64,000 nt of DNA from Azomonas agilis (lineage in GTDB: Bacteria; Pseudomonadota; Gammaproteobacteria; Pseudomonadales; Pseudomonadaceae). Under the pieces are notes generated by a model. It had not been told where the DNA came from, ran no database searches, and saw only the letters and a program-made list of their open reading frames with translations. The first letter of the stretch is position 1. Each line of letters opens with the position of its first letter. Both the position numbers and the translations under genes were made by a program. The stretch spans positions 1-64,000 of the forward strand of contig NZ_VLKG01000007.1 of the NCBI RefSeq assembly GCF_007830255.1. The letters are read 5' to 3'. This document shows, one piece after another, positions 1 to 64,000 of the stretch.

Positions 1-863
1 CTAGGGCCTGTTGACGTTTTACATGGGTAGCCATTGAACGGCACAGGCCATGGCAACCACTGCCTCATAATTGCATTTCAGTTTGTCGTATCGAAAAGCC
101 ACCGCTCGGTAGTGTTTAAGCCGTGCAAAGGCATTCTCAACCAAATGCCGGTAGCGGTATAAACCTCTGTCCAGATCCGCATTACCCTTAATTGAGTTGC
201 GCTTTCGGGGAATAACAGGACGTCCTCCCTGCTGCCTGATCTGATCTCGAATGCATTCACTGTCATAACCTTTATCCGCGACAATCACTTCAGCACAGGG
301 CAGCTGCATGATCAGTTTGGAAGCGACGCAGCTGTCGTGAACATCGCCTCCTGTCACTTCAAAGGCCACTGGCAGGCCTTGTGCGTCAACAGCCAAATGA
401 ATCTTGCTTGTCAGCCCAGCGCGACTTTTACCCAGCCCCTCAGTATGACCACTGGCCGCTCCGGTACTGTGTTGATGGGCTTTTACATAACTGCCGTCGA
501 TAAACAACCACTCAAAGTCAGGTTCCTCAAGCAAGGCTTGAAAGACTTTGAACCACTTACCCGTAGCTGACCAAGCGTTGAAGCGCTTGTAGATCGAGTT
601 CCAGTCTCCAAAGAGGTCAGGCAAATCTCGCCAAGGGCAGCCGACACGCATCCGGTAAAGCATGCCTTCGACGGTCATTCGGAGATTGGGCTTGTGGTAA
701 ATGGCGTGCTGAAGCAGAATTTTTTCCAGCTTCGACCAAAGCTCGTCGCTGAGCAGTAATCGGGGCATTGCAAATCCGCAGGGTTATGGGTGTAGGAACC
801 TCAATTCTGCGGGTTTGCTTTTGTTTCTCAATACCTTCATGACGAAACGTCAACAGGCCCTAG
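1..863 (-). mobile_element. Complete IS5-family insertion sequence flanked by CTAG
   Basis: Both ends read the same inward. The first 19 bases are the exact reverse complement of 845-863 (CTAGGGCCTGTTGACGTTT). CTAG is self-complementary and fits the YTAR target preference of IS5-type elements. The element proper is therefore probably 5-859 (855 bp, about 15 bp inverted repeats) with a 4-bp CTAG target duplication. It encodes one full-length transposase whose stop codon (19-21) begins at the last base of the inverted repeat. Nothing looks decayed, so it may be active or a recent arrival. The left flank is outside the window, so the duplication cannot be separated from the repeat with certainty. 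Confidence 0.9.
19..768 (-). CDS. IS5-family DDE transposase
   Basis: This 249-residue protein catalyses cut-and-paste movement of the surrounding element. The N-terminal half has the IS5-type DUF4096-like helical domain (GCPWRDLP, residues 43-50). The catalytic triad is visible as D91 (FIDGS), D165 (ADKGYDS) and E211 (HLVENAFARLK), the usual spacing for DDE_Tnp_1/IS5 enzymes. The ATG at 766-768 gives the expected start (MPRLLLSDELW). Many relatives split this protein into two frames joined by frameshifting; here it is one uninterrupted frame, which suggests an intact enzyme. There are no passenger genes. Confidence 0.93.
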   Translation of the reverse strand: MPRLLLSDELWSKLEKILLQHAIYHKPNLRMTVEGMLYRMRVGCPWRDLPDLFGDWNSIYKRFNAWSATGKWFKVFQALLEEPDFEWLFIDGSYVKAHQHSTGAASGHTEGLGKSRAGLTSKIHLAVDAQGLPVAFEVTGGDVHDSCVASKLIMQLPCAEVIVADKGYDSECIRDQIRQQGGRPVIPRKRNSIKGNADLDRGLYRYRHLVENAFARLKHYRAVAFRYDKLKCNYEAVVAMACAVQWLPM

Positions 864-906
864 TATTTTAATGCTCTTCTGATCTTGGTTCGGTATCACT
901 AAATAG

Positions 907-994
907 ACTAAAGGCAAAAAATAAAAATTTTGGATTATCTGTACTTAGTGCTGACAGAGTTTAGCCTTTAGTGTGGAGGGAGCTGTGAGCTCCC
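907..994 (-). terminator. Stem-loops downstream of the secreted-protein gene
   Basis: Read on the minus strand after the stop at 1011, a 7-bp perfect hairpin (978-984 with 988-994, 3-nt loop) comes first. A 9-bp inverted repeat follows (ACTAAAGGC 907-915 with GCCTTTAGT 964-972) and encloses a T-rich stretch. This is a plausible transcription end for the 3281-1011 gene pair. There is no canonical T-run directly after the first hairpin, so efficiency is uncertain. Confidence 0.5.
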
Positions 995-1010
995 TATAGA
1001 TACAGTGCTA

Positions 1011-2093
1011 CTAGGGGCGTAAACGACTGTGGCTAACTTGTATTTCCATAGATCGCGTTGTGCTGTCTCCAGAGAGTTGGATATCCAAGCTAGTGTTACC
1101 GGGTTGCATAGCCTCAATAATCAGTCGTGATCCCTGCACTTTGGCTTGAGCGACTTGTTCATTGGTTAGGCTAATGCTTTGAATGGCCCGGGGGAAATTC
1201 ATGATTTGTTGCGTATTTACATTCAAGCTGATGGAGGGGAGTTGTGAGTGCTGGCTTGGCTCTGGAGTTTGGTTTACTGGAGCTTGAGAAGTAGTAACCA
1301 CATAGGTGGATGCGGGGACAGAAGTAGTTGGCGTTACCTGTCGCTCAACCTTAGGCTCAGGCTTAGGTGGTGTAGGAGGGGTATAGGCAGCCACACTGGG
1401 TTTAACTTCAGGTTTCGGTGGTGGTGAGGAGATAGCCGGTTCTGGTTTTTTGGCCACGCTCGGTGCAGGTACAGAAGCTACAGCAGGGGCACTCGGTAAT
1501 ACCTTGGGCGGCGGTGCCACAGGAGCAGGTTGTTCTTCAGGCAAGGGTAAAATTTTGATCACAGGTTCTGCTGGAGCAGCGGGCGCTAAGCGAGTCACCT
1601 TAGGTAATACTGAGGGGGCAGGTTCAACCCGTGGAGCCGCCGCCGCAATAGCGGGTCTGGCCGCAGCCGCCGGGGTTGCAGGAGCACTGGGCACTGATGG
1701 GACTAAATCCGGCAACCGAGTAATGGGGGGAATCGCTGAGGTGCTTGCCGTAGCTGCTGGGGGTAGATTAGCCCCCGCTCGTGTGACAGTTACCTCAACA
1801 TTACGGATGAAGTTTTCCCCATCCAATATGACTTCAATCAGAGTATTTCCCGGGGCTCCACCGTTGACCACCAGCCGGTTACCCTCTGGCTTTGCGGTTG
1901 CAATCTGCCCATCCACGACGTTAACAGCCTGTACACTACGTTGGAAAAACATAATGTATTGACCTGCAGGTGCAAGGCTCACGGAGGAGGAAGAGGTATC
2001 CGCAAGACTGATCTTGGGATGCAGAATTAATACCCCTGTCAGCATCCAAGCGAGGGTTTGTGAGCGAATCGATTCCGCGATGTGGATGTGCAT
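1011..2093 (-). CDS. Secreted protein with two pilus/secretin-N-like domains joined by a Pro/Ala linker
   Basis: This 360-residue protein has a signal peptide (about residues 1-31, cleavage near SLA-DTS). Two related beta-rich domains follow, at about 38-105 and 286-355. Each has the pattern of the T2SS/T3SS pilus-formation N-terminal family (PF13629-like): a hydrophobic strand, a V/I-x-D/T-x-Q-I/V-A-x-A-K core (NVVDGQIATAK; SLTNEQVAQAK), then GNRLVV or GSRLII and a PGNT turn (PGNTLIEVI, PGNTSLDIQ). Between them lies about 180 residues of Pro/Ala/Val/Lys-rich, probably extended, linker. No secretin barrel is present. The gene sits 81 bp downstream of a lipoprotein gene on the same strand, so the two are probably co-transcribed. 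A periplasm-spanning tether or adaptor role is inference; the domain resemblance is read by eye. Confidence 0.7.
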   Translation of the reverse strand: MHIHIAESIRSQTLAWMLTGVLILHPKISLADTSSSSVSLAPAGQYIMFFQRSVQAVNVVDGQIATAKPEGNRLVVNGGAPGNTLIEVILDGENFIRNVEVTVTRAGANLPPAATASTSAIPPITRLPDLVPSVPSAPATPAAAARPAIAAAAPRVEPAPSVLPKVTRLAPAAPAEPVIKILPLPEEQPAPVAPPPKVLPSAPAVASVPAPSVAKKPEPAISSPPPKPEVKPSVAAYTPPTPPKPEPKVERQVTPTTSVPASTYVVTTSQAPVNQTPEPSQHSQLPSISLNVNTQQIMNFPRAIQSISLTNEQVAQAKVQGSRLIIEAMQPGNTSLDIQLSGDSTTRSMEIQVSHSRLRP

Positions 2094-2174
2094 GGCTTTT
2101 ATATTCCTTCGACGCGGCCGTGGAGCGAGGCTTAACGCAGCCTATGTATCGAACACCAGCCGGTAATGTCCGTG

Positions 2175-3281
2175 TTAATACCGAATCCCCAGATGATCTA
2201 AGGTTTCAAAGGTGAGCGCACCAACAGCCAGACCATTTTCGGTTTGATAATCCGCCAAGGCTGAAACAGTACGTTCCCCCAGTAAACCATCGGGGCGGCC
2301 TGGTTGATAGCCGTGCTCTATTAAACTTTGTTGTACTCTGTGAATAAGTTCAGGGGTGATATCAGCATTACATACGGCCTGACGTGAGACCATTTGCGAG
2401 GAACCCTCAAAGCGTGTGACGTTCAGCTCTTGAGTAATGGCAGGCAGTAAGGTTTGGCGCGTTTGCTCAGGGCGTACGACTTCTTGTACCGGAACATCAG
2501 CCACACTGGGCGCTAAGGATACTTCTACCGCTCGGGCTGGTTGATCAACCACCCAGCGGGTTACTTCTTTATAGAGTGCAGGCTCGAAATCGACCCGAGT
2601 TGTTTCGGGTTGTACCAGCGCTTGAACATTGACGGTTTTTTCTTTGGCGGGAATTTCGCGGGCACAGTATCCAGAGGCTCCGGTATTTTTTGCGTAACGC
2701 GTTCCGGCTGTTTGGCAGGCTTCTAAGACGGTTTTAGCTTCTTCTACCACAACGGTTTTTTGTTGGGTCTCATAAACCGCGGGTACTACCACAAAGCGGG
2801 TCATTTCTGGGCGAACCTGTACGCGCTCAGAAACACTCTTATAAGTAGCGGGTTCAATACGATAGGTTTTAGTACCTTCGCGAGTAACTACTTGGCGATA
2901 CCCTTGACGGATTTCGGCCGGTGTTACGGAAATTTTGGCGGTGGAATCTTTAATGGTGATTTCGACGGCGCTTTCTACCTTGCGCGGTTTAATTTGTGAG
3001 TGTACCCAACATTGTCCCGGGCGGATGGTTGGGGAGGAGTCAGACCCCATAGAAGCACTGGAGGTCGGCGGACTGTAGTTGCTGGCTGGTGGTGCCCAGT
3101 TGCCACTGGTTTTTGAGTAGTCAGAATAGCTGCTGGGATGACTTGGAGAAGAGGGGATGGCGTTTTCCTGTACTAGTCCCGGTTCTTCTTTAGTCGTGGG
3201 CTGAGGGTCAGAGCTTAGCGTGGAGCAGCCTGATCCTACAGCAACAAATAAGCTTAATCCTATTAACGAATGGTAACGCAC
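2175..3281 (-). CDS. Outer-membrane lipoprotein with internal repeats and C-terminal peptidoglycan-binding domain
   Basis: This 368-residue protein has a lipobox ending VGSGC (C19), predicting lipid anchoring. It continues with a Ser/Pro-rich low-complexity stretch (about 20-85). A repetitive central part (about 95-300) has three copies of a PE-x-T-R...P-A-x-Y/I unit (residues 158-170, 225-237, 271-282) alternating with E/V-rich strands. The C-terminal 60 residues fit a PG_binding_1 domain (LIEHGYQPGRPDGLLGERTV ... YQTENGL). Four cysteines remain after C19 (C91, C189, C206, C304), so disulfides are possible. It probably links outer membrane and cell wall. The downstream partner is the two-domain secreted protein. 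No specific named function is recognised. Confidence 0.72.
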   Translation of the reverse strand: MRYHSLIGLSLFVAVGSGCSTLSSDPQPTTKEEPGLVQENAIPSSPSHPSSYSDYSKTSGNWAPPASNYSPPTSSASMGSDSSPTIRPGQCWVHSQIKPRKVESAVEITIKDSTAKISVTPAEIRQGYRQVVTREGTKTYRIEPATYKSVSERVQVRPEMTRFVVVPAVYETQQKTVVVEEAKTVLEACQTAGTRYAKNTGASGYCAREIPAKEKTVNVQALVQPETTRVDFEPALYKEVTRWVVDQPARAVEVSLAPSVADVPVQEVVRPEQTRQTLLPAITQELNVTRFEGSSQMVSRQAVCNADITPELIHRVQQSLIEHGYQPGRPDGLLGERTVSALADYQTENGLAVGALTFETLDHLGIRY

Positions 3282-3519
3282 TTGATATCCGCCCTACAAA
3301 ATAGCCCCGAACCCAGTATCTTAGAAGCAGTAGTATGAATCGACAATGAGGACTGAATGTCGCTGCTAGTCTAAGGTGAGGGGCACTAATGTCCTTTAGA
3401 GTGTTGTTCTCCCAGCTTCCCACTGATCAATGACTATTAATCGGTTAGCACAGTGCCCGCTGAGTATTTGGGGCAAGAAGATTAGTACATCAGCACTTAT
3501 TGGCAAACTGTTAAATGTA

Positions 3520-5562
3520 TCAGACACTTAGAATAATGCGCTCTCCTAAGTCAAAACGAGAGACTTGTCGGTTAAGGCAGCCTGCAAGCTCCTCTAAAGT
3601 ATGTGCTTGTTGAGCCGAAATCTGGGCCATGCTCGCATTTTTATCGGCAGTACCTGCGATATTGACCACGTTTTTCGATAGTTCGCCTGAGGCGGCTGAT
3701 TGTTCCGATAGGGATAAAGAGATGCAGGACACTGCTTTAGAGACTTGTTCCGAACTGTCTTTAATGCTGGCAATACTGTTGCCCGCTTGAGCCGCTAAGC
3801 TCACCCCTTGTTCTACTTGCATCACACCGGTTTCAATGCTGTTAACGGCGCTTTGTGTACCGGACAAAATAGTGTGGATCATGCCTTCAATTTCTTGGGT
3901 GGAGGCAGCGGTACTTTGGGCCAGTTTTTTCACCTCGTCGGCCACTACCGCAAAACCCCGTCCAGCTTCACCCGCCCGAGCCGCCTCAATGGCTGCGTTC
4001 AGAGCCAATAGGTTGGTTTGCTCTGCAATACCCCGAATGGTGCCAACGATTTTAGCAATGGCGGCTGATTCTTGGCCCAAACGAGAGACAGAACCTGAAG
4101 CCTCACGAACGGTAGCCGCGATTTTGGCAATACTGCTAACAGCCTGTTCAATAACCTGTGCCCCTTCAGCGGAAGTATGTCCAGCCTGCTGAGCTAGGCT
4201 ACTGGCATCGGTAGCGTTATCGCGCATTTGGCGAATACTCGCTTCCATTTCTTCGATACCTGCGGCCATTTTTGAGGCCGCTTCGCTTTGTTGTTCTGAT
4301 TGAGTGGCCACCTGTTTTGAAGCCTGAGACAGTTTACGAGCACTGTCGCTTAAACGAGTCACCGCGCCTTGGATACCGGCTATGGCTTCGGCCATGCTAT
4401 CGGTCATTTGTCGGGTTGCGTGCAGGAGTTGGCCTACCTCATCTTTATTATTATGACGTGGAATATGCACCGCCAGATTACCCCGTGCGATTTCCTGAAT
4501 AGAGAGCACCGCTTTACCTAAGGGGCGCGTCACCCATTTATGCAAGGTGCGCGATGTGACTACGGCCATAATGGCGGATAAGGCAAGACCTGCCAAAAAA
4601 AGTCGGATGTGGACGGCCCAAGCCTCTGTAGAAAGCTCGTCCGTATAGCAACTGGAGGCGATAACCCAGTTCCATTCTGGGTAGTAGTTAAAAACTGCTA
4701 GTTTGGACTGAGGGCTTGTGCCGGGAGCATCAGGGTTGGCGAACTGGTACTCTATTTGGCCGTTTTTGGCTTGAATCATCTCTTGGATGTAGGCAATGCC
4801 TTGGGGATCTTTGGCGCTGAGTAGGCTTGTACCTTCATGGGTTGGGTGAATGGTCATAGTTCCCGCTGCTTGACCGGCATCTACGGCAAAGATGTAGCCA
4901 GACTGCCCAAAGGTAACACTTTTAATTTTTTCTTTGAGGACGGTCAGCTCGTCAGTGAAATCCAGCCCCACAAAGAGCACAGCCAAAACGCGGCCAGATG
5001 GATCAAGCTGTGGTACATAACGAGTCATGTAGTCTCGTCCCAGTACCTGTACTTTACCGCTAAAACTCTGACCACTTAATAAATGACTTAAAGCCGGATG
5101 ACTTTGACCGAGTAGGGTTCCGGTAGCTAGGCTGCCCTGCTGAGTGCGTAGTGAGGTGGCAATACGGATAAAGTCATCGCCTTGGCGGATAAAAACGGTT
5201 GCCGCACTCCCCGTAGTACCATTGAAGCGATCCAGTATTTGTTGCAGGGCAATCTGCGGCGGACTGTTTAGGCTTGGTTGGGGGCCTGAGGTGATTGTCT
5301 GCAACAAAGGTGTAGCGGAGAGCTGAGCGTGCAAAGCCTGACTTAGCTTTTCAACCGAATGTTTTAACGCAGCGTCGTAGGCATCAATCAGATCAATGGC
5401 TTGCTGATTAGCTCGCTGCATGTTGGTGATGCTTTTGTGTTCTAAAATTCCACTCAACCAATAGGTGGTTAGGGTAGTAGCGATTAACAGCAATCCTGTC
5501 ATCAGAATTGCCTGTGCCGTATTTAGTTTTTGCGCAACAGACCAGTTTTTTGTAAGACGCAC
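3520..5562 (-). CDS. Methyl-accepting chemotaxis protein with a Cache-type sensor
   Basis: This is a transmembrane chemoreceptor. An N-terminal membrane segment is followed by a periplasmic region resembling Cache_3-Cache_2 fusions ([22 protein letters not shown]), a second membrane segment, a HAMP domain ([20 protein letters not shown]) and a cytoplasmic signalling domain with the MCP hairpin tip ([19 protein letters not shown]). The frame is open back to a TTG at 5610. The GTG at 5562-5560 is preferred: AAGGA lies 8 nt upstream, and the resulting N-terminus is a short basic leader before the membrane helix (680 aa; 696 with the TTG). The ligand is unknown; Cache_3-Cache_2 receptors often bind small organic acids. 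No chemotaxis genes are adjacent, and there is no clear methylation-enzyme tether at the C-terminus. Confidence 0.9.
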
Positions 5563-5733
5563 CGCAGGATTCCTTGCACCACAGTCGTAGGAGAGGTGTT
5601 GTGCTGGCAAGGTGACAGATGCCTAGAGGTGGTCTAGGCAGACAATGGCCAGATGAGGGCATAATGCCAAGGTAGCACAAGCCCCATCCTGACGCTCGTC
5701 ATGTCTTTGGTACGCGCCGGTCTCTTTACAGGA

Positions 5734-6969
5734 TCAGGCTGTAGGTTTTGGGTTTTGCTGTTTCCAAGTTAGGTAAAACACAACCAGCCCCACTAAAGCG
5801 GTGAGGGTGCCCACATAGCCGGTCACTGTCCAACCCATTCCGGCAGAAATAGCTAAGCCACCTAGCCAAGGGCCGAGAGCATTGGCGACATTAAAGGCCG
5901 CGTGGTTAGAGGCAGCCGCTAGGGTTTGAGCTTCAGCGGCAACATCCATCAGATGGGTTTGCAGCGGAGGAGACAAGGCCACCATAGTTCCCACAGCAAA
6001 CACAGCAGGCAGCAGAGTCCAAATCGAATGGGCGGCCCATGGGAATAGGAACAGCACTAAAGCGCTCCACAGCAAAATCCACAGCACCGCGCGAAACTGT
6101 AAGCGGTCAAATAGCCAACCACCGGCCATATTGCCCACAATGCCGCCTAAACCAAAGGCTGCCAAGGTTATAGGAATCCAGCCTTCGCCCATTTGGGTTA
6201 CTTGGAGGACGGTTGGGGCCAAATAGCTGAAGACGCAGAACATACCCGCAAAGCCCACAGAACCAATGCCCAAGGCCAGCCATACTGCCTTTTGGTTGAA
6301 GGCTTTCAACTCAGTTAGGGGATTACTTTGAGCTTCCTGACGGTTCAAGGGTAAATACAGAAACACCAGCAGGACGGTAAGGGCACCGATGATGCCCACC
6401 AAAGCAAAGGCCCAGCGCCAACTAAATTGCTGGCCCAACCAAGTGGCTAGAGGATTTCCGGCCAGCATTGCAATCGTTAAGCCCAGCATCACGCGGCTGA
6501 CGGCTTTGGCCCGTTGGTCGGCAGGAACCATCGAGGCGGCAATTAGGGAAGCCACGCCAAAATAGGCCCCGTGGGGCAAGCCTGAAATAAAGCGATACAG
6601 CAGCAGACTGTCGTATCCAGAAGCCCAGGCGGTAGCGAGGTTGCCAAGGGCAAAAAAGCCCATTAACAGCATCAACAGGGTACGGCGGTACAGCCGAGAC
6701 CCTAGGATGGCCAAGATGGGGGCTCCGACCACTACACCTAGGGCATAGATGCTGATCAGATGTCCTACTTGAGGCTCAGTAACCTGTAAATCTGCGGCAA
6801 CCTCTGGCATCAATCCCATAATGGAGAACTCGCCCAAGCCGATTGCAAAGCTGCCCAGCGTTAAGGCCAGCTCGATCAGGATAAGGCTTCGAGCGGAAAC
6901 ACCAGTAACGTCTGAGGTTTTAGGTAGTGCCATACTCATGTCGCTCATGGGGCTTATTGAGGGGTGCAT
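5734..6969 (-). CDS. DHA1-family MFS transporter (AraJ/efflux-like)
   Basis: This 411-residue membrane protein has 12 predicted helices. The N-terminal half carries MFS motifs typical of the AraJ/PbuE-type drug:H+ antiporter group (GLGEFSIMGLMPEVAADL in helix 1, GSRLYRRT in loop 2-3, YRFISGLPHGAYFG in helix 4). A GGGGG run lies just upstream of the ATG at 6969. Its start is 33 bp downstream of the AraC-family gene on the same strand, so the two are probably one transcript. The substrate cannot be read. A sugar, purine or drug exporter is the family range; link to the neighbouring acid-degradation genes is only inferred from proximity. Confidence 0.85.
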   Translation of the reverse strand: MHPSISPMSDMSMALPKTSDVTGVSARSLILIELALTLGSFAIGLGEFSIMGLMPEVAADLQVTEPQVGHLISIYALGVVVGAPILAILGSRLYRRTLLMLLMGFFALGNLATAWASGYDSLLLYRFISGLPHGAYFGVASLIAASMVPADQRAKAVSRVMLGLTIAMLAGNPLATWLGQQFSWRWAFALVGIIGALTVLLVFLYLPLNRQEAQSNPLTELKAFNQKAVWLALGIGSVGFAGMFCVFSYLAPTVLQVTQMGEGWIPITLAAFGLGGIVGNMAGGWLFDRLQFRAVLWILLWSALVLFLFPWAAHSIWTLLPAVFAVGTMVALSPPLQTHLMDVAAEAQTLAAASNHAAFNVANALGPWLGGLAISAGMGWTVTGYVGTLTALVGLVVFYLTWKQQNPKPTA

Positions 6970-7002
6970 TATTCCCCCAATGAGCTCAGAGTTGAAGCTT
7001 TA

Positions 7003-8076
7003 TCAGGCTCTAGTATGGAAGTTTGAGGCTGTTTTAATCGCTTTATCAGAAGACTGATGTCTATTCAGTAGCGCTTCACGGTAGGTTTTAGGCGAGGTTC
7101 CGGTCCAATGTTTAAAGGCTCGGGTAAAGGCTGAGGCTTCGGAAAATCCTAGCTGTTGGGCGATCTGAGCAATGGGCAGCATGGGTTGATTGAGGTAATG
7201 CAAGGCGAGATCACGGCGCATACCTTCTTTAAGACTTTGAAAGCGCGTTCCCTCAGTCAGCAGTTTGCGGCGTAGGGTGCGCTCGGTCAGGTGCAGGGCT
7301 TTGGCGGCGGAAGTGATGTCTGCATTGGCTAAAAAGGCGGGTTGTTTCTCCAGATAATCCATCACGCGCCGGGTATACACCTGATAGTACGCCTGTCGGG
7401 TAAACCAATCTAAAGGTGCGCGTTTTAAATGAGCGTGTAGGGTTTCTGGGGTTTGTACTACGGGAGCATCCAAGAGTGCGGCATCAAACACCAGACGGTT
7501 ATAAGGCGACTCAAATTGAGCGGGGCAGGGAAACATCAAGCGATATTCGGCCTGATGCCAAGGTGCTGAGAATTCAAACTCCACCTGATGCAGGGGAATG
7601 CGTCGCCCAATCAGCCAACTGGGGAAGCGGTGCCAGAGCAGTAAAAAAAAATCCCGTAATAAAAAATGGCTGTCTCTGTCTGGGTCGCTCAGTCGCAGGT
7701 GAAACGAGGCTTCTTGACCCTGAACCTCCAGTATCAATTGCACAGAATCGTTGATCAGATTGTAAAAACGGCTGAGTGTTCGATACACCGAGCCTAAGGT
7801 ACGGCAGCGCACTGCTTGTTTGGCTGCTATAACAAAGACACCATTCCGACATCGTTGATGGGTAAAGCCCATAAATTCATCGTCGGCTTCGCGCCAGACA
7901 GCGCGCATCAATCGGCTAAACTGGTCAGGCGTAATACGCAGGTGGAGGTTGTCCAATAATCGGGGGCTAATACCCGCCTCATGTAGGATTGCTGTTTCGT
8001 TCAGCTGGTATTGCCGAGCTGACTGGATGGCCGCCCGCGCAAAATGTACGGAGATAGAGTAGCGTTCGATGCCCAT
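7003..8076 (-). CDS. AraC-family transcriptional regulator
   Basis: This 357-residue protein has the N-terminal Arabinose_bd-type domain (about 20-210) seen in OruR-like regulators. A C-terminal AraC DNA-binding domain (about 235-338) has two helix-turn-helices: ITSAAKALHLTERTLRRKL (254-272) and PIAQIAQQLGFSEASAFTRA (301-320). It is transcribed divergently from the thiolase gene across a 244-bp gap, with a transporter gene immediately downstream. Two direct repeats in that gap are candidate binding sites. It likely senses a substrate or intermediate of the adjacent oxidation module (inference). There is no obvious ribosome-binding site before the ATG at 8076, which hints at weak translation. 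Confidence 0.9.
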   Translation of the reverse strand: MGIERYSISVHFARAAIQSARQYQLNETAILHEAGISPRLLDNLHLRITPDQFSRLMRAVWREADDEFMGFTHQRCRNGVFVIAAKQAVRCRTLGSVYRTLSRFYNLINDSVQLILEVQGQEASFHLRLSDPDRDSHFLLRDFFLLLWHRFPSWLIGRRIPLHQVEFEFSAPWHQAEYRLMFPCPAQFESPYNRLVFDAALLDAPVVQTPETLHAHLKRAPLDWFTRQAYYQVYTRRVMDYLEKQPAFLANADITSAAKALHLTERTLRRKLLTEGTRFQSLKEGMRRDLALHYLNQPMLPIAQIAQQLGFSEASAFTRAFKHWTGTSPKTYREALLNRHQSSDKAIKTASNFHTRA

Positions 8077-8145
8077 TTTTTGTGTTTAGTGGTGGGAGTC
8101 GGGCTATCAGTATGGCGGATTCAGTAGAGCAAGTGCAAAGGATGG

Positions 8146-8254
8146 CTGTCCGAATATGTCAAACATAAGGCTGGATTTGTTATTGCCGGATTTCTGGTTA
8201 CAGGCAAAGCTAGAGCCCCACTGGAGACACAGGAAAATGACTGTCCGATTTTGT
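8146..8254. promoter_or_regulatory. Candidate AraC-family operator: two direct repeats 95 bp apart
   Basis: CTGTCCGAATATGT (8146-8159) and CTGTCCGATTTTGT (8241-8254) match at 12 of 14 positions, in the same orientation, with starts 95 bp apart (close to nine helical turns). They lie between the regulator and the bktB-like gene it diverges from. AraC-type proteins commonly bind asymmetric direct repeats, sometimes with looping. The downstream copy sits about 70 bp before the thiolase start codon, close to where an activator would contact polymerase. No strong -35/-10 pair is visible after it, as expected for an activator-dependent promoter. Assignment is inference. Confidence 0.55.
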
Positions 8255-8320
8255 ACAGATAGTCTTTTTTGTTAGAGCTGACCTGTTCAGTCCCATATCC
8301 CATAACGGTGGAATACATTC

Positions 8321-9517
8321 ATGTCCATGCAAGCACGAGAAGTGGTCATTGTAAGCGGAGTGCGTACAGCCATCGGTGATTACGGTGGTAGCTTGAAAAA
8401 CTACCATCCCTCCAGTATGGCGGCCTTAGTCGTGGCAGAAGCTGTGAAACGGGCGGCCATTGATCCACAGCAAGTAGGCCATTGTGTCTTCGGTAATGTG
8501 GTGCATTCAGAACCCTTAGATATGTATCTAAGCCGTGTGGCCGCTATTAAGGGTGGTCTACCGCCAGAAACACCGGCACTCAATGTCAACCGTCTGTGCG
8601 GTAGCGGTTTGCAAGCGGTAGTGACAGCGGCTCAGCAAATTCAATTAGGCCTCTGTGATACGGCGGTAGCCGGTGGTGCAGAATCCATGAGCTTGGCTCC
8701 TTATCACCTACCCACGGCCCGTTTTGGTCAACGCATGGGCGATGGAGTCATCATTGACCCTATGGTGGGTGCGCTGACCTGTCCTATCAACCATTACCAT
8801 ATGGGCGTTACCGCCGAAAATCTGGCGGAAAAATACGGCATCACCCGTGAACAGCAGGATCTGTTAGCGGTGGAAAGCCACAGCCGCTCGGAAAAGGCCA
8901 TTGCCCAAGGCTATTTTAAATCCCAGATTTTGCCCATCGAACTGAAAAGCCGTAAAGGCGTGACCCTGTTCGATACCGACGAGCATGTGCGCGCTGGCTG
9001 TAAACTGGAAGACGTGGCTGTACTCAAGCCCGCCTTTAAACGCGACGGCGGTACGGTAACTGCTGGTAACTCTTCCGGCATTAACGATGCGGCAGCGGCT
9101 GTAGTCTTGATGGAGCGCGGCAAAGCCGAGGCTCAAGGCCTGAAGATTATGGCGCGCTTGGTGGACTACCAAGTATCGGGTGTTGACCCTAGCATTATGG
9201 GTATTGGCCCTGTACCGGCGGTGCGTACCCTGTTAGAGCGCAACAAGCTGGGCGTGAATGACATCGACTTTTACGAGCTGAACGAAGCCTTTGCCGCGCA
9301 AGCCTTGGCCGTAGTGCAGCAGCTGGATTTGCCGCGCGCTAAGGTCAACCCCAATGGCAGCGGTATTTCCTTGGGTCATCCTATCGGTGCGACCGGCGCA
9401 GTTCTGACGGTAAAAGCCATTTATGAGCTGGAGCGTATCCAAGGCCGTTATGCCGTAGTGAGCCTGTGCATTGGTGGCGGGCAGGGTATTGCTGCGCTGC
9501 TGGAGCGCGTGGCCTAA
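8321..9517 (+). CDS. bktB: BktB-like beta-ketothiolase / acetyl-CoA C-acyltransferase
   Basis: This 398-residue thiolase cleaves 3-ketoacyl-CoA with CoA to acetyl-CoA and a shortened acyl-CoA. Active residues are C93 (NRLCGSGLQ), H353 (GHPIGATGA) and C383 (SLCIGGGQG), and NEAFAAQ is present. Segments such as EPLDMYL, MGVTAENLAEKY, FDTDEHVR and MGIGPVPA are characteristic of BktB-type enzymes, which accept C4 to medium-chain and odd-chain substrates, rather than classical FadA. It is the first gene of the oxidation cluster and diverges from the AraC regulator. Codon choice becomes more GC-rich after the first third. FadB follows after a 136-bp gap containing a hairpin. It could equally serve as the beta partner of that FadB. 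Confidence 0.9.
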   Translation: MSMQAREVVIVSGVRTAIGDYGGSLKNYHPSSMAALVVAEAVKRAAIDPQQVGHCVFGNVVHSEPLDMYLSRVAAIKGGLPPETPALNVNRLCGSGLQAVVTAAQQIQLGLCDTAVAGGAESMSLAPYHLPTARFGQRMGDGVIIDPMVGALTCPINHYHMGVTAENLAEKYGITREQQDLLAVESHSRSEKAIAQGYFKSQILPIELKSRKGVTLFDTDEHVRAGCKLEDVAVLKPAFKRDGGTVTAGNSSGINDAAAAVVLMERGKAEAQGLKIMARLVDYQVSGVDPSIMGIGPVPAVRTLLERNKLGVNDIDFYELNEAFAAQALAVVQQLDLPRAKVNPNGSGISLGHPIGATGAVLTVKAIYELERIQGRYAVVSLCIGGGQGIAALLERVA

Positions 9518-9532
9518 GTTTTCTGATCAGTT

Positions 9533-9581
9533 GATCGGCCTCTCCCTGCGGTGGGCTGCGGAGAGCCGATCCCCTCTTTTT
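9533..9581 (+). terminator. Terminator-like hairpin between the thiolase gene and fadB
   Basis: A 12-bp stem with a single bulged C (9533-9545 pairing with 9560-9571) and a 14-nt loop is followed by CCCCTCTTTTT. It resembles an intrinsic terminator placed inside an apparently continuous gene cluster. It could attenuate read-through and set a thiolase:FadB ratio, or separate two transcripts. Confidence 0.6.
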
Positions 9582-9653
9582 CCGGTTGTCGGTGCTGGAC
9601 TGTCTGAATACAGGCAGCGGCCTCGTACAGCCCAAAATAATAAGGAACTGGCG

Positions 9654-11795
9654 ATGTACAGCGGAAAAGCCATCAGCCTTCAGGCATTGGATTCAGGATT
9701 GGTCGAGCTGGTGCTGGATCTTCAAGGCTCTTCGGTCAACAAACTCGACCAGTTGACCTTGAATGAGTTGGGCGAAGCACTGCAACAGCTGACCGAAGCC
9801 GGGGCCTCGGTACAGGGTCTGCTGATCCGCAGTGCTAAGCCCGCTTTTGTTGTGGGTGCCGATATTACCGAATTCACGACGCTCTTTAAGCGCCCTGAAG
9901 CGGAGCTGTTGCACTGGATGAGTGGCGTGCACGAACACTTCAGCCGCCTTGAGAATCTGCCCTTCCCGACGGTAGCCGCCGTCAATGGTTTTGCCTTGGG
10001 CGGCGGTTTGGAGCTGGCCCTTGCTGCGGACTGCCGCGTACTGGCGGAGGACGCTAAAGTCGGCCTACCGGAAGTTACCCTCGGCATCTGCCCCGGTTTT
10101 GGCGGCACGGTGCGTCTGAGCCGCTTGGCTGACCTGTCCGCTGCTCTGGAGTGGATGACCAGCGGTAAACCTCAGGCTGCTGCTAAAGCCCTGAAGCTGG
10201 GTGTAGCCGATCAAGTGGTGCCCGCTACCGAATTGCAGGATGCAGCTTTAGCTTTGCTGCGTGCCCTTGTTAATGACCCAGCGGCCAGCCGTGCCAACCG
10301 TCAGCGCAAACAGCAAGCCTTGGCCAATACACCCGCCTTGCAAGCGCAGTTGGAAGGCTTGAGCGCCAGCTACACCAAAACGCTGGATGCGCGCTATCCC
10401 GCTGCGGGAGCCATTGTGGCCTTGGTGAGCCAACATGCGACCCAATCCTTTGGCACCGCCTTGGAAATGGAGGCGCAAACCTTCGCTCAGTTGGCGAAGA
10501 CGACAGCCTCTCAGTCCTTAATCGGTTTGTTCCTCAGCGACCAATCCTTAAAGCGTAAAGCCAAGGGCTGGATCGCCAAGGCTGATAAGGTGCAGCAAGG
10601 CGCAGTACTGGGCGCAGGCATTATGGGCGGTGGCGTGGCTTATCAGTCAGCGCTGAGCGGCGTGCCCATCATCATGAAGGACATCCGCGACGAGGCTTTG
10701 GCGCTAGGCAGCAAAACGGCCAGCAAAGCCTTGGATAAGCTGATTGAAAAGGGCCGTTTGGACGAAGCCGGTAAGCAGCAAGTACTGGCGCGCATTCACC
10801 CTGAATTGGAATACCAAGACTTCGAGCGCGTGGATTTGGTGGTCGAAGCCGTGGTCGAGAACCCAAAGATCAAGGCGGCGGTGCTGTCGGAAGTGGAAGG
10901 CTTGATGCGCCCCGATGCCATCCTGACTACTAACACTTCAACCATTTCCATTGATCTGCTGGCCAAAAGCCTAAAGCGCCCAGAGTTGTTCTGCGGCATG
11001 CATTTCTTCAATCCGGTGCCTTTAATGCCGCTGGTAGAGGTGATTCGTGGCAGTCAAAGCAGCGAAAAAACCCTGGCCACTACGCTGGCCTATGCCGTCG
11101 CCATGGGTAAAACCCCCATCGTGGTGAAGGATTGCCCCGGATTTTTGGTTAACCGTGTGTTGTTTCCCTACTTCAACGGCTTTAACCGGCTGCTGAAGGA
11201 TGGCGTGGACTTCGAGCGCATTGATCGGGTGATGGAAGCTTTCGGTTGGCCTATGGGCCCAGCTTATCTGGCAGATGTAGTGGGCATTGACACCATGGTG
11301 CATGCCGACCAAGTGCTGCAAGTGGGCTTCCCCGACCGTATGGGCCACGAGGGCGAGCCGATTATGGAAGCCCTGTTAGCCGCTGGAGCCTTAGGGCAGA
11401 AAAACGGTAAGGGCTTTTATGAGTACGGCGTCGATGCCCAAGGCAAGCGCACGAAAACCCCTTCAGCGGCGGCTCATGCTTTGATTGCTGAGCGGGTACA
11501 GGCTAAACCAGAAGTGTCTGATGAAGACATTATCGACCGGCTGATGATCCCCATGTGCTTGGAGTCGGTGCGCTGCTTGGAAGAGGGCATCGTCGACAGC
11601 GCCGAAGAAGTGGACATGGGCTTGATTCTGGGCTTGGGCTTCCCCCGCTTTAGGGGCGGTGCCCTGCGCTACATCGACCACCTAGGCTTGGCGGTGTTTG
11701 CGCAAAAAGCCGTCACACATTCGGCCCACGGCGGACTCTATCAATTGACTCCCGGCTTTAACGCCCGTCTGCAAAACGGCCAGACTTATTTTTGA
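9654..11795 (+). CDS. fadB: FadB: fused enoyl-CoA hydratase / 3-hydroxyacyl-CoA dehydrogenase
   Basis: This multifunctional alpha subunit of the fatty-acid oxidation complex hydrates 2-enoyl-CoA and oxidises L-3-hydroxyacyl-CoA with NAD+. The N-terminal crotonase domain has the catalytic glutamates E120 and E140 (GGGLELAL, GLPEVTLGICPGFGG). The dehydrogenase domain has its nucleotide loop GAGIMGGG at 320-327 and catalytic H450 (GMHFFNPVPLMPLVEV). Two 3HCDH C-terminal domains follow, ending near FRGGALRYIDHLG. The length (713 aa) is normal. The frame is open upstream, but the ATG at 9654 is chosen because AAGGA precedes it by 7 nt and the family N-terminus (MYSGKAI) starts there. The order thiolase-then-fadB is the reverse of the usual fadBA. 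Confidence 0.93.
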   Translation: MYSGKAISLQALDSGLVELVLDLQGSSVNKLDQLTLNELGEALQQLTEAGASVQGLLIRSAKPAFVVGADITEFTTLFKRPEAELLHWMSGVHEHFSRLENLPFPTVAAVNGFALGGGLELALAADCRVLAEDAKVGLPEVTLGICPGFGGTVRLSRLADLSAALEWMTSGKPQAAAKALKLGVADQVVPATELQDAALALLRALVNDPAASRANRQRKQQALANTPALQAQLEGLSASYTKTLDARYPAAGAIVALVSQHATQSFGTALEMEAQTFAQLAKTTASQSLIGLFLSDQSLKRKAKGWIAKADKVQQGAVLGAGIMGGGVAYQSALSGVPIIMKDIRDEALALGSKTASKALDKLIEKGRLDEAGKQQVLARIHPELEYQDFERVDLVVEAVVENPKIKAAVLSEVEGLMRPDAILTTNTSTISIDLLAKSLKRPELFCGMHFFNPVPLMPLVEVIRGSQSSEKTLATTLAYAVAMGKTPIVVKDCPGFLVNRVLFPYFNGFNRLLKDGVDFERIDRVMEAFGWPMGPAYLADVVGIDTMVHADQVLQVGFPDRMGHEGEPIMEALLAAGALGQKNGKGFYEYGVDAQGKRTKTPSAAAHALIAERVQAKPEVSDEDIIDRLMIPMCLESVRCLEEGIVDSAEEVDMGLILGLGFPRFRGGALRYIDHLGLAVFAQKAVTHSAHGGLYQLTPGFNARLQNGQTYF

Positions 11796-11876
11796 GTGAT
11801 CGGTCTTTAGGGCATAGCCTGTTTTGAATGCAGGGTATGCCTTGCACCGAGTATCTGAATTACGAGGAAAATAATA

Positions 11877-13637
11877 ATGAGCGACTACAAACACCCCTAC
11901 CGCGATGCCCTCTTTGTCCTCAACGAGCTGGTGGACTTTGACAAGCTCTGTGCTGAGCACGGCTTTGCGGATGCCAATCTGGAGCTGGTGTCAGCGATTT
12001 TTGACGAGGCCGGTAAGCTGGGCTCGGAAGTGTTAGCGCCGCTCAACCGTGTGGGCGATACCCAAGGTGTGAGCCTGACGGAGAAGGGCGTGCAGGAAAC
12101 TGCGGGTTTTGCCGAAGCCTACCATCAGTTCCAAGAGAGCGGCTGGCCGTCCTTGACCGCACCGGAAGCCTTTGGTGGGCAAAATCTGCCTAACGTGGTG
12201 GGTACAGCGGTCAACGAAATTTGGCATTCGGCCAACCTGTCTTTCGCCCTGTGCCCCATGCTGACTCAAGGTGCGATTGAGTCCATCCTGCACCATGGTT
12301 CAGACGCGCTGAAAGAGGCCTATCTGTCACGTTTGGTCAGCGGCGAATGGACCGGCACCATGAACCTGACCGAGCCGGATGCTGGTTCGGATTTGGCAGC
12401 GGTGAAAACCCGTGCCGTGCCTAATGGTGACCATTATCTGATCACCGGCCAGAAAATCTTCATCACCTGGGGCGACCACCAGATGACGGACAACATCATT
12501 CATTTGGTGTTGGCCCGCCTGCCCGATGCGCCCTTTGGCGTGAAGGGGATTTCCCTGTTCATCGTGCCCAAGTTCCTGCCTGATGGCAGCCGCAACGACG
12601 CGCAGTGTGTGTCGCTGGAGCATAAGCTCGGCATCCACGGCAGCCCGACTTGCGTGATGAGCTTCGGTGATAAAGGCGGTGCCATTGGCTATCTGGTCGG
12701 TGAGGCGCACAAAGGCTTGGCCTATATGTTCACCATGATGAACCATGCGCGTCAGGGCGTGGGTTTGCAGGGCCTGTCCATTGCTGAGCGTTCTTATCAG
12801 CAAGCGCTGCAATACGCTAAGGATCGTCTGCAAGGCACCAACAAAGACGGCAGCCGTTACCCCATCATCAAGTTCCCCGACATTCGCCGCATGCTGATGG
12901 TGATGAAGTCCGCCACCGAGGCCATGCGTGCCTTGGCACTGGTGTCTGCCGCCGAGATTGATCGTGCCCACGGCAGTGAAGGTGAGGCCGCGCAAACCCA
13001 TCAAAACCGTGTCGAACTGCTGACCCCCATCGTTAAGGGCTGGCTGACCGAGCTGGCGCAGGAAATCACCTATCTGGGCACCCAGATTCACGGTGGCATG
13101 GGCTTTATCGAGGAAACCGGCAGCGCCCAGCATTACCGCGATGCGCGTATCCTGACCATCTACGAAGGCACCACTGGCATTCAAGCGCTGGATTTGGTCG
13201 GCCGTAAAACGCTGGTCAACAAGGGCGAGCATCTGGCCAGCCTGCTGGAAGAAATCGGCCAAACCCTGTCGGCTTTGGAGGCTTCGGGTCAGTTCCCGGT
13301 ACAGGCCAAGGCTCTGCGCGCCTCACTGGCCGACGGCCAAGCAGCGCGTCAACTGCTGCTGGACAAGTCTGCTGAGGATGCCGCGCTGGCCGGTAGCATC
13401 AGCGTCAACTATATGATGCTGTTCGGCTACCTGTGTGGCGGTTGGCTGATGAGCCAAGCAGCCCTCAAAGCTCAAGCGCTGCTGGAGGCTAACTCCGGTG
13501 ATCCGGCGTTCCTGAACGCCAAGCTCACCACCAGCCGCTTCTACGCCGAGCATCTGCTGACCCGTACCGGCTCCTTGCTGGCGGTGATTCAGGCCGGTAG
13601 CGCGAGCATTCTGGCCCTGCCGGAAGATCAGTTCTAA
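11877..13637 (+). CDS. Acyl-CoA dehydrogenase of the long DmdC/FadE5-like type
   Basis: This 586-residue FAD enzyme introduces the 2,3 double bond into acyl-CoA and passes electrons to ETF. It has the short AcylCoA_DH_N segment at its start (YRDALFVLNELVDFD), the conserved flavin region (LTEPDAGSDLAAVKTRA, KIFITWGDH), and the catalytic glutamate E430 in IYEGTTGIQALDL. A C-terminal helical extension of about 120 residues distinguishes this class from the ~380-residue short-chain enzymes. AGGAAA lies about 8 nt before the ATG. It sits between fadB and etfB, so electrons can go directly to the co-encoded flavoprotein. Chain-length preference cannot be read. Confidence 0.92.
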   Translation: MSDYKHPYRDALFVLNELVDFDKLCAEHGFADANLELVSAIFDEAGKLGSEVLAPLNRVGDTQGVSLTEKGVQETAGFAEAYHQFQESGWPSLTAPEAFGGQNLPNVVGTAVNEIWHSANLSFALCPMLTQGAIESILHHGSDALKEAYLSRLVSGEWTGTMNLTEPDAGSDLAAVKTRAVPNGDHYLITGQKIFITWGDHQMTDNIIHLVLARLPDAPFGVKGISLFIVPKFLPDGSRNDAQCVSLEHKLGIHGSPTCVMSFGDKGGAIGYLVGEAHKGLAYMFTMMNHARQGVGLQGLSIAERSYQQALQYAKDRLQGTNKDGSRYPIIKFPDIRRMLMVMKSATEAMRALALVSAAEIDRAHGSEGEAAQTHQNRVELLTPIVKGWLTELAQEITYLGTQIHGGMGFIEETGSAQHYRDARILTIYEGTTGIQALDLVGRKTLVNKGEHLASLLEEIGQTLSALEASGQFPVQAKALRASLADGQAARQLLLDKSAEDAALAGSISVNYMMLFGYLCGGWLMSQAALKAQALLEANSGDPAFLNAKLTTSRFYAEHLLTRTGSLLAVIQAGSASILALPEDQF

Positions 13638-13653
13638 CACCCCTTTAGTTTGG

Positions 13654-13699
13654 CGGTTGCCTGCCCACCGAGCGCTTTATGCGCTGGGTGTGGGCAACT
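13654..13699 (+). other. Long imperfect hairpin between acyl-CoA dehydrogenase and etfB
   Basis: GTTGCC...CCCACC.AGCGC-TTTAT-GCGCT..GGTGTGGGCAAC folds into a long interrupted stem with a 5-nt loop. No T-run follows, so a processing or stability element is more likely than a terminator. Support is only the visible complementarity. Confidence 0.4.
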
Positions 13700-13759
13700 G
13701 CGCCCTGAATCTGGCCGGTTGTGGTTTAAACACAGCCCGCCCCAGAGTGGATGTGCCCT

Positions 13760-14509
13760 ATGAAAGTCTTGGTAACGGTCAAGCGTGTGATTGACTACAA
13801 CGTCAAAGTTCGGGTGAAAGCGGATCACAGCGATGTGGATCTGGCCAACGTGAAAATGGCCATGAACCCCTTCTGTGAGATTGCGGTAGAGGCCGCCATC
13901 CGTTTGAAAGAAGCCGGAATTGCCACAGAGGTAGTAGCCGTCTCCGTGGGTTCAGCCAGCTGTCAGGAGCAACTGCGTACCGCCTTGGCGCTGGGTGCGG
14001 ATCGGGCGATCCAGATCGACACTCCGGACAACCCCGAATCCCTCGAAGTGGCCAAGCTGCTGGCCGCGCTGATCCAGGCCGAACAGCCAAGCCTCGTGAT
14101 TACCGGCAAGCAGGCCATCGACACCGACAACAACCAGACCGGGCAAATGCTGGCTGCGCTGTTGGATTGGCCGCAAGCCACCTTTGCTTCGGCCATCAGT
14201 CTGAGTGGCGAGCAACTGGAAGTGACCCGCGAAGTCGACGGCGGCTTGCAAACCCTATCCCTGTCCCTACCGGCCTTGGTGACTACGGATTTGCGCCTGA
14301 ACGAGCCGCGCTACGCCTCTCTGCCCAACATCATGAAGGCCAAGAAAAAGCCGCTGGAAGTCAAAACTCCAGCTGAGCTGGGTGTCAGCCTCAAAGCCCA
14401 TACACGGCTGATTAAGGTCGAAGCACCGGCAGAGCGCCAAGCGGGGATCAAGGTAGACAGCGTCGAGGCGCTGGTGGACAAGCTGCGTAACCAAGCGAGG
14501 GTGATTTGA
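13760..14509 (+). CDS. etfB: Electron transfer flavoprotein beta subunit
   Basis: This 249-residue protein forms a heterodimer with EtfA and carries AMP and part of the FAD site. It accepts electrons from acyl-CoA dehydrogenases. Family signatures are the N-terminus [20 protein letters not shown], the region [19 protein letters not shown], and the recognition-loop stretch [15 protein letters not shown]. An in-frame ATG lies three codons earlier (13751), but the canonical MKVLV start is at 13760. Its stop overlaps the etfA start by one base (TGATG), so the pair is translationally coupled. Confidence 0.95.
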
Positions 14510-15438
14510 TGAGCATTCTGGTCATTGCCGAACACGACAACCGCGCCTTAAACAGCGTCACCCTGAACGCCCTGCAAGCGGCTAAAGCCATTGGCGGCGA
14601 GATTCAAGTCTTGGTTGCGGGGCATCACTGCCAAGCCGTAGCTGAACAAGCCGCTGCGGTAGCGGGTGTGAGCAAAGTGCTGTTGGCCGATAGCCCTGCC
14701 TATGAGCATCGCTTGGCGGAGCCGCTGTCCAAACTGATCGCCACCCTGGGTAAGGATTACAGCCATGTGTTGGCTCCGGCCAGCACCAGTGGCAAAAACC
14801 TGATGCCACGGGTCGCGGCTCTGCTGGACGTGGCACAAATCTCCGACATTACCGCCGTCCTGAGTAGCGATACGTTCCAGCGGCCTATTTATGCCGGTAA
14901 CGCCGTGGCCACGGTGCAGTCCTTAGATGCCATTAAGGTACTGACCGTCCGTAGCACCGCTTTTGAAGCCGTAGCTGCCAGCGGTGGTGCCGCCGCAGTG
15001 GAGGCCGTGACCGCCTCAGCTGTTCCCGAGCGCAGCCGTTTTGTCAGCGAAGCTCTGGCTGTCTCTGATCGCCCTAACTTGGGCAGCGCTAAGGTGGTGG
15101 TCTCCGGTGGTCGCGGTCTGGGCAGCGCGGAAAACTTTGCCCTGATCGAGCAGCTGGCGGACAAGCTGGGCGCAGCGGTGGGTGCTTCCCGTGCCGCTGT
15201 GGATGCAGGCTTTACCGCCAACGATCGCCAAGTAGGACAGACCGGCACCATCGTTGCACCGGAGCTGTATCTGGCGGTGGGTATTTCCGGGGCCATTCAA
15301 CATCTGGCGGGGATGAAGGAATCCAAGATCATCGTCGCTATCAACAAAGATCCGGAAGCACCGATTTTTCAGGTGGCCGACTACGGCTTGGTGGCGGATT
15401 TGTTCGAGGCCGTGCCCGAACTGATGCGCCAACTCTGA
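14509..15438 (+). CDS. etfA: Electron transfer flavoprotein alpha subunit
   Basis: This 309-residue partner of EtfB binds FAD. The C-terminal FAD domain shows the family hallmarks ([57 protein letters not shown]). The ATG overlaps the etfB stop. A TTG one codon earlier exists but is less likely. It passes electrons to the ETF-ubiquinone oxidoreductase encoded 10 bp downstream. Confidence 0.96.
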
Positions 15439-15448
15439 GGATTGGCTG

Positions 15449-17098
15449 ATGCGCGAATCCATGGAATTTGATGTGGTGATTGTCGGCGCGGGGCCTGCGG
15501 GCCTTTCCGCTGCCTGTCGCCTGATGCAGCAGGCTGCCGAAGCAGGGCAGTCGCTGGAAGTTTGCGTCGTGGAAAAGGGGTCAGAAGTTGGCGCACATAT
15601 CCTCTCGGGCGCGGTCTTTGAACGCCGCGCCCTAGAGGAACTTTTTCCCGATTGGCAGGAGCGTGGCGCACCGCTGAATACGGCGGTCACTGAAGACCGG
15701 CTGTACTTGCTGCGCGATGAACAACAGGCCCTGCGCATTCCCGATGCGCTGGTGCCGCCCAGCTTGCACAACCCCGGCAATCATGTGATCAGCTTGGGCA
15801 ATCTGGTGCGCTGGCTGGGCGAGCAGGCCGAAGCTTTGGGGGTACAGATTTTCCCCGGCTTTGCCGCCACCGAGGTGCTGTACCACGAGGATGGCCGCGT
15901 GAAGGGCGTGGCCACCGGCGATATGGGTGTGGCCGCTGACGGCAGCCACAAACACGGCTTTACCCCCGGTATTGAGCTGCATGCCCGTTACACCCTGTTT
16001 GCCGAAGGCTGTCGCGGCAGTTTGGGCAAACAGCTGATTCAGCAATTCGACCTCAATGCCGGCGCTGATGCCCAGCATTACGGTCTCGGTATTAAAGAAC
16101 TGTGGGACATTGATCCGGCGTTGCATCAACCCGGTTTGGTGGTTCACGGTTCTGGCTGGCCGTTGCAGGGGGAGAGCGGTGGCTTTTTTCTCTACCACGG
16201 GGATAACCATCAAGTGGTGGTGGGGCTGATTGTGGATCTGAATTACCACAATCCCCATCTGTCACCCTTTGAAGCCTTCCAGCAGCTCAAACAGCATCCG
16301 GTATTGAGTGCTTATTTAAGCGGCGGCAAGCGCTTGTGCTATGGCGCACGGGCCATTGCCAAGGGCGGCTTTAACTCCTTGGGTAAAGCCGGATTCCCCG
16401 GTGGCTTGCTGATCGGCTGTGAGTCGGGAACCCTCAACTTCGCCAAGATCAAAGGCAGCCATACGGCGATGAAGTCGGGAATACTGGCCGCCGAAACAGT
16501 GTTTGCCGCCTTGACTCAGGAGGCATCCGGAACCGATTTGCAGGCAGATTTTAGCGCTCGTTTCCAAGCCTCGTGGCTGTATCAGGAGCTGTATCAGGCG
16601 CGTAACTTCGGCCCTGCGCTGCATAAGCTCGGCTCGACCCTGGGTGGTGCCTTCAACCTGCTGGAGCAGCGCTTAGTAGCCGGAAAATGGCCGCTGACCC
16701 TGCATGATCGCCAAGCTGATCACCTGCAATTGCAGACCCTGCAAGAATCTGCGCCCATCCGCTATCCCAAGCCGGATGGCGTGCTGAGTTTTGATCGTTT
16801 GAGTTCGGTGTTTTTGTCCAACACCAACCACGAGGACAATCAGCCCTGTCACCTGAAGTTGGCCGATCCGGATTTGCCCTTGCAGGAAAATCTGCCCCTC
16901 TACGACGAGCCGGCCCAGCGTTATTGTCCGGCGGGCGTGTATGAGGTGATCCGCGCTGAAGACAACACGCCACTGCGGTTGCAGATCAACAGCCAAAACT
17001 GTGTGCACTGCAAAACCTGCGACATTAAAGACCCAGCGCAGAACATTACTTGGACCTGTCCGGAAGGTGGCGGTGGGCCGAATTACCCCAATATGTAG
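15449..17098 (+). CDS. Electron transfer flavoprotein-ubiquinone oxidoreductase
   Basis: This 549-residue membrane-associated flavo-iron-sulfur enzyme moves electrons from reduced ETF to ubiquinone. The N-terminal dinucleotide motif is VVIVGAGPAGLSAA. The C-terminal 4Fe-4S ligands are C518, C521, C524 and C537 (NCVHCKTCDIKDP, TWTCPEGGGGP). Intermediate family segments such as GAHILSGAVFE and GFPGGLLIGCESGTLNFAKIKG are present. A GAGG sequence lies 8 nt before the ATG. With etfBA it completes the route from acyl-CoA dehydrogenation to the quinone pool inside one cluster. Confidence 0.96.
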   Translation: MRESMEFDVVIVGAGPAGLSAACRLMQQAAEAGQSLEVCVVEKGSEVGAHILSGAVFERRALEELFPDWQERGAPLNTAVTEDRLYLLRDEQQALRIPDALVPPSLHNPGNHVISLGNLVRWLGEQAEALGVQIFPGFAATEVLYHEDGRVKGVATGDMGVAADGSHKHGFTPGIELHARYTLFAEGCRGSLGKQLIQQFDLNAGADAQHYGLGIKELWDIDPALHQPGLVVHGSGWPLQGESGGFFLYHGDNHQVVVGLIVDLNYHNPHLSPFEAFQQLKQHPVLSAYLSGGKRLCYGARAIAKGGFNSLGKAGFPGGLLIGCESGTLNFAKIKGSHTAMKSGILAAETVFAALTQEASGTDLQADFSARFQASWLYQELYQARNFGPALHKLGSTLGGAFNLLEQRLVAGKWPLTLHDRQADHLQLQTLQESAPIRYPKPDGVLSFDRLSSVFLSNTNHEDNQPCHLKLADPDLPLQENLPLYDEPAQRYCPAGVYEVIRAEDNTPLRLQINSQNCVHCKTCDIKDPAQNITWTCPEGGGGPNYPNM

Positions 17099-17105
17099 CT
17101 GACCC

Positions 17106-17163
17106 AGCCTTGGGAGAGCCGCTTGAAACATGGGGTTACGCGGATTTATCCAAGGCTATTTTG
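17106..17163 (+). terminator. Candidate terminator after ETF-QO
   Basis: AGCCTTGG (17106-17113) pairs with CCAAGGCT (17150-17157), enclosing a smaller CCGC/GCGG stem, and is followed by ATTTTG. It lies in the 108-bp gap before the CoA-transferase gene, which may therefore have its own promoter. The large loop and short T-run keep confidence moderate. Confidence 0.4.
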
Positions 17164-17206
17164 ATGTTCCTCTAGCCTATAAATATAAGTACTGAGAGGT
17201 AGTTCT

Positions 17207-18700
17207 ATGTGTTCTGATCGTATTCGTCTGGATTCTCTGCGTAGCAAAATCGTCACCGCTGAACAAGCGGCTGCCTTGGTTAAGGATGGCATGGTCGTGG
17301 GCATGAGCGGCTTTGGTGGCGGTGGGGATGCCAAGGTCATCCCGCGTGCCATGGCTGAGCGCGCCCGTCAGGAAGCCTTAAAGATCACTCTAATTACGGG
17401 TGCCAGTTTGGGCAGCGGGCTGGACGGCATTATGAGCGAGGCCGGTTTACTGGCACGGCGTATGCCCTTCCAAGGCGATCCGGTGCTGCGTAAAGCCATC
17501 AACGAGGGCAAGGTGATCTTTATCGATCAGCACCTGTCCCATGTGGCCGAATTGCTGCGCCAAGGCTCATTGCCTGCACCCGATGTGGCGGTGATTGAAG
17601 CCGCAGCCATTACCGAACAAGGCCATATTGTGCCCACCGCCTCGGTTGGGAACTCAGCCTCGCTGGTGCAGATGGCCAAGCAAGTCATCGTAGAGCTGAA
17701 CCTCTCTAGCAGCCCGCATCTGGAAGGTTTGCACGATATTTATCTGCCGGCTGCCCGCCCTCAGCGTCAGCCTATTCCACTGATTAACCCCAGCGATCGC
17801 ATCGGCGCTCCCGCCATTGCCGTTGATCCTGAGCGCATTGCGGCCATTGTGCTGTGCGAAAGCCCAGAGTCCGCCGCTACTATTTTGCCGCCGGATGACG
17901 AAACCCAAGTCATCGCCAACCACCTGATTCATTTCTTCGAGCAAGAGGTAGCGCAAGGCCGTTTGCCCGCCAACCTAGGCCCGCTGCAAGTGGGTGTGGG
18001 CACCATTGCCAACGCAGTGATGTCGGGTTTGCTGAACGCACCCTTCACCGATCTGGAGCAGTATTCCGAGGTGTTGCAGGACTCCACCTTTGAGCTGATG
18101 GATGCCGGCAAACTGAAGTTCGCTTCCGGTTGCTCCATTACCCTGTCTGCCGACTGCGGCAAGCGCGTGTTCCCTTCCTTGGCGGATTACAAGGATCGGC
18201 TGGTGCTGCGTCCGCAGGAGATCTCCAACCATCCGGAAATCGCCCGGCGTTTGGGCGTGGTGGCGATCAACACCGCGTTGGAGTTCGACATTTACGGCAA
18301 CGTCAACTCCACCCATGTCTGCGGCACCAAGATGATGAACGGCATCGGCGGTTCGGGGGACTTTGCCCGTAATGCGCGTTTGACGGTCTTTGTCACCAAG
18401 TCCATCGCCAAAGCCGGAGCCATCTCCAGCGTAGTGCCTATGGTCAGCCATGTGGATCACACCGAGCACGATGTGCAGATTCTGGTTACCGAGCAAGGCT
18501 TAGCCGATCTGCGTGGCCTAGCGCCGCGTGAGCGCGCACGGGTGATCATCGACAACTGCGTGCATCCGGATTATCGCCCGGCACTGAATGCCTACTTTGA
18601 GGAGGCCTGTGCCCGTGGTGGTCAAACGCCTCATTTATTAGAGCAGGCTTTTGATTGGTACACTAACTTAGAACAACGCGGCCATATGTTGTCCTACTAA
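17207..18700 (+). CDS. Acyl-CoA:carboxylate CoA-transferase (AarC/ScpC/Cat1 family)
   Basis: This 497-residue class I CoA-transferase, of the acetyl-CoA hydrolase/transferase type, moves CoA from succinyl-CoA or acetyl-CoA to an acid. Marks of the family are GMSGFGGGGDAKVIP near the N-terminus, GVGTIANAV (263-271), the YSEVLQD motif with the presumed catalytic glutamate E288, CGTKMMNGIGGSGDFARNA, and EQGLADLRGLAPRERA. GAGG lies upstream of the ATG. No acyl-CoA ligase is in the cluster, so this enzyme is the likely activation step (inference). The exact donor/acceptor pair (acetate, propionate, butyrate) is not readable; older annotation would call it acetyl-CoA hydrolase. Confidence 0.9.
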   Translation: MCSDRIRLDSLRSKIVTAEQAAALVKDGMVVGMSGFGGGGDAKVIPRAMAERARQEALKITLITGASLGSGLDGIMSEAGLLARRMPFQGDPVLRKAINEGKVIFIDQHLSHVAELLRQGSLPAPDVAVIEAAAITEQGHIVPTASVGNSASLVQMAKQVIVELNLSSSPHLEGLHDIYLPAARPQRQPIPLINPSDRIGAPAIAVDPERIAAIVLCESPESAATILPPDDETQVIANHLIHFFEQEVAQGRLPANLGPLQVGVGTIANAVMSGLLNAPFTDLEQYSEVLQDSTFELMDAGKLKFASGCSITLSADCGKRVFPSLADYKDRLVLRPQEISNHPEIARRLGVVAINTALEFDIYGNVNSTHVCGTKMMNGIGGSGDFARNARLTVFVTKSIAKAGAISSVVPMVSHVDHTEHDVQILVTEQGLADLRGLAPRERARVIIDNCVHPDYRPALNAYFEEACARGGQTPHLLEQAFDWYTNLEQRGHMLSY

Positions 18701-18719
18701 CTAATTATGTAGTAATTAA

Positions 18720-18751
18720 AACAGATTGCACGAATTAATGTGCAATCTGTT
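18720..18751 (+). terminator. Perfect 12-bp stem-loop after the CoA-transferase gene
   Basis: ACAGATTGCAC (18721-18731) and GTGCAATCTGT (18740-18750) are perfect complements around an 8-nt loop, extended by one A-T pair. The downstream sequence is only moderately T-rich (TGGATTGTTA). It probably terminates or stabilises the end of the main oxidation transcript before the porin gene. Confidence 0.55.
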
Positions 18752-18811
18752 GGATTGTTACGCCCTATTTTGGCTTTTATAAGTTAATAAAAATAATAAG
18801 GATATAAGTCG

Positions 18812-20059
18812 ATGTATATGAGTAATAAGCTTGCTCGTGGTGTTTTATTATCTGCACTCAGTGGTTTATTGGTTATTCAAAACAGTCACGCGGATTTTAT
18901 CAGTGACAGCAAAGCAACTTTGATGATCCGTAACTACTATTACAACCGCGATTTTCGTCAAGACAATGCTGCCCAATCCCATGCCGATGAATGGGCACAG
19001 GGTTTTTGGCTCAAGTACGAATCCGGTTTTACTGAAGGCCCCGTCGGCTTTGGTCTAGATGCCACGGCTATGTGGGGTATTCGCTTGGACTCCAGCCCCG
19101 GACGTGCGGGAACTGGCTTGTTGCCGGTGCATAATAACGGCGATGTCCCGAATGAGTATGGTAAAGCAGGATTAACTGGCAAACTGCGTTTTGCTAAAAC
19201 AACATTGCGGTATGGCACCTTATTTCCCATGATGCCGACCTTAACCCCGAATCAAACACGCCTCTTTCCTCAATACTTTAAAGGTTATAGCGCGGTTTCC
19301 CAAGATATTGAAAACCTAACTATTAATGCAGGACGTTTAACCGACAATATTCAGCGTAATTCGACGGCCGCTAAAGAAATTACCATGACTAATAAAGGCA
19401 TGAAAGGCGGAACTCCTACCGATCAATTCGATTATGCGGGTTTTAAATATCAATGGAGTAAAGGATTAAGTTTAGGTTATGACTATGCCAACTTAGATAA
19501 CAACTACCATCAGCATTACTTTACGTTGAATCACAGCTTGCCGCTGGCGGAAGGGCATACCTTAGTTTCAGATTTACGTTATGCGCGCTCTTCCGATGAT
19601 GGTGACTCTAATGTGGATAACAAAGCCATTAACGGCATGCTGATTTATAAATACAAAACTCATAGTTTTGCCTTGGCTTATCAAAAAATGATTGGTGATA
19701 CGGGTTTTGCTTATCTTACGGGCAGCGATCCTTATTTAACCAACTTTGCCCAGGTGAATGACTTTGCCAACCCTGGCGAAAAGTCTTGGCAGGCGCGTTA
19801 CACCTACGATTTTGCGGCCGTAGGTATTCCGGGACTGACCTTGATGACTCGTTATATCAGTGGTACGGATATTCGGCGTACCGACGGCTCTAAAGGTGAA
19901 GAGTGGGAGCGCGATCTGTATATCGACTATGCCTTCCAGTCTGGGCCGCTGAAAAATCTCGTGCTGCAATGGCGCAATGCAATGTTGCGTAACGACGGAA
20001 AGGGTAATGATCTGGATGAAAACCGCTTCATCATTACCTATAACTTGCCGTTACTGTGA
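18812..20059 (+). CDS. OprD-family outer-membrane porin
   Basis: This 415-residue protein has a signal peptide cleaved near SHA-DF. The mature part has the OprD-family opening (DFISDSKATLMIRNYYYNRDF, mature residues 1-21 approximately) and the EWAQGFWLKYESGFTEGPVGFGLDA block. Many alternating aromatic beta strands follow, ending with NRFIITYNLPLL. These 18-strand channels import small acids, amino acids or aromatics in pseudomonads and relatives. AAGGA lies 9 nt before the first ATG. Its base composition is more AT-rich than the oxidation genes before it. Its position after the CoA-transferase suggests uptake of the acid substrate (inference). Confidence 0.9.
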   Translation: MYMSNKLARGVLLSALSGLLVIQNSHADFISDSKATLMIRNYYYNRDFRQDNAAQSHADEWAQGFWLKYESGFTEGPVGFGLDATAMWGIRLDSSPGRAGTGLLPVHNNGDVPNEYGKAGLTGKLRFAKTTLRYGTLFPMMPTLTPNQTRLFPQYFKGYSAVSQDIENLTINAGRLTDNIQRNSTAAKEITMTNKGMKGGTPTDQFDYAGFKYQWSKGLSLGYDYANLDNNYHQHYFTLNHSLPLAEGHTLVSDLRYARSSDDGDSNVDNKAINGMLIYKYKTHSFALAYQKMIGDTGFAYLTGSDPYLTNFAQVNDFANPGEKSWQARYTYDFAAVGIPGLTLMTRYISGTDIRRTDGSKGEEWERDLYIDYAFQSGPLKNLVLQWRNAMLRNDGKGNDLDENRFIITYNLPLL

Positions 20060-20090
20060 TCAGCTAAAGCCATGATAGGGGGTATTGGAA

Positions 20091-20552
20091 ATGTCCAATC
20101 AAGCAATTGCTCGTTTGTATTTAGATGATTTAGTGGCCGGGCAGGTGTTTTACAGTGACGACTATGTGCTGGATGAAGTGCGCCTGAAAGACTTCGCCCG
20201 TGAGTTTGATCCGCAACCCTTTCATTTGGACCATGAGGCCGCATTACCCACGCTGTTTGGTGGCTTGGCGGCCAGCGGTTGGCATACCGCTGCCATCACC
20301 ATGCGCTTGATGGTGCAAAGCGTCCCCATTGCAGGCGGCATGATCGGGGCGGGTGTTGAGGTCAGTTGGCCACAGCCTACCCGCCCTGATGATCGGTTGC
20401 GCTTAGAAAGCAGGATCTTGGAGGTGGCTCCCTCAAACTCTAAGCCGGATCGTGGTTGGATTCGGTTAGAAAGTTTGACCTTTAACCACAAAAATGAGCT
20501 GGTGCAGCGTTTGGTATCGCGTATTTTGGTGTTCAAGCGCCCTAACGACTAG
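20091..20552 (+). CDS. MaoC-like (hotdog) dehydratase
   Basis: This 153-residue single hotdog-fold protein of the MaoC/R-hydratase group usually acts on enoyl-CoA or related thioesters. Characteristic parts are DFAREFDPQPFHLDHEAA, with the Asp/His pair of the hydratase motif, and FGGLAASGWHTA. The ATG at 20091 follows a G-rich sequence; a TTG two codons earlier is unlikely. It begins 31 bp after the porin and probably shares its transcript. It could supply R-3-hydroxyacyl-CoA hydration to the cluster. Some relatives have no proven activity. Confidence 0.85.
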   Translation: MSNQAIARLYLDDLVAGQVFYSDDYVLDEVRLKDFAREFDPQPFHLDHEAALPTLFGGLAASGWHTAAITMRLMVQSVPIAGGMIGAGVEVSWPQPTRPDDRLRLESRILEVAPSNSKPDRGWIRLESLTFNHKNELVQRLVSRILVFKRPND

Positions 20553-20567
20553 GTGGATGGTCTATGC

Positions 20568-20590
20568 TGACTCAATCCATGATTGAGTCG
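20568..20590 (+). promoter_or_regulatory. Palindrome just before the SIMPL-gene ribosome-binding site
   Basis: GACTCAAT (20569-20576) and ATTGAGTC (20582-20589) form an 8-bp perfect inverted repeat with a 5-nt spacer, ending 3 nt before AGGAG. It could be an operator or an RNA hairpin that modulates translation. No regulator is recognised for it. Confidence 0.35.
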
Positions 20591-20603
20591 ACAGGAGTCC
20601 CCA

Positions 20604-21329
20604 ATGCCCAATGTGACTATCCATATTATTCCTGCGGTATTGATGAGTGCAGCCCTAGCCTTTGCGGGCTGGTCGGTGGGGCAGGGTGTGGAGCGTTTCC
20701 GTATGGCGGATCGCTCCGTCACCGTTAAAGGCTTGGCCGAACTGGACGTAAAGAGTGATTTTGCCACTTGGGTGATCGCCTTCCGGCGGGCGGGCAATGA
20801 GTTTGCGGAGGTACAGCAGGCTCTAACTCAGGATCGCGCTCAGGTTATGGAGTTTTTAAAGCAACAAGGGTTTGCTGAAACCGAGCTGGAGACTCGTCCG
20901 CTGCAACTTCAAGACTTGCTGGCCCGTGAATGGGGTTCTGGTAATGTGGCTCTGCGCTTTACTGGCGTAGGTCAGGTGGTAGTTAAAACAGAACGGGTAG
21001 ACGCTGTGGTTAAAGCCGCCAATGCAGTAGATCCTCTGATTCAAGCCGGGGTGCAGTTGGACGCAGACCCTAACGGCCAAGCCGGCCCGCGCTATCAACT
21101 GCGTGGTTTCAACGACATCAAGCCTAAACTTTTGGAGGCTGCAACCCTGAATGCTCGTGAACAAGCCACCCGCTTTGCTACCGATGCGAAAGCCCGCCTA
21201 GGTACGCTTAAAAATGCTAACCAAGGCGTGATTACCGTATTGGATGATGATGGCAGCGGTATGGACACTTCCAAAACTGTAGGTAAACGCCTGCGGGTGG
21301 TGAGTACCTTTGAGTTTGCTTTGGACTAA
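20604..21329 (+). CDS. SIMPL-domain (DUF541) protein with N-terminal membrane anchor
   Basis: This 241-residue protein has a hydrophobic N-terminal segment (about 6-25) serving as signal or anchor. A SIMPL domain follows, recognisable from the strand SVTVKGLAELDVKSDFATW and the C-terminal block AREQATRFATDAKARLGTL followed by a final KRLRVVSTFEFAL strand. The family is periplasmic with varied, poorly defined roles (oxidative stress in some bacteria). The ATG at 20604 has AGGAG 6 nt upstream; an upstream TTG at 20583 lies inside the palindrome and is rejected. It is convergent with the HD-GYP gene. Confidence 0.85.
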   Translation: MPNVTIHIIPAVLMSAALAFAGWSVGQGVERFRMADRSVTVKGLAELDVKSDFATWVIAFRRAGNEFAEVQQALTQDRAQVMEFLKQQGFAETELETRPLQLQDLLAREWGSGNVALRFTGVGQVVVKTERVDAVVKAANAVDPLIQAGVQLDADPNGQAGPRYQLRGFNDIKPKLLEAATLNAREQATRFATDAKARLGTLKNANQGVITVLDDDGSGMDTSKTVGKRLRVVSTFEFALD

Positions 21330-21352
21330 AGAGCAAAGCTTGCTTGGAGTAG

Positions 21353-21376
21353 CCTGATGCATGCCTGTACATCAGG
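21353..21376. terminator. Stem-loop between convergent genes
   Basis: CCTGATG (21353-21359) pairs with CATCAGG (21370-21376) across a 10-nt loop in the 83-bp space between the SIMPL gene and the convergent response regulator. It could act in both directions. No long T-run is present. Confidence 0.35.
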
Positions 21377-21412
21377 GGTTGTATGCCTGTGCTATAGGCT
21401 ATTGCGTATGGG

Positions 21413-22435
21413 CTAAGTCGCTTGGCATATCCTATAAGGTTCAGGCTCAGCCCAACGGTCTTTGATGTTTAAGATGGCGGGTAACTCCTGGGTGAAGGCT
21501 TTTACTAGCTCAGGATCAAAATGCTGCCCGCTTTCACTGTTGAGTAGGGCTAGGGTTTTATCCAGCGGCCATGCTGGTTTATAGGGGCGCACACTGGTTA
21601 GGGCATCAAATACATCAGCAATGGCGATGATCCGAGCCTCCATAGGAATATTTTCTGCTTTAAGCCCATGAGGGTAGCCTGTGCCGTTCCATTTTTCATG
21701 ATGGTACAGTGCAACGGTATGGGCGGTTTTTAGCAAGGGTGAACTGTGCTCACCGATAATTTCGGCCCCAATAGTGGTATGGGTACGCATGATCTCCCAT
21801 TCGGCACCGTCTAACTTACCCGGTTTTTGCAAGATTGCGTCGGGGATGCCGATTTTGCCTACATCGTGCATGGGGGCTGCGTGCATTAAGTTCTCGGCCG
21901 CCGAGGGTGAATAGCCGATGGCTTTAGCCAATACATGGGCGTAATGGCTCATGCGGATAACGTGCAGGCCGGTTTCATTATCTTTGTATTCAGCGGCGCG
22001 GCTCAGGCGCTGGATAATCTCAAGCCGCGTCTGGATTAATTCATCCATTTTGACCAGTGATAGGTGGGTGCGTACCCGTGCTCGTACAATGGCAGGACTG
22101 ACTGGCTTAGTCATGTAGTCTACGGCCCCTGCTTGAAACCCTTCAGCTTCGTCGCGGGTATCAGTCATCGCTGTGATAAAAATCACTGGAATGTTGGCGG
22201 TGGCCGGATGTCTTTTAAGTTGACGGCAGACCTCATAACCGGACATACCGGGCATCATAACGTCCATCAAAATTAGATTTGGCTGCTCTTGTTGGCACAG
22301 GTGCAAGGCTTTTTCGCCGTCGCGGGCATAAATAAGGCGGTAGTCTTGCTGCAAAATGTGGCGTAAGACGTGCAAATTGGTTGGTTCGTCGTCTACCAGC
22401 AGTAGAGTAGGGCGTATTTCATCTGGATAGATCAT
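21413..22435 (-). CDS. Response regulator with HD-GYP phosphodiesterase output
   Basis: This 340-residue protein has a receiver domain (about 8-125) with acidic pocket DD (15-16), phospho-acceptor D58 (LILMDVMMP) and the conserved K110. An HD-GYP domain (about 135-330) has the catalytic H190-D191 (MHDVGKIGIPD) and the GYP signature at 253-255 (NGTGYPHGL). HD-GYP proteins hydrolyse cyclic-di-GMP. It lies 150 bp downstream of a large hybrid kinase on the same strand, the obvious candidate partner. The ATG at 22435 starts a normal-length protein. Confidence 0.93.
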   Translation of the reverse strand: MIYPDEIRPTLLLVDDEPTNLHVLRHILQQDYRLIYARDGEKALHLCQQEQPNLILMDVMMPGMSGYEVCRQLKRHPATANIPVIFITAMTDTRDEAEGFQAGAVDYMTKPVSPAIVRARVRTHLSLVKMDELIQTRLEIIQRLSRAAEYKDNETGLHVIRMSHYAHVLAKAIGYSPSAAENLMHAAPMHDVGKIGIPDAILQKPGKLDGAEWEIMRTHTTIGAEIIGEHSSPLLKTAHTVALYHHEKWNGTGYPHGLKAENIPMEARIIAIADVFDALTSVRPYKPAWPLDKTLALLNSESGQHFDPELVKAFTQELPAILNIKDRWAEPEPYRICQAT

Positions 22436-22585
22436 AGGATGTTGCGCGAGAAACCTTACCCAGTTGTCCGGGCAGTGGGTTGGGATAGCACGGCAACTCG
22501 TTTTGCCCCTGCTCTCGCTTCCTCAAAAGGTAGCTATCTGTAAAGGATGGCTGATCCTCGCCATATGGAGTAAATGATAGCCATT

Positions 22586-25500
22586 TTAATGGCTGGACTG
22601 TTCGCCCATTTTGGGCTCTAGTTGCTCGCGGAGCTGTTGTAGAGCCTTTTGGGCTCCCTCAAAATCAAAGTTGTCTAACGCTGTACAGAGCGCTTTTAGG
22701 GGCTCTAAATCCTCAGGTAATACTTGGATCAATTTTTGGAGCGTCTGTTCTGAAAGTTCACCATGCTGAAGTGCCTGTCCAATTTCCGTAAGCCAAGTTT
22801 GGATATGCTGAGGGTGAGGGGCGCTAGATAAGGGCTCTGGTTTAGGCTGATTGAGGTCTTGCACGGTGGTGTCATGAATCGCTTGTTGGGTTGCCTGCAA
22901 AGCTTTTTGCAAATGATGTACTGCTTTTAGCGCAGATTCGGTTTGCCCTGCTTTAAGCATGTGTTCCAAGCGGCCTGCCTGGGCTTGAATGGCTCCTAAG
23001 GCAAGGTTGCCTGCACTGCCCCGTAAACGATGTAGTTGGGCTAAAGCTTGGACAGGGTCTTGGTGCAATAGCTCGGTCAAGCGATCCATATCGGCTGTGG
23101 GAGCTTTAAGTAAGCTCAAAATACGAGTCTGTAGCGTAAGAGCGTCACCCCATAAACTCAGGCCTTGTTTCCAATCAATCAGTAAGGGAGTGTCAGCTTG
23201 GGAGTGTTCTGGGGGGGTATCTACAGGCATTTTGGGTAAGGCTATGCCTAACAACTGTGCTATTTGCTGCTGTAGCTTTGGAAGGTCTACCGGTTTAAAG
23301 GCGAAATCATCCATACCTGCTGCCAGAGCTGCGCGTCTATCGGCCTCCAGCACGCTGGCAGATAAGGCAATGATGGGAATATGAGGGTGTTCAGGATTTT
23401 GTTGTTCCAAGGCACGGATACGGCAGGTAGCCTCTAAACCGTCCATACACGGCATTTGCACATCCATCAGGATTAAATCAAAGCGATGTGCTTGATACTG
23501 ATCTAAAGCTTCCTGTCCATTGTGGGCTGTTGTGATCTGATGGCCGCTTTTATTGAACAATAACTGCAAGAGCTCTAGGTTTTGTGGTACGTCATCAGCC
23601 ACTAAGATGCGTAACGGCGGTAATTCTAAGGGAGTATACGGCGCTTGAGTTGGAGCTTGGCCTATGGCTAGAGGTAAGGATACCCAAAAGCGGCTGCCCA
23701 CCCCTTCAGTGCTTTCTACACCGATTTCCCCACCCAGTAGTTCTGTAATTTGGCGGGTGATGGTAGTGCCCAGTCCGGTACCTCCAAAACGCCGAGTGAT
23801 AGAGGCATCTGCTTGGGCAAAGGGGGCAAAGATACTTTTTAAGCGATCGGCTGGAATGCCTATGCCTGTATCAATGACTTCCAGCAGGATCGCATCCTGA
23901 GCGGTTTGACTAATCCGCAGCTTAACTTGGCCTTGTTCGGTAAATTTAACGGCATTTCCCAATAGATTCAGCAGTAGCTGTTTGATACGCAGAGCATCAC
24001 TGTGGAAATACTCTGGCAGATCTGTTGGGTAGTCTAGGTTAAGGTCTAAGCCTTTGCGCTCTGCATCTAAGCGGATGGAGGCTAGGGTTTGTTGGCAAAG
24101 TTCGCGTAGGGAAAAATCCGCGCACTCCAACTCCATGATGCCGCGTTCTAGCTTGGCGGTGTCTAAGATGGCATTGAGCAGATTTAGCAGCGAGCGAGCG
24201 GCTTGGTTAATCGTGGTGAGGTGCTGGCGCTGGGTGGCTTCCAATAGGCTATCTAGGAGTAACTCACTAAAACCGATAATAGAGTTCATGGGGGTACGAA
24301 TTTCGTGGCTCATGTTGGCCAAGAAGGTACTTTTAACCAGCGCTGCATGTTCCGCTTGATCCTTAGCTGAACGTAAGTCGATTTCCATCGCTCGCCGTTC
24401 AGAGAGATCGGTGGCTAATTTAATAATTTTGCAGGGTAGGCCATCCGCATCGAAAATCGGGTTATAGGTTGCTTGGATCCAGAGTTCTTGGTGGTTTTTA
24501 GTTCTGCGTCGGTACTCTCCAGAGAAATACGTGCCTTGGCGTAAGGCTTGCCAGTGTTTTTGGTAGCTTTGTGTACGAGTATCTTCAGGGAAACACAAAA
24601 AAGTGTGGTTTTGGTGTTGCAACTCTTCGCGACTGTAGCCTGTGAGTTGCAGGTAGTTGTCGTTAACCGCAAGAATGGTGCCGTTAAGATCAAACTCAAC
24701 CACAGCCATAGCCCGGCTAATGGCATTGACGATACCTTCAAATTCGGCGTTACGTTTTTTAGAGTCAGTGATGTCAATGAGCACACCATCAATCCAAGCC
24801 TGTTGTGTGTCTGCATCCAGTACGCTACAAGCACGCTCTGAAATCCAGCGTTCTTGTCCTTCACGGCTGAATAAACGGTATTCCACGGTATAGGCTGGTT
24901 GGTCGGAGTACTGCCTATGCTGAATCAGTCGTTTCTGGTCGTCTGGATGTACCAGCTCCATAAAGCTTTTGGTTTGCGTTAGAAATGCTTGAGCAGACCA
25001 ACCTGTGATGCGCTCAATGGCATCACTGATAAACAGTAAGTTCCCTTGCTGTGCATGGCAACGGAAGGTCACACCGGGAATATTACTGATTAGGGTACGG
25101 TATTGCTGCTCACTGGCGCGTAGGGCACGCTCCATTGCCTTTTGAGCCGTAAGGTCACTGATAAAACCCACGAACAATACTTCACCAGGCATGCGGGCCT
25201 GTCCCATCACCAGTTGGGTGCTGAAGGTTGTTTTATCTTTACGCTGCCCAAGCAGATGGTTCGTGTGTTTGTTTGATTGCTGTTGGTATAAATATTGTTG
25301 TAGATACTGAGCCTCTGGAAGTAACAGGTTAATGTGTCGCCCCTGAGCTTCTTCGTTCGTCCAGCCAAACATCCGTTCTGCTGAGCGGCTGATGCTTAGC
25401 AGATAACCCTCAGTATCTGTGGTGATGATCGCTTCGGTCGCGGTATCCACAATGGCTTGTAAGCGTGATTCGCTGCGCTGGCGTAGATGGTTTTGATGAC

Positions 25501-26278
25501 GGAGTCTTTGTACCGTGCTGCTGGTGATGACCAGTAGGCTGAGGCTGGTGGCTGCTAAGGCGATGGCCAAAGCCATGATGTAGCTGTTGTCGCTAATGGA
25601 GTTGTAATTAGGCTCTGGAGTGCCGACAAAGCGGGTAGCGGCCATAGCTGTGTAGTGCATGCCTGAAATAGCCAACCCCATGAGGGTGCCGCCCAGTAAA
25701 CTGGCGTACAGGGGGCGAATTTGGCCACCTTTGCCAAGGTTAAACCGAATCCAAAGGGCGATAAAGGACAATACAAGTCCTACGCCAACAGAGGCGATAA
25801 ACCACACAGGATCGTAGCGAATTAACGCATTCAAATTCATCGCAGCCATGCCCGTGTAGTGCATAGCGGTAATTCCCAGTCCCACCAGTAAGCTACTGCT
25901 CAATAACTGCCAGAGGTTGGCTCTGGGGCGGGCCAATAAACTGAAGGCAGCCCAAGAAGCGAATAGACTTGGAAGAACAGATAAACCCGTCAGAGAGACA
26001 CTAAAGCTAACCGGAGTGCAAAGCTCGAAGGCCAACATACCGATAAAGTGCATGGACCAAACCCCAGCACCCAGAGCGGCTGACCCTCCAAGGAGGGTCA
26101 GTTTACGGATAAGGTGGCGGCCATTTCGCACAGTGCCCGCTAGCTGTAATGCAATGCTGGATGAAAAAATAGCAACCAATATAGAAAGTACAACCAACCA
26201 AGGGTCGTAATACCCTACCAGTAGCAGTGTGGGTTGGTTATCGCGTACTAAGAAGTACGAGAGTAGGGTATTTATCAT
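22586..26278 (-). CDS. MHYT/PAS hybrid sensor histidine kinase with receiver and Hpt domains
   Basis: This 1230-residue membrane protein has a seven-helix MHYT sensor (about 20-255) with three signature copies: MHFIGM (76-81), MHYTGM (139-144) and MHYTAM (207-212). Three PAS domains follow (about 273-380, 390-505, 510-630), then HisKA with H658 (ANMSHEIRTPMN), an ATPase domain (GIGIPADRLKSIF, GGTGLGTTI), a receiver with phospho-acceptor D939 (LILMDVQMP), and a C-terminal Hpt with H1083 (LHRLRGSAGN). The ATPase G2-type box reads GTGLGTTI where most kinases have GTGLGLTI/GLAI, a conservative change. MHYT is proposed to sense diatomic gases through copper. It probably feeds the adjacent HD-GYP regulator. 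Confidence 0.93.
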   Translation of the reverse strand: MINTLLSYFLVRDNQPTLLLVGYYDPWLVVLSILVAIFSSSIALQLAGTVRNGRHLIRKLTLLGGSAALGAGVWSMHFIGMLAFELCTPVSFSVSLTGLSVLPSLFASWAAFSLLARPRANLWQLLSSSLLVGLGITAMHYTGMAAMNLNALIRYDPVWFIASVGVGLVLSFIALWIRFNLGKGGQIRPLYASLLGGTLMGLAISGMHYTAMAATRFVGTPEPNYNSISDNSYIMALAIALAATSLSLLVITSSTVQRLRHQNHLRQRSESRLQAIVDTATEAIITTDTEGYLLSISRSAERMFGWTNEEAQGRHINLLLPEAQYLQQYLYQQQSNKHTNHLLGQRKDKTTFSTQLVMGQARMPGEVLFVGFISDLTAQKAMERALRASEQQYRTLISNIPGVTFRCHAQQGNLLFISDAIERITGWSAQAFLTQTKSFMELVHPDDQKRLIQHRQYSDQPAYTVEYRLFSREGQERWISERACSVLDADTQQAWIDGVLIDITDSKKRNAEFEGIVNAISRAMAVVEFDLNGTILAVNDNYLQLTGYSREELQHQNHTFLCFPEDTRTQSYQKHWQALRQGTYFSGEYRRRTKNHQELWIQATYNPIFDADGLPCKIIKLATDLSERRAMEIDLRSAKDQAEHAALVKSTFLANMSHEIRTPMNSIIGFSELLLDSLLEATQRQHLTTINQAARSLLNLLNAILDTAKLERGIMELECADFSLRELCQQTLASIRLDAERKGLDLNLDYPTDLPEYFHSDALRIKQLLLNLLGNAVKFTEQGQVKLRISQTAQDAILLEVIDTGIGIPADRLKSIFAPFAQADASITRRFGGTGLGTTITRQITELLGGEIGVESTEGVGSRFWVSLPLAIGQAPTQAPYTPLELPPLRILVADDVPQNLELLQLLFNKSGHQITTAHNGQEALDQYQAHRFDLILMDVQMPCMDGLEATCRIRALEQQNPEHPHIPIIALSASVLEADRRAALAAGMDDFAFKPVDLPKLQQQIAQLLGIALPKMPVDTPPEHSQADTPLLIDWKQGLSLWGDALTLQTRILSLLKAPTADMDRLTELLHQDPVQALAQLHRLRGSAGNLALGAIQAQAGRLEHMLKAGQTESALKAVHHLQKALQATQQAIHDTTVQDLNQPKPEPLSSAPHPQHIQTWLTEIGQALQHGELSEQTLQKLIQVLPEDLEPLKALCTALDNFDFEGAQKALQQLREQLEPKMGEQSSH

Positions 26279-26323
26279 ATTGGTCAGCAGAGTGCTCCTG
26301 CGAGCCTTTAATAGAGGGCTGAT

Positions 26324-26656
26324 TTAAGGCTTTTTCAGTAAATCAGCTAATCCGGCCAGACCTTTAAAGGTGGTTTTAGGTGCACGATCGCTACCCGGAC
26401 GGCTTTCAGCAAAATACTGGTTATCGGTATAGCGTGAGTGCTCGTTATCGTGACAATAAAGACACAATAGCTCCCAGTTAGAGCCATCTTCTGGATTATT
26501 GTCGTGGTTGTGGTCTTTATGATGTACGGTGAGCTCACTGATACGTTTGCCAGAAAACTCACGGCCACAACGTCCGCATACCCAAGGGTACATTTTAAGA
26601 GCCTTTTCGCGGTATCCCTGTTCACGCTGGCTATAGGGGATTTTGCTGCTGCTCAT
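26324..26656 (-). CDS. yajD: YajD-family HNH protein
   Basis: This 110-residue protein has a zinc-binding CGRCG motif (27-31), the HNH core (LTVHHKDHNHDNNPEDGSNW) and a second CxxC-type pair (CLYCHDNEH). It closely follows the E. coli YajD pattern (KMYPWVCGRCGREF). The biochemical role is not established; the HNH fold suggests nucleic-acid cleavage or binding. It lies upstream of the kinase gene on the same strand with a 45-bp gap, and downstream of a palindrome at 26787-26799. Confidence 0.88.
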   Translation of the reverse strand: MSSSKIPYSQREQGYREKALKMYPWVCGRCGREFSGKRISELTVHHKDHNHDNNPEDGSNWELLCLYCHDNEHSRYTDNQYFAESRPGSDRAPKTTFKGLAGLADLLKKP

Positions 26657-26786
26657 AATGCAATCTACCTAGTTGGATGGAGTGATGGGGCACAACCGGA
26701 GCCCCTCTAAATCAAGGATTTCTACGTTGAAGTTTGGGCGAAATTGCCAAACTACTCCAGCATAAGTATAGCGTTAGGTATTATGA

Positions 26787-26799
26787 GAGATATTATCTC
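26787..26799. promoter_or_regulatory. AT-rich palindrome upstream of yajD
   Basis: GAGATATTATCTC is a perfect 6-1-6 palindrome in an AT-rich 178-bp gap between xseA and yajD, about 130 bp before the yajD start. It has the look of a repressor site, but no regulator is identified. Confidence 0.3.
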
Positions 26800-26834
26800 A
26801 AAGCGTATACAAAGTAGTGGCTATATAGTGGCTT

Positions 26835-28037
26835 TTAGTCTGAGCGGTTGGTACGGCTGATCACCTGAAGTTGAAGATTACCTTCCACCAGCCGGGCGTT
26901 TAACTGTTGTCCCGGCTGTACTTGTGCAGCCCTTCGGATGGCCTGTCCTTGCTCGTCCAGCAAAATACTGTAGCCGCGATTAAGGGTAGCCAGTGGACTG
27001 ATGGCGTGCAGTGTATGCCCTAAGCCCGTTAGATGGCGTTGGCGCTCCTTAATAGCCTGATGCATGGCTTGATGCAAACGTTGTTCTCGCAGACGGAGGT
27101 TGTGGTCGTTCTGATTGAGGATCGAATAGGGCGCATTCAAACGCTGACGGAGGTATTCCAGCCGCTGCTGTTGCCCCTGTAACTGCTGGCGTAGAGCTTG
27201 ATGCAGGCGTAGCTTGAGATCGGATAGCTGCCGCTGTAACTCTTGCTGGTGCGGGGCTAACAGCTCAGCCGCTGCGGAGGGGGTAGGCGCGCGAACATCG
27301 GCTACAAAATCACTGATAGAGACATCGGTTTCGTGGCCAATGGCGCTGATAATGGGGGTAGTGCAGGCGGCAATGGCCCAAGCTACAGCCTCCTCATTAA
27401 AACACCACAGATCCTCTAAAGAGCCACCACCGCGTGCGAGGATTAAGGCATCAAAGCTTTGGCGATCGGCCTGCTGAATCGCCTGTACGATTTGAGCCGT
27501 GGCCTCTTTGCCTTGGACTAGGGTGGGAATCAGCGAGAGCCTGATGTGAGGGGCTCGTCTCTGGAACACGCTCATGATATCGCGGATGACGGCCCCAGTT
27601 GGTGAGCTGATGATGCCTACTCGTTGTGGGTACGCAGGCAGCGGTTTCTTGCGACTTTGATCAAACAACCCGGCTTGATTCAAGCGCTCTTTTAAAGCTT
27701 CGAAGGCTTGTCTCAGCCGCCCCTCTCCCGCTTGCTCTAGTCGCTCGATAATCAATTGGTAATCGCCGCGGCCCTCAAACAGAGACAGGCGGCCATAGGC
27801 TAAAACAGCTTGGCCATCGCACAGAGACCGATAAGCAAGGGCTAAGGGCTTAAACAGGGCACAGCGGACTTGGGCTTGGGCATCCTTAAGGCTGAAGTAG
27901 ATATGTCCAGAAGCGGGTTTTGCCAAGTTAGATAACTCACCCTGAACGCAGACGTACTCAAAAATATCTTCTAATAGCAAACGAGCACGGCTATTGAGCT
28001 GGCTGACGCTGAGGATTTCTGGGTGAGCAGGGCGCAT
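26835..28037 (-). CDS. xseA: Exodeoxyribonuclease VII large subunit
   Basis: This 400-residue subunit works with XseB (not in this window) in bidirectional single-strand DNA degradation and mismatch repair. The N-terminal OB-fold (LSVSQLNSRARLLLED, VQGELSNLAKPASGHIYFSL) is followed by the catalytic domain (GIISSPTGAVIRDI, ILARGGGSLEDLWCFN, PIISAIGHETDVSISDFVAD, RAPTPSAAAEL). A coiled-coil C-terminal half and the terminal NRGYSIL segment complete the family pattern. It is transcribed away from the DUF2790 gene. Confidence 0.96.
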   Translation of the reverse strand: MRPAHPEILSVSQLNSRARLLLEDIFEYVCVQGELSNLAKPASGHIYFSLKDAQAQVRCALFKPLALAYRSLCDGQAVLAYGRLSLFEGRGDYQLIIERLEQAGEGRLRQAFEALKERLNQAGLFDQSRKKPLPAYPQRVGIISSPTGAVIRDIMSVFQRRAPHIRLSLIPTLVQGKEATAQIVQAIQQADRQSFDALILARGGGSLEDLWCFNEEAVAWAIAACTTPIISAIGHETDVSISDFVADVRAPTPSAAAELLAPHQQELQRQLSDLKLRLHQALRQQLQGQQQRLEYLRQRLNAPYSILNQNDHNLRLREQRLHQAMHQAIKERQRHLTGLGHTLHAISPLATLNRGYSILLDEQGQAIRRAAQVQPGQQLNARLVEGNLQLQVISRTNRSD

Positions 28038-28258
28038 AAGTCAGTTCCTAATAGGGGGTGCTCGAACTGATGACTGGATTAGCTGAGTCAGTCCTTAAGA
28101 TTTGTTAGCACGGGTTTGAAGGTCATTATGACGTTTTAGTGAAAACAGACTGTAGTTTGTGCCGCTTATTCAAACAGCGCTTCAGTCATAAAATAACCCA
28201 CGCTGAGCAGAACCGAGAATATTCACGGTTTTTAAGCCTTATTTCGATGGAGTTTATG

Positions 28259-28534
28259 ATGAAAGCGCGTGTTGTAGCAGTATTATCAATGGCTTGTTTA
28301 CCCAGTGTTTCCTTTGCAGAAGAAGCAGAATCCGTTTCTTCTGAGCGGGAACAGGAGCTGCCCGTAGAGGTTTATAACTACAAGATGCATCCGGATGTAC
28401 ACAAGGTAATTTCCACCGAAGGGGACTATAACGCCTGCGGTCTAGTACCGATCCATATGATTTATGAAGATTCTAAAGGCGAGCGGCACGACCTTAAGTA
28501 CACCGTTATGGGCAGTGGTTGTAGCAACGGTTAA
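28259..28534 (+). CDS. Small secreted DUF2790-like protein
   Basis: This 91-residue protein has a signal peptide (cleavage near SFA-EEA). The mature part is about 71 residues and carries the family-like pattern PVEVYNYKMHPDVHKVIS ... CGLVPIHMIYEDSKGERHDLKYTVMGSGC. Two cysteines (about 61 and 89) could form a disulfide. Two adjacent ATGs occur; the second (28259) has GGAG at a 6-nt spacing and is preferred. The frame is open upstream to a GTG at 28139, which lacks a signal peptide and is rejected. Related proteins are common in Pseudomonas but have no established function. Confidence 0.8.
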   Translation: MKARVVAVLSMACLPSVSFAEEAESVSSEREQELPVEVYNYKMHPDVHKVISTEGDYNACGLVPIHMIYEDSKGERHDLKYTVMGSGCSNG

Positions 28535-28553
28535 ATACCTTGCTGACTGATGA

Positions 28554-28976
28554 CTAAACCGGGGCTTGCATGAGTTTTTGGATGCGCTGAATCACAGCAT
28601 TCAAGCCATTATTTCGGGATGAAGAGATTTGATGGGCTAGCCCCAGTTGTTGAAACCAATCCTGAACATCTAACTGTGCCAATTCAGTCGCACTGATGCC
28701 ATTGATGCGTACTAAGAGCAAAGCCAATAAGCCGCGTAATAGGCGGGCTTCGCTGCTGGCTTGAAAGTGCCAGACTCCCTTGCACTGGTGAGCCGTTAGC
28801 CAAACTTTGGTTTCACAGCCTAGTACCCGGTTGGTTTCGCACTGTGCTTCTGAGGGAAAGGGCTCTAAGTGTTCGGCCCAGCGTAGTAGCAATCGTGAGC
28901 GTTGCTCCCAGCTTTTATACTGCTGAAATTCGCTGAGTGCCTGTTGGGCCTGTGCGGGTAAGGAAACGCTCGTCAC
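28554..28976 (-). CDS. csdE: SufE/CsdE-family sulfur acceptor
   Basis: This 140-residue protein accepts persulfide sulfur from its cysteine desulfurase and passes it on. The acceptor cysteine is C54 in the motif VLGCETKVWL. A helical C-terminal half (RGLLALLLVRINGISATEL) matches SufE-type folding. Its start overlaps the csdA stop by four bases (ATGA), giving translational coupling. Since a CsdA/SufS-type desulfurase lies directly upstream and no suf operon is visible, CsdE is the better name. Confidence 0.9.
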   Translation of the reverse strand: MTSVSLPAQAQQALSEFQQYKSWEQRSRLLLRWAEHLEPFPSEAQCETNRVLGCETKVWLTAHQCKGVWHFQASSEARLLRGLLALLLVRINGISATELAQLDVQDWFQQLGLAHQISSSRNNGLNAVIQRIQKLMQAPV

Positions 28977-30178
28977 ACCAATAGCTCCAAGGCTTGATCC
29001 AGTGCTTGAAAAAAACGCTCAAGATCCTGCTGATCATTGTACAGACCTAGGGAAACTCGTAGCGCTCCATTAATTCCTAGGTGCTGCATTAAAGGCTGTG
29101 CACAGTGACTGCCCGTACGAATGGCCACCCCCTGTTCACTGATGAGCTGAGCTAAATCACTGGGGTGTACGCTTTCGTGAGTAAAGCTGACCAGTGCCGC
29201 CTGCGGTTGACCCAGAATGCGAATACCTGAGCGTTGCTGCAAGCCGGTAAGCAGGTTGCTGTGTAGCCGTTGCTCATGGGCTATCCAAGCTGCCTGATCT
29301 ATTTGGTAGAGGTAGTTCAGCGTGGCTGCAAAGCCTAACACGCTGGCAATGGGTGGCGTTCCCGCTTCAAACCCCAAGGGGGCTGGGCGAAACTGGGCAC
29401 GGTAATAATCTGTGTGATCCAGCATTTCTCCACCAAACTGCCAAGGCTGTAGCTGGGCTAACGCAGCGCGACGGCCGTACAAAACCCCCAATCCATCCGG
29501 CCCGTAGACTTTGTGGCTGGAGAATACATAGAAATCGCAGCCTAATTGCTTGAGGTTAGGGGGCTGATGCACGATGCCTTGAGCACCATCCACCACCACC
29601 CAAGCGCCCTGAGCCTGCGCTTGTTGTATCAGGGGTTTTAGGGGCAACCAGTTCCCTAATACGTTAGACAACTGACTGATGGCTAGAGTGCGGGTGCGTG
29701 GCCCAATCAAGGATTGAGCGGCTACTAAGTCTAACTGTCCCGATGCATCCAGTGGTAACACCACCAACCGAGCCCCACGGCGTAGGGCTAATTGCTGCCA
29801 AGGTAATAGGTTAGCGTGGTGCTCAAGGGCTGAAATGACCAGCTCATCCCCCGGTTGAATCTGTGCCTCCAGCCCGTAGGCCAGCAGATTAATGGCCTCA
29901 GTCGTGCCACGGGTAAAGATGATTTCAGAATCAACCGGCGCTTGGAGCCAATGGGCGACTTGCTCTCGTACCTGCTCAAAGGCTTGGGTGGTGCGATTAC
30001 CCAAGCGGTGTTGGGCGCGGTGTACGTTGGCGACCCCTTGGGCATAGTAATGCTGAAGGGCATCCAGTAAAGGCTGAGGCTTTTGGGCGGTGGCGGCGCT
30101 GTCCAGATACACCAACCCCTGATGAGCGAGGTTGGCTAGGGCTGGAAAATCCGCCCGCCAAGGAGAAGAGAGCATCAT
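28973..30178 (-). CDS. csdA: CsdA/SufS-type cysteine desulfurase
   Basis: This 401-residue PLP enzyme converts cysteine to alanine and enzyme-bound persulfide. PLP lysine K223 (SSHKVYGPDGLG), H121 (EHHANLLPW) and the active-site cysteine C359 (RTGSHCAQP) are in place. The RTGSHCAQP loop is typical of group II (SufS/CsdA) enzymes rather than IscS. Two tandem ATGs (30178, 30175) offer alternative starts. It is upstream of and overlaps csdE. Confidence 0.95.
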   Translation of the reverse strand: MMLSSPWRADFPALANLAHQGLVYLDSAATAQKPQPLLDALQHYYAQGVANVHRAQHRLGNRTTQAFEQVREQVAHWLQAPVDSEIIFTRGTTEAINLLAYGLEAQIQPGDELVISALEHHANLLPWQQLALRRGARLVVLPLDASGQLDLVAAQSLIGPRTRTLAISQLSNVLGNWLPLKPLIQQAQAQGAWVVVDGAQGIVHQPPNLKQLGCDFYVFSSHKVYGPDGLGVLYGRRAALAQLQPWQFGGEMLDHTDYYRAQFRPAPLGFEAGTPPIASVLGFAATLNYLYQIDQAAWIAHEQRLHSNLLTGLQQRSGIRILGQPQAALVSFTHESVHPSDLAQLISEQGVAIRTGSHCAQPLMQHLGINGALRVSLGLYNDQQDLERFFQALDQALELLV

Positions 30179-30194
30179 AGTTAAGGCTCGCTAC

Positions 30195-30221
30195 GGTTGG
30201 ACGGCTTGGCGCTGTCCAACC
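30195..30221 (-). terminator. Stem-loop between dapD and csdA
   Basis: GGTTGGAC (30195-30202) pairs perfectly with GTCCAACC (30214-30221) around an 11-nt loop in the 56-bp gap after the dapD stop. No T-run follows on the minus strand, so it may only attenuate transcription or stabilise the dapD message. Confidence 0.4.
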
Positions 30222-30234
30222 TTAGGCCACAGGA

Positions 30235-31269
30235 TTAGTTATGGCTGTGTAAAGCTGCGTTCAGCTCGATGGCGGTTTTATGGGTTTTGCATTCCACGGC
30301 ACCAGTTTGAGAATTACGTCGGAACAATAAATCGGGTTGATTAGCCAATTCGCGGGCTTTGACGACCTGAACCAGTTGGTTACGCTCATCCAGCAGATTA
30401 ACCTTAGTGCCTGCGGTGACATACAGACCGGCTTCGACGGTATTGCGATCTCCTAGGGGAATACCAATCCCTGCGTTGGCACCGATCAGGCAACCTTGAC
30501 CGACGGAAATCACAATATTGCCCCCGCCCGATAGCGTGCCCATAGTTGAGCAACCACCGCCTAGATCCGAACCTTTGCCTACAAACACACCCGCAGAAAC
30601 GCGGCCTTCGATCATATTCGGGCCTTCAGTACCGGCATTGAAGTTGATAAAGCCTTCGTGCATCACCGTAGTGCCTTCACCCACATAGGCCCCTAAGCGG
30701 ATGCGCGCACTGTCAGCTAAACGCACGCCGGTAGGAACCACGTAATCCGTCATTTTTGGGAATTTATCCACCGAAAAGACTTCCAGCAGTTCGCCCTTTA
30801 GACGAGCTTCTAATTGGCGCTCGGGTAATTCGCTAAGGTCAATAGCTCCTTGGCTCGTCCAAGCCACATTAGGCAGCAAAGGAAAAATACCGCTGAGATT
30901 TAGGGCGTGGGGCTTGACCAAGCGGTGGGAGAGCAAGTGCAGCTTAAGATAAGCCTCAGGGGTTGAGCACAGGGCTGTATCGGTTTCTAGCAGGGTGACG
31001 ACCAAAGGGCGATGACTTTCGGCAAGGCGAGTGAGCAAGGCGCTTTGTTCTGCGTTTAGAGGCTTGCAGGCAGCGGCTAATACGGCTGCTTGAGCATTGG
31101 TGATGGTGATGGCTTGGTTTCCACCGGAGTAGCCAATTATGTTAGCGACCGCCTCAGTCAATTCACCGGCGGGGTGCAGCAGCGGTTGGGCATAAAAAAC
31201 CTCTAACCACTGGCCAGCCCGGTTTTGGGTTCCAATACCAAATGCCAAGCTGAATAGGCTGTGAGACAT
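30235..31269 (-). CDS. dapD: Tetrahydrodipicolinate N-succinyltransferase
   Basis: This 344-residue enzyme transfers succinyl from succinyl-CoA to tetrahydrodipicolinate in the DAP/lysine pathway. It is the long Pseudomonas-type form, with an N-terminal domain (FSLAFGIGTQNRAGQWLEVF) and a left-handed hexapeptide helix (RIRLGAYVGEGTTVMHEGF, NMIEGRVSAGVFVGKGSDLG, GCLIGANAGIGIPLGDRN). The frame runs open further upstream, but the ATG at 31269 has AAGGA 8 nt before it and the family N-terminus. It lies downstream of yffB, whose coding end it approaches closely. Confidence 0.95.
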   Translation of the reverse strand: MSHSLFSLAFGIGTQNRAGQWLEVFYAQPLLHPAGELTEAVANIIGYSGGNQAITITNAQAAVLAAACKPLNAEQSALLTRLAESHRPLVVTLLETDTALCSTPEAYLKLHLLSHRLVKPHALNLSGIFPLLPNVAWTSQGAIDLSELPERQLEARLKGELLEVFSVDKFPKMTDYVVPTGVRLADSARIRLGAYVGEGTTVMHEGFINFNAGTEGPNMIEGRVSAGVFVGKGSDLGGGCSTMGTLSGGGNIVISVGQGCLIGANAGIGIPLGDRNTVEAGLYVTAGTKVNLLDERNQLVQVVKARELANQPDLLFRRNSQTGAVECKTHKTAIELNAALHSHN

Positions 31270-31300
31270 AAAATTATTCCTTGTAGTGCATAAGAGAGGA

Positions 31301-31666
31301 TCAGAGGCTCGGTGTAAGGGCTTTGAAGGCAGCGGCATAGTCTTCGAGCTTAAAGCCAACCAGCGTTTTATGGCCTAGATCCAGTATGGGACGTTTGATG
31401 AGTTTAGGCTGATGCAGCATCAGAGCGATGGCACGCTCTTGGTCGAGGTGTTCCCGTTGAGCGAGATCTAGGGCACGAAAGCTGGTGCTCATCTTGTTGA
31501 GCAGAATATTCCAGCCTTGTTCAGCACACCAGCGCTCAAGCTGTGCCGCCTCAATTCCTTCGATGCTATAGTCGTGAAATTGGTAGGGAATTGCTTGCGC
31601 ATCCAACCAGCGTCGAGCTTTTTTGACGCTATCGCAATTTTTGATGCCGTAAAGCCTGTAAGCCAT
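31301..31666 (-). CDS. yffB: ArsC/Spx-type YffB-family protein
   Basis: This 121-residue thioredoxin-fold protein has the single redox cysteine C11 (YGIKNCDSVKKARRWL) and the conserved IKRPILD segment of the ArsC/Spx superfamily. YffB-type members are thought to use glutathione rather than act on arsenate; the physiological substrate is unknown. It is directly upstream of dapD on the same strand (31-bp gap), an arrangement also seen in Pseudomonas. Confidence 0.9.
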   Translation of the reverse strand: MAYRLYGIKNCDSVKKARRWLDAQAIPYQFHDYSIEGIEAAQLERWCAEQGWNILLNKMSTSFRALDLAQREHLDQERAIALMLHQPKLIKRPILDLGHKTLVGFKLEDYAAAFKALTPSL

Positions 31667-31721
31667 AGTATTGAGCGTATCTGAACTCTAAACGCTCTTA
31701 TTATGCCATGTTCAGAGGCTA

Positions 31722-31907
31722 CTAAGAGGTGGTATGCGTAGGGAGTGCGCTTAGAAGTGACTCGCTCTGAGGCAGAGTTTCCACCTGTACCCAGTCAGCC
31801 GGGGCATCACTGAGGCTAACAAAGCCAATCCAGACCCCGAAGGTCAGCAACGCGGCTCCAAAGCCACTCCAGTAGGCATGTCGTCTAGCACGTTGGGACT
31901 GAGTCAT
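31722..31907 (-). CDS. Small single-pass membrane protein, unrecognised
   Basis: This 61-residue protein has a basic N-terminus (SQRARRHAYW), one hydrophobic helix (about 13-31, GFGAALLTFGVWIGFVSL) and an acidic, Ser/Thr-rich tail. The ATG at 31907 has an excellent GAGGAG ribosome-binding site 6 nt upstream, which supports real translation. I do not recognise a family. It follows a 40-codon reading frame with its own ribosome-binding site, and the two may be co-transcribed. Confidence 0.6.
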   Translation of the reverse strand: MTQSQRARRHAYWSGFGAALLTFGVWIGFVSLSDAPADWVQVETLPQSESLLSALPTHTTS

Positions 31908-31972
31908 AAGGGACTCCTCACAGCTTCACTCGGATCAGAACATCTGTACTAAATATCCGTGGGTTTTGCAGA

Positions 31973-32095
31973 TTAAGCAACAGCCACCCAGCGTCCAGCA
32001 ATACGTATTGGGGAGCGGCGCAGGCTGGCAAAGGATAGACCTTCATTTTTCAGGATGTCGATCAGTTCGTTCCAGCTAGGGCAGATGATCATCAT
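31973..32095 (-). CDS. Tiny 40-residue reading frame, unrecognised
   Basis: On the minus strand, the ATG at 32095 opens a 40-codon frame with AAGGA 9 nt upstream. The frame begins MMIICPSWNELIDILKNEG and ends RIAGRWVAVA. The product would be soluble, amphipathic and basic in its second half, with one cysteine. No family is recognised. Support is the ribosome-binding site, protein-like composition and position 65 bp upstream of the 61-residue gene in a gap of over 460 bp that otherwise holds no gene. Chance cannot be excluded at this length. Confidence 0.45.
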   Translation of the reverse strand: MMIICPSWNELIDILKNEGLSFASLRRSPIRIAGRWVAVA

Positions 32096-32311
32096 GACTT
32101 GGTTTCCTTCTCTTATTACCGATACAGGTCTAGCTAAAGACTTTGGAGTTTATTAAGCAAGATAAAGGCCATTTTTTTAATGCGCTATTGGTAGGGGGTT
32201 GGCAGGTACTTGAGTAGAGGCCAGCACGGAAGGGATGTTATGACTTAAGTTGCGATGGATTGTCACAGGGTTAGTGAGACTAAATTGCAATACCTAATCT
32301 GGCAGATAGAG

Positions 32312-32358
32312 CGTTTTTAAAAACTATCTAATGGGCTGATAACACTCATCAACCCATT
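32312..32358 (-). terminator. Intrinsic terminator of dapC
   Basis: On the minus strand, 14 bp after the dapC stop, an 11-bp stem (32348-32358 with 32330-32340, one G-T pair, 7-nt loop) is followed by AGATAGTTTTTAAAA. This is a convincing intrinsic terminator closing the map-glnD-dapC transcript. The remaining stretch 32096-32311 contains no recognisable gene and presumably carries the promoter for the small genes downstream. Confidence 0.7.
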
Positions 32359-32372
32359 GATTATGGGGGATT

Positions 32373-33569
32373 TTAAAGCTGTTCAGCGAAGGCTCGGATG
32401 CGTTTTGCCGCTTCTATGCATTCAGCCAAAGGAGCGACTAATGCGAGTCGTACTCGATTACGGCCTGGATTTAGCCCTGCAACCTCTCGTGATAAGTAAG
32501 AGCCGGGGACTACCGTAATGTGTTCTTGCGCAAAAAGATCGCGCGCAAAATGAGTATCCTCAATGGGGGTTTTTAGCCAAAGGTAGAATCCTCCATCGGG
32601 TTTTTGTACCGGAAGAACAGGGGCTAGGATCTGCATAACGGCTGCGAACTTTTCACGGTATTGCTCCCGATTGGCGCGCACATGGGCTTCGTCGCTCCAA
32701 GCCGCAACACTGGCTAATTGGGTTTGCACCGGCATGGCGCATCCGTGGTAAGTGCGGTACAGCAGGTAGTTTTTAAGCAGCTTTGCATCTCCGGCCACAA
32801 ATCCAGAGCGCAGGCCGGGTAGATTGGAGCGTTTGGATAGACTGTGAAAGATTACGCAGTTACGGAAATCCGTGCGCCCCAGTTCGATGCAAGCGGTGAG
32901 TAGACCGGGCGGAGGGTTGTCCTCGTCAAAGTAGAGTTCGCTGTAGCACTCATCAGCGGCAATTACAAATTGGTACTGATCGGATAATTCGATCAGGCGC
33001 TTTAACGTCGGTAATGGGATCAAAGCACCTGTGGGGTTACCGGGAGAGCAGATAAACAGAATTTGACACTGCTGCCAAACTTCAGCGGGAACGGCTTCAA
33101 AGTCGGGGTTAAAGCCGTGCTCTTCTAAGCAGGGTAAATAGTGGGGCGTTGCACCGGCTAAAACCGCAGCCCCTTCGTAAATTTGGTAGAAGGGGTTGGG
33201 ACTGATCACCAAAGCATCAGGGGTGGGGTCAATAATAGCTTGGGTGAACGAGAACAAGGCTTCTCGGGTGCCATTAACGGGCAGAATATTTCGGCTGCTG
33301 TCTAAGGCTTCGTGCCCCAGAAAAAAGCGACGTTCACACCAACGGGCCATGCTATCGCGCAGGGCGGGTAATCCTAGGGTGGTGGGGTACACCGACAGTT
33401 GATCCAGATGCTGTATCAGCGCCTGCGCCACAAACTCAGGAGCAGGGTGTTTGGGCTCGCCAATCGACAGCGCAATAGGTGATTTATCTGCGGGTGGCTG
33501 GATGCCTGCTAATAAGGCCCGCAGCTTTTCAAAGGGGTAGGGTTGGAGGCGTGTTAAGGCAGGGTTCAT
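32373..33569 (-). CDS. dapC: Succinyldiaminopimelate transaminase
   Basis: This 398-residue class I/II PLP aminotransferase makes N-succinyl-DAP in lysine and peptidoglycan precursor synthesis. PLP lysine K246 (FHSLSKRSNLPG) and substrate/cofactor motifs (PVNGTREALF, SPGNPTG, AADECYSELYF) are present. The N-terminus NPALTRLQPYPFEKLRALL matches the Pseudomonas DapC type. The ATG at 33569 is chosen over an in-frame TTG at 33581 that lacks a ribosome-binding site. It lies 27 bp after glnD. Confidence 0.93.
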   Translation of the reverse strand: MNPALTRLQPYPFEKLRALLAGIQPPADKSPIALSIGEPKHPAPEFVAQALIQHLDQLSVYPTTLGLPALRDSMARWCERRFFLGHEALDSSRNILPVNGTREALFSFTQAIIDPTPDALVISPNPFYQIYEGAAVLAGATPHYLPCLEEHGFNPDFEAVPAEVWQQCQILFICSPGNPTGALIPLPTLKRLIELSDQYQFVIAADECYSELYFDEDNPPPGLLTACIELGRTDFRNCVIFHSLSKRSNLPGLRSGFVAGDAKLLKNYLLYRTYHGCAMPVQTQLASVAAWSDEAHVRANREQYREKFAAVMQILAPVLPVQKPDGGFYLWLKTPIEDTHFARDLFAQEHITVVPGSYLSREVAGLNPGRNRVRLALVAPLAECIEAAKRIRAFAEQL

Positions 33570-33596
33570 GGATTGTTCCAAAAAGGCGGTGAAGGC

Positions 33597-36299
33597 TTAG
33601 GGCATGACCTGAGGTTGAGTGGTGGAGCCTGGGGGCACTTCTGTGAGTTGTTCAATTAATGCCTGTTGCAGACGCGCACAGAGGCTAGGGTCTGATAAGG
33701 ATTGATTTTGAGCATCGGTGACAAAGAAAACGTCCTCCACGCGCTCGCCCAAGGTAGCGATTTTGGCGTTCTGCACCGAGAGTTCAAAGTCTCGGAACAG
33801 TTGTCCCACTCGGGCCAATAAGCCGGGACGATCAGGAGCTACGATTTCAATCACCGTAAATACACGCTGTCTATCGTTGTATAGGGTAATTTTGGGCGCA
33901 AAGGCAAAGTGTTTGAGCTGCCGAGGAACACGCCGCTGGATGATGGTTTGATAGTTTCCGGGGTTACGCAGCGCCTCAATCAGCGCCTGACGAATGGCTT
34001 CTATACGCTCGGAGTTATGGCCGATGGAGCTGCCGTCCGCCTCCAATACCACATAGGTATCTAGTGTGAACTGGCTGATAGAAGTCAAGATACGTGCATC
34101 GTGAATGTTCAGGTTGAGCTGATCCATCACTGCCACCGTCGCCGCGAAAAAATCGTGCTGGTCAGGGGCATAGATGAAAATTTGTGTGCCACCTTCAAAC
34201 TCACGGGGCGAGGTTTCCTTAATCAAAATTAAGGGCTCAGTGGTGCTGGCGTGCTCGATAATGGCATCAGTGTGCCAAGCCACGTCATTGGCGGTATGGC
34301 GTAGAAAATAATCGTCGCCCAGTTGCTTCCACAGGTGTTCGACATCGTCTGGGTCGGTACCGCCTCGCACCAGTAAATCCAAAGCGGCTTGTTGGGTCTG
34401 CTGAATTTGCTCTTCGCGTCCGAGCGGGTTTTCCAGTCCGCGTTTTAGGGCGCGTTTGGTTTCGGTGTAGAGCTGGCGCAGTAAGCTGGCTCGCCAAGAG
34501 TTCCACAGGGTAGCATTGGTGGCGTTAATGTCGGCAACCGTCAGGATATAGAGGTAATCCAGATGAATTTCGTCGCCGACAAATTGAGCAAAATCATTAA
34601 TGACTTGAGGATCAGATAGGTCTTTACGCTGCGCGGTAGTGGACATCACTAAATGGCTGCGTACAAGCCACACAATGAGTTCCGTATCCCAGCGGGGGAG
34701 CTGATGTTGCTCGCAAAATGCTTGGGCATAGACTGCACCCAATTCGGAGTGGTCGCCGCCGTGTCCTTTGCCAATGTCGTGGTACAGACCGGCGATGTAT
34801 AAAAGCTCTTGTTTGGGGAGTTTTTCAAACAGCCGACTGGCCAGTGGGTATTTTTCTGCTTGAGCTGAATGACGCAGCTTGCGTAGATTTTTAATCAGGT
34901 TCAGGGTATGCGCATCTACGGTATAGCTGTGGAACAAATCATGCTGCATTTGGCCGACAATGTAGCCAAATTCGGGCAAATAACGTCCTAAAATGGCGTA
35001 GCGGTGCATGCGGCGTAGATTACGGTAAACACCTTCTTTGCAGCGCAAGATCTCTATAAATAATCGCGTGTTTTCGGGATTGTTGCGGAAGTGTTCGTCA
35101 ATCAAATGGCGATGGTCACGCAATTGGCGAATAGTATCCGAACGCACCCCTAGAATTTCGGGATGCTGAGCTAAAATGACAAAGACTTCCAATAGGGCTG
35201 AGGGGCTGCGCTCAAAGACTTTATCGCCACTGACTTCAAGGTAGCCATCCCGAATTTGAAAGTGCTCATTAAGCGTGATGGGCGCTTCATTACTGTGGGG
35301 CGTGAGGATGACCTCTTCGAAATACTGCTTGATGAGGTCGTTCAGCTCTGCAACCACCATCACCACGCGATAGTATTTTTGCATGAAGCGTTCAACGGCC
35401 AATTTGGCGTTGTCGGCTTCAAAGCCCAGCATACCGGCGATTTTACGTTGGTAGTCAAACAGCAAACGGTCTTCGGCGCGGCCTGCTAATAGATGTAGGG
35501 CATAACGCACGCGCCATAAAAATTCTTGGCAGGAGGTGAGGGAAGCGTATTCGCTTTCAAGGATAAATCCCTTACGCACCATCGCCGGTAAGTTTAGGGT
35601 GCCAAATTGACGGCGGGCGATCCACAAGATGGTTTGGATATCCCGCAACCCACCTGGAGAGCCTTTAACATTGGGCTCTAGGTTGTATTCGGTATCGTTG
35701 TATTTTTCGTGGCGGGTCAGCACTTCTTGGCGCTTGGCTAGGAAAAATGCCTTGCTAGGCCACATATGTTCAGGGGCTGTTACCTCTTGCATCTGTTGGC
35801 GTAAGCGTTCAGGGCCAGCGATGGTGCGGCTTTCCATCAGGTTGGTGATGATGGTGAGATCGCCCCGCGCTTCATCGGCGCATTCTTGTACGGAGCGCAC
35901 GCTTTGACCAACTTCTAAGCCAATATCCCAGAGTAGGGTCAAAAAGCGCTCAATGGAGTCGCGGTGGGCTTCGTGTCCTCCTTCTTCCAGCAGAATCAAC
36001 AGATCAATATCTGAGTAGGGGTGCAGCTCTCCTCGGCCATAGCCACCCACAGCCAGCAGAGCGATGTTGGGCTGGGCTTCCCAGTTGAACTGTTGCCATA
36101 TTTGGTACAGCAGTTGGTCGATCAGCCAAGCCCGCTCAGTCACTAAGACACGAATGTCATGGCCTGAGGTAAAGCGCTCGTCCAATACTTGGCGTGCTTT
36201 ACGTAGGGCTTGTTTGAATAAGGTGATGGGAGGAGTGCCTTGGGCCAGTTCTGCTTGAATCTGCTGAGTGTCGAACAGCTCTGGATCCGCCTGAAACAT
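33597..36299 (-). CDS. glnD: Bifunctional PII uridylyltransferase/uridylyl-removing enzyme
   Basis: This 900-residue nitrogen-status sensor modifies PII proteins. The domain order is as expected: nucleotidyltransferase ([19 protein letters not shown], with the catalytic GxG...DxD), a linker GlnD domain, an HD domain ([18 protein letters not shown]) and two C-terminal ACT domains ([34 protein letters not shown]). The length is normal. It lies between map and dapC on the same strand. Confidence 0.97.
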
Positions 36300-36354
36300 G
36301 ATATGGGTTTTCCTTCAGTGTTTTGAACTTAGAGGCTTGGCAGTGAGGCGGTTA

Positions 36355-37137
36355 TTAAGGCCCGATCCGGCGGATGGTTTCTTCAGAGCGCAGGGTCAGA
36401 ATCTCGTATCCTGTAGCTGTGACCAGCAGTGTATGTTCCCATTGAGCCGACAGTTTGCGGTCTTTAGTAATCGCCGTCCAACCATCGCCCATTAAGCGGG
36501 TATCGGCCACGCCTTGGTTGATCATAGGTTCAATGGTGAAAATCATGCCTTCTTTGAGTTCAATGCCGGTACCTGCGCTACCGTAGTGCAGGACTTGAGG
36601 TTCTTCGTGGAAGAGTCGGCCAATGCCGTGCCCACAGTATTCGCGCACAACAGAGAAACCTTGGCGTTCGGCGTGTTTTTGAATGACTGCGCCGATATCT
36701 CCTAAATGGCAACCGGGGCGTACTTGTTCGATACCTAAGTAGAGGCACTCTTGGGTAACGCGGCTTAAGCGCTCGGCCCAGTCAGGTACTTTGCCTACGA
36801 GGAACATTTTGCTGGTGTCGCCGTGGTAGCCATCTTTGATTACCGTGATATCCACGTTAATGATGTCACCATTTTTTAATGGTTTGTCGTTGGGAATACC
36901 GTGACACACCACCTGATTGATGGAGGTACAGATGGATTTGGGGTAGCCCTTATAGTTTAAGGGGGCGGGAATGGCTTGCTGCACATTCACAATATAGTCG
37001 TGGCAAATCTGATCCAGCGTATTGGTGGTAACGCCCGGTTTGACATGCTCGGCAATCATCTCCAGCACTTCTGCCGCTAGTCGCCCGGCCACGCGCATTT
37101 TTTCGATTTCTTCAGGAGTTTTAATAAGGACGGGCAT
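36355..37137 (-). CDS. map: Methionine aminopeptidase, type I
   Basis: This 260-residue metalloenzyme removes N-terminal methionine. Metal ligands appear in INVDITVIKDGYHGDTSKMF (two Asp), YCGHGIGRLFHEEP (His), FTIEPMI (Glu) and WEHTLLV (Glu). The ATG at 37137 (MPVLIKTPEE) has GAGG 5 nt upstream and is preferred over an in-frame ATG six codons earlier. It is divergent from rpsB, the classical arrangement, and is followed by glnD after 55 bp. Confidence 0.97.
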   Translation of the reverse strand: MPVLIKTPEEIEKMRVAGRLAAEVLEMIAEHVKPGVTTNTLDQICHDYIVNVQQAIPAPLNYKGYPKSICTSINQVVCHGIPNDKPLKNGDIINVDITVIKDGYHGDTSKMFLVGKVPDWAERLSRVTQECLYLGIEQVRPGCHLGDIGAVIQKHAERQGFSVVREYCGHGIGRLFHEEPQVLHYGSAGTGIELKEGMIFTIEPMINQGVADTRLMGDGWTAITKDRKLSAQWEHTLLVTATGYEILTLRSEETIRRIGP

Positions 37138-37264
37138 GCAAACCTCTAGGCTCAATCGCGTAAGTTAAGACACATAAGAGGCTAGATAATAAACTAAAGC
37201 CGAACAAGCAGCAGCGTGCTCTGTATGTAGCTCAGGGCCTTTGATCTGGTCTAACAGAAGTCTT

Positions 37265-37275
37265 TGTGCTATAAA
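37265..37275 (+). promoter_or_regulatory. Extended -10 promoter of rpsB
   Basis: TGTGCTATAAA followed directly by GCGC matches the extended -10 plus GC-rich discriminator form described for gammaproteobacterial rpsB promoters. A good -35 is not evident, as is typical for extended -10 promoters. A start point near 37282 would give a leader of about 120 nt before the rpsB start codon. Confidence 0.65.
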
Positions 37276-37331
37276 GCGCACCGCTCAACAGACAGGCTGT
37301 TGTAGCTTAATTCCACACACGTATCGACACA

Positions 37332-37361
37332 CCATCTAGGGTGCCCTTAAGGGTTGGATGG
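37332..37361 (+). promoter_or_regulatory. rpsB: Structured rpsB leader, candidate S2 autoregulatory site
   Basis: CCATC (37332-37336) pairs with GATGG (37357-37361) around the palindrome CCCTTAAGGG in the untranslated leader of rpsB. In E. coli, S2 represses its own operon through the leader RNA. Whether this element does so here is inferred from position only. Confidence 0.4.
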
Positions 37362-37402
37362 CGGGATGCGTGGAGGCCTAACCCAAGATTGAGGAATAGT
37401 CC

Positions 37403-38143
37403 ATGTCTCAAGTTAATATGCGCGATATGCTGAAGGCCGGTGTGCATTTCGGTCACCAAACCCGTTACTGGAACCCAAAAATGGGCAAGTACATTTTTGG
37501 TGCGCGCAACAAGATTCACATCATCAACCTCGAAAAAACTCTGCCTATGTTCAACGAAGCCCTGAGCTTTGTTGAGAAACTGGCTGCCGGTAAAAACAAA
37601 ATCCTATTTGTGGGCACCAAGCGCTCTGCCAGCAAACTGGTACGCGAAGAAGCCGCCCGTTGTGGCCAACCTTATGTTGATCACCGTTGGCTCGGCGGCA
37701 TGCTGACCAACTACAAAACCATCCGTGCCTCTATCAAGCGCTTGCGTGAGCTGGAAACCCAGTCTCAAGACGGTACTTTTGACAAGTTGACCAAAAAAGA
37801 AGCTCTGATGCGTAGCCGCGATCTGGAAAAACTGGAGCGCAGCTTGGGCGGTATCAAAGATATGGGTGGCCTGCCAGACGCGATGTTTGTCATCGACGTT
37901 GAGCACGAGCGTATCGCCATCACTGAAGCCAACAAACTGGGCATCCCAGTGATTGGCGTAGTGGATACCAACAGCAGCCCTGAGGGCGTGGATTACATCA
38001 TCCCCGGTAACGATGATGCCATCCGTGCTGTGCAACTCTATTTAGGGGCTATGGGTGATGCCATCCTGTCTGGCCGTCAGCGTTCCGGTGCTGCTATCGA
38101 CGAATACGTTGAAGAGCAAGTCACTGAAGTAGTTGAAGGCTAA
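37403..38143 (+). CDS. rpsB: 30S ribosomal protein S2
   Basis: This 246-residue small-subunit protein is unmistakable from [53 protein letters not shown] and [21 protein letters not shown] precedes the ATG. It is the first gene of the rpsB-tsf pair, separated from tsf by a strong hairpin. Codon use is strongly biased (CTG, CGT/CGC), as expected for a highly expressed gene. Confidence 0.99.
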
Positions 38144-38163
38144 GGGGTTCGGTACTCCCCGTC

Positions 38164-38192
38164 TGTAGGCTCAGTCGCTGGCTGAGCCTACA
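38164..38192 (+). terminator. Hairpin between rpsB and tsf
   Basis: A perfect 11-bp stem (38164-38174 with 38182-38192) with a 7-nt loop lies in the 117-bp rpsB-tsf gap. It has no T-run. The same gap in E. coli holds a partial attenuating terminator, so differential expression of the two genes is the likely role. Confidence 0.55.
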
Positions 38193-38260
38193 CTTGACTG
38201 ACGATCGGCTGTAAGCCGAGTAGTCCATCCATTAATACCCTTAAATAGAGGATTTTAAGC

Positions 38261-39124
38261 ATGGCAGAGATTACAGCCGCTTTGGTTAAAGAACTGCGCG
38301 AGCGCACTGGCCAAGGCATGATGGAATGCAAAAAAGCCCTAGTAGCAGCCGCTGGTGACATCGAAAAAGCCATCGACGATATGCGTGCTTCTGGAGCCAT
38401 TAAAGCGGCTAAAAAAGCGGGTAACATCGCTGCTGAAGGCTCTATCGCCATCAAAGCAGAAGGCAATGCCGCTACTATCATCGAAGTCAACTCTCAAACT
38501 GACTTCTTGGCCCTGCAAGAAGACTTCAAAGCCTTCGTTGCTGAGAGCCTGAACCATGCCGTTGCTGAAAAGCTGACTGAGGTTGCTCCTCTGGTATCGG
38601 CTCGGGAGTCCGCTCGTGAAGCTTTGGTGGCTAAGTGCGGTGAAAACGTCAACATTCGTCGTCTGACTCGTGTTGAAGGTGATGTGATCGGTACTTACCT
38701 GCACGGTCATCGTATTGGTGTGTTGGTGGTTCTAAACGGCGGTAACGAAGAGCTGGCTAAGCAAATTGCTATGCATGTCGCTGCTTCTAACCCAGCCGTT
38801 TTGAGCCCTGCAGATATCTCCGCTGAACTTATTGCCAAGGAAGAAGAAATCTTCCGTCAATTGAACGCGGATAAGATGGCCGGTAAGCCTGAAAACATCG
38901 TTGAAAACATGGTTAAAGGCCGTATCGCTAAGTTCAAGGCCGAAGCCAGCTTGGTAGAGCAAGCTTTCATCATGGATCCAGAGGTTAAAGTCGGTGATTT
39001 GGCTAAAAAAGCCGGTGCTGAGATCCTGTCCTTCGTACGTTACGAAGTGGGTGAAGGCATCGAGAAAGCTGAAGTAGACTTCGCTGCTGAAGTAGCTGCT
39101 CAGGTTGCTGCCAGCAAGCAATAA
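38261..39124 (+). CDS. tsf: Elongation factor Ts
   Basis: This 287-residue guanine-nucleotide exchange factor for EF-Tu has the diagnostic N-terminus VKELRERTGQGMMECKKAL and the TDFLA motif (EVNSQTDFLALQEDF). MHVAASNP and the C-terminal dimerisation region are as expected. AGAGG precedes the ATG. A clear intrinsic terminator follows the gene. Confidence 0.99.
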   Translation: MAEITAALVKELRERTGQGMMECKKALVAAAGDIEKAIDDMRASGAIKAAKKAGNIAAEGSIAIKAEGNAATIIEVNSQTDFLALQEDFKAFVAESLNHAVAEKLTEVAPLVSARESAREALVAKCGENVNIRRLTRVEGDVIGTYLHGHRIGVLVVLNGGNEELAKQIAMHVAASNPAVLSPADISAELIAKEEEIFRQLNADKMAGKPENIVENMVKGRIAKFKAEASLVEQAFIMDPEVKVGDLAKKAGAEILSFVRYEVGEGIEKAEVDFAAEVAAQVAASKQ

Positions 39125-39150
39125 GGTCGGGCCGCCTTAAAGGCTATAGA

Positions 39151-39178
39151 GAGGCTACCCCTATGGGTGGCCTTTTTG
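39151..39178 (+). terminator. Intrinsic terminator of tsf
   Basis: AGGCTACCC (39152-39160), a CTAT loop and GGGTGGCCT (39165-39173) form a 9-bp stem followed by TTTTT. This is a textbook intrinsic terminator. The next gene, pyrH, begins 195 bp after tsf and presumably has its own promoter. Confidence 0.85.
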
Positions 39179-39319
39179 CCACATGGCCTAGCAATTTTTG
39201 CAGTATCAGCGTGCTTAGTGCTAGTGCAAGGGAACTTGATACCAGAGGTCATGGTCAAGTCATAGCTGATCGCTCAGTCAGATAGTTGTCTTTACGCAAA
39301 GCTCCAGGGGGATACACCA

Positions 39320-40060
39320 ATGGCTCAAGCTATGAGCGGGCAAAAGCCTCGCTACAAACGCATTCTGCTTAAGTTGAGCGGTGAGGCCCTCATGGGAACT
39401 GAGGATTCAGGGATTGATCCTAAGGTACTGGATCGTATGGCCTTGGAAATTGGCCAACTGATCGGTATCGGTGTCCAAGTTGGTTTAGTGATTGGCGGTG
39501 GCAATTTATTCCGAGGTGCTGCTTTGTCAGCGGCTGGAATGGATCGCGTCACCGGGGATCACATGGGCATGTTAGCTACGGTCATGAATGCCTTAGCCAT
39601 GCGCGATGCCTTGGAGCGCTCTAATATTCCTGCCTTGGTGATGTCTGCCATTTCTATGGTGGGTGTGACAGACCACTACGATCGACGTAAAGCGGTGCGC
39701 CATCTCAGTGCTGGAGAGGTTGTGCTGTTTTCAGCTGGAACAGGTAATCCTTTTTTTACCACCGATTCGGCAGCCTGTTTACGTGCTATTGAGGTACAGG
39801 CTGATATAGTGCTCAAAGCCACTAAAGTCGATGGCGTTTATACCGCCGATCCCATGAAGAATGCTCAGGCTGAAAAATACGACCGCTTGAGCTATGACCA
39901 AGTATTGGCAGAAAAACTAGGGGTGATGGATTTAACTGCGATTTGCCTATGCCGTGATCACAACATGCCCTTGCGAGTGTTTAATATGAATAAGCCCGGT
40001 GCTCTGTTGAATATTGTATTGGGCGAGTCCGAAGGAACTCTGATCGAGGAGTCGAAGTAA
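39320..40060 (+). CDS. pyrH: Uridylate kinase
   Basis: This 246-residue UMP kinase of the amino-acid kinase fold makes UDP. Key parts are [56 protein letters not shown] and [10 protein letters not shown]. Its stop overlaps the frr start by one base (TAATG), so the two are coupled. Confidence 0.98.
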
Positions 40061-40617
40061 TGATCAACGAGATCAAACAGGATACCCAGGAGCGTATGCA
40101 AAAAACCCTGGAAAATCTGAGTACTGTTTTTGCCAAGATCCGTACCGGTCGGGCTCATCCCAGCATTCTCGATGGCGTGATGGTTTCTTATTACGGTGCA
40201 GATACTCCTTTGCGTCAGGTGGCCAACGTGATTGCAGAAGACTCACGCACCTTGGCCCTCAGTGTCTTCGATAAGAGCATGATCCAAGCGGTAGAAAAGG
40301 CCATCATGACGTCGGATTTAGGCTTAAATCCAGCGACTGCGGGCACAACTATTCGGGTTCCCATGCCACCTTTAACCGAGGAAACCCGCAAAGGCTATAC
40401 CAAGCAAGCTAGAGCCGAAGCCGAGCACGCCCGTGTAGCAATACGTAATATCCGCCGTGATGCCCTAGCGCAGTTAAAAGACTTGCTGAAAGAGAAGGAA
40501 ATCAGCGAAGACGACGAGCGTCGGGCACAGGATGATGTGCAAAAAATCACCGATCGCTTTGTGGCTGAAGCCGATAAGCTGCTGGAAAAGAAAGAAGCCG
40601 ATTTAATGGCTGTTTAA
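40060..40617 (+). CDS. frr: Ribosome recycling factor
   Basis: This 185-residue factor splits post-termination ribosomes with EF-G. Recognisable parts are [52 protein letters not shown] and [13 protein letters not shown]. It is translationally coupled to pyrH. A hairpin lies downstream, before uppS. Confidence 0.98.
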
Positions 40618-40645
40618 TCAGCTATGAATTAGGCGGTCGAACAGG

Positions 40646-40673
40646 CCTCTTAGGGTGCATTGCTAAGAGGTTT
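40646..40673 (+). terminator. Stem-loop after frr
   Basis: CCTCTTAG (40646-40653) and CTAAGAGG (40663-40670) form a perfect 8-bp stem with a 9-nt loop, followed by TTT. It is probably a weak terminator in the 190-bp gap before uppS. Confidence 0.55.
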
Positions 40674-40807
40674 ACGGCTGTGCGCTCAGCGCCCAATCGA
40701 CATCAGGTGTGGTTCCTTTTTAGGACTACCTGATAAAAAGAATCACCAGCATTCTGATCTTGAGTTAAGTATCTGAGTAGTGCTGGCACTGCACCCAGAG
40801 TTGCTGT

Positions 40808-41563
40808 ATGGAAAAGCTTGTCATGCAAAACATTCCCCGCCATGTGGCCATCATTATGGATGGAAATAATCGCTGGGCTAAAAAGCGCTTATTACCGGGA
40901 ATCGCGGGACACAAGGCAGGGGTAGATGCAGTGCGGGCTGTGATTGATACCTGCGCTAACGCAGGCGTGGAGGTGCTGACCCTGTTTGCCTTTTCTAGTG
41001 AAAATTGGCAACGCCCAGCAGGGGAGGTCAGTGCCTTGATGGAGCTGTTTTTAGCAGCTTTACGCCGGGAAGTGCGTAAGCTAAAGGAAAATTCCATTCG
41101 TTTGAAAATTTTAGGTGATTGCTCGCGTTTTCACCCTGAGCTGCAAAAAGCCATACAGGATGCTGAGGCGGCTACAGCCGATGGGCAACGTTTTACCTTG
41201 CAGGTGGCTGCGAACTACGGTGGGCAATGGGATATTGTGCAGGCAGCACAGCAGTTAGCTCAGCAAGTTCAGGTGGGCACATTGACACCGGATGCCTTTA
41301 CTCCAGAGTTGTTCCAGCAGCACCTTTCTACAAGGGATGCACCTCCGGTTGATTTGTGCATCCGTACTGGCGGTGAGCAACGCATCAGTAATTTCCTGCT
41401 GTGGCAGATGGCCTACGCAGAGCTGTATTTTACCGAGGCGTTTTGGCCTGATTTTAAACAAGATGCCATGCAAGCGGCGCTGGATAGCTTCGCTAAGCGG
41501 CAGCGGCGTTTTGGAAAAACCGATGAGCAAGTTCAGGCTGAGGTCTCTTCTTCATCATGCTAA
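40808..41563 (+). CDS. uppS: Undecaprenyl diphosphate synthase
   Basis: This 251-residue cis-prenyltransferase makes the C55 lipid carrier for cell-wall synthesis. Catalytic Asp lies in the motif VAIIMDGNNRWAKKR. FAFSSENWQRP and the C-terminal LCIRTGGEQRISNFLLWQMAYAE-type block (RTGG, SNFLLWQ, YAELYF) follow. The ATG at 40808 is used; a second ATG at 40823 is possible. Its end overlaps cdsA by 7 bases. Confidence 0.97.
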   Translation: MEKLVMQNIPRHVAIIMDGNNRWAKKRLLPGIAGHKAGVDAVRAVIDTCANAGVEVLTLFAFSSENWQRPAGEVSALMELFLAALRREVRKLKENSIRLKILGDCSRFHPELQKAIQDAEAATADGQRFTLQVAANYGGQWDIVQAAQQLAQQVQVGTLTPDAFTPELFQQHLSTRDAPPVDLCIRTGGEQRISNFLLWQMAYAELYFTEAFWPDFKQDAMQAALDSFAKRQRRFGKTDEQVQAEVSSSSC

Positions 41564-42378
41564 AACAACGCATCATCACCGCCCTGATTTTATTTCCTAT
41601 CGCGCTATTGGGCTTTTTTGCTTTAAATGGTGCCGCCTTCGCTAGCTTCATTGGTAGTGTGATTGTATTAGCTGCTTGGGAGTGGGCTCGATTAGCGGGT
41701 TATCAGCAACAGTTCGTCCGTATTGGCTATGCGGCGGCTGTGGGATTGCTGTTGCTGTGTTTGTATCAAGTCCCTGCACTGGCTAAACCCGTATTGCTAT
41801 TAGGCGTAGCTTGGTGGTGTTGGGCGGTGTTTTTAGTGGTGCGCTATCCCAGTAGTGCGGTGTTTTGGGCCAAGCCGGGCATCGCTTTATTAATAGGCCT
41901 CCCATTACTGCTGCCTGCTTGGCAAGGGTTGCAAATACTTAAAACTTGGCCTCAGGGTCAGGGTAATACTTTGATTTTGATGGTGATGGTTTTAGTTTGG
42001 ACTGCGGATATTGGGGCTTATTTTGCGGGTCGCCGCTTTGGAGTGCGCAAATTAGCCCTAGCGGTGAGTCCTGGGAAAACTTGGGAAGGCGCCATCGGTG
42101 GTTTGGCAGCCTGTCTGTTACTGAGTTTTGGAGTTGGTTTATATCAGCACTGGGGCTGGCTACACTGGTTGTTGGCAATTCCGGGTATTGTGTTGGTGGT
42201 GGCCTGTTCCATCATCGGTGATTTGACGGAAAGCATGTTCAAGCGCAGCGCAGGGCTTAAAGACAGCAGCCAACTGTTACCGGGTCATGGTGGGATTTTA
42301 GATCGTATTGATAGCCTAACGGCCGCAGTTCCCGTATTTGCGGCTTTGCTCTTGCTATCGAGTTGGGGGAGTTGGTAA
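41557..42378 (+). CDS. cdsA: Phosphatidate cytidylyltransferase
   Basis: This 273-residue integral membrane enzyme makes CDP-diacylglycerol for phospholipid synthesis. Multiple hydrophobic helices are evident. The family signature appears near the C-terminus ([35 protein letters not shown]). The start overlaps uppS and the stop overlaps the dxr start by one base (TAATG), so the three genes are coupled. Confidence 0.97.
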
Positions 42379-43574
42379 TGGGGCATCCGTTGCGGGTTAC
42401 GGTATTAGGAGCAACGGGCTCTATTGGCCTAAGTACCTTAGATGTCATCGGTCGTCATCCCGAGCGTTATCAAGCCTTTGCCTTGACTGGGTTTTCTCGC
42501 ATGGCCGAGTTGGCCAAACTCTGTCTTGTACATCGTCCGCGCTATGCCGTAGTACCTGATGAGACTAACGCCGCTCTATTGCGTGACACATTATCTGAAG
42601 CGGGTTTGAATGCCGTTACTGAGGTATTAGTTGGAGCTGACGCGCTGTGTCAGGTCGCTTCTCACACGGATGTTGATGTGGTAATGGCCGCTATTGTGGG
42701 GGCGGTTGGCCTAAAACCCACCTTAGCGGCGGTGCAAGCCGGTAAACGGGTACTTTTGGCAAATAAAGAAGCTTTGGTGATGTCCGGTGCTTTATTTATG
42801 CAGGCGGTTAAGGAAAATCAGGCACTGTTATTACCGATTGATAGTGAGCACAACGCTATTTTTCAATGCCTGCCTACACAACAGGGCAATGATCTGAGAG
42901 CTCTGGGCGTGCGGCGTATTCTACTGACAGCCTCGGGAGGCCCGTTTAGAACTTGGCCATTAGAGGCTCTGGCTCAGGCTTCGCCCGAACAGGCTTGCGC
43001 ACACCCCAACTGGTCTATGGGGCGTAAGATTTCAGTGGATTCAGCCAGTATGATGAACAAAGGCTTAGAGCTGATTGAAGCCTGTTGGTTATTTAATGCA
43101 CGACCTGATCAGGTTGAGGTGGTGATTCATCCGCAAAGTGTCATCCACTCTATGGTGGATTATGTGGATGGCTCGGTATTAGCTCAGCTTGGTAATCCGG
43201 ATATGCGTACCCCCATTGCCCATGCACTGGCTTGGCCTGAGCGCGTTGATTCAGGGGTATCTCCTTTGGATTTAATACGTATTGGGCATTTGGAGTTTGA
43301 AACTCCGGATGAGGTGCGTTTCCCTTGTCTGGCTTTAGCTCGGCAAGCCGCTGAAGCGGGAGGAATAGCCCCCGCTATGCTAAATGCCGCTAATGAAGTT
43401 GCTGTAGCCGCTTTTTTAGACCAGCGTATTCGTTTTACGCAAATACCAATCTTGATTGCCCAAGTTCTGGAATCTGAGGCTATAACAGCAGCAACTTCCT
43501 TAGATGATGTATTACTGGCCGACCGTGTGGCTCGTCAGCATGCAGAGCGTTGGTTGCAGCAGCGCAACCTCTGA
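42378..43574 (+). CDS. dxr: 1-deoxy-D-xylulose 5-phosphate reductoisomerase
   Basis: This 398-residue NADPH enzyme makes MEP in isoprenoid synthesis. The nucleotide motif [15 protein letters not shown], the metal/substrate site [24 protein letters not shown], and [21 protein letters not shown]-type segments are present. The ATG at 42378 overlaps the cdsA stop and follows a G-rich ribosome-binding site; an upstream TTG at 42363 is unlikely. Confidence 0.98.
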
Positions 43575-43598
43575 CTTGAGCCAGTTCGGGAGATTGAA

Positions 43599-44939
43599 AT
43601 GGATATGCTGTATACCCTGTTTGCGACCCTAATTGCTTTAGGCCTCTTAGTGACCGTCCATGAGTGGGGGCACTTTTGGGTGGCTCGGCGTTGTGGTGTC
43701 CGGGTGTTGAGGTTCTCGGTAGGCTTTGGTACTCCCCTCGTGCGTTGGTATGACCGGCAGGGAACAGAGTTTGTTATTGCGGCGATTCCTTTGGGGGGCT
43801 ACGTCCGCATGTTGGATGAGCGAGAAGCACCCGTACAACCGGAGTTACTTAATCAGGCTTTTAATCGTAAGTCAGTGGCCCAGCGTTTCTCCATTGTAGC
43901 AGCCGGCCCCTTGGTGAATTTTGCTCTAGCGGTTGTCTTATTTTGGGTGCTGGCCTTAATGGGCTCGCAACAGGTTAAGCCCATTATTGGTGGTCTTGCT
44001 GCCGGTAGTTTGGCGGAGCAAGCAGGGCTTCAAATCGGACAAGAGCTTATCGCGGTTGATGGGAAAGCTGTCACCAGTTGGGGCGCTGTTAATTTAAGGT
44101 TGGTTGAGCGATTGGGTGAAACCGGAACCTTAGTCATTAAGGTTTTGGATTCAAATGCTCGGGAGTGGGACTACCAAATAAAACTCAATGCGTGGTTAAG
44201 GAACGTAGAAGAGCCAGATCCCTTAGAACAGTTGGGATTAATTCCTTGGCGGCCTGCGGTAGAACCAGTGATTGCAGAGTTAGATGCTCAAGGGCCAGCC
44301 CAGCAAGCTGGAGTGCAATTAGGTGATCGAGTATTGCGCCTAAATGATCAACCCATTGAAGGATGGTACCAACTGGTGCAGCAGGTTCAGTCCTTGCCTG
44401 GACGCAGAATTGAGCTGCATTTGGATCGAGCCGGACAACAGCTAACCATCCCCCTGACCTTAGATAAACGTGATGACGGGCGTGGTTATCTGGGCGCTGG
44501 TGCTCAGCCTGTGGACTGGCCGCAGGATATGCTGCGTGAGCTGAACTTTGGGCCTTTGGAGGCGGTTGCTGAGGCTGTACGCCGTACTTGGTCTATGAGC
44601 GTTTTGACGCTGGATTCGTTGAAAAAAATGTTGTTAGGTGAGTTATCGGTAAAAAACTTGAGCGGCCCGATAACCATTGCTAAAGTGGCGGGCGCTTCTG
44701 CCCAGTCGGGTTTGGGTAGCTTTTTAAATTTCTTGGCTTACCTAAGCATTAGTTTAGGCGTGCTTAACCTGTTGCCTATTCCTGTTCTTGATGGGGGGCA
44801 CCTGCTGTTTTATGCCATTGAAGGTGTGCGTGGGCGGCCATTGTCGGATCGGGTGCAGGGGTGGGGGATGCAAATTGGTATTGGCTTAATGTTTGGACTG
44901 ATGTTGTTGGCGCTGTTCAACGACATAGGACGCCTTTAA
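43599..44939 (+). CDS. rseP: RseP site-2 intramembrane protease
   Basis: This 446-residue inner-membrane zinc metalloprotease cleaves anti-sigma-E RseA after DegS. The zinc motif is HEWGHF (about residues 21-26) in the first membrane helix, and the second ligand region LPIPVLDGGHLLF is near the C-terminus. Two tandem periplasmic PDZ domains lie between (IGGLAAGSLAEQAGLQIG; LDAQGPAQQAGVQLGDRVL). It is upstream of bamA, as in most gammaproteobacteria. Confidence 0.97.
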   Translation: MDMLYTLFATLIALGLLVTVHEWGHFWVARRCGVRVLRFSVGFGTPLVRWYDRQGTEFVIAAIPLGGYVRMLDEREAPVQPELLNQAFNRKSVAQRFSIVAAGPLVNFALAVVLFWVLALMGSQQVKPIIGGLAAGSLAEQAGLQIGQELIAVDGKAVTSWGAVNLRLVERLGETGTLVIKVLDSNAREWDYQIKLNAWLRNVEEPDPLEQLGLIPWRPAVEPVIAELDAQGPAQQAGVQLGDRVLRLNDQPIEGWYQLVQQVQSLPGRRIELHLDRAGQQLTIPLTLDKRDDGRGYLGAGAQPVDWPQDMLRELNFGPLEAVAEAVRRTWSMSVLTLDSLKKMLLGELSVKNLSGPITIAKVAGASAQSGLGSFLNFLAYLSISLGVLNLLPIPVLDGGHLLFYAIEGVRGRPLSDRVQGWGMQIGIGLMFGLMLLALFNDIGRL

Positions 44940-44997
44940 TGCAAAGGATTCATGCTAATGCGGCTCATTTTCACGTTTTCTTTCTAAAAAGGACTTC

Positions 44998-47349
44998 ATG
45001 AAACGCTTGCTGCTTTCGGCGCTTCTGTTTGCATTGGTTATTGCTCAGGTTCATGCCGACTCCTTTACTATTTCTGATATCCGCATTAATGGCCTGCAAC
45101 GGGTGTCTGCGGGTAGCGTCTTTAGCGCCTTACCTCTAAATGTCGGTGATACTTTAGATGAGCGGCGTTTGGTTGAGGCTACCCGTGCTCTGTTTAGGAC
45201 GGGGTTCTTCCAAGATATTCAACTGAGCCGCGAAGGCAACGTATTAATCGTCAATTTGGTAGAGCGGCCTTCTATCTCTAAAATTGAGTTAGAGGGCAAC
45301 AAAGCGATTAAGTCGGAAGATTTACTCAAAGGTCTACAACAAGCTGGCTTGGCCGAAGGTGAGATTTTTCAACAGGCAACCTTGGACGGCGTGCGTAATG
45401 AATTACAGCGTCAATACGTAGCTCAAGGTCGATATTCCGCCAGCATCGAAACCTCTATTGTTCCGCAACCGCGAAATAGAGTATCGCTCAAAATTAAAAT
45501 TAATGAAGGTACGGTTGCGGCGATTAAACATATTAATATCGTTGGCAATACCCTGTTTTCTGACGAAGATTTAACCACTGATTTTCAGTTAAAGACAACA
45601 AACTTATTATCGTTTTTTTACAACGATGATAAATACGCACGTGAAAAATTAGCCGGTGATTTAGAGCGTTTGCGCTCTTATTATCTGGATCGTGGTTATA
45701 TTAATATGGATATAACCTCAACCCAAGTATCTATTACTCCAGATAAGAAGAGTGTTTATATTACGATCAATATTGCAGAAGGTGAGCGTTATACCGTACG
45801 TGAAGTTAAACTCAGTGGTGATTTAAAAGTTCCTCAGGAAGAAGTAGAGGCGCTTTTATTGGTTAAGCAAGGCCAAGTATTTTCACGCAATATCATGACT
45901 AAAACCTCTGAGTTAATTACCCGTCGTTTGGGTAACGAAGGCTATACATTTGCTAATGTGAACGGTATCCCAGAGCCCCATGATGATGACAATACGGTTT
46001 CCCTAACCTTTGTCGTTGATCCCGGTCGGCGAGCCTACGTTAATCGCATTAACTTTAGAGGCAATACCAAAACGGCTGATGAAGTATTACGGCGTGAAAT
46101 GCGACAAATGGAAGGAGGTTGGGCTTCAACCTACTTGATTGATCAGTCTAAGACCCGTTTAGAGCGCTTAGGATACTTCAAAGAAGTCAGTGTAGAAACA
46201 ACGCAAATTCCTGGAGTTGACGATCAGATTGACGTGAACTTTGCTGTTGAAGAGCAGGCTTCTGGATCGGTGAGTGCTAGCGCGGGTTTTGCGCAAAACT
46301 CGGGGATTATTTTAGGTGCCTCCATCAGTCAAGATAACTTTATGGGTACCGGAAACCGGGTGAGCGTTGGCTTAAACCGCAGTGAGTATAAAACCAGCTA
46401 TAACTTTGGCTTTACGGATCCTTACTGGAATGATGATGGTATTAGTTTGGGCTATAATGCGTTCTATAGCATCACCGATTATGATGATACAGAATACGAT
46501 GTTTCCAGTTATTCGATAGATAGTTTTGGTGCTGGCTTTAGCTTTGGTTATCCGATCAGTGAAACCTCGCGTGTATCATTTGGTCTCTCTTTGCAGCAGG
46601 ACACGATTGATACCGGGACTTATACGGTTAACGAAATTTTTGAGTTTTTAGATGAAGAAGGGGATAACTACCTTAACTTTAAAGCCAACGCAGGTTGGTC
46701 AGAGTCCACCTTAAACCGTGGCGTTATGCCTAATCGGGGCTATTCACAAAGTCTTTCTGCAGAAACGACCCTACCAGGTAGTGACCTGAGCTTTTATAAA
46801 ATTGATTATAATGGGCAAATGTTTACGCCTTTAAATCGGACTTATACTTTGCGTTTGCACGGTAAGCTCGGATACGGTGATAGTTTTGGCACGACTTCAA
46901 AATTGCCATTCTATGAGAACTACTACGCCGGTGGTTTTAGCTCCGTTCGTGGCTTTAAAGACAATACTTTGGGGCCTCGTAGTACGCCGAGTGATGGATC
47001 AAACGAAGGCACTCTGGTGGATGAGGATGATGACGAAGAGCCTTTTGGCGGAAACCTGTTGGTTACTGGTGGTGTAGAAGTGATGTTCCCTATGCCCTTT
47101 GTAAAGGATCAGCGGGCGTTTAGAACCTCGGTATTTTGGGATGTGGGCAACGTATTTGATACTAAATGCCGCTCAGGTTCCAAAAATTGCTCCAAGTTTA
47201 GTTTGACAGATATGGCCAGTTCTATTGGTATTGGTGGGACTTGGGTGAGTGGCTTTGGTCCGTTGAGTTTCAGTTTGGCCTTGCCGATTAAAAAACCAAG
47301 CGATTCAGAAACCGAGATATTCCAGTTTTCAATGGGACAAACCTTTTAA
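44998..47349 (+). CDS. bamA: Outer-membrane protein assembly factor BamA
   Basis: This 783-residue Omp85 protein inserts beta-barrels into the outer membrane. The signal peptide is cleaved near VHA-DSF. Five POTRA domains cover about 23-420, and a 16-stranded barrel follows. The lid-loop VRGF motif is seen in GGFSSVRGFKDN. The extracellular loop after it carries an acidic run (VDEDDDEEPFGG), and a later loop has a close cysteine pair (KCRSGSKNCSK). The terminal residue is Phe (MGQTF), as required for outer-membrane targeting. An AAGGA site precedes the ATG. Confidence 0.98.
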   Translation: MKRLLLSALLFALVIAQVHADSFTISDIRINGLQRVSAGSVFSALPLNVGDTLDERRLVEATRALFRTGFFQDIQLSREGNVLIVNLVERPSISKIELEGNKAIKSEDLLKGLQQAGLAEGEIFQQATLDGVRNELQRQYVAQGRYSASIETSIVPQPRNRVSLKIKINEGTVAAIKHINIVGNTLFSDEDLTTDFQLKTTNLLSFFYNDDKYAREKLAGDLERLRSYYLDRGYINMDITSTQVSITPDKKSVYITINIAEGERYTVREVKLSGDLKVPQEEVEALLLVKQGQVFSRNIMTKTSELITRRLGNEGYTFANVNGIPEPHDDDNTVSLTFVVDPGRRAYVNRINFRGNTKTADEVLRREMRQMEGGWASTYLIDQSKTRLERLGYFKEVSVETTQIPGVDDQIDVNFAVEEQASGSVSASAGFAQNSGIILGASISQDNFMGTGNRVSVGLNRSEYKTSYNFGFTDPYWNDDGISLGYNAFYSITDYDDTEYDVSSYSIDSFGAGFSFGYPISETSRVSFGLSLQQDTIDTGTYTVNEIFEFLDEEGDNYLNFKANAGWSESTLNRGVMPNRGYSQSLSAETTLPGSDLSFYKIDYNGQMFTPLNRTYTLRLHGKLGYGDSFGTTSKLPFYENYYAGGFSSVRGFKDNTLGPRSTPSDGSNEGTLVDEDDDEEPFGGNLLVTGGVEVMFPMPFVKDQRAFRTSVFWDVGNVFDTKCRSGSKNCSKFSLTDMASSIGIGGTWVSGFGPLSFSLALPIKKPSDSETEIFQFSMGQTF

Positions 47350-47401
47350 CCATCCTGCTGCACTGCATGCAGGTCTTGACTGAAATAGAGTGGTATTGAT
47401 T

Positions 47402-47905
47402 GTGCGCAAGCTCATTCCGTTATTCCTTGCCAGCACTATTCTGGTAGCTGGCCCTGCCAGTGCTGATACGAAAATTGCAGTACTGAATATCCAGATGGCG
47501 CTTCAGGAGTCGGATGCGGCCAAACGCTACATTACGGACAGTGAACGAAAGTTTGGCCCCCAACTTGATAAGCTGAAAAAGCTTGAGGAAGATGCCAAGC
47601 GTATCCAAGAGCGTTTGGTTAAAAACGGCGATAAGATGCAGCAGTCCGAGCAAGAGCGTTTAGAGCTTGAGTTAAAGCAAAAAGCGCGGGATTTTCAGGT
47701 TCAGTCTAAAGACCTGAATGATGCTAAATCCAAGGCTGATCGAGACATGCTCCAGCAACTAAAACCCAAACTGGACAAAGCAGTTGAAGAGACTATCAAA
47801 CGTGGGGATTACGACTTGGTGGTAGAAGCCTCTGCAGTTGTCAACGTTAAGCCACAATTTGATATTACGCGCCAAGTGATTGAGCGCATGAATCAGATAC
47901 GTTGA
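47402..47905 (+). CDS. skp: Periplasmic chaperone Skp/OmpH
   Basis: This 167-residue chaperone carries unfolded outer-membrane proteins to the Bam complex. The signal peptide ends PASA-DTK and is followed by the conserved [11 protein letters not shown] strand and long charged helices ([18 protein letters not shown]). The frame is open from a GTG at 47390, but the GTG at 47402 has GAGTGG 8 nt upstream and gives a proper signal peptide ([11 protein letters not shown]). Position between bamA and lpxD is standard. Confidence 0.92.
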
Positions 47906-47906
47906 T

Positions 47907-48965
47907 ATGACTTTGACGCATACCCTAGGCCAGTTAGCCGAATATTTGGGAGCTAGACTCCAAGGCGGTCAAACCAGCACCCAAATTCAGGGTATAGCGA
48001 CCCTACAGGAGGCTAAGGCACAACACATTAGTTTTTTGGCTAATGCACAGTACCGTAAATACTTGGCAAGCTGCCAAGCGGCTGCGGTTTTGTTGCGCCC
48101 AGAGGATGCCGAAGGGTTTGCAGGCGTAGCTCTGTTAGTAAAAGATCCTTATCTAGCTTATGCGCGTCTTTCTCATTTATTTGAAACACGCCCTATGCCT
48201 GTTGCAGGCATTCACCCAACAGCAGTAGTGGCATCTGATGCTTGGATTGATCCTTCAGCCTGCATCGGTGCTTACGTTGTGGTAGAGGCTGGAGCTTGGG
48301 TTGGCCCCCGAGTGGAGATCAGCGCCCATACCTATGTTGGAGCCCGGGTTCGGGTGGGGGAGGATACTCGACTTGGGCCGCGTGTAACCCTGTGCCACGA
48401 TGTGCAACTAGGAAAGCGTGTAGTGATCCAGCCCGGAGCGGTTATTGGTAGTGAAGGCTTTGGATTTGCCAATGAACAGGGTGTATGGCGCAAAATCGCT
48501 CAGGTAGGTTCAGTCTGTATTGGTGATGATGCAGAAGTAGGAGCCAATACTACTATTGATCGCGGGGCTTTATCGGATACGTGCATTGGTAAAGGGGTGA
48601 AGCTCGATAACCAAATCCAAATTGCCCACAATGTGGAGGTAGGGGATCACACAGCCATGGCAGCCTGTGTGGGGATTTCTGGTAGTACCCATATTGGCCG
48701 CCACTGCATGATTGCAGGCGGTGTAGGAATGGTAGGACATATTAATATTTGTGATGGGGTGTTCGTTACCGGTATGACCATGGTGACGCGCTCTATTACA
48801 GAGCCGGGTGCATATTCATCCGGAACGGCCATGCAAACAGCAGCAGAATGGAAAAAGAGCGCGGCCCGTATTCGTCAGCTTGACGAAATGGCCCGTCGCT
48901 TGTCGCATCTGGAAAAGCAATTAGCGGCCGTGACGAGCAAAGAAGATGCTGCTTCTGATGCCTAA
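47907..48965 (+). CDS. lpxD: UDP-3-O-acylglucosamine N-acyltransferase
   Basis: This 352-residue lipid A enzyme performs the third step of the Raetz pathway. An N-terminal uridine-binding domain ([13 protein letters not shown]) precedes a left-handed beta-helix of hexapeptide repeats, with the family blocks [14 protein letters not shown] and [12 protein letters not shown] and a catalytic-type His in [14 protein letters not shown]. It starts just after the skp stop. Confidence 0.98.
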
Positions 48966-48968
48966 ACC

Positions 48969-49027
48969 GGTCACTTGATTTGTCGCGTTAAAGGTATTTA
49001 ATTGCCTGCAGCTGAGTGCAAGTGACC
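48969..49027 (+). promoter_or_regulatory. Long-range inverted repeat between lpxD and fabZ
   Basis: GGTCACTTG (48969-48977) is the exact complement of CAAGTGACC (49019-49027), with 41 nt between. The lpxD-fabZ gap is 97 bp, unusually long for this tightly packed cluster, and the fabZ start lacks a clear ribosome-binding site. An RNA structure affecting fabZ expression is possible. Confidence 0.35.
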
Positions 49028-49062
49028 TGGTATTTTCTTTAATTACAGGCTCTTTTCCTGAC

Positions 49063-49503
49063 ATGATGGATATTAACGAAATTCGCGAATACCTACCCCA
49101 CCGTTACCCTTTTTTGCTGGTTGACCGGGTAGTAGCTCTTGATACAGAAGCTCAGTGCATTCGAGCCTATAAAAACGTCACCATCAATGAGCCGTTTTTT
49201 AACGGCCATTTTCCTCATCATCCCATCATGCCCGGTGTGCTTATTGTCGAAGCTATGGCTCAGGCTGCGGGAATCCTAGGTTTTAAAATGCTGGGTGTTA
49301 AGCCAGCCGACGGTACCCTGTATTACTTTGTGGGATCCGATAAATTGCGTTTTCGTCAGCCGGTGATTGCCGGTGATCAATTGGTATTAGAGGCAAAATT
49401 TATCAGCGCCAAACGCGCGATCTGGAAATTTGATTGTCAAGCGATTGTAGATGATAAAACAGTCTGCTCGGCAGAGATCATTTGTGCGGAACGCAAACTA
49501 TGA
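49063..49503 (+). CDS. fabZ: 3-hydroxyacyl-ACP dehydratase FabZ
   Basis: This 146-residue hotdog enzyme dehydrates 3-hydroxyacyl-ACP in fatty-acid synthesis. The catalytic His and Glu are in the conserved blocks [20 protein letters not shown] and [13 protein letters not shown]. Two adjacent ATGs are possible starts, and no good Shine-Dalgarno sequence is visible. The stop overlaps lpxA by four bases (ATGA). Confidence 0.97.
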
Positions 49504-50276
49504 CATTGATTGACTCGCGAGCCATCATCGACCCATCAGCACGTTTGGCTGATGGGGTAGAGGTCGGTCCGTGGTCCATTATCGGGCCCGATGTAGAAAT
49601 TGGTGAGGGTACCGTCATTGGCCCTCATGTGATTGTGAAAGGCCCAACTCGCATTGGTAAATACAATCGGATTTTCCAGTTTTCTTCGGTGGGTGAAGAT
49701 ACCCCCGATATGAAATACAAAGGTGAGCCTACCCGACTGGTGATGGGCGATCACAACATCATTCGGGAAGGTGTAACGATTCACCGAGGTACAGTGCAGG
49801 ATCGCTCAGAAACCACCATCGGTAGCCATAACCTGATCATGGCCTATGCCCACGTTGGTCATGACAGCGTGGTGGGCGACCACTGCATTATCGTGAACAA
49901 TGCCGGGCTAGCTGGCCATGTGCATGTGGGTGATTGGGCGATTATTTCAGGTTATGTACTGATTCATCAGCACTGCCATGTGGGGCCCCATAGTTTCTGT
50001 GGTATGGGCTCAGGGGTGGTTAAAGACGTACCAGCGTTTGTCACCGTCTTAGGTAATCCTGCCGAAGCGCGTAGCATGAACTTTGAAGGCATGCGGCGGC
50101 GGGGCTTTACTCCTGAGGTCATTACCGCTTTGCGTCGGGCCTATAAAGTCGTTTATCGGCAGAATTTAACGACTGAAGAAGCCTTAGTCCACTTGGAAGA
50201 GGATGCCGCTCGCTTCCCAGAAGTGGCTCTATTTAGGGACAGCATTAGAGACTCCACACGTGGCATTACCCGCTGA
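49500..50276 (+). CDS. lpxA: UDP-N-acetylglucosamine acyltransferase
   Basis: This 258-residue enzyme performs the first step of lipid A synthesis. Hexapeptide-repeat beta-helix is visible throughout, with catalytic-His region [17 protein letters not shown] and the C-terminal helical domain ([21 protein letters not shown]-type block). The ATG at 49500 overlaps the fabZ stop, fixing the start. Confidence 0.98.
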
Positions 50277-51408
50277 TATTAAGCCCTTAACCATCGCCCT
50301 AGTGGCAGGCGAAGCCTCTGGAGATATTCTAGGGGCTGGCTTAATGCAGGCGTTAAAAGCCCGCACTCCCCATATTCGTTTTATTGGTGTGGGTGGAAGC
50401 CGGATGCAGGCTGAAGGATTAGACAGCTTTTTCCCGCAAGAGCGCTTAGCTGTCATGGGCTTGGTTGAGGTCTTGGGGCGTTTACCCGAGTTGTTGTGGC
50501 GGCGTTACGCATTGGTGCGCTATCTGATACAACAGCAGCCTGATGTGTTTATTGGCATTGATGCGCCGGATTTTAACTTAGGACTAGAGCTGAAGTTACG
50601 TCACGCTGGTATTCGTACTGTGCATTACGTTAGCCCCTCCGTATGGGCTTGGCGGCAAAAGCGGGTACTAAAGATTCGTAAAGCCTGTGACCTGATGTTG
50701 ACTCTGTTGCCTTTTGAGGCCCGCTTCTATGAAGAGCATCAGGTTCCCGTGCACTTTATTGGGCATCCTCTGGCGGATCAAATTGAGATGTCTGTGGACT
50801 CTGGAGCCGCCCGTAAGCGACTGGGCTTGAGTGCAGAGGATTCTGTTATTGCTCTGATGCCTGGCAGTCGAGGTGGTGAAGTATCCCGTTTGGGTAGTCT
50901 GTTTTTAGAAACCGCGCGTTTGCTACAGATTCAGCGCCCGAACATTCGTTTTATATTGCCTTGTGCGACTCCAGAGCGTCGGCACCAACTGGAGCAGTTG
51001 TTGTTGGATTATCCTGAGCTTTCCGTGAGGCTATTAGATGGGCAATCCCATGAGGCGTTAACAGCCTGTAATGCAGTCTTGATTGCTTCAGGGACAGCAA
51101 CCTTAGAGGCCTTATTGCATCGTCGTCCTATGGTCGTGGCCTACCGAGTGTCGAACATGACCTACCGCATTGCTAAGCGCTTGGTAAAAACCCCTTTCTT
51201 TGCTCTACCCAATTTATTGGCTGGTCGTTTGTTAGTGCCTGAGTTTATTCAAGATGCGGCTCAGCCCAATGCAATGGTTCCGGCCTTGATTCAAGCCTTG
51301 GATCATCCTCAGGAGCAGGTCGCCACTTTTGCCAAGTTGCACCAAAAATTGCGGCTTAATGCCTCCCATCAAGCAGCGGAAGCTGTGTTGGAGTTGGTTG
51401 CTCAATGA
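50260..51408 (+). CDS. lpxB: Lipid-A-disaccharide synthase
   Basis: This family GT19 glycosyltransferase joins two lipid A monosaccharides. Motifs include [52 protein letters not shown] and [13 protein letters not shown]-like [13 protein letters not shown]. An ATG at 50203 would give 401 residues and a 74-base overlap with lpxA. The GTG at 50260 gives 382 residues, matching the usual family length, and a 17-base overlap, so it is preferred; the true start is uncertain. The stop overlaps rnhB (ATGA). Confidence 0.93.
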
Positions 51409-52007
51409 GGCAAATGGGATTGGATTTTTCTACCGTTGAGGGCTCCGTTGCTGGAGTGGATGAGGTGGGACGCGGCCCTCTGTGCGGCCCGGTGGTTACT
51501 GCAGCGGTTATTCTCGATCCTCAACAACCTATTGTGGGCTTGAACGACTCTAAAAAACTCAGTGAAGCGCGACGGGAGCTTTTGTACGATGAAATCTGTG
51601 CCAAAGCTCTAGCATGGTGCATCGCTCGGGCCGAAGTAGAGGAAATTGACCGGCTGAATATCCTGCACGCCACAATGCTTGCTATGCAGCGCGCTGTGCA
51701 GGGGTTAAGTATTCGGCCAATGCTGGTTCTCGTGGACGGCAATCGTTGTCCAGTTTTACCTATGTCTAGCCGCCCCGTTATTGGTGGTGATGCTTTAGAG
51801 CCTGCCATTGCAGCAGCTTCTATTCTGGCAAAGGTGAGTCGGGATCGGGAAATGCAGCTTTTAGATACACAGTATCCAGGATATGGGTTGGCGCAACACA
51901 AAGGCTACCCAACACCTAAACACTTAGAGGCTTTGCAGCGCTTAGGGCCAACTCCCATTTATCGCCGCTCTTTTGCTCCTGTGCAGCGAGCTTTAAGACA
52001 GGATTGA
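51405..52007 (+). CDS. rnhB: Ribonuclease HII
   Basis: This 200-residue enzyme removes RNA from RNA-DNA hybrids, including single ribonucleotides. The acidic active site is seen in [15 protein letters not shown] (Asp-Glu), LVDGNRCP and [13 protein letters not shown]. Its start overlaps the lpxB stop by four bases. An alternative ATG at 51414 exists. It closes the plus-strand superoperon and is convergent with accA. Confidence 0.97.
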
Positions 52008-52019
52008 TGGAAAAGGCTA

Positions 52020-52047
52020 CATCCTTTGCCTTGGAATGCAAAGGATG
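52020..52047. terminator. Bidirectional stem-loop between rnhB and accA
   Basis: CATCCTTTGC (52020-52029) and GCAAAGGATG (52038-52047) form a perfect 10-bp stem with an 8-nt loop in the 55-bp space between convergent genes. On the minus strand, TAGCCTTTTCC follows. It likely terminates transcription from both sides. Confidence 0.6.
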
Positions 52048-52062
52048 CAGGTCTCATTGCTA

Positions 52063-53013
52063 TTAGACGATACCAAAGCCCATTAAGCGCTCGTAGCGTT
52101 GTGCTAACAAGTCTTCGGTACTTAAAGACTGCAAAGTTTCTAGCTGAACCAGCAGCTCTTCACGGATAGCTTCTGCCATTAAGGCAGGGTTACGGTGCGC
52201 GCCACCCAAAGGTTCCCGAATAACGGTATCTACGATGCCTAGCTCCTGAAGGCGATAGGCTGTAATACCCATAGCTTCTGCGGCATCGGGGGCTTTTTCG
52301 GCTGTCCGCCACAAAATGGAGGCGCAGCCTTCAGGGGAAATCACGGCGTAGGTGGAGTACTCCAGCATGTTCAAACGATCGCCCACACCAATAGCCAAGG
52401 CACCCCCAGAACCGCCTTCACCCACTACGGTAGCGATGATTGGAGTTTTAAGACGTGACATAACCCGCAGGTTCCAAGCGATGGCTTCGCTTTGGTTGCG
52501 CTCTTCGGCATCAATGCCAGGGTAAGCACCGGGGGTATCAATAAAGGTGAGGATAGGCATGCGGAAGCGCTCGGCCAACTCCATCAGGCGGCAGGCTTTA
52601 CGATAACCTTCGGGGCGGGGCATGCCGAAGTTACAGCGTACTTTCTCGCGTACATCCCGACCTTTTTGATGGCCAATGACCACAATAGGTTTGTCGTTTA
52701 GACGGGCCACTCCACCCACAATGGCGGCATCATCCGCAAAGTGCCGATCACCGTGTAACTCTTCAAACTCAGTAAACAGATGGCGGATATAGTCCGGTGT
52801 GTAAGGGCGTTTGGGGTGGCGCGCCAGTTGAGCAATTTGCCAACTGCTCAGGTTGCTGAAAATGTTTTCCGTGAGCAGACGACTTTTTTCCTGAAGTAAG
52901 GCGATTTCATCGCTGATGTTTAGGGCATTATCGTTACCCACCAAGCGCAGCTCTTCGATTTTGGCCTGAAGTTCAGCAATGGGCTGTTCGAAATCCAGAA
53001 AGTTGGGGTTCAT
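52063..53013 (-). CDS. accA: Acetyl-CoA carboxylase carboxyltransferase subunit alpha
   Basis: This 316-residue subunit pairs with AccD to make malonyl-CoA. Signatures include [73 protein letters not shown] and [17 protein letters not shown]. It lies downstream of dnaE on the minus strand (82-bp gap), keeping the usual dnaE-accA neighbourhood but in reverse orientation relative to rnhB and tilS. Confidence 0.98.
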
Positions 53014-53095
53014 AGGCTTCTATTTGTCTTGATCTAGCCAAATGGCCGAGTGTTTTTGAGGGTTCAGCCTATCCCAAGAGATAGGCCTTGTAAGG

Positions 53096-56000
53096 TTAGC
53101 GGTATTGCAAAGAGACGTTGCTGGGCCCGAACTGGTCACGTAATGCTTGCAACAAGGCATCTTGAGGTTCGATGTTCCAATCTTGACCTAATTGTAGAGT
53201 GGCTTGAGCCTCTTGTCCGGTGTAGTCGAGGGTAATAGGGCAAGAGCCTGAGTACTTTTGGCAGATTTGGGCCAGCCAATTTAGGATTTCTCCTTGTAGT
53301 TGGGTCTGCGTGACACGAATTTGCAGGCTTTCAGCTAAAGCTGTTCTGGCCTCTCCCAGACTTAATACCCGCTTAGTGCGCACGCGCAAAGCGCCTGAGA
53401 AGTCGTCATGGCTTACTTCGCCCTCTAAAACAACTAGGGTGTCAGTTTGTAACAAGGTATGAGAATTGGTAAAAGCCTCGGCGAATAAGGAGGCCTCAAT
53501 ACGCCCAGAGCGATCGTCCAGCGTAATAAAACCCATTTTCTCGCCCCGTTTGTTTTTCATCACCCGCAGATCAATGATTAAGCCGGCTACGGTCTGAGTA
53601 TCCCGAGCCGGGCGTAAATCTACGATGCGTTGTCGAGCAAAGCGGCGGACTTCACCCTCGTATTCATCAATGGGATGACCGGTTAGATAGAGACCGAGGG
53701 TATCTTTTTCGCCTTTTAGCCGTTCTTTAATGGATAAGGGACGCGTGTGATGGTGATTGGCATAGACATCAGCCGCTGCTTCGTTAAAGACACCCCCAAA
53801 CAAGTCCATATGACCGCTGTTTTGGGTGCGCGCATTTTGCTCAGCGGCCTGCACAGCCTCCTCTACAGCCGCTAACAACAGGGCACGGTTTTGGTTGATG
53901 CCGGCTTGATAGACCTTGGGATCATCCGAGTAATGCGGCCCAAGGCGATCCAGAGCACCACTGCGGATTAAGGCCTCAAGGGTGCGCTTGTTGATCTTTT
54001 TCAGATCCACACGACTGCAAAAATCAAATAAGTCTGTGAAAGGGCCAGCCGCCTGACGGCACTCCACGATGGCCTCTACCGGGCCTTCGCCCACACCCTT
54101 GATCGCGCCTAAGCCGTAAACAATGCGTCCTTCGTCGTCCACAGTGAAGCTGAACACCGAGTTATTGACGTCCGGAGCCACCAGCCGCAACTTCATGGTG
54201 CGGCATTCTTCGATCAGAGTGACGACCTTGTCGGTGTTGTGCATATCCGCTGACAACACCGCCGCCATAAAGGGCGCGGGGTAATGGGTTTTCAGCCAAG
54301 CCGTTTGGTAAGACACCAGACCATAGGCCGCCGAGTGCGACTTGTTAAAGCCGTAACCTGCGAACTTCTCCACCAAATCGAAGATATTACCCGCGAGATC
54401 GGCATCAATGTTGTTATTGGCACAGCCCTCAATAAAGCCACCGCGCTGCTTGGCCATTTCCTCGGGCTTTTTCTTACCCATGGCTCGACGCAGCATGTCC
54501 GCACCGCCGAGGGTATAACCGGCCATCACCTGCGCGATCTGCATCACCTGTTCTTGGTAGAGGATGATGCCGTAGGTGGGCTTAAGCACCGGCTCTAGAC
54601 CGGCGTATTGATAGTCGGGATGCGGGTAGGACAGCTCCGCACGGCCGTGTTTACGGTTGATAAAGTCATCCACCATGCCCGATTGCAGCGGGCCGGGCCG
54701 GAACAGGGCCACCAAAGCGATCAAATCTTCCAAACAGTCGGGTTTGAGCTTTTTAATCAGCTCTTTCATGCCCCGCGATTCAAGCTGGAACACGGCCGTG
54801 GTTTCCGCCCGTTGCAGCAGCTCGTAGGTCAGCTTGTCGTCCAGCGGAATGAAATCAATATTGACCGGATCAAGGTCTTTCTTAGCCCGCTCGCGGTTGA
54901 TGGTTTCCAGTGCCCATTTAATGATGGTCAGGGTACGCAAGCCGAGGAAGTCAAACTTCACCAATCCCGCAGCTTCAACATCATCTTTATCAAACTGAGT
55001 GACCAGTCCGCCGCCCTCTTCATCGCAGGCGACGGGGGAAAAGTCCGTAAGCTTGGTCGGAGCAATGACCACACCACCGGCATGCTTGCCAGTGCCACGG
55101 GTGATGCCTTCCAGTTGCAGGGCCATATCCCAAATTTCTTGGGCTTCCTCATCATTTTTGAGGAACTCCCGCAGCGGTTCTTCCTGCTCGAAGGCTTTCT
55201 CCAGTGTCATCCCTACTTCAAAGGGGATCATCTTCGACAACCGATCGGCCAAACCGTAGGATTTACCCTGTACCCGCGCCACATCGCGCACCACCGCTTT
55301 AGCAGCCATAGAGCCAAAGGTGATGATCTGGCTGACCGCATTGCGTCCGTACTTGTCGGCCACGTACTCAATCACCCGATCGCGGCCATCCATGCAAAAG
55401 TCCACGTCAAAGTCCGGCATGGACACCCGCTCAGGATTGAGGAAGCGCTCGAACAGCAGATCATAGGCCAGCGGATCAAGGTCGGTGATTTTCAGCGAGT
55501 AGGCTACTAAGGAGCCCGCACCCGAGCCCCGCCCCGGCCCTACAGGAACGTCGTTATTCTTGGCCCACTGGATAAAGTCCATCACGATCAGGAAGTAGCC
55601 GGGGAACCCCATCTGGATGATGGTATTTAGCTCAAACTCCAAGCGATCAATATAGATTTGACGCTTTGTTTCATAATCGGGCGAATCTTTGGACAGCAGC
55701 ACCAAAAGCCGCTCTTCCAAGCCCTCAAAGGACACCTGACGAAAATATTCATCAATGGTCATGCCTTCGGGAATAGGGAAATTAGGCAGGAAGTTTTTCC
55801 CCAACTGCACCACGATATTGCAGCGCTTGGCGATCTCTACGGTGTTTTCCAGCGCCTCTGGCAAATCAGCAAACAGCGCAGCCATTTCCTCCGGCGTTTT
55901 GAGGTATTGCTGATCGGAGTACAAACGCGGGCGACGCGGATCGCCCAAAGTGCGGCCCTCACCGATACACACACGGGTTTCGTGGGCCTCAAAATCAGAC

Positions 56001-56617
56001 TGTTTGAGAAAACGCACGTCATTGGTAGCCACCAAAGGCACCTGATGCTTGGTAGCTAAGGCTACAGCGGCATGGAGGTACTCCTCTTCTTGCGGGCGCT
56101 GAGTACGCTGTACTTCCAAGTAAAAGCGATCGCCAAATACGGCTAGCCACTCATTCAGCAAGGTAGCAGCCTTATCCTGATCCTCGGCCAATAAAGCTTG
56201 GCCAATTTCGCCTTCACGTGCACCGGATAGGGCAATTAGCCCCTCAGCCGCCTCTTTAACCCAAGAACGCTCAATGACCACGCGCTCATTTTGCTGCCCT
56301 TCAATCCAACCTCGGGAAATCAGTTCCGTCAGGTGACGATAGCCTTGGGGATTCATGGCCAGCAGGGTGATGCGTGATAAAGGGCTGTCCGGGCCAATAC
56401 CCGCCAACCAAAGATCAGCACCACAAATAGGCTTAATGCCCGCGCTCAGGGCTGCTTTGTAAAATTTAACTAAAGCGCAGAGGTTACTTTGATCTGTCAT
56501 GGCTATGGCGGGCATACCGGCGCTGGCCACAGCTTTCATCAAGGGTTTGACCCGTACCAGTCCATCAACCAGTGAAAACTCGGTATGCAGGCGTAGATGA
56601 ACGAAACGGGTGGTCAT
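53096..56617 (-). CDS. dnaE: DNA polymerase III alpha subunit
   Basis: This 1173-residue replicative polymerase catalytic subunit has the following order: N-terminal PHP domain (VHLRLHTEFSLVDGLVRV), polymerase core with the catalytic aspartates (MPDFDVDFCMDGRDRVIEY) and GRGSGAGSLVAYSL, fingers (GYGFNKSHSAAYGLVSYQTA), a helix-hairpin-helix region, an OB-fold (GFITLDDRSGRIEASLF) and a C-terminal tau-binding tail. The size is normal. It is transcribed away from the SCP2-like gene. Confidence 0.98.
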   Translation of the reverse strand: MTTRFVHLRLHTEFSLVDGLVRVKPLMKAVASAGMPAIAMTDQSNLCALVKFYKAALSAGIKPICGADLWLAGIGPDSPLSRITLLAMNPQGYRHLTELISRGWIEGQQNERVVIERSWVKEAAEGLIALSGAREGEIGQALLAEDQDKAATLLNEWLAVFGDRFYLEVQRTQRPQEEEYLHAAVALATKHQVPLVATNDVRFLKQSDFEAHETRVCIGEGRTLGDPRRPRLYSDQQYLKTPEEMAALFADLPEALENTVEIAKRCNIVVQLGKNFLPNFPIPEGMTIDEYFRQVSFEGLEERLLVLLSKDSPDYETKRQIYIDRLEFELNTIIQMGFPGYFLIVMDFIQWAKNNDVPVGPGRGSGAGSLVAYSLKITDLDPLAYDLLFERFLNPERVSMPDFDVDFCMDGRDRVIEYVADKYGRNAVSQIITFGSMAAKAVVRDVARVQGKSYGLADRLSKMIPFEVGMTLEKAFEQEEPLREFLKNDEEAQEIWDMALQLEGITRGTGKHAGGVVIAPTKLTDFSPVACDEEGGGLVTQFDKDDVEAAGLVKFDFLGLRTLTIIKWALETINRERAKKDLDPVNIDFIPLDDKLTYELLQRAETTAVFQLESRGMKELIKKLKPDCLEDLIALVALFRPGPLQSGMVDDFINRKHGRAELSYPHPDYQYAGLEPVLKPTYGIILYQEQVMQIAQVMAGYTLGGADMLRRAMGKKKPEEMAKQRGGFIEGCANNNIDADLAGNIFDLVEKFAGYGFNKSHSAAYGLVSYQTAWLKTHYPAPFMAAVLSADMHNTDKVVTLIEECRTMKLRLVAPDVNNSVFSFTVDDEGRIVYGLGAIKGVGEGPVEAIVECRQAAGPFTDLFDFCSRVDLKKINKRTLEALIRSGALDRLGPHYSDDPKVYQAGINQNRALLLAAVEEAVQAAEQNARTQNSGHMDLFGGVFNEAAADVYANHHHTRPLSIKERLKGEKDTLGLYLTGHPIDEYEGEVRRFARQRIVDLRPARDTQTVAGLIIDLRVMKNKRGEKMGFITLDDRSGRIEASLFAEAFTNSHTLLQTDTLVVLEGEVSHDDFSGALRVRTKRVLSLGEARTALAESLQIRVTQTQLQGEILNWLAQICQKYSGSCPITLDYTGQEAQATLQLGQDWNIEPQDALLQALRDQFGPSNVSLQYR

Positions 56618-56735
56618 GGTGAATCTCGGTTGCTCAGAAGAGGGGGAATTCTAACGGATTCGCTTAGGGATATGCCGTTGACAGCTTAGCCGCTCTACTC
56701 ATAACCTGCGGCAATCTTTAGAAAGGAATGATCTT

Positions 56736-57050
56736 ATGGCCAATGTTGCTGAAATCCTTCAATCCATGCAGTCCCGCTTTAATCCTAAAGCAGCCGCGGG
56801 CTTGGATCTGGTGTTTCAATTCAAAATCACGGATGCCGAAAACTACTATCTGGTGGTTAAAGAGGGTACTTGTGATCTGCAAGCGGGTGAGGCCGAACGC
56901 TGTGACGTTGCCTTGATTATGGATAAAGAAACCATTAAAGGGCTACTCTCTGGTGAGATTAGCGGCATGCAGGCCTTTATGTCTGGGCGTGTGCGCACCG
57001 AAGGCAATATGATGTTGGCTTTAAAGCTCAACGAGCTGTTTCCTAAGTAG
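56736..57050 (+). CDS. SCP2-like sterol-carrier domain protein
   Basis: This 104-residue protein consists of one SCP2 domain. The pattern is AAAGLDLVFQFKITDAENYYL, the middle DVALIMDKETIKGLLSGE, and MSGRVRTEGNMMLALKL near the end. Such single-domain proteins bind hydrophobic ligands; a bacterial function is not settled. AAGGA lies 8 nt before the ATG. It is divergent from dnaE and convergent with the small cysteine-cluster gene. Confidence 0.88.
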   Translation: MANVAEILQSMQSRFNPKAAAGLDLVFQFKITDAENYYLVVKEGTCDLQAGEAERCDVALIMDKETIKGLLSGEISGMQAFMSGRVRTEGNMMLALKLNELFPK

Positions 57051-57070
57051 TGATGCAGGCTACTCAGGGG

Positions 57071-57322
57071 TCAGGCGGTGGCTTCTTCTAACCAACTGAG
57101 TAGTTTTAACGCTTGCTCTGAGCTCGCTTGGCAGAGCGTTTCATCAGCTTGGAACGCTAGGCATACTGCGGGGCGTTCGGGCTTTCCAAACAAAAGGCAA
57201 AGGTTGTGCTCATCCAACTGGATGCAGCGTTGATTGGCTGGCTTCCCCAGCGGCATCTCTGGAATAGGAGAGCTAATGGAGGGAGCAATGCAGCAGGCAG
57301 CGCAGCCGGGACGACAATCCAT
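57071..57322 (-). CDS. YkgJ-family cysteine-cluster protein
   Basis: This 83-residue protein carries the metal-binding pattern CxxxCxxCC at the N-terminus (MDCRPGCAACCIAPS) with further cysteines at QRCIQL, NLCLLF and AVCLAF, spaced as in the YkgJ/UPF0153 zinc- or iron-binding group. Function is unknown. The family is often annotated as Fe-S or Zn-chelating. It is divergent from ppnP across 133 bp. Confidence 0.85.
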   Translation of the reverse strand: MDCRPGCAACCIAPSISSPIPEMPLGKPANQRCIQLDEHNLCLLFGKPERPAVCLAFQADETLCQASSEQALKLLSWLEEATA

Positions 57323-57455
57323 AATGCTTTGACTCTTTGGTTCTGAAAAAGCGGCGTATTATGGATGCAGCCGGATCGCGGGAAAAGCCTTTGCGAACCC
57401 TAAGTGCTTGGGCATACTGCGCGCCTCTTTTGCACGTCCCTTTGGAGCAAATCCC

Positions 57456-57737
57456 ATGTTTAATGTGAATGAATACTTTGACGGTAAGGTTAAGTCGATT
57501 GGCTTTGACTTAAAAGCCAGCCCAGCTACCATCGGGGTTATGGCACCCGGCGAGTATGAGTTTGGGACCAGTAAAAAAGAAATCATGCATATTATTGCTG
57601 GTGCTTTAGTGGTCAAATTGCCGGGCAGTGAGGTTTGGCAAAACTTTGAAGCAGGCAGTCAGTTTGAAGTTCCGGCCCATGCCAAGTTCCAGCTCAAGGT
57701 GGCTGTAGACACTGCTTATTTGTGTGAGTATCACTGA
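57456..57737 (+). CDS. ppnP: Pyrimidine/purine nucleoside phosphorylase PpnP
   Basis: This 93-residue cupin-like enzyme cleaves nucleosides with phosphate. The family pattern is [33 protein letters not shown] and [16 protein letters not shown]. The frame is open upstream, but the ATG at 57456 has GGAG 8 nt before it and the family N-terminus. It is convergent with the SRP RNA gene. Confidence 0.93.
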
Positions 57738-57752
57738 TTAGCGAGTCTAATG

Positions 57753-57776
57753 AGGGGATCGTCGAGGAAGACGATT
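57753..57776. terminator. Stem-loop between ppnP and ffs
   Basis: GGGATCGTC (57753-57761) pairs with GACGATTCC (57768-57776) with one mismatch around a 6-nt loop. It lies 14 nt beyond the 3' end of the SRP RNA and 15 bp after ppnP, so it could end either transcript. No T-run is present on the minus strand. Confidence 0.4.
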
Positions 57777-57790
57777 CCTTTGCAGATGGA

Positions 57791-57902
57791 GGCGAACTCC
57801 ACCAGCCACACCCCGGCACACAATGTCACCGCTACGGCTGCTTCCTTCCGGACCTGACCGGGTTCACGGTTGATCGTTGCGAGGGGACCGGCGGAGCCCA
57901 CC
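57791..57902 (-). ncRNA. ffs: 4.5S RNA of the signal recognition particle
   Basis: The minus strand contains the diagnostic Ffh-binding domain GGTCAGGTCCGGAAGGAAGC, followed by the GTGCCGGGGTGTGGCTGG segment. The ends pair: the first 15 nt (GGTGGGCTCCGCCGG) are complementary to the last 15 (CTGGTGGAGTTCGCC) with G-U pairs, defining a mature RNA of about 112 nt. It forms the SRP with Ffh for co-translational membrane targeting. Confidence 0.96.
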
Positions 57903-57945
57903 ATAACAGGCAGGCACCCGGTAAAACCCAGATGCAAGGCTGCGC

Positions 57946-57973
57946 ATTGTACTGGCTTATGCGTAACTTACAA
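57946..57973 (-). promoter_or_regulatory. Candidate ffs promoter
   Basis: On the minus strand, TTGTAA (57973-57968) and TACAAT (57951-57946) are separated by 16 bp, followed by a GC-rich discriminator. A start here leaves a precursor leader of about 35-40 nt before the mature 4.5S 5' end, consistent with RNase P processing known for this RNA. An 8-bp inverted repeat (57950-57957 with 57978-57985) overlaps it and may end the ihfB transcript. Confidence 0.55.
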
Positions 57974-57996
57974 CCTTAGCCAGTAAATAAATTGTG

Positions 57997-58275
57997 TTAT
58001 TCGTTGACGCGATCGCGCAGCTCTTTACCGGGCTTAAAATGGGGCACATAACGACCCTCTAGCTCTACAGACTGGCCTGTTTTAGGATTGCGGCCTATAC
58101 GCGGAGCGCGGTAGTGCAGAGAGAAACTGCCAAAGCCCCGGATTTCAATACGCTCACCTGAAGCCAGTGATTGAGTCATTTGCTCCAGCATGGTTTTGAT
58201 GGCCAGCTCCACCTCTTTTGCCGAGAGCTGTTCCTGATGATTAACAATCCGCTCGATCAATTCCGACTTGGTCAT
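57997..58275 (-). CDS. ihfB: Integration host factor beta subunit
   Basis: This 92-residue DNA-bending subunit has the HU/IHF signature ([21 protein letters not shown]) and the beta-arm turn NPKTG. The N-terminus [10 protein letters not shown] matches IhfB more than HU or IhfA. AAGGA lies upstream of the ATG. It is monocistronic here, divergent from tilS and far from rpsA, its usual neighbour in gammaproteobacteria. Confidence 0.95.
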
Positions 58276-58373
58276 GATTTTCCTTGCTTTTCAAACGGCT
58301 AGGTAACTTTTTAGGTAGTAGGGCTTTTAACATGCTGTGTAGATTTTGAACAGTCCAAACTAGGATTAATTCC

Positions 58374-59663
58374 ATGTCTTTACTGCAGTCTGTGCAGTTA
58401 GCCCTACAACCTTATCGGCAGGCTAAAGCTTGGTATCTTGCTTTGTCCGGTGGATTGGATTCTAGCGTCCTGCTACACATCTTGGCGCAGTTGCGCAAAG
58501 CAGAACCATTGCCTCCGCTGACAGCCATCCATGTACATCATGGCTTACAAAAAGTCGCTGATGATTGGCCTGCCCACTGCACCCAGTTTTGTGCGGCTTT
58601 GCAGGTGCCTTTGCGGCTGCGTTCAGTGCGCATTAATCAGCAGTCCAATCTTGAGGAAGCGGCGCGCCGGGCTCGTTATGAGGTATTCGAGCAGTTTTTG
58701 GGGCCAGAGGATGTTTTGCTGACGGCTCAGCATCAAGGAGATCAGGCTGAAACCCTGTTGTTCCGTTTGTTACGCGGGGCTGGTGTGCGTGGATTGGCGG
58801 CTATGCCTAGGGTGCGTCCTTTGGGTCAAGGGCGTTTGGTACGGCCTTTAATTTCCATTGAGCGTGCACAGCTTGAGGCCTATGCCCTTAAAGAAGGGCT
58901 GACTTGGGTTGAAGACCCCACCAATCAGCGACTGGATTTTTCTCGCAACTATCTGCGCCATTTTGTGTTGCCTGAATTACAGCGGCGCTGGCCAAAAGTG
59001 CAACTTAGTTTGGCGCGTACTGCTGAGCATATGGCTGAAGCTCAGGGGCTTTTGGATGAGTTAGCCCTTCAGGATTTGGCGGGTGTGCGTTCAAAACCTG
59101 AAGCACTGGCTTGGCTGCCTTTGCCTAGTTTGGCGCTCAAGCCTTTGGCTGATTTATCCGAGGCTCGGCAGCGTAACCTGCTGCGCTATTGGCTGGCTCC
59201 TTGGACTACTTTGCCTGATGCCGCTCACTGGGCGGGTTGGATTGGCGTGCGTGATGCAGCTTCAGACCGTCAACCTTTTTGGCGTTTAGCCCAGGGCGAT
59301 GTATTGCGTGCTGAAGGGCATATCTGGTGGTTGCCACACGCTTGGAAAAAATTTTCGGCGGCGGGTTTATCAAGTATTAAGGATTTGACAGAGGTGCAAC
59401 TTCTGGACAATGGAGTGCTCCAAGTGCAGGGTTTTGCAGGTGACACGAATGTGCGCATCGGTTATCGACAAGGCGGTGAGCGTTTGAAATATTCCGTTCA
59501 GGGCAGTTTTGAGCTGAAGCGTTTATTAAATCAATCGGGTATTCCAGCCTTTGTGCGCCCGCGTCTACCCTTGATGTTTCAGGGGGAGGAGGTGGTAGCA
59601 GTAGCTAATCTGTGGGCTCCGGCAGGATGTAACTTAAGATGGCAGCCTCCGGGTTTGAGCTAA
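58374..59663 (+). CDS. tilS: tRNA(Ile)-lysidine synthase
   Basis: This 429-residue ATP-pyrophosphatase converts C34 of the CAU isoleucine tRNA to lysidine. The PP-loop is LALSGGLDSSVLLH (about residues 23-36). Further blocks are TAIHVHHGLQ, LLTAQHQGDQAETLLFRLLRG and WVEDPTNQRLDFSRNYLR. C-terminal TilS domains follow. Its usual upstream neighbour accA is absent from this side because of the local rearrangement. Confidence 0.96.
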   Translation: MSLLQSVQLALQPYRQAKAWYLALSGGLDSSVLLHILAQLRKAEPLPPLTAIHVHHGLQKVADDWPAHCTQFCAALQVPLRLRSVRINQQSNLEEAARRARYEVFEQFLGPEDVLLTAQHQGDQAETLLFRLLRGAGVRGLAAMPRVRPLGQGRLVRPLISIERAQLEAYALKEGLTWVEDPTNQRLDFSRNYLRHFVLPELQRRWPKVQLSLARTAEHMAEAQGLLDELALQDLAGVRSKPEALAWLPLPSLALKPLADLSEARQRNLLRYWLAPWTTLPDAAHWAGWIGVRDAASDRQPFWRLAQGDVLRAEGHIWWLPHAWKKFSAAGLSSIKDLTEVQLLDNGVLQVQGFAGDTNVRIGYRQGGERLKYSVQGSFELKRLLNQSGIPAFVRPRLPLMFQGEEVVAVANLWAPAGCNLRWQPPGLS

Positions 59664-59787
59664 AAGAGCCTTTCCGGTACACTAGGTGCCCGTCTTAGGC
59701 AGGATCTGTTGTTTAGCAAATAGCGTTCCTGCATCTATACTTTTGTACCATAGCTCCATTATTTCCCCAGCGGTATCAGCCGCTTAA

Positions 59788-63610
<3,823 letters not shown>

Positions 63611-63631
63611 TTGACTAACGTGTTTGGCGCT

Positions 63632-63657
63632 GAGCTGCTCTGGTTTTGGGGCAGCTC
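63632..63657 (+). terminator. Stem-loop after eno
   Basis: GAGCTGC (63632-63638) and GCAGCTC (63651-63657) form a perfect 7-bp stem with a 12-nt loop in the 79-bp eno-ftsB gap. No T-run follows; partial termination or message stability are possible roles. Confidence 0.4.
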
Positions 63658-63689
63658 TGGCAAACTTCTGTGCTTGATGGGTGCCCTGA

Positions 63690-63971
63690 ATGCTGAAATC
63701 CCACTTCTGGCTGTTTCCCGCACTGATTCTATTGCTGGTCGGTTTACAGTTTCGCTTATGGGTAGGCGAGGGTAGTTTGGCGCAGGTGGTAGACTTGACC
63801 CAACAAATTTCTGAGCAGCAGGACGAAAACGAGCGCTTGCTGGAGCGTAATCGCTTGCTAGAAGCTGAGGTGATGGAGCTTAAGCAGGGGATGGAAACCG
63901 TGGAAGAGCGCGCTCGCCACGAGTTGGGCATGGTCAAGCAGGGCGAGACTCTGTATCAGATGACCGAGTGA
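63690..63971 (+). CDS. ftsB: Cell division protein FtsB
   Basis: This 93-residue bitopic protein has one membrane helix (about 5-24) followed by a coiled coil rich in E/L/N (LTQQISEQQDENERLLERN) and the conserved end EERARHELGMVKQGETLYQ. It forms the FtsQLB divisome complex. The position after eno and before ispD is standard. Confidence 0.95.
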   Translation: MLKSHFWLFPALILLLVGLQFRLWVGEGSLAQVVDLTQQISEQQDENERLLERNRLLEAEVMELKQGMETVEERARHELGMVKQGETLYQMTE

Positions 63972-64000
63972 GTAGCTTGTCTCAAATCCCTTCCTTTTGG
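63968..64000 (+). CDS. ispD: Start of ispD (partial, cut by the window end)
   Basis: A GTG at 63968 overlaps the ftsB stop by four bases (GTGA) and opens a frame reading VSSLSQIPSFW to the last base. Ending in FW fits the N-terminus of Pseudomonas-type 2-C-methyl-D-erythritol 4-phosphate cytidylyltransferase, and ispD is the expected neighbour. Only 11 codons are visible, so the call rests mainly on context. Confidence 0.6.
   Translation, partial: MSSLSQIPSFW

Follow-up and report, generated by a model that had tools for sequence, protein, structure and literature searches.

Half-site I2 of AraC overlaps the -35 element. The sites of XylS (TGCA-N6-GGNTA-N6-TGCA-N6-GGNTA) and of MtlR (AGTGC-N5-AGTAT-N7-AGTGC-N5-AGGAT) have been set out in a published account, of which the accessible portions are used here (PMC4514859). 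For GliR (PA3027), an AraC-type regulator of glycerolipid genes in Pseudomonas aeruginosa that carries an N-terminal ligand-binding domain and is encoded divergently from its operon, the available sections of the report describe one motif over the -35 plus another upstream required for full activation (YYGGCGHTDTYSGMC and GGAYAWCGCCG; PMC8151288). The same sections name Rns as an AraC activator with a downstream site (PMC8151288). PsrA, FadR and FadP, which regulate fatty acid degradation, belong to the TetR and GntR families, and the word AraC is absent from the main text of the comparative regulon paper that treats them, the part of that source considered here (PMC5343134). No description of the regulon presented below was found in the literature searched, subscription papers being mostly outside its scope.

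The window (the whole stretch of Azomonas agilis DNA analysed, 64,000 nucleotides) carries a gene for an AraC-family regulator divergent from a cluster of acyl-CoA oxidation genes (Table 1). With a probability of roughly 0.85, and on the strength of sequence comparisons, we propose that positions 8146-8188 in the intervening gap serve this AraC-family protein as operator, that the protein activates a regulon for acyl-CoA beta-oxidation, and that the same positions form part of a promoter through which it would switch on the bktB-fadB-acyl-CoA dehydrogenase-etfBA cluster. The proposal builds on computed conservation, on position relative to genes and to the -35 and -10 elements, and on co-occurrence with the regulator.

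Table 1. Features of the araC/bktB locus, in window coordinates.
Feature	Coordinates	Strand	Evidence or remark
Conserved element, putative operator (R1 positions 2-44)	8146..8188	+	CTGTCCGAATATGTCAAACATAAGGCTGGATTTGTTATTGCCG; E 1.6e-13 in window; alignment A1; actP copy
Left repeat CTGTCCGAATATGT	8146-8159	+	Left 14-mer of the original prediction
Proposed half-site 1, TGTCCG-N4-TGTCAA	8147..8162	+	Columns 3-18 of 36 thinned sites; contains most of left repeat
Proposed half-site 2, AGGCT-N5-(T)GTTATTG	8168..8185	+	21 bp after half-site 1; overlaps -35
Predicted -35, TTGCCG (consensus TTGNNG)	8183..8188	+	Columns 39-44, 45 thinned sites
Predicted -10, AAAGCT (consensus [GC]ANACT)	8206..8211	+	Columns 62-67, 45 thinned sites; 17-bp spacer
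Right repeat CTGTCCGATTTTGT	8241-8254	+	Predicted bktB leader; accessory half-site or chance; 3.2 bits with R1; out of register in relatives
AraC-family regulator, Arabinose_bd (PF12625) + HTH_18, proposed binder	7003..8076	-	Domain matches; co-occurrence with element
BktB-type beta-ketothiolase, first gene after element	8321..9517	+	NF006552 (subfamily) 636.8 bits, above cut-off 565
fadB, beta-oxidation complex alpha subunit	9654..11795	+	NF008727 995.8 bits, above cut-off 870
Acyl-CoA dehydrogenase	11877..13637	+	PF12806, PF00441, PF02770, PF02771
etfB, electron transfer flavoprotein beta	13751..14509	+	Below each model's cut-off; family level only
etfA, electron transfer flavoprotein alpha	14506..15438	+	Below each model's cut-off; family level only
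FixC/ETF-ubiquinone-oxidoreductase-like FAD protein	15449..17098	+	NF007450, NF007542 below cut-off
Succinyl-CoA:acetate CoA-transferase (ScpC type)	17207..18700	+	NF053853 912.2 bits, above cut-off 500

The conserved element and its AraC-family neighbour

The original prediction had singled out two 14-bp repeats between the regulator gene and the oxidation cluster. Their coordinates bear out its description of a matched pair: the copies are identical at 12 of 14 positions, lie on the same strand and are 95 bp apart from start to start (9.05 turns at 10.5 bp per turn), within the gap of 244 bp that separates the start codons of the AraC gene (ATG at 8076) and of bktB (ATG at 8321). The accompanying statement that the window holds no other close copy is also accurate at up to three mismatches, the left-copy 14-mer finding only these two repeats; yet 3.64 matches would be expected by chance, so that rarity in the window is uninformative. 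Given the first copy, a second one agreeing at 12 or more of 14 positions would arise in the gap with a chance of 0.00035 on the same strand and 0.00115 on either strand, and any direct pair of 14-mers equally alike would arise in such a gap with a chance of 0.08 (all in order-1 Markov sequences). Genome-wide, the degenerate 14-mer has five matches at up to one mismatch versus nine for its backward control, and is therefore not distinctive alone; its uniqueness was rejected as evidence. At zero mismatches three matches are found in the genome, namely the two repeats and one upstream of DUF485-actP.

The left repeat turns out to be the left end of a longer, 43-bp element. The regions upstream of close AraC orthologues (alignment rows L003-L008, L037-L050 and L092, with L044 as the exception) have in common a block of some 45 bp that starts at this repeat, and 16 of its 46 aligned columns are invariant in 19 sequences. 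Profile R1, a sequence-only model built from the AraC-flanking regions of relatives with the actP copy kept out, finds the element in the window with an E value of 1.6e-13 and the right repeat at 3.2 bits with an E value of 6.2, which makes the 43-bp element the distinctive feature. The held-out copy preceding DUF485-actP (acetate symporter) in the same genome was recovered at E 3.2e-7 and is the only other genome match at E 0.1 (150 of 1194 first-look candidates were scored with R1).

The divergently encoded protein belongs to the AraC/XylS family (PF12833, 65 bits against a cut-off of 33.6; PF00165, 33.7 against 26.6) and carries an N-terminal Arabinose_bd domain (PF12625, 142.4 bits, residues 28-206). 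Its scores with the GliR and QhpR equivalog models, 132.6 bits (residues 15-335) and 170.1 bits, lie below the respective NCBIfam cut-offs of 570 and 250. In the first HTH, residues T264, R266 and R269 are conserved at 98-100% in 43 close orthologues, while 63 distant homologues have S264 (97%), Q266 (87%) and R269 in 48%; the two groups were split by identity and such group-specific residues are partly expected. Distant homologues such as L009-L031 and L051-L088 show about 33-42% identity. Among the downstream genes, the BktB-type thiolase scores 628.6 bits with the BktB equivalog NF042999, under the cut-off of 725. The fadB ATG is placed at 9654, the mechanical ORF beginning at 9471 and the NF008727 match starting at ORF residue 62. 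The FAD protein further downstream is of a FixC/ETF-QO-like type. A Cache-domain receptor gene (3520-5610) lies two genes from araC and is without a site at E 0.2.

The element and the close AraC orthologue occur together across genomes. Among 115 relatives, the block lies beside AraC in all seven genomes with a close orthologue (at least 55% identity), at E 3.4e-10 or better, and the other 108 have no block match at E 1e-3; the seven genomes having provided training rows, it is the absence in the other 108 that is informative. Across the order (390 genomes), matches reaching E 1e-3 occur in six genomes: that of the window, four in which the match adjoins an AraC homologue (40-57% identity), and G277, where one match adjoins a 48% AraC homologue and another precedes an acyl-CoA ligase-like gene. 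The family to which Marinobacterium jannaschii belongs is represented by 116 genomes, and in it the element was found in 36 of the 45 genomes with a close orthologue (at least 46% identity) and in none of the 71 without one, 18 of which have a distant homologue (Fisher p 7e-22, uncorrected for kinship; no more than 13 of the 36 had contributed training rows). Kinship inflates these co-occurrence statistics, many of the 59 sites in the family coming from closely related Amphritea, and three genomes of the order set (G106, G324 and G378) recur in the family set under other handles, as judged by coordinates. A laxer rescan of the nine orthologue-bearing genomes without a site gave weak matches in five (E 0.0017-0.09), three of them immediately upstream of araC, and no match at E 0.1 in the remaining four. 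The region adjoining AraC in M. arenosum (L044) has no good element (24/44), and bktB in that genome has one (E 0.0017).

Two further arrangements were observed. On contig C9 of M. jannaschii (L116), a second AraC paralogue (51% identity to P0001) is accompanied by a separate block that precedes an acyl-CoA dehydrogenase gene, so that regulator and operator have seemingly been duplicated together. In a genome of the same genus as the window's (L007, G002), bktB between operator and fadB is apparently a broken remnant (no tblastn match; remnant judged by eye), and the operator block is kept at E 3.4e-10.

Predicted target genes, promoter and half-site layout

The nearest panel gene to the 59 family sites is etfB for 19, bktB for 15, an acyl-CoA dehydrogenase gene for nine, fadB for nine (one of which, L189, matches only from query residue 312 on), an acyl-CoA ligase gene for four and a chemotaxis receptor gene for one, two sites preceding an unplaced hydrolase-like ORF. 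Targets were taken as the nearest panel gene on the same strand within 700 bp downstream, using a panel of 15 query proteins rather than full gene calling, so that an intervening small gene could escape. By this rule, 56 of the 59 sites precede bktB, fadB, acyl-CoA dehydrogenase, etfBA or acyl-CoA ligase genes, including 20 that are not beside araC; 36 of the 59 have a divergent araC on one side and the target on the other, and 23 do not. Weak sites were found before bktB in two species, M. arenosum and A. balenae, and before etfB in M. nitratireducens. Matches with E > 0.01 are also seen beside genes of no evident connection, named by eye, for example those for ribosomal proteins (L125) and for lipopolysaccharide-export-like permeases (L128). 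An operator-like site stands about 600 bp upstream of an OprD-family porin gene in two g17 genomes (L119 and L124; E 7.5e-5 in G044 and 0.066 in G019). The chemotaxis receptor-like gene of M. jannaschii has its site 180 bp upstream (L126, E 2.3e-4), and in two genomes (L172 and L181) the site is about 126 bp before the hydrolase-like ORF, named by eye, that adjoins araC.

Past the block, the columns exceeding 0.35 bits in 45 thinned sites, araC-linked and unlinked together, are 52 (weak), 62, 63 and 65-68. Across the 45, the consensus TTGNNG-N17-[GC]ANACT stands at a fixed distance, the TTGNNG being the end of the block itself. Its first three positions are T in 45, T in 44 and G in 41 of the 45, with G at column 44 in 34; in the downstream hexamer, A63 is found in 42, A65 in 39, C66 in 35 and T67 in 42. 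The -10 of the window has G at column 65, and that of the actP copy (L118) is identical (AAAGCT). Judged by sequence, the putative operator runs into the -35, with a -10 at 17-bp spacing, as would one of the AraC-type class II, and the layout is what one would expect if an activator sat over the -35 of a sigma-70 promoter; transcription is predicted to start near 8218. The sigma-54 consensus is GG-N10-GC, and a TGG-N10-GC spacing can be seen by eye in the right half of the block in the window, but neither the GG nor the GC is conserved in the Amphritea and Marinobacterium rows, whereas a sigma-70-like pair is conserved over the 45 thinned sites. We have rejected a sigma-54 promoter on this ground and consider it extremely improbable.

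Of the 28 offsets at which the block was compared with itself, 21 gave the top direct self-similarity (permutation p 0.01, uncorrected), offsets 10 and 27 coming next at 0.02. Offset 21 yields the layout TGTCC-N5-TGTCAA-N5-AGGCT-N5-tGTTATTG, in which the partner of the left half-site is likely to be the adjacent half-site about 21 bp downstream. Inverted self-alignments of the block likewise outscore the permutations at two shifts (p < 0.001), and the direct geometry is for this reason drawn from what is usual in the regulator family; the block may instead contain an internal dyad. Such inverted self-similarity would suit a symmetric dimer of another family, and, together with the existence of sites that are not beside araC, it could be taken to mean that the element belongs to a different, unlinked regulator, araC being merely a member of the same regulon. 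We give this explanation little credence, as the element is missing from every one of the 71 family genomes without a close AraC orthologue and a divergent araC adjoins 36 of the 59 sites.

For the AraC-family activator that we favour, we infer binding, activation, effector and half-site geometry as follows. A dimer would occupy a pair of direct half-sites spaced by about 21 bp, of which the downstream member would overlap a weak -35 (8183-8188). Once bound, it would bring sigma-70 RNA polymerase to a -10 (8206-8211) that is itself poor. The likely trigger for activation would be a short- or medium-chain acyl compound or its CoA ester. Targets of this protein in trans would be actP in the genome of the window and, in relatives, bktB, etfBA, acyl-CoA dehydrogenase and acyl-CoA ligase genes that are not beside araC.

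The right repeat and looping

The original prediction read the two repeats, about nine turns apart, as a pair through which a looping AraC-type regulator would control both divergent promoters. Its left half has held up, in that the left repeat lies in an element that follows AraC across genera and precedes oxidation genes; the matched looping pair has not. Same orientation, helical phase and the conditional chance of 0.00035 speak for such a pair. Yet the right copy reaches only 3.2 bits, matching just the left third of the R1 profile, and with the predicted start would sit in the transcribed leader, about 24 bp in. Nor was a second site found to be kept at a helically phased distance. The actP site has nothing like the right repeat at +95 and only TGTCGG at +37; same-genus L007 likewise has nothing like it at +95; and M. 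jannaschii L092, which keeps araC/bktB, has no other TGTCCG-like word from -110 to +130 of the block. Conservation of both repeats wherever the divergent pair is retained, which the prediction entailed, thus fails for the right repeat at L092 and in the g17 genomes. The sole counter-evidence on this point comes from those four g17 genomes, which also keep araC/bktB: CGTCCGAT occurs at +85/+86, about one turn nearer, in all four, and TGTCCG at +95 in one. Across 27 thinned araC-linked sites, TGTCC is found at +95 in two, one of them the window's. We therefore judge the looping pair improbable.

Short fragments being all that score, the right repeat was also rejected as a second complete operator. 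A lineage-specific downstream half-site that modulates the promoter without defining it strikes us as a doubtful reading too, if a better one than the looping pair; such a half-site may be the relic of a duplicated operator, or a roadblock or autoregulatory site. In its favour are the low conditional chance of the second copy (0.00035) and a further short match, to model positions 29-38, at 8265-8274 (0.6 bits), but the scores are very low and, outside the genome of the window, the half-site is in register only in one g17 genome. We see in the right repeat no more than an accessory half-site of the window's lineage.

A phased partner suited to looping or autoregulation does exist in this group of regulators, elsewhere than at the position first put forward. 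Among 33 araC-linked sites, after de-duplication, TGTCC/GTCCG occurs at -63 in 15, at -62 in three and at -64 in one; the 28 sites unlinked to araC have it at none of the three positions (five of the 28 with E 0.001-0.1). The araC-linked operators of relatives thus often have an upstream half-site at a constant, in-phase distance, 63 bp being 6.0 turns upstream of the block. Under stricter thinning, the -63 half-site is present in 10 of 27, and no other of the 1024 5-mers, whatever its flanking offset, ranks as high as TGTCC does at -63. The half-site lies anywhere from 0 (L117, L175) to 37 bp (L163) from the araC start but at an almost fixed distance from the block, a pattern suggesting contact with the latter. 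The -63 half-site is absent from the window, L007 and L092; the g17 genomes have TGTCC at -56/-57. Ten Amphritea sites (L038, L039, L041-L043, L045-L048 and L050) show two further TGTCC-like half-sites, at -43 and -24, between the -63 half-site and the block.

Relation to described systems

If the proposal is right, an uncharacterised regulator gains a concrete predicted operator, promoter and target set in some forty genomes. The targets suggest acyl compounds as the class of inducer, acetate uptake being a target in the genome of the window. Looping becomes testable, in that a half-site six turns away is kept at the regulator's own gene and at 0 of the 28 other target sites examined. A bolder version, to which we would assign rather less than even odds, is that this is an undescribed, widespread AraC-type master activator of beta-oxidation, replacing or overlaying PsrA/FadR and acting through a portable operator/-35/-10 cassette; the half-site six turns upstream of the block, present only at its own gene, would then form an autoregulatory loop. 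The window's lineage would have lost this half-site and may have improvised a downstream one. The kind of object is in any case ordinary, an AraC-type activator site, in a regulon of which we found no description.

Compared with the PsrA, FadR and FadP regulons, as far as the accessible parts of the comparative paper describe them, the metabolic role is the same, but the candidate regulator here is AraC-type and falls outside the TetR and GntR families. Rns, from its mention in the GliR report, would be an earlier example of a functional site located past the start, although the downstream copy in this locus is not conserved. The proposed layout resembles AraC at I1-I2, XylS at Pm and MtlR at PmtlE, in so far as the available portions of these accounts go: half-sites of two boxes each, repeating every 21-22 bp or so, upstream of the -35 or next to it. 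The box sequences differ from those of all three, the targets here are acyl-CoA oxidation genes, and the geometry in our case is deduced. With respect to the accessible account of GliR, the protein of the window scores under the GliR cut-off and both motif sequences and target genes differ; the two nevertheless share domain type, divergent arrangement and the predicted placing of a motif over the -35, and by arrangement GliR is the closest studied relative that we found.
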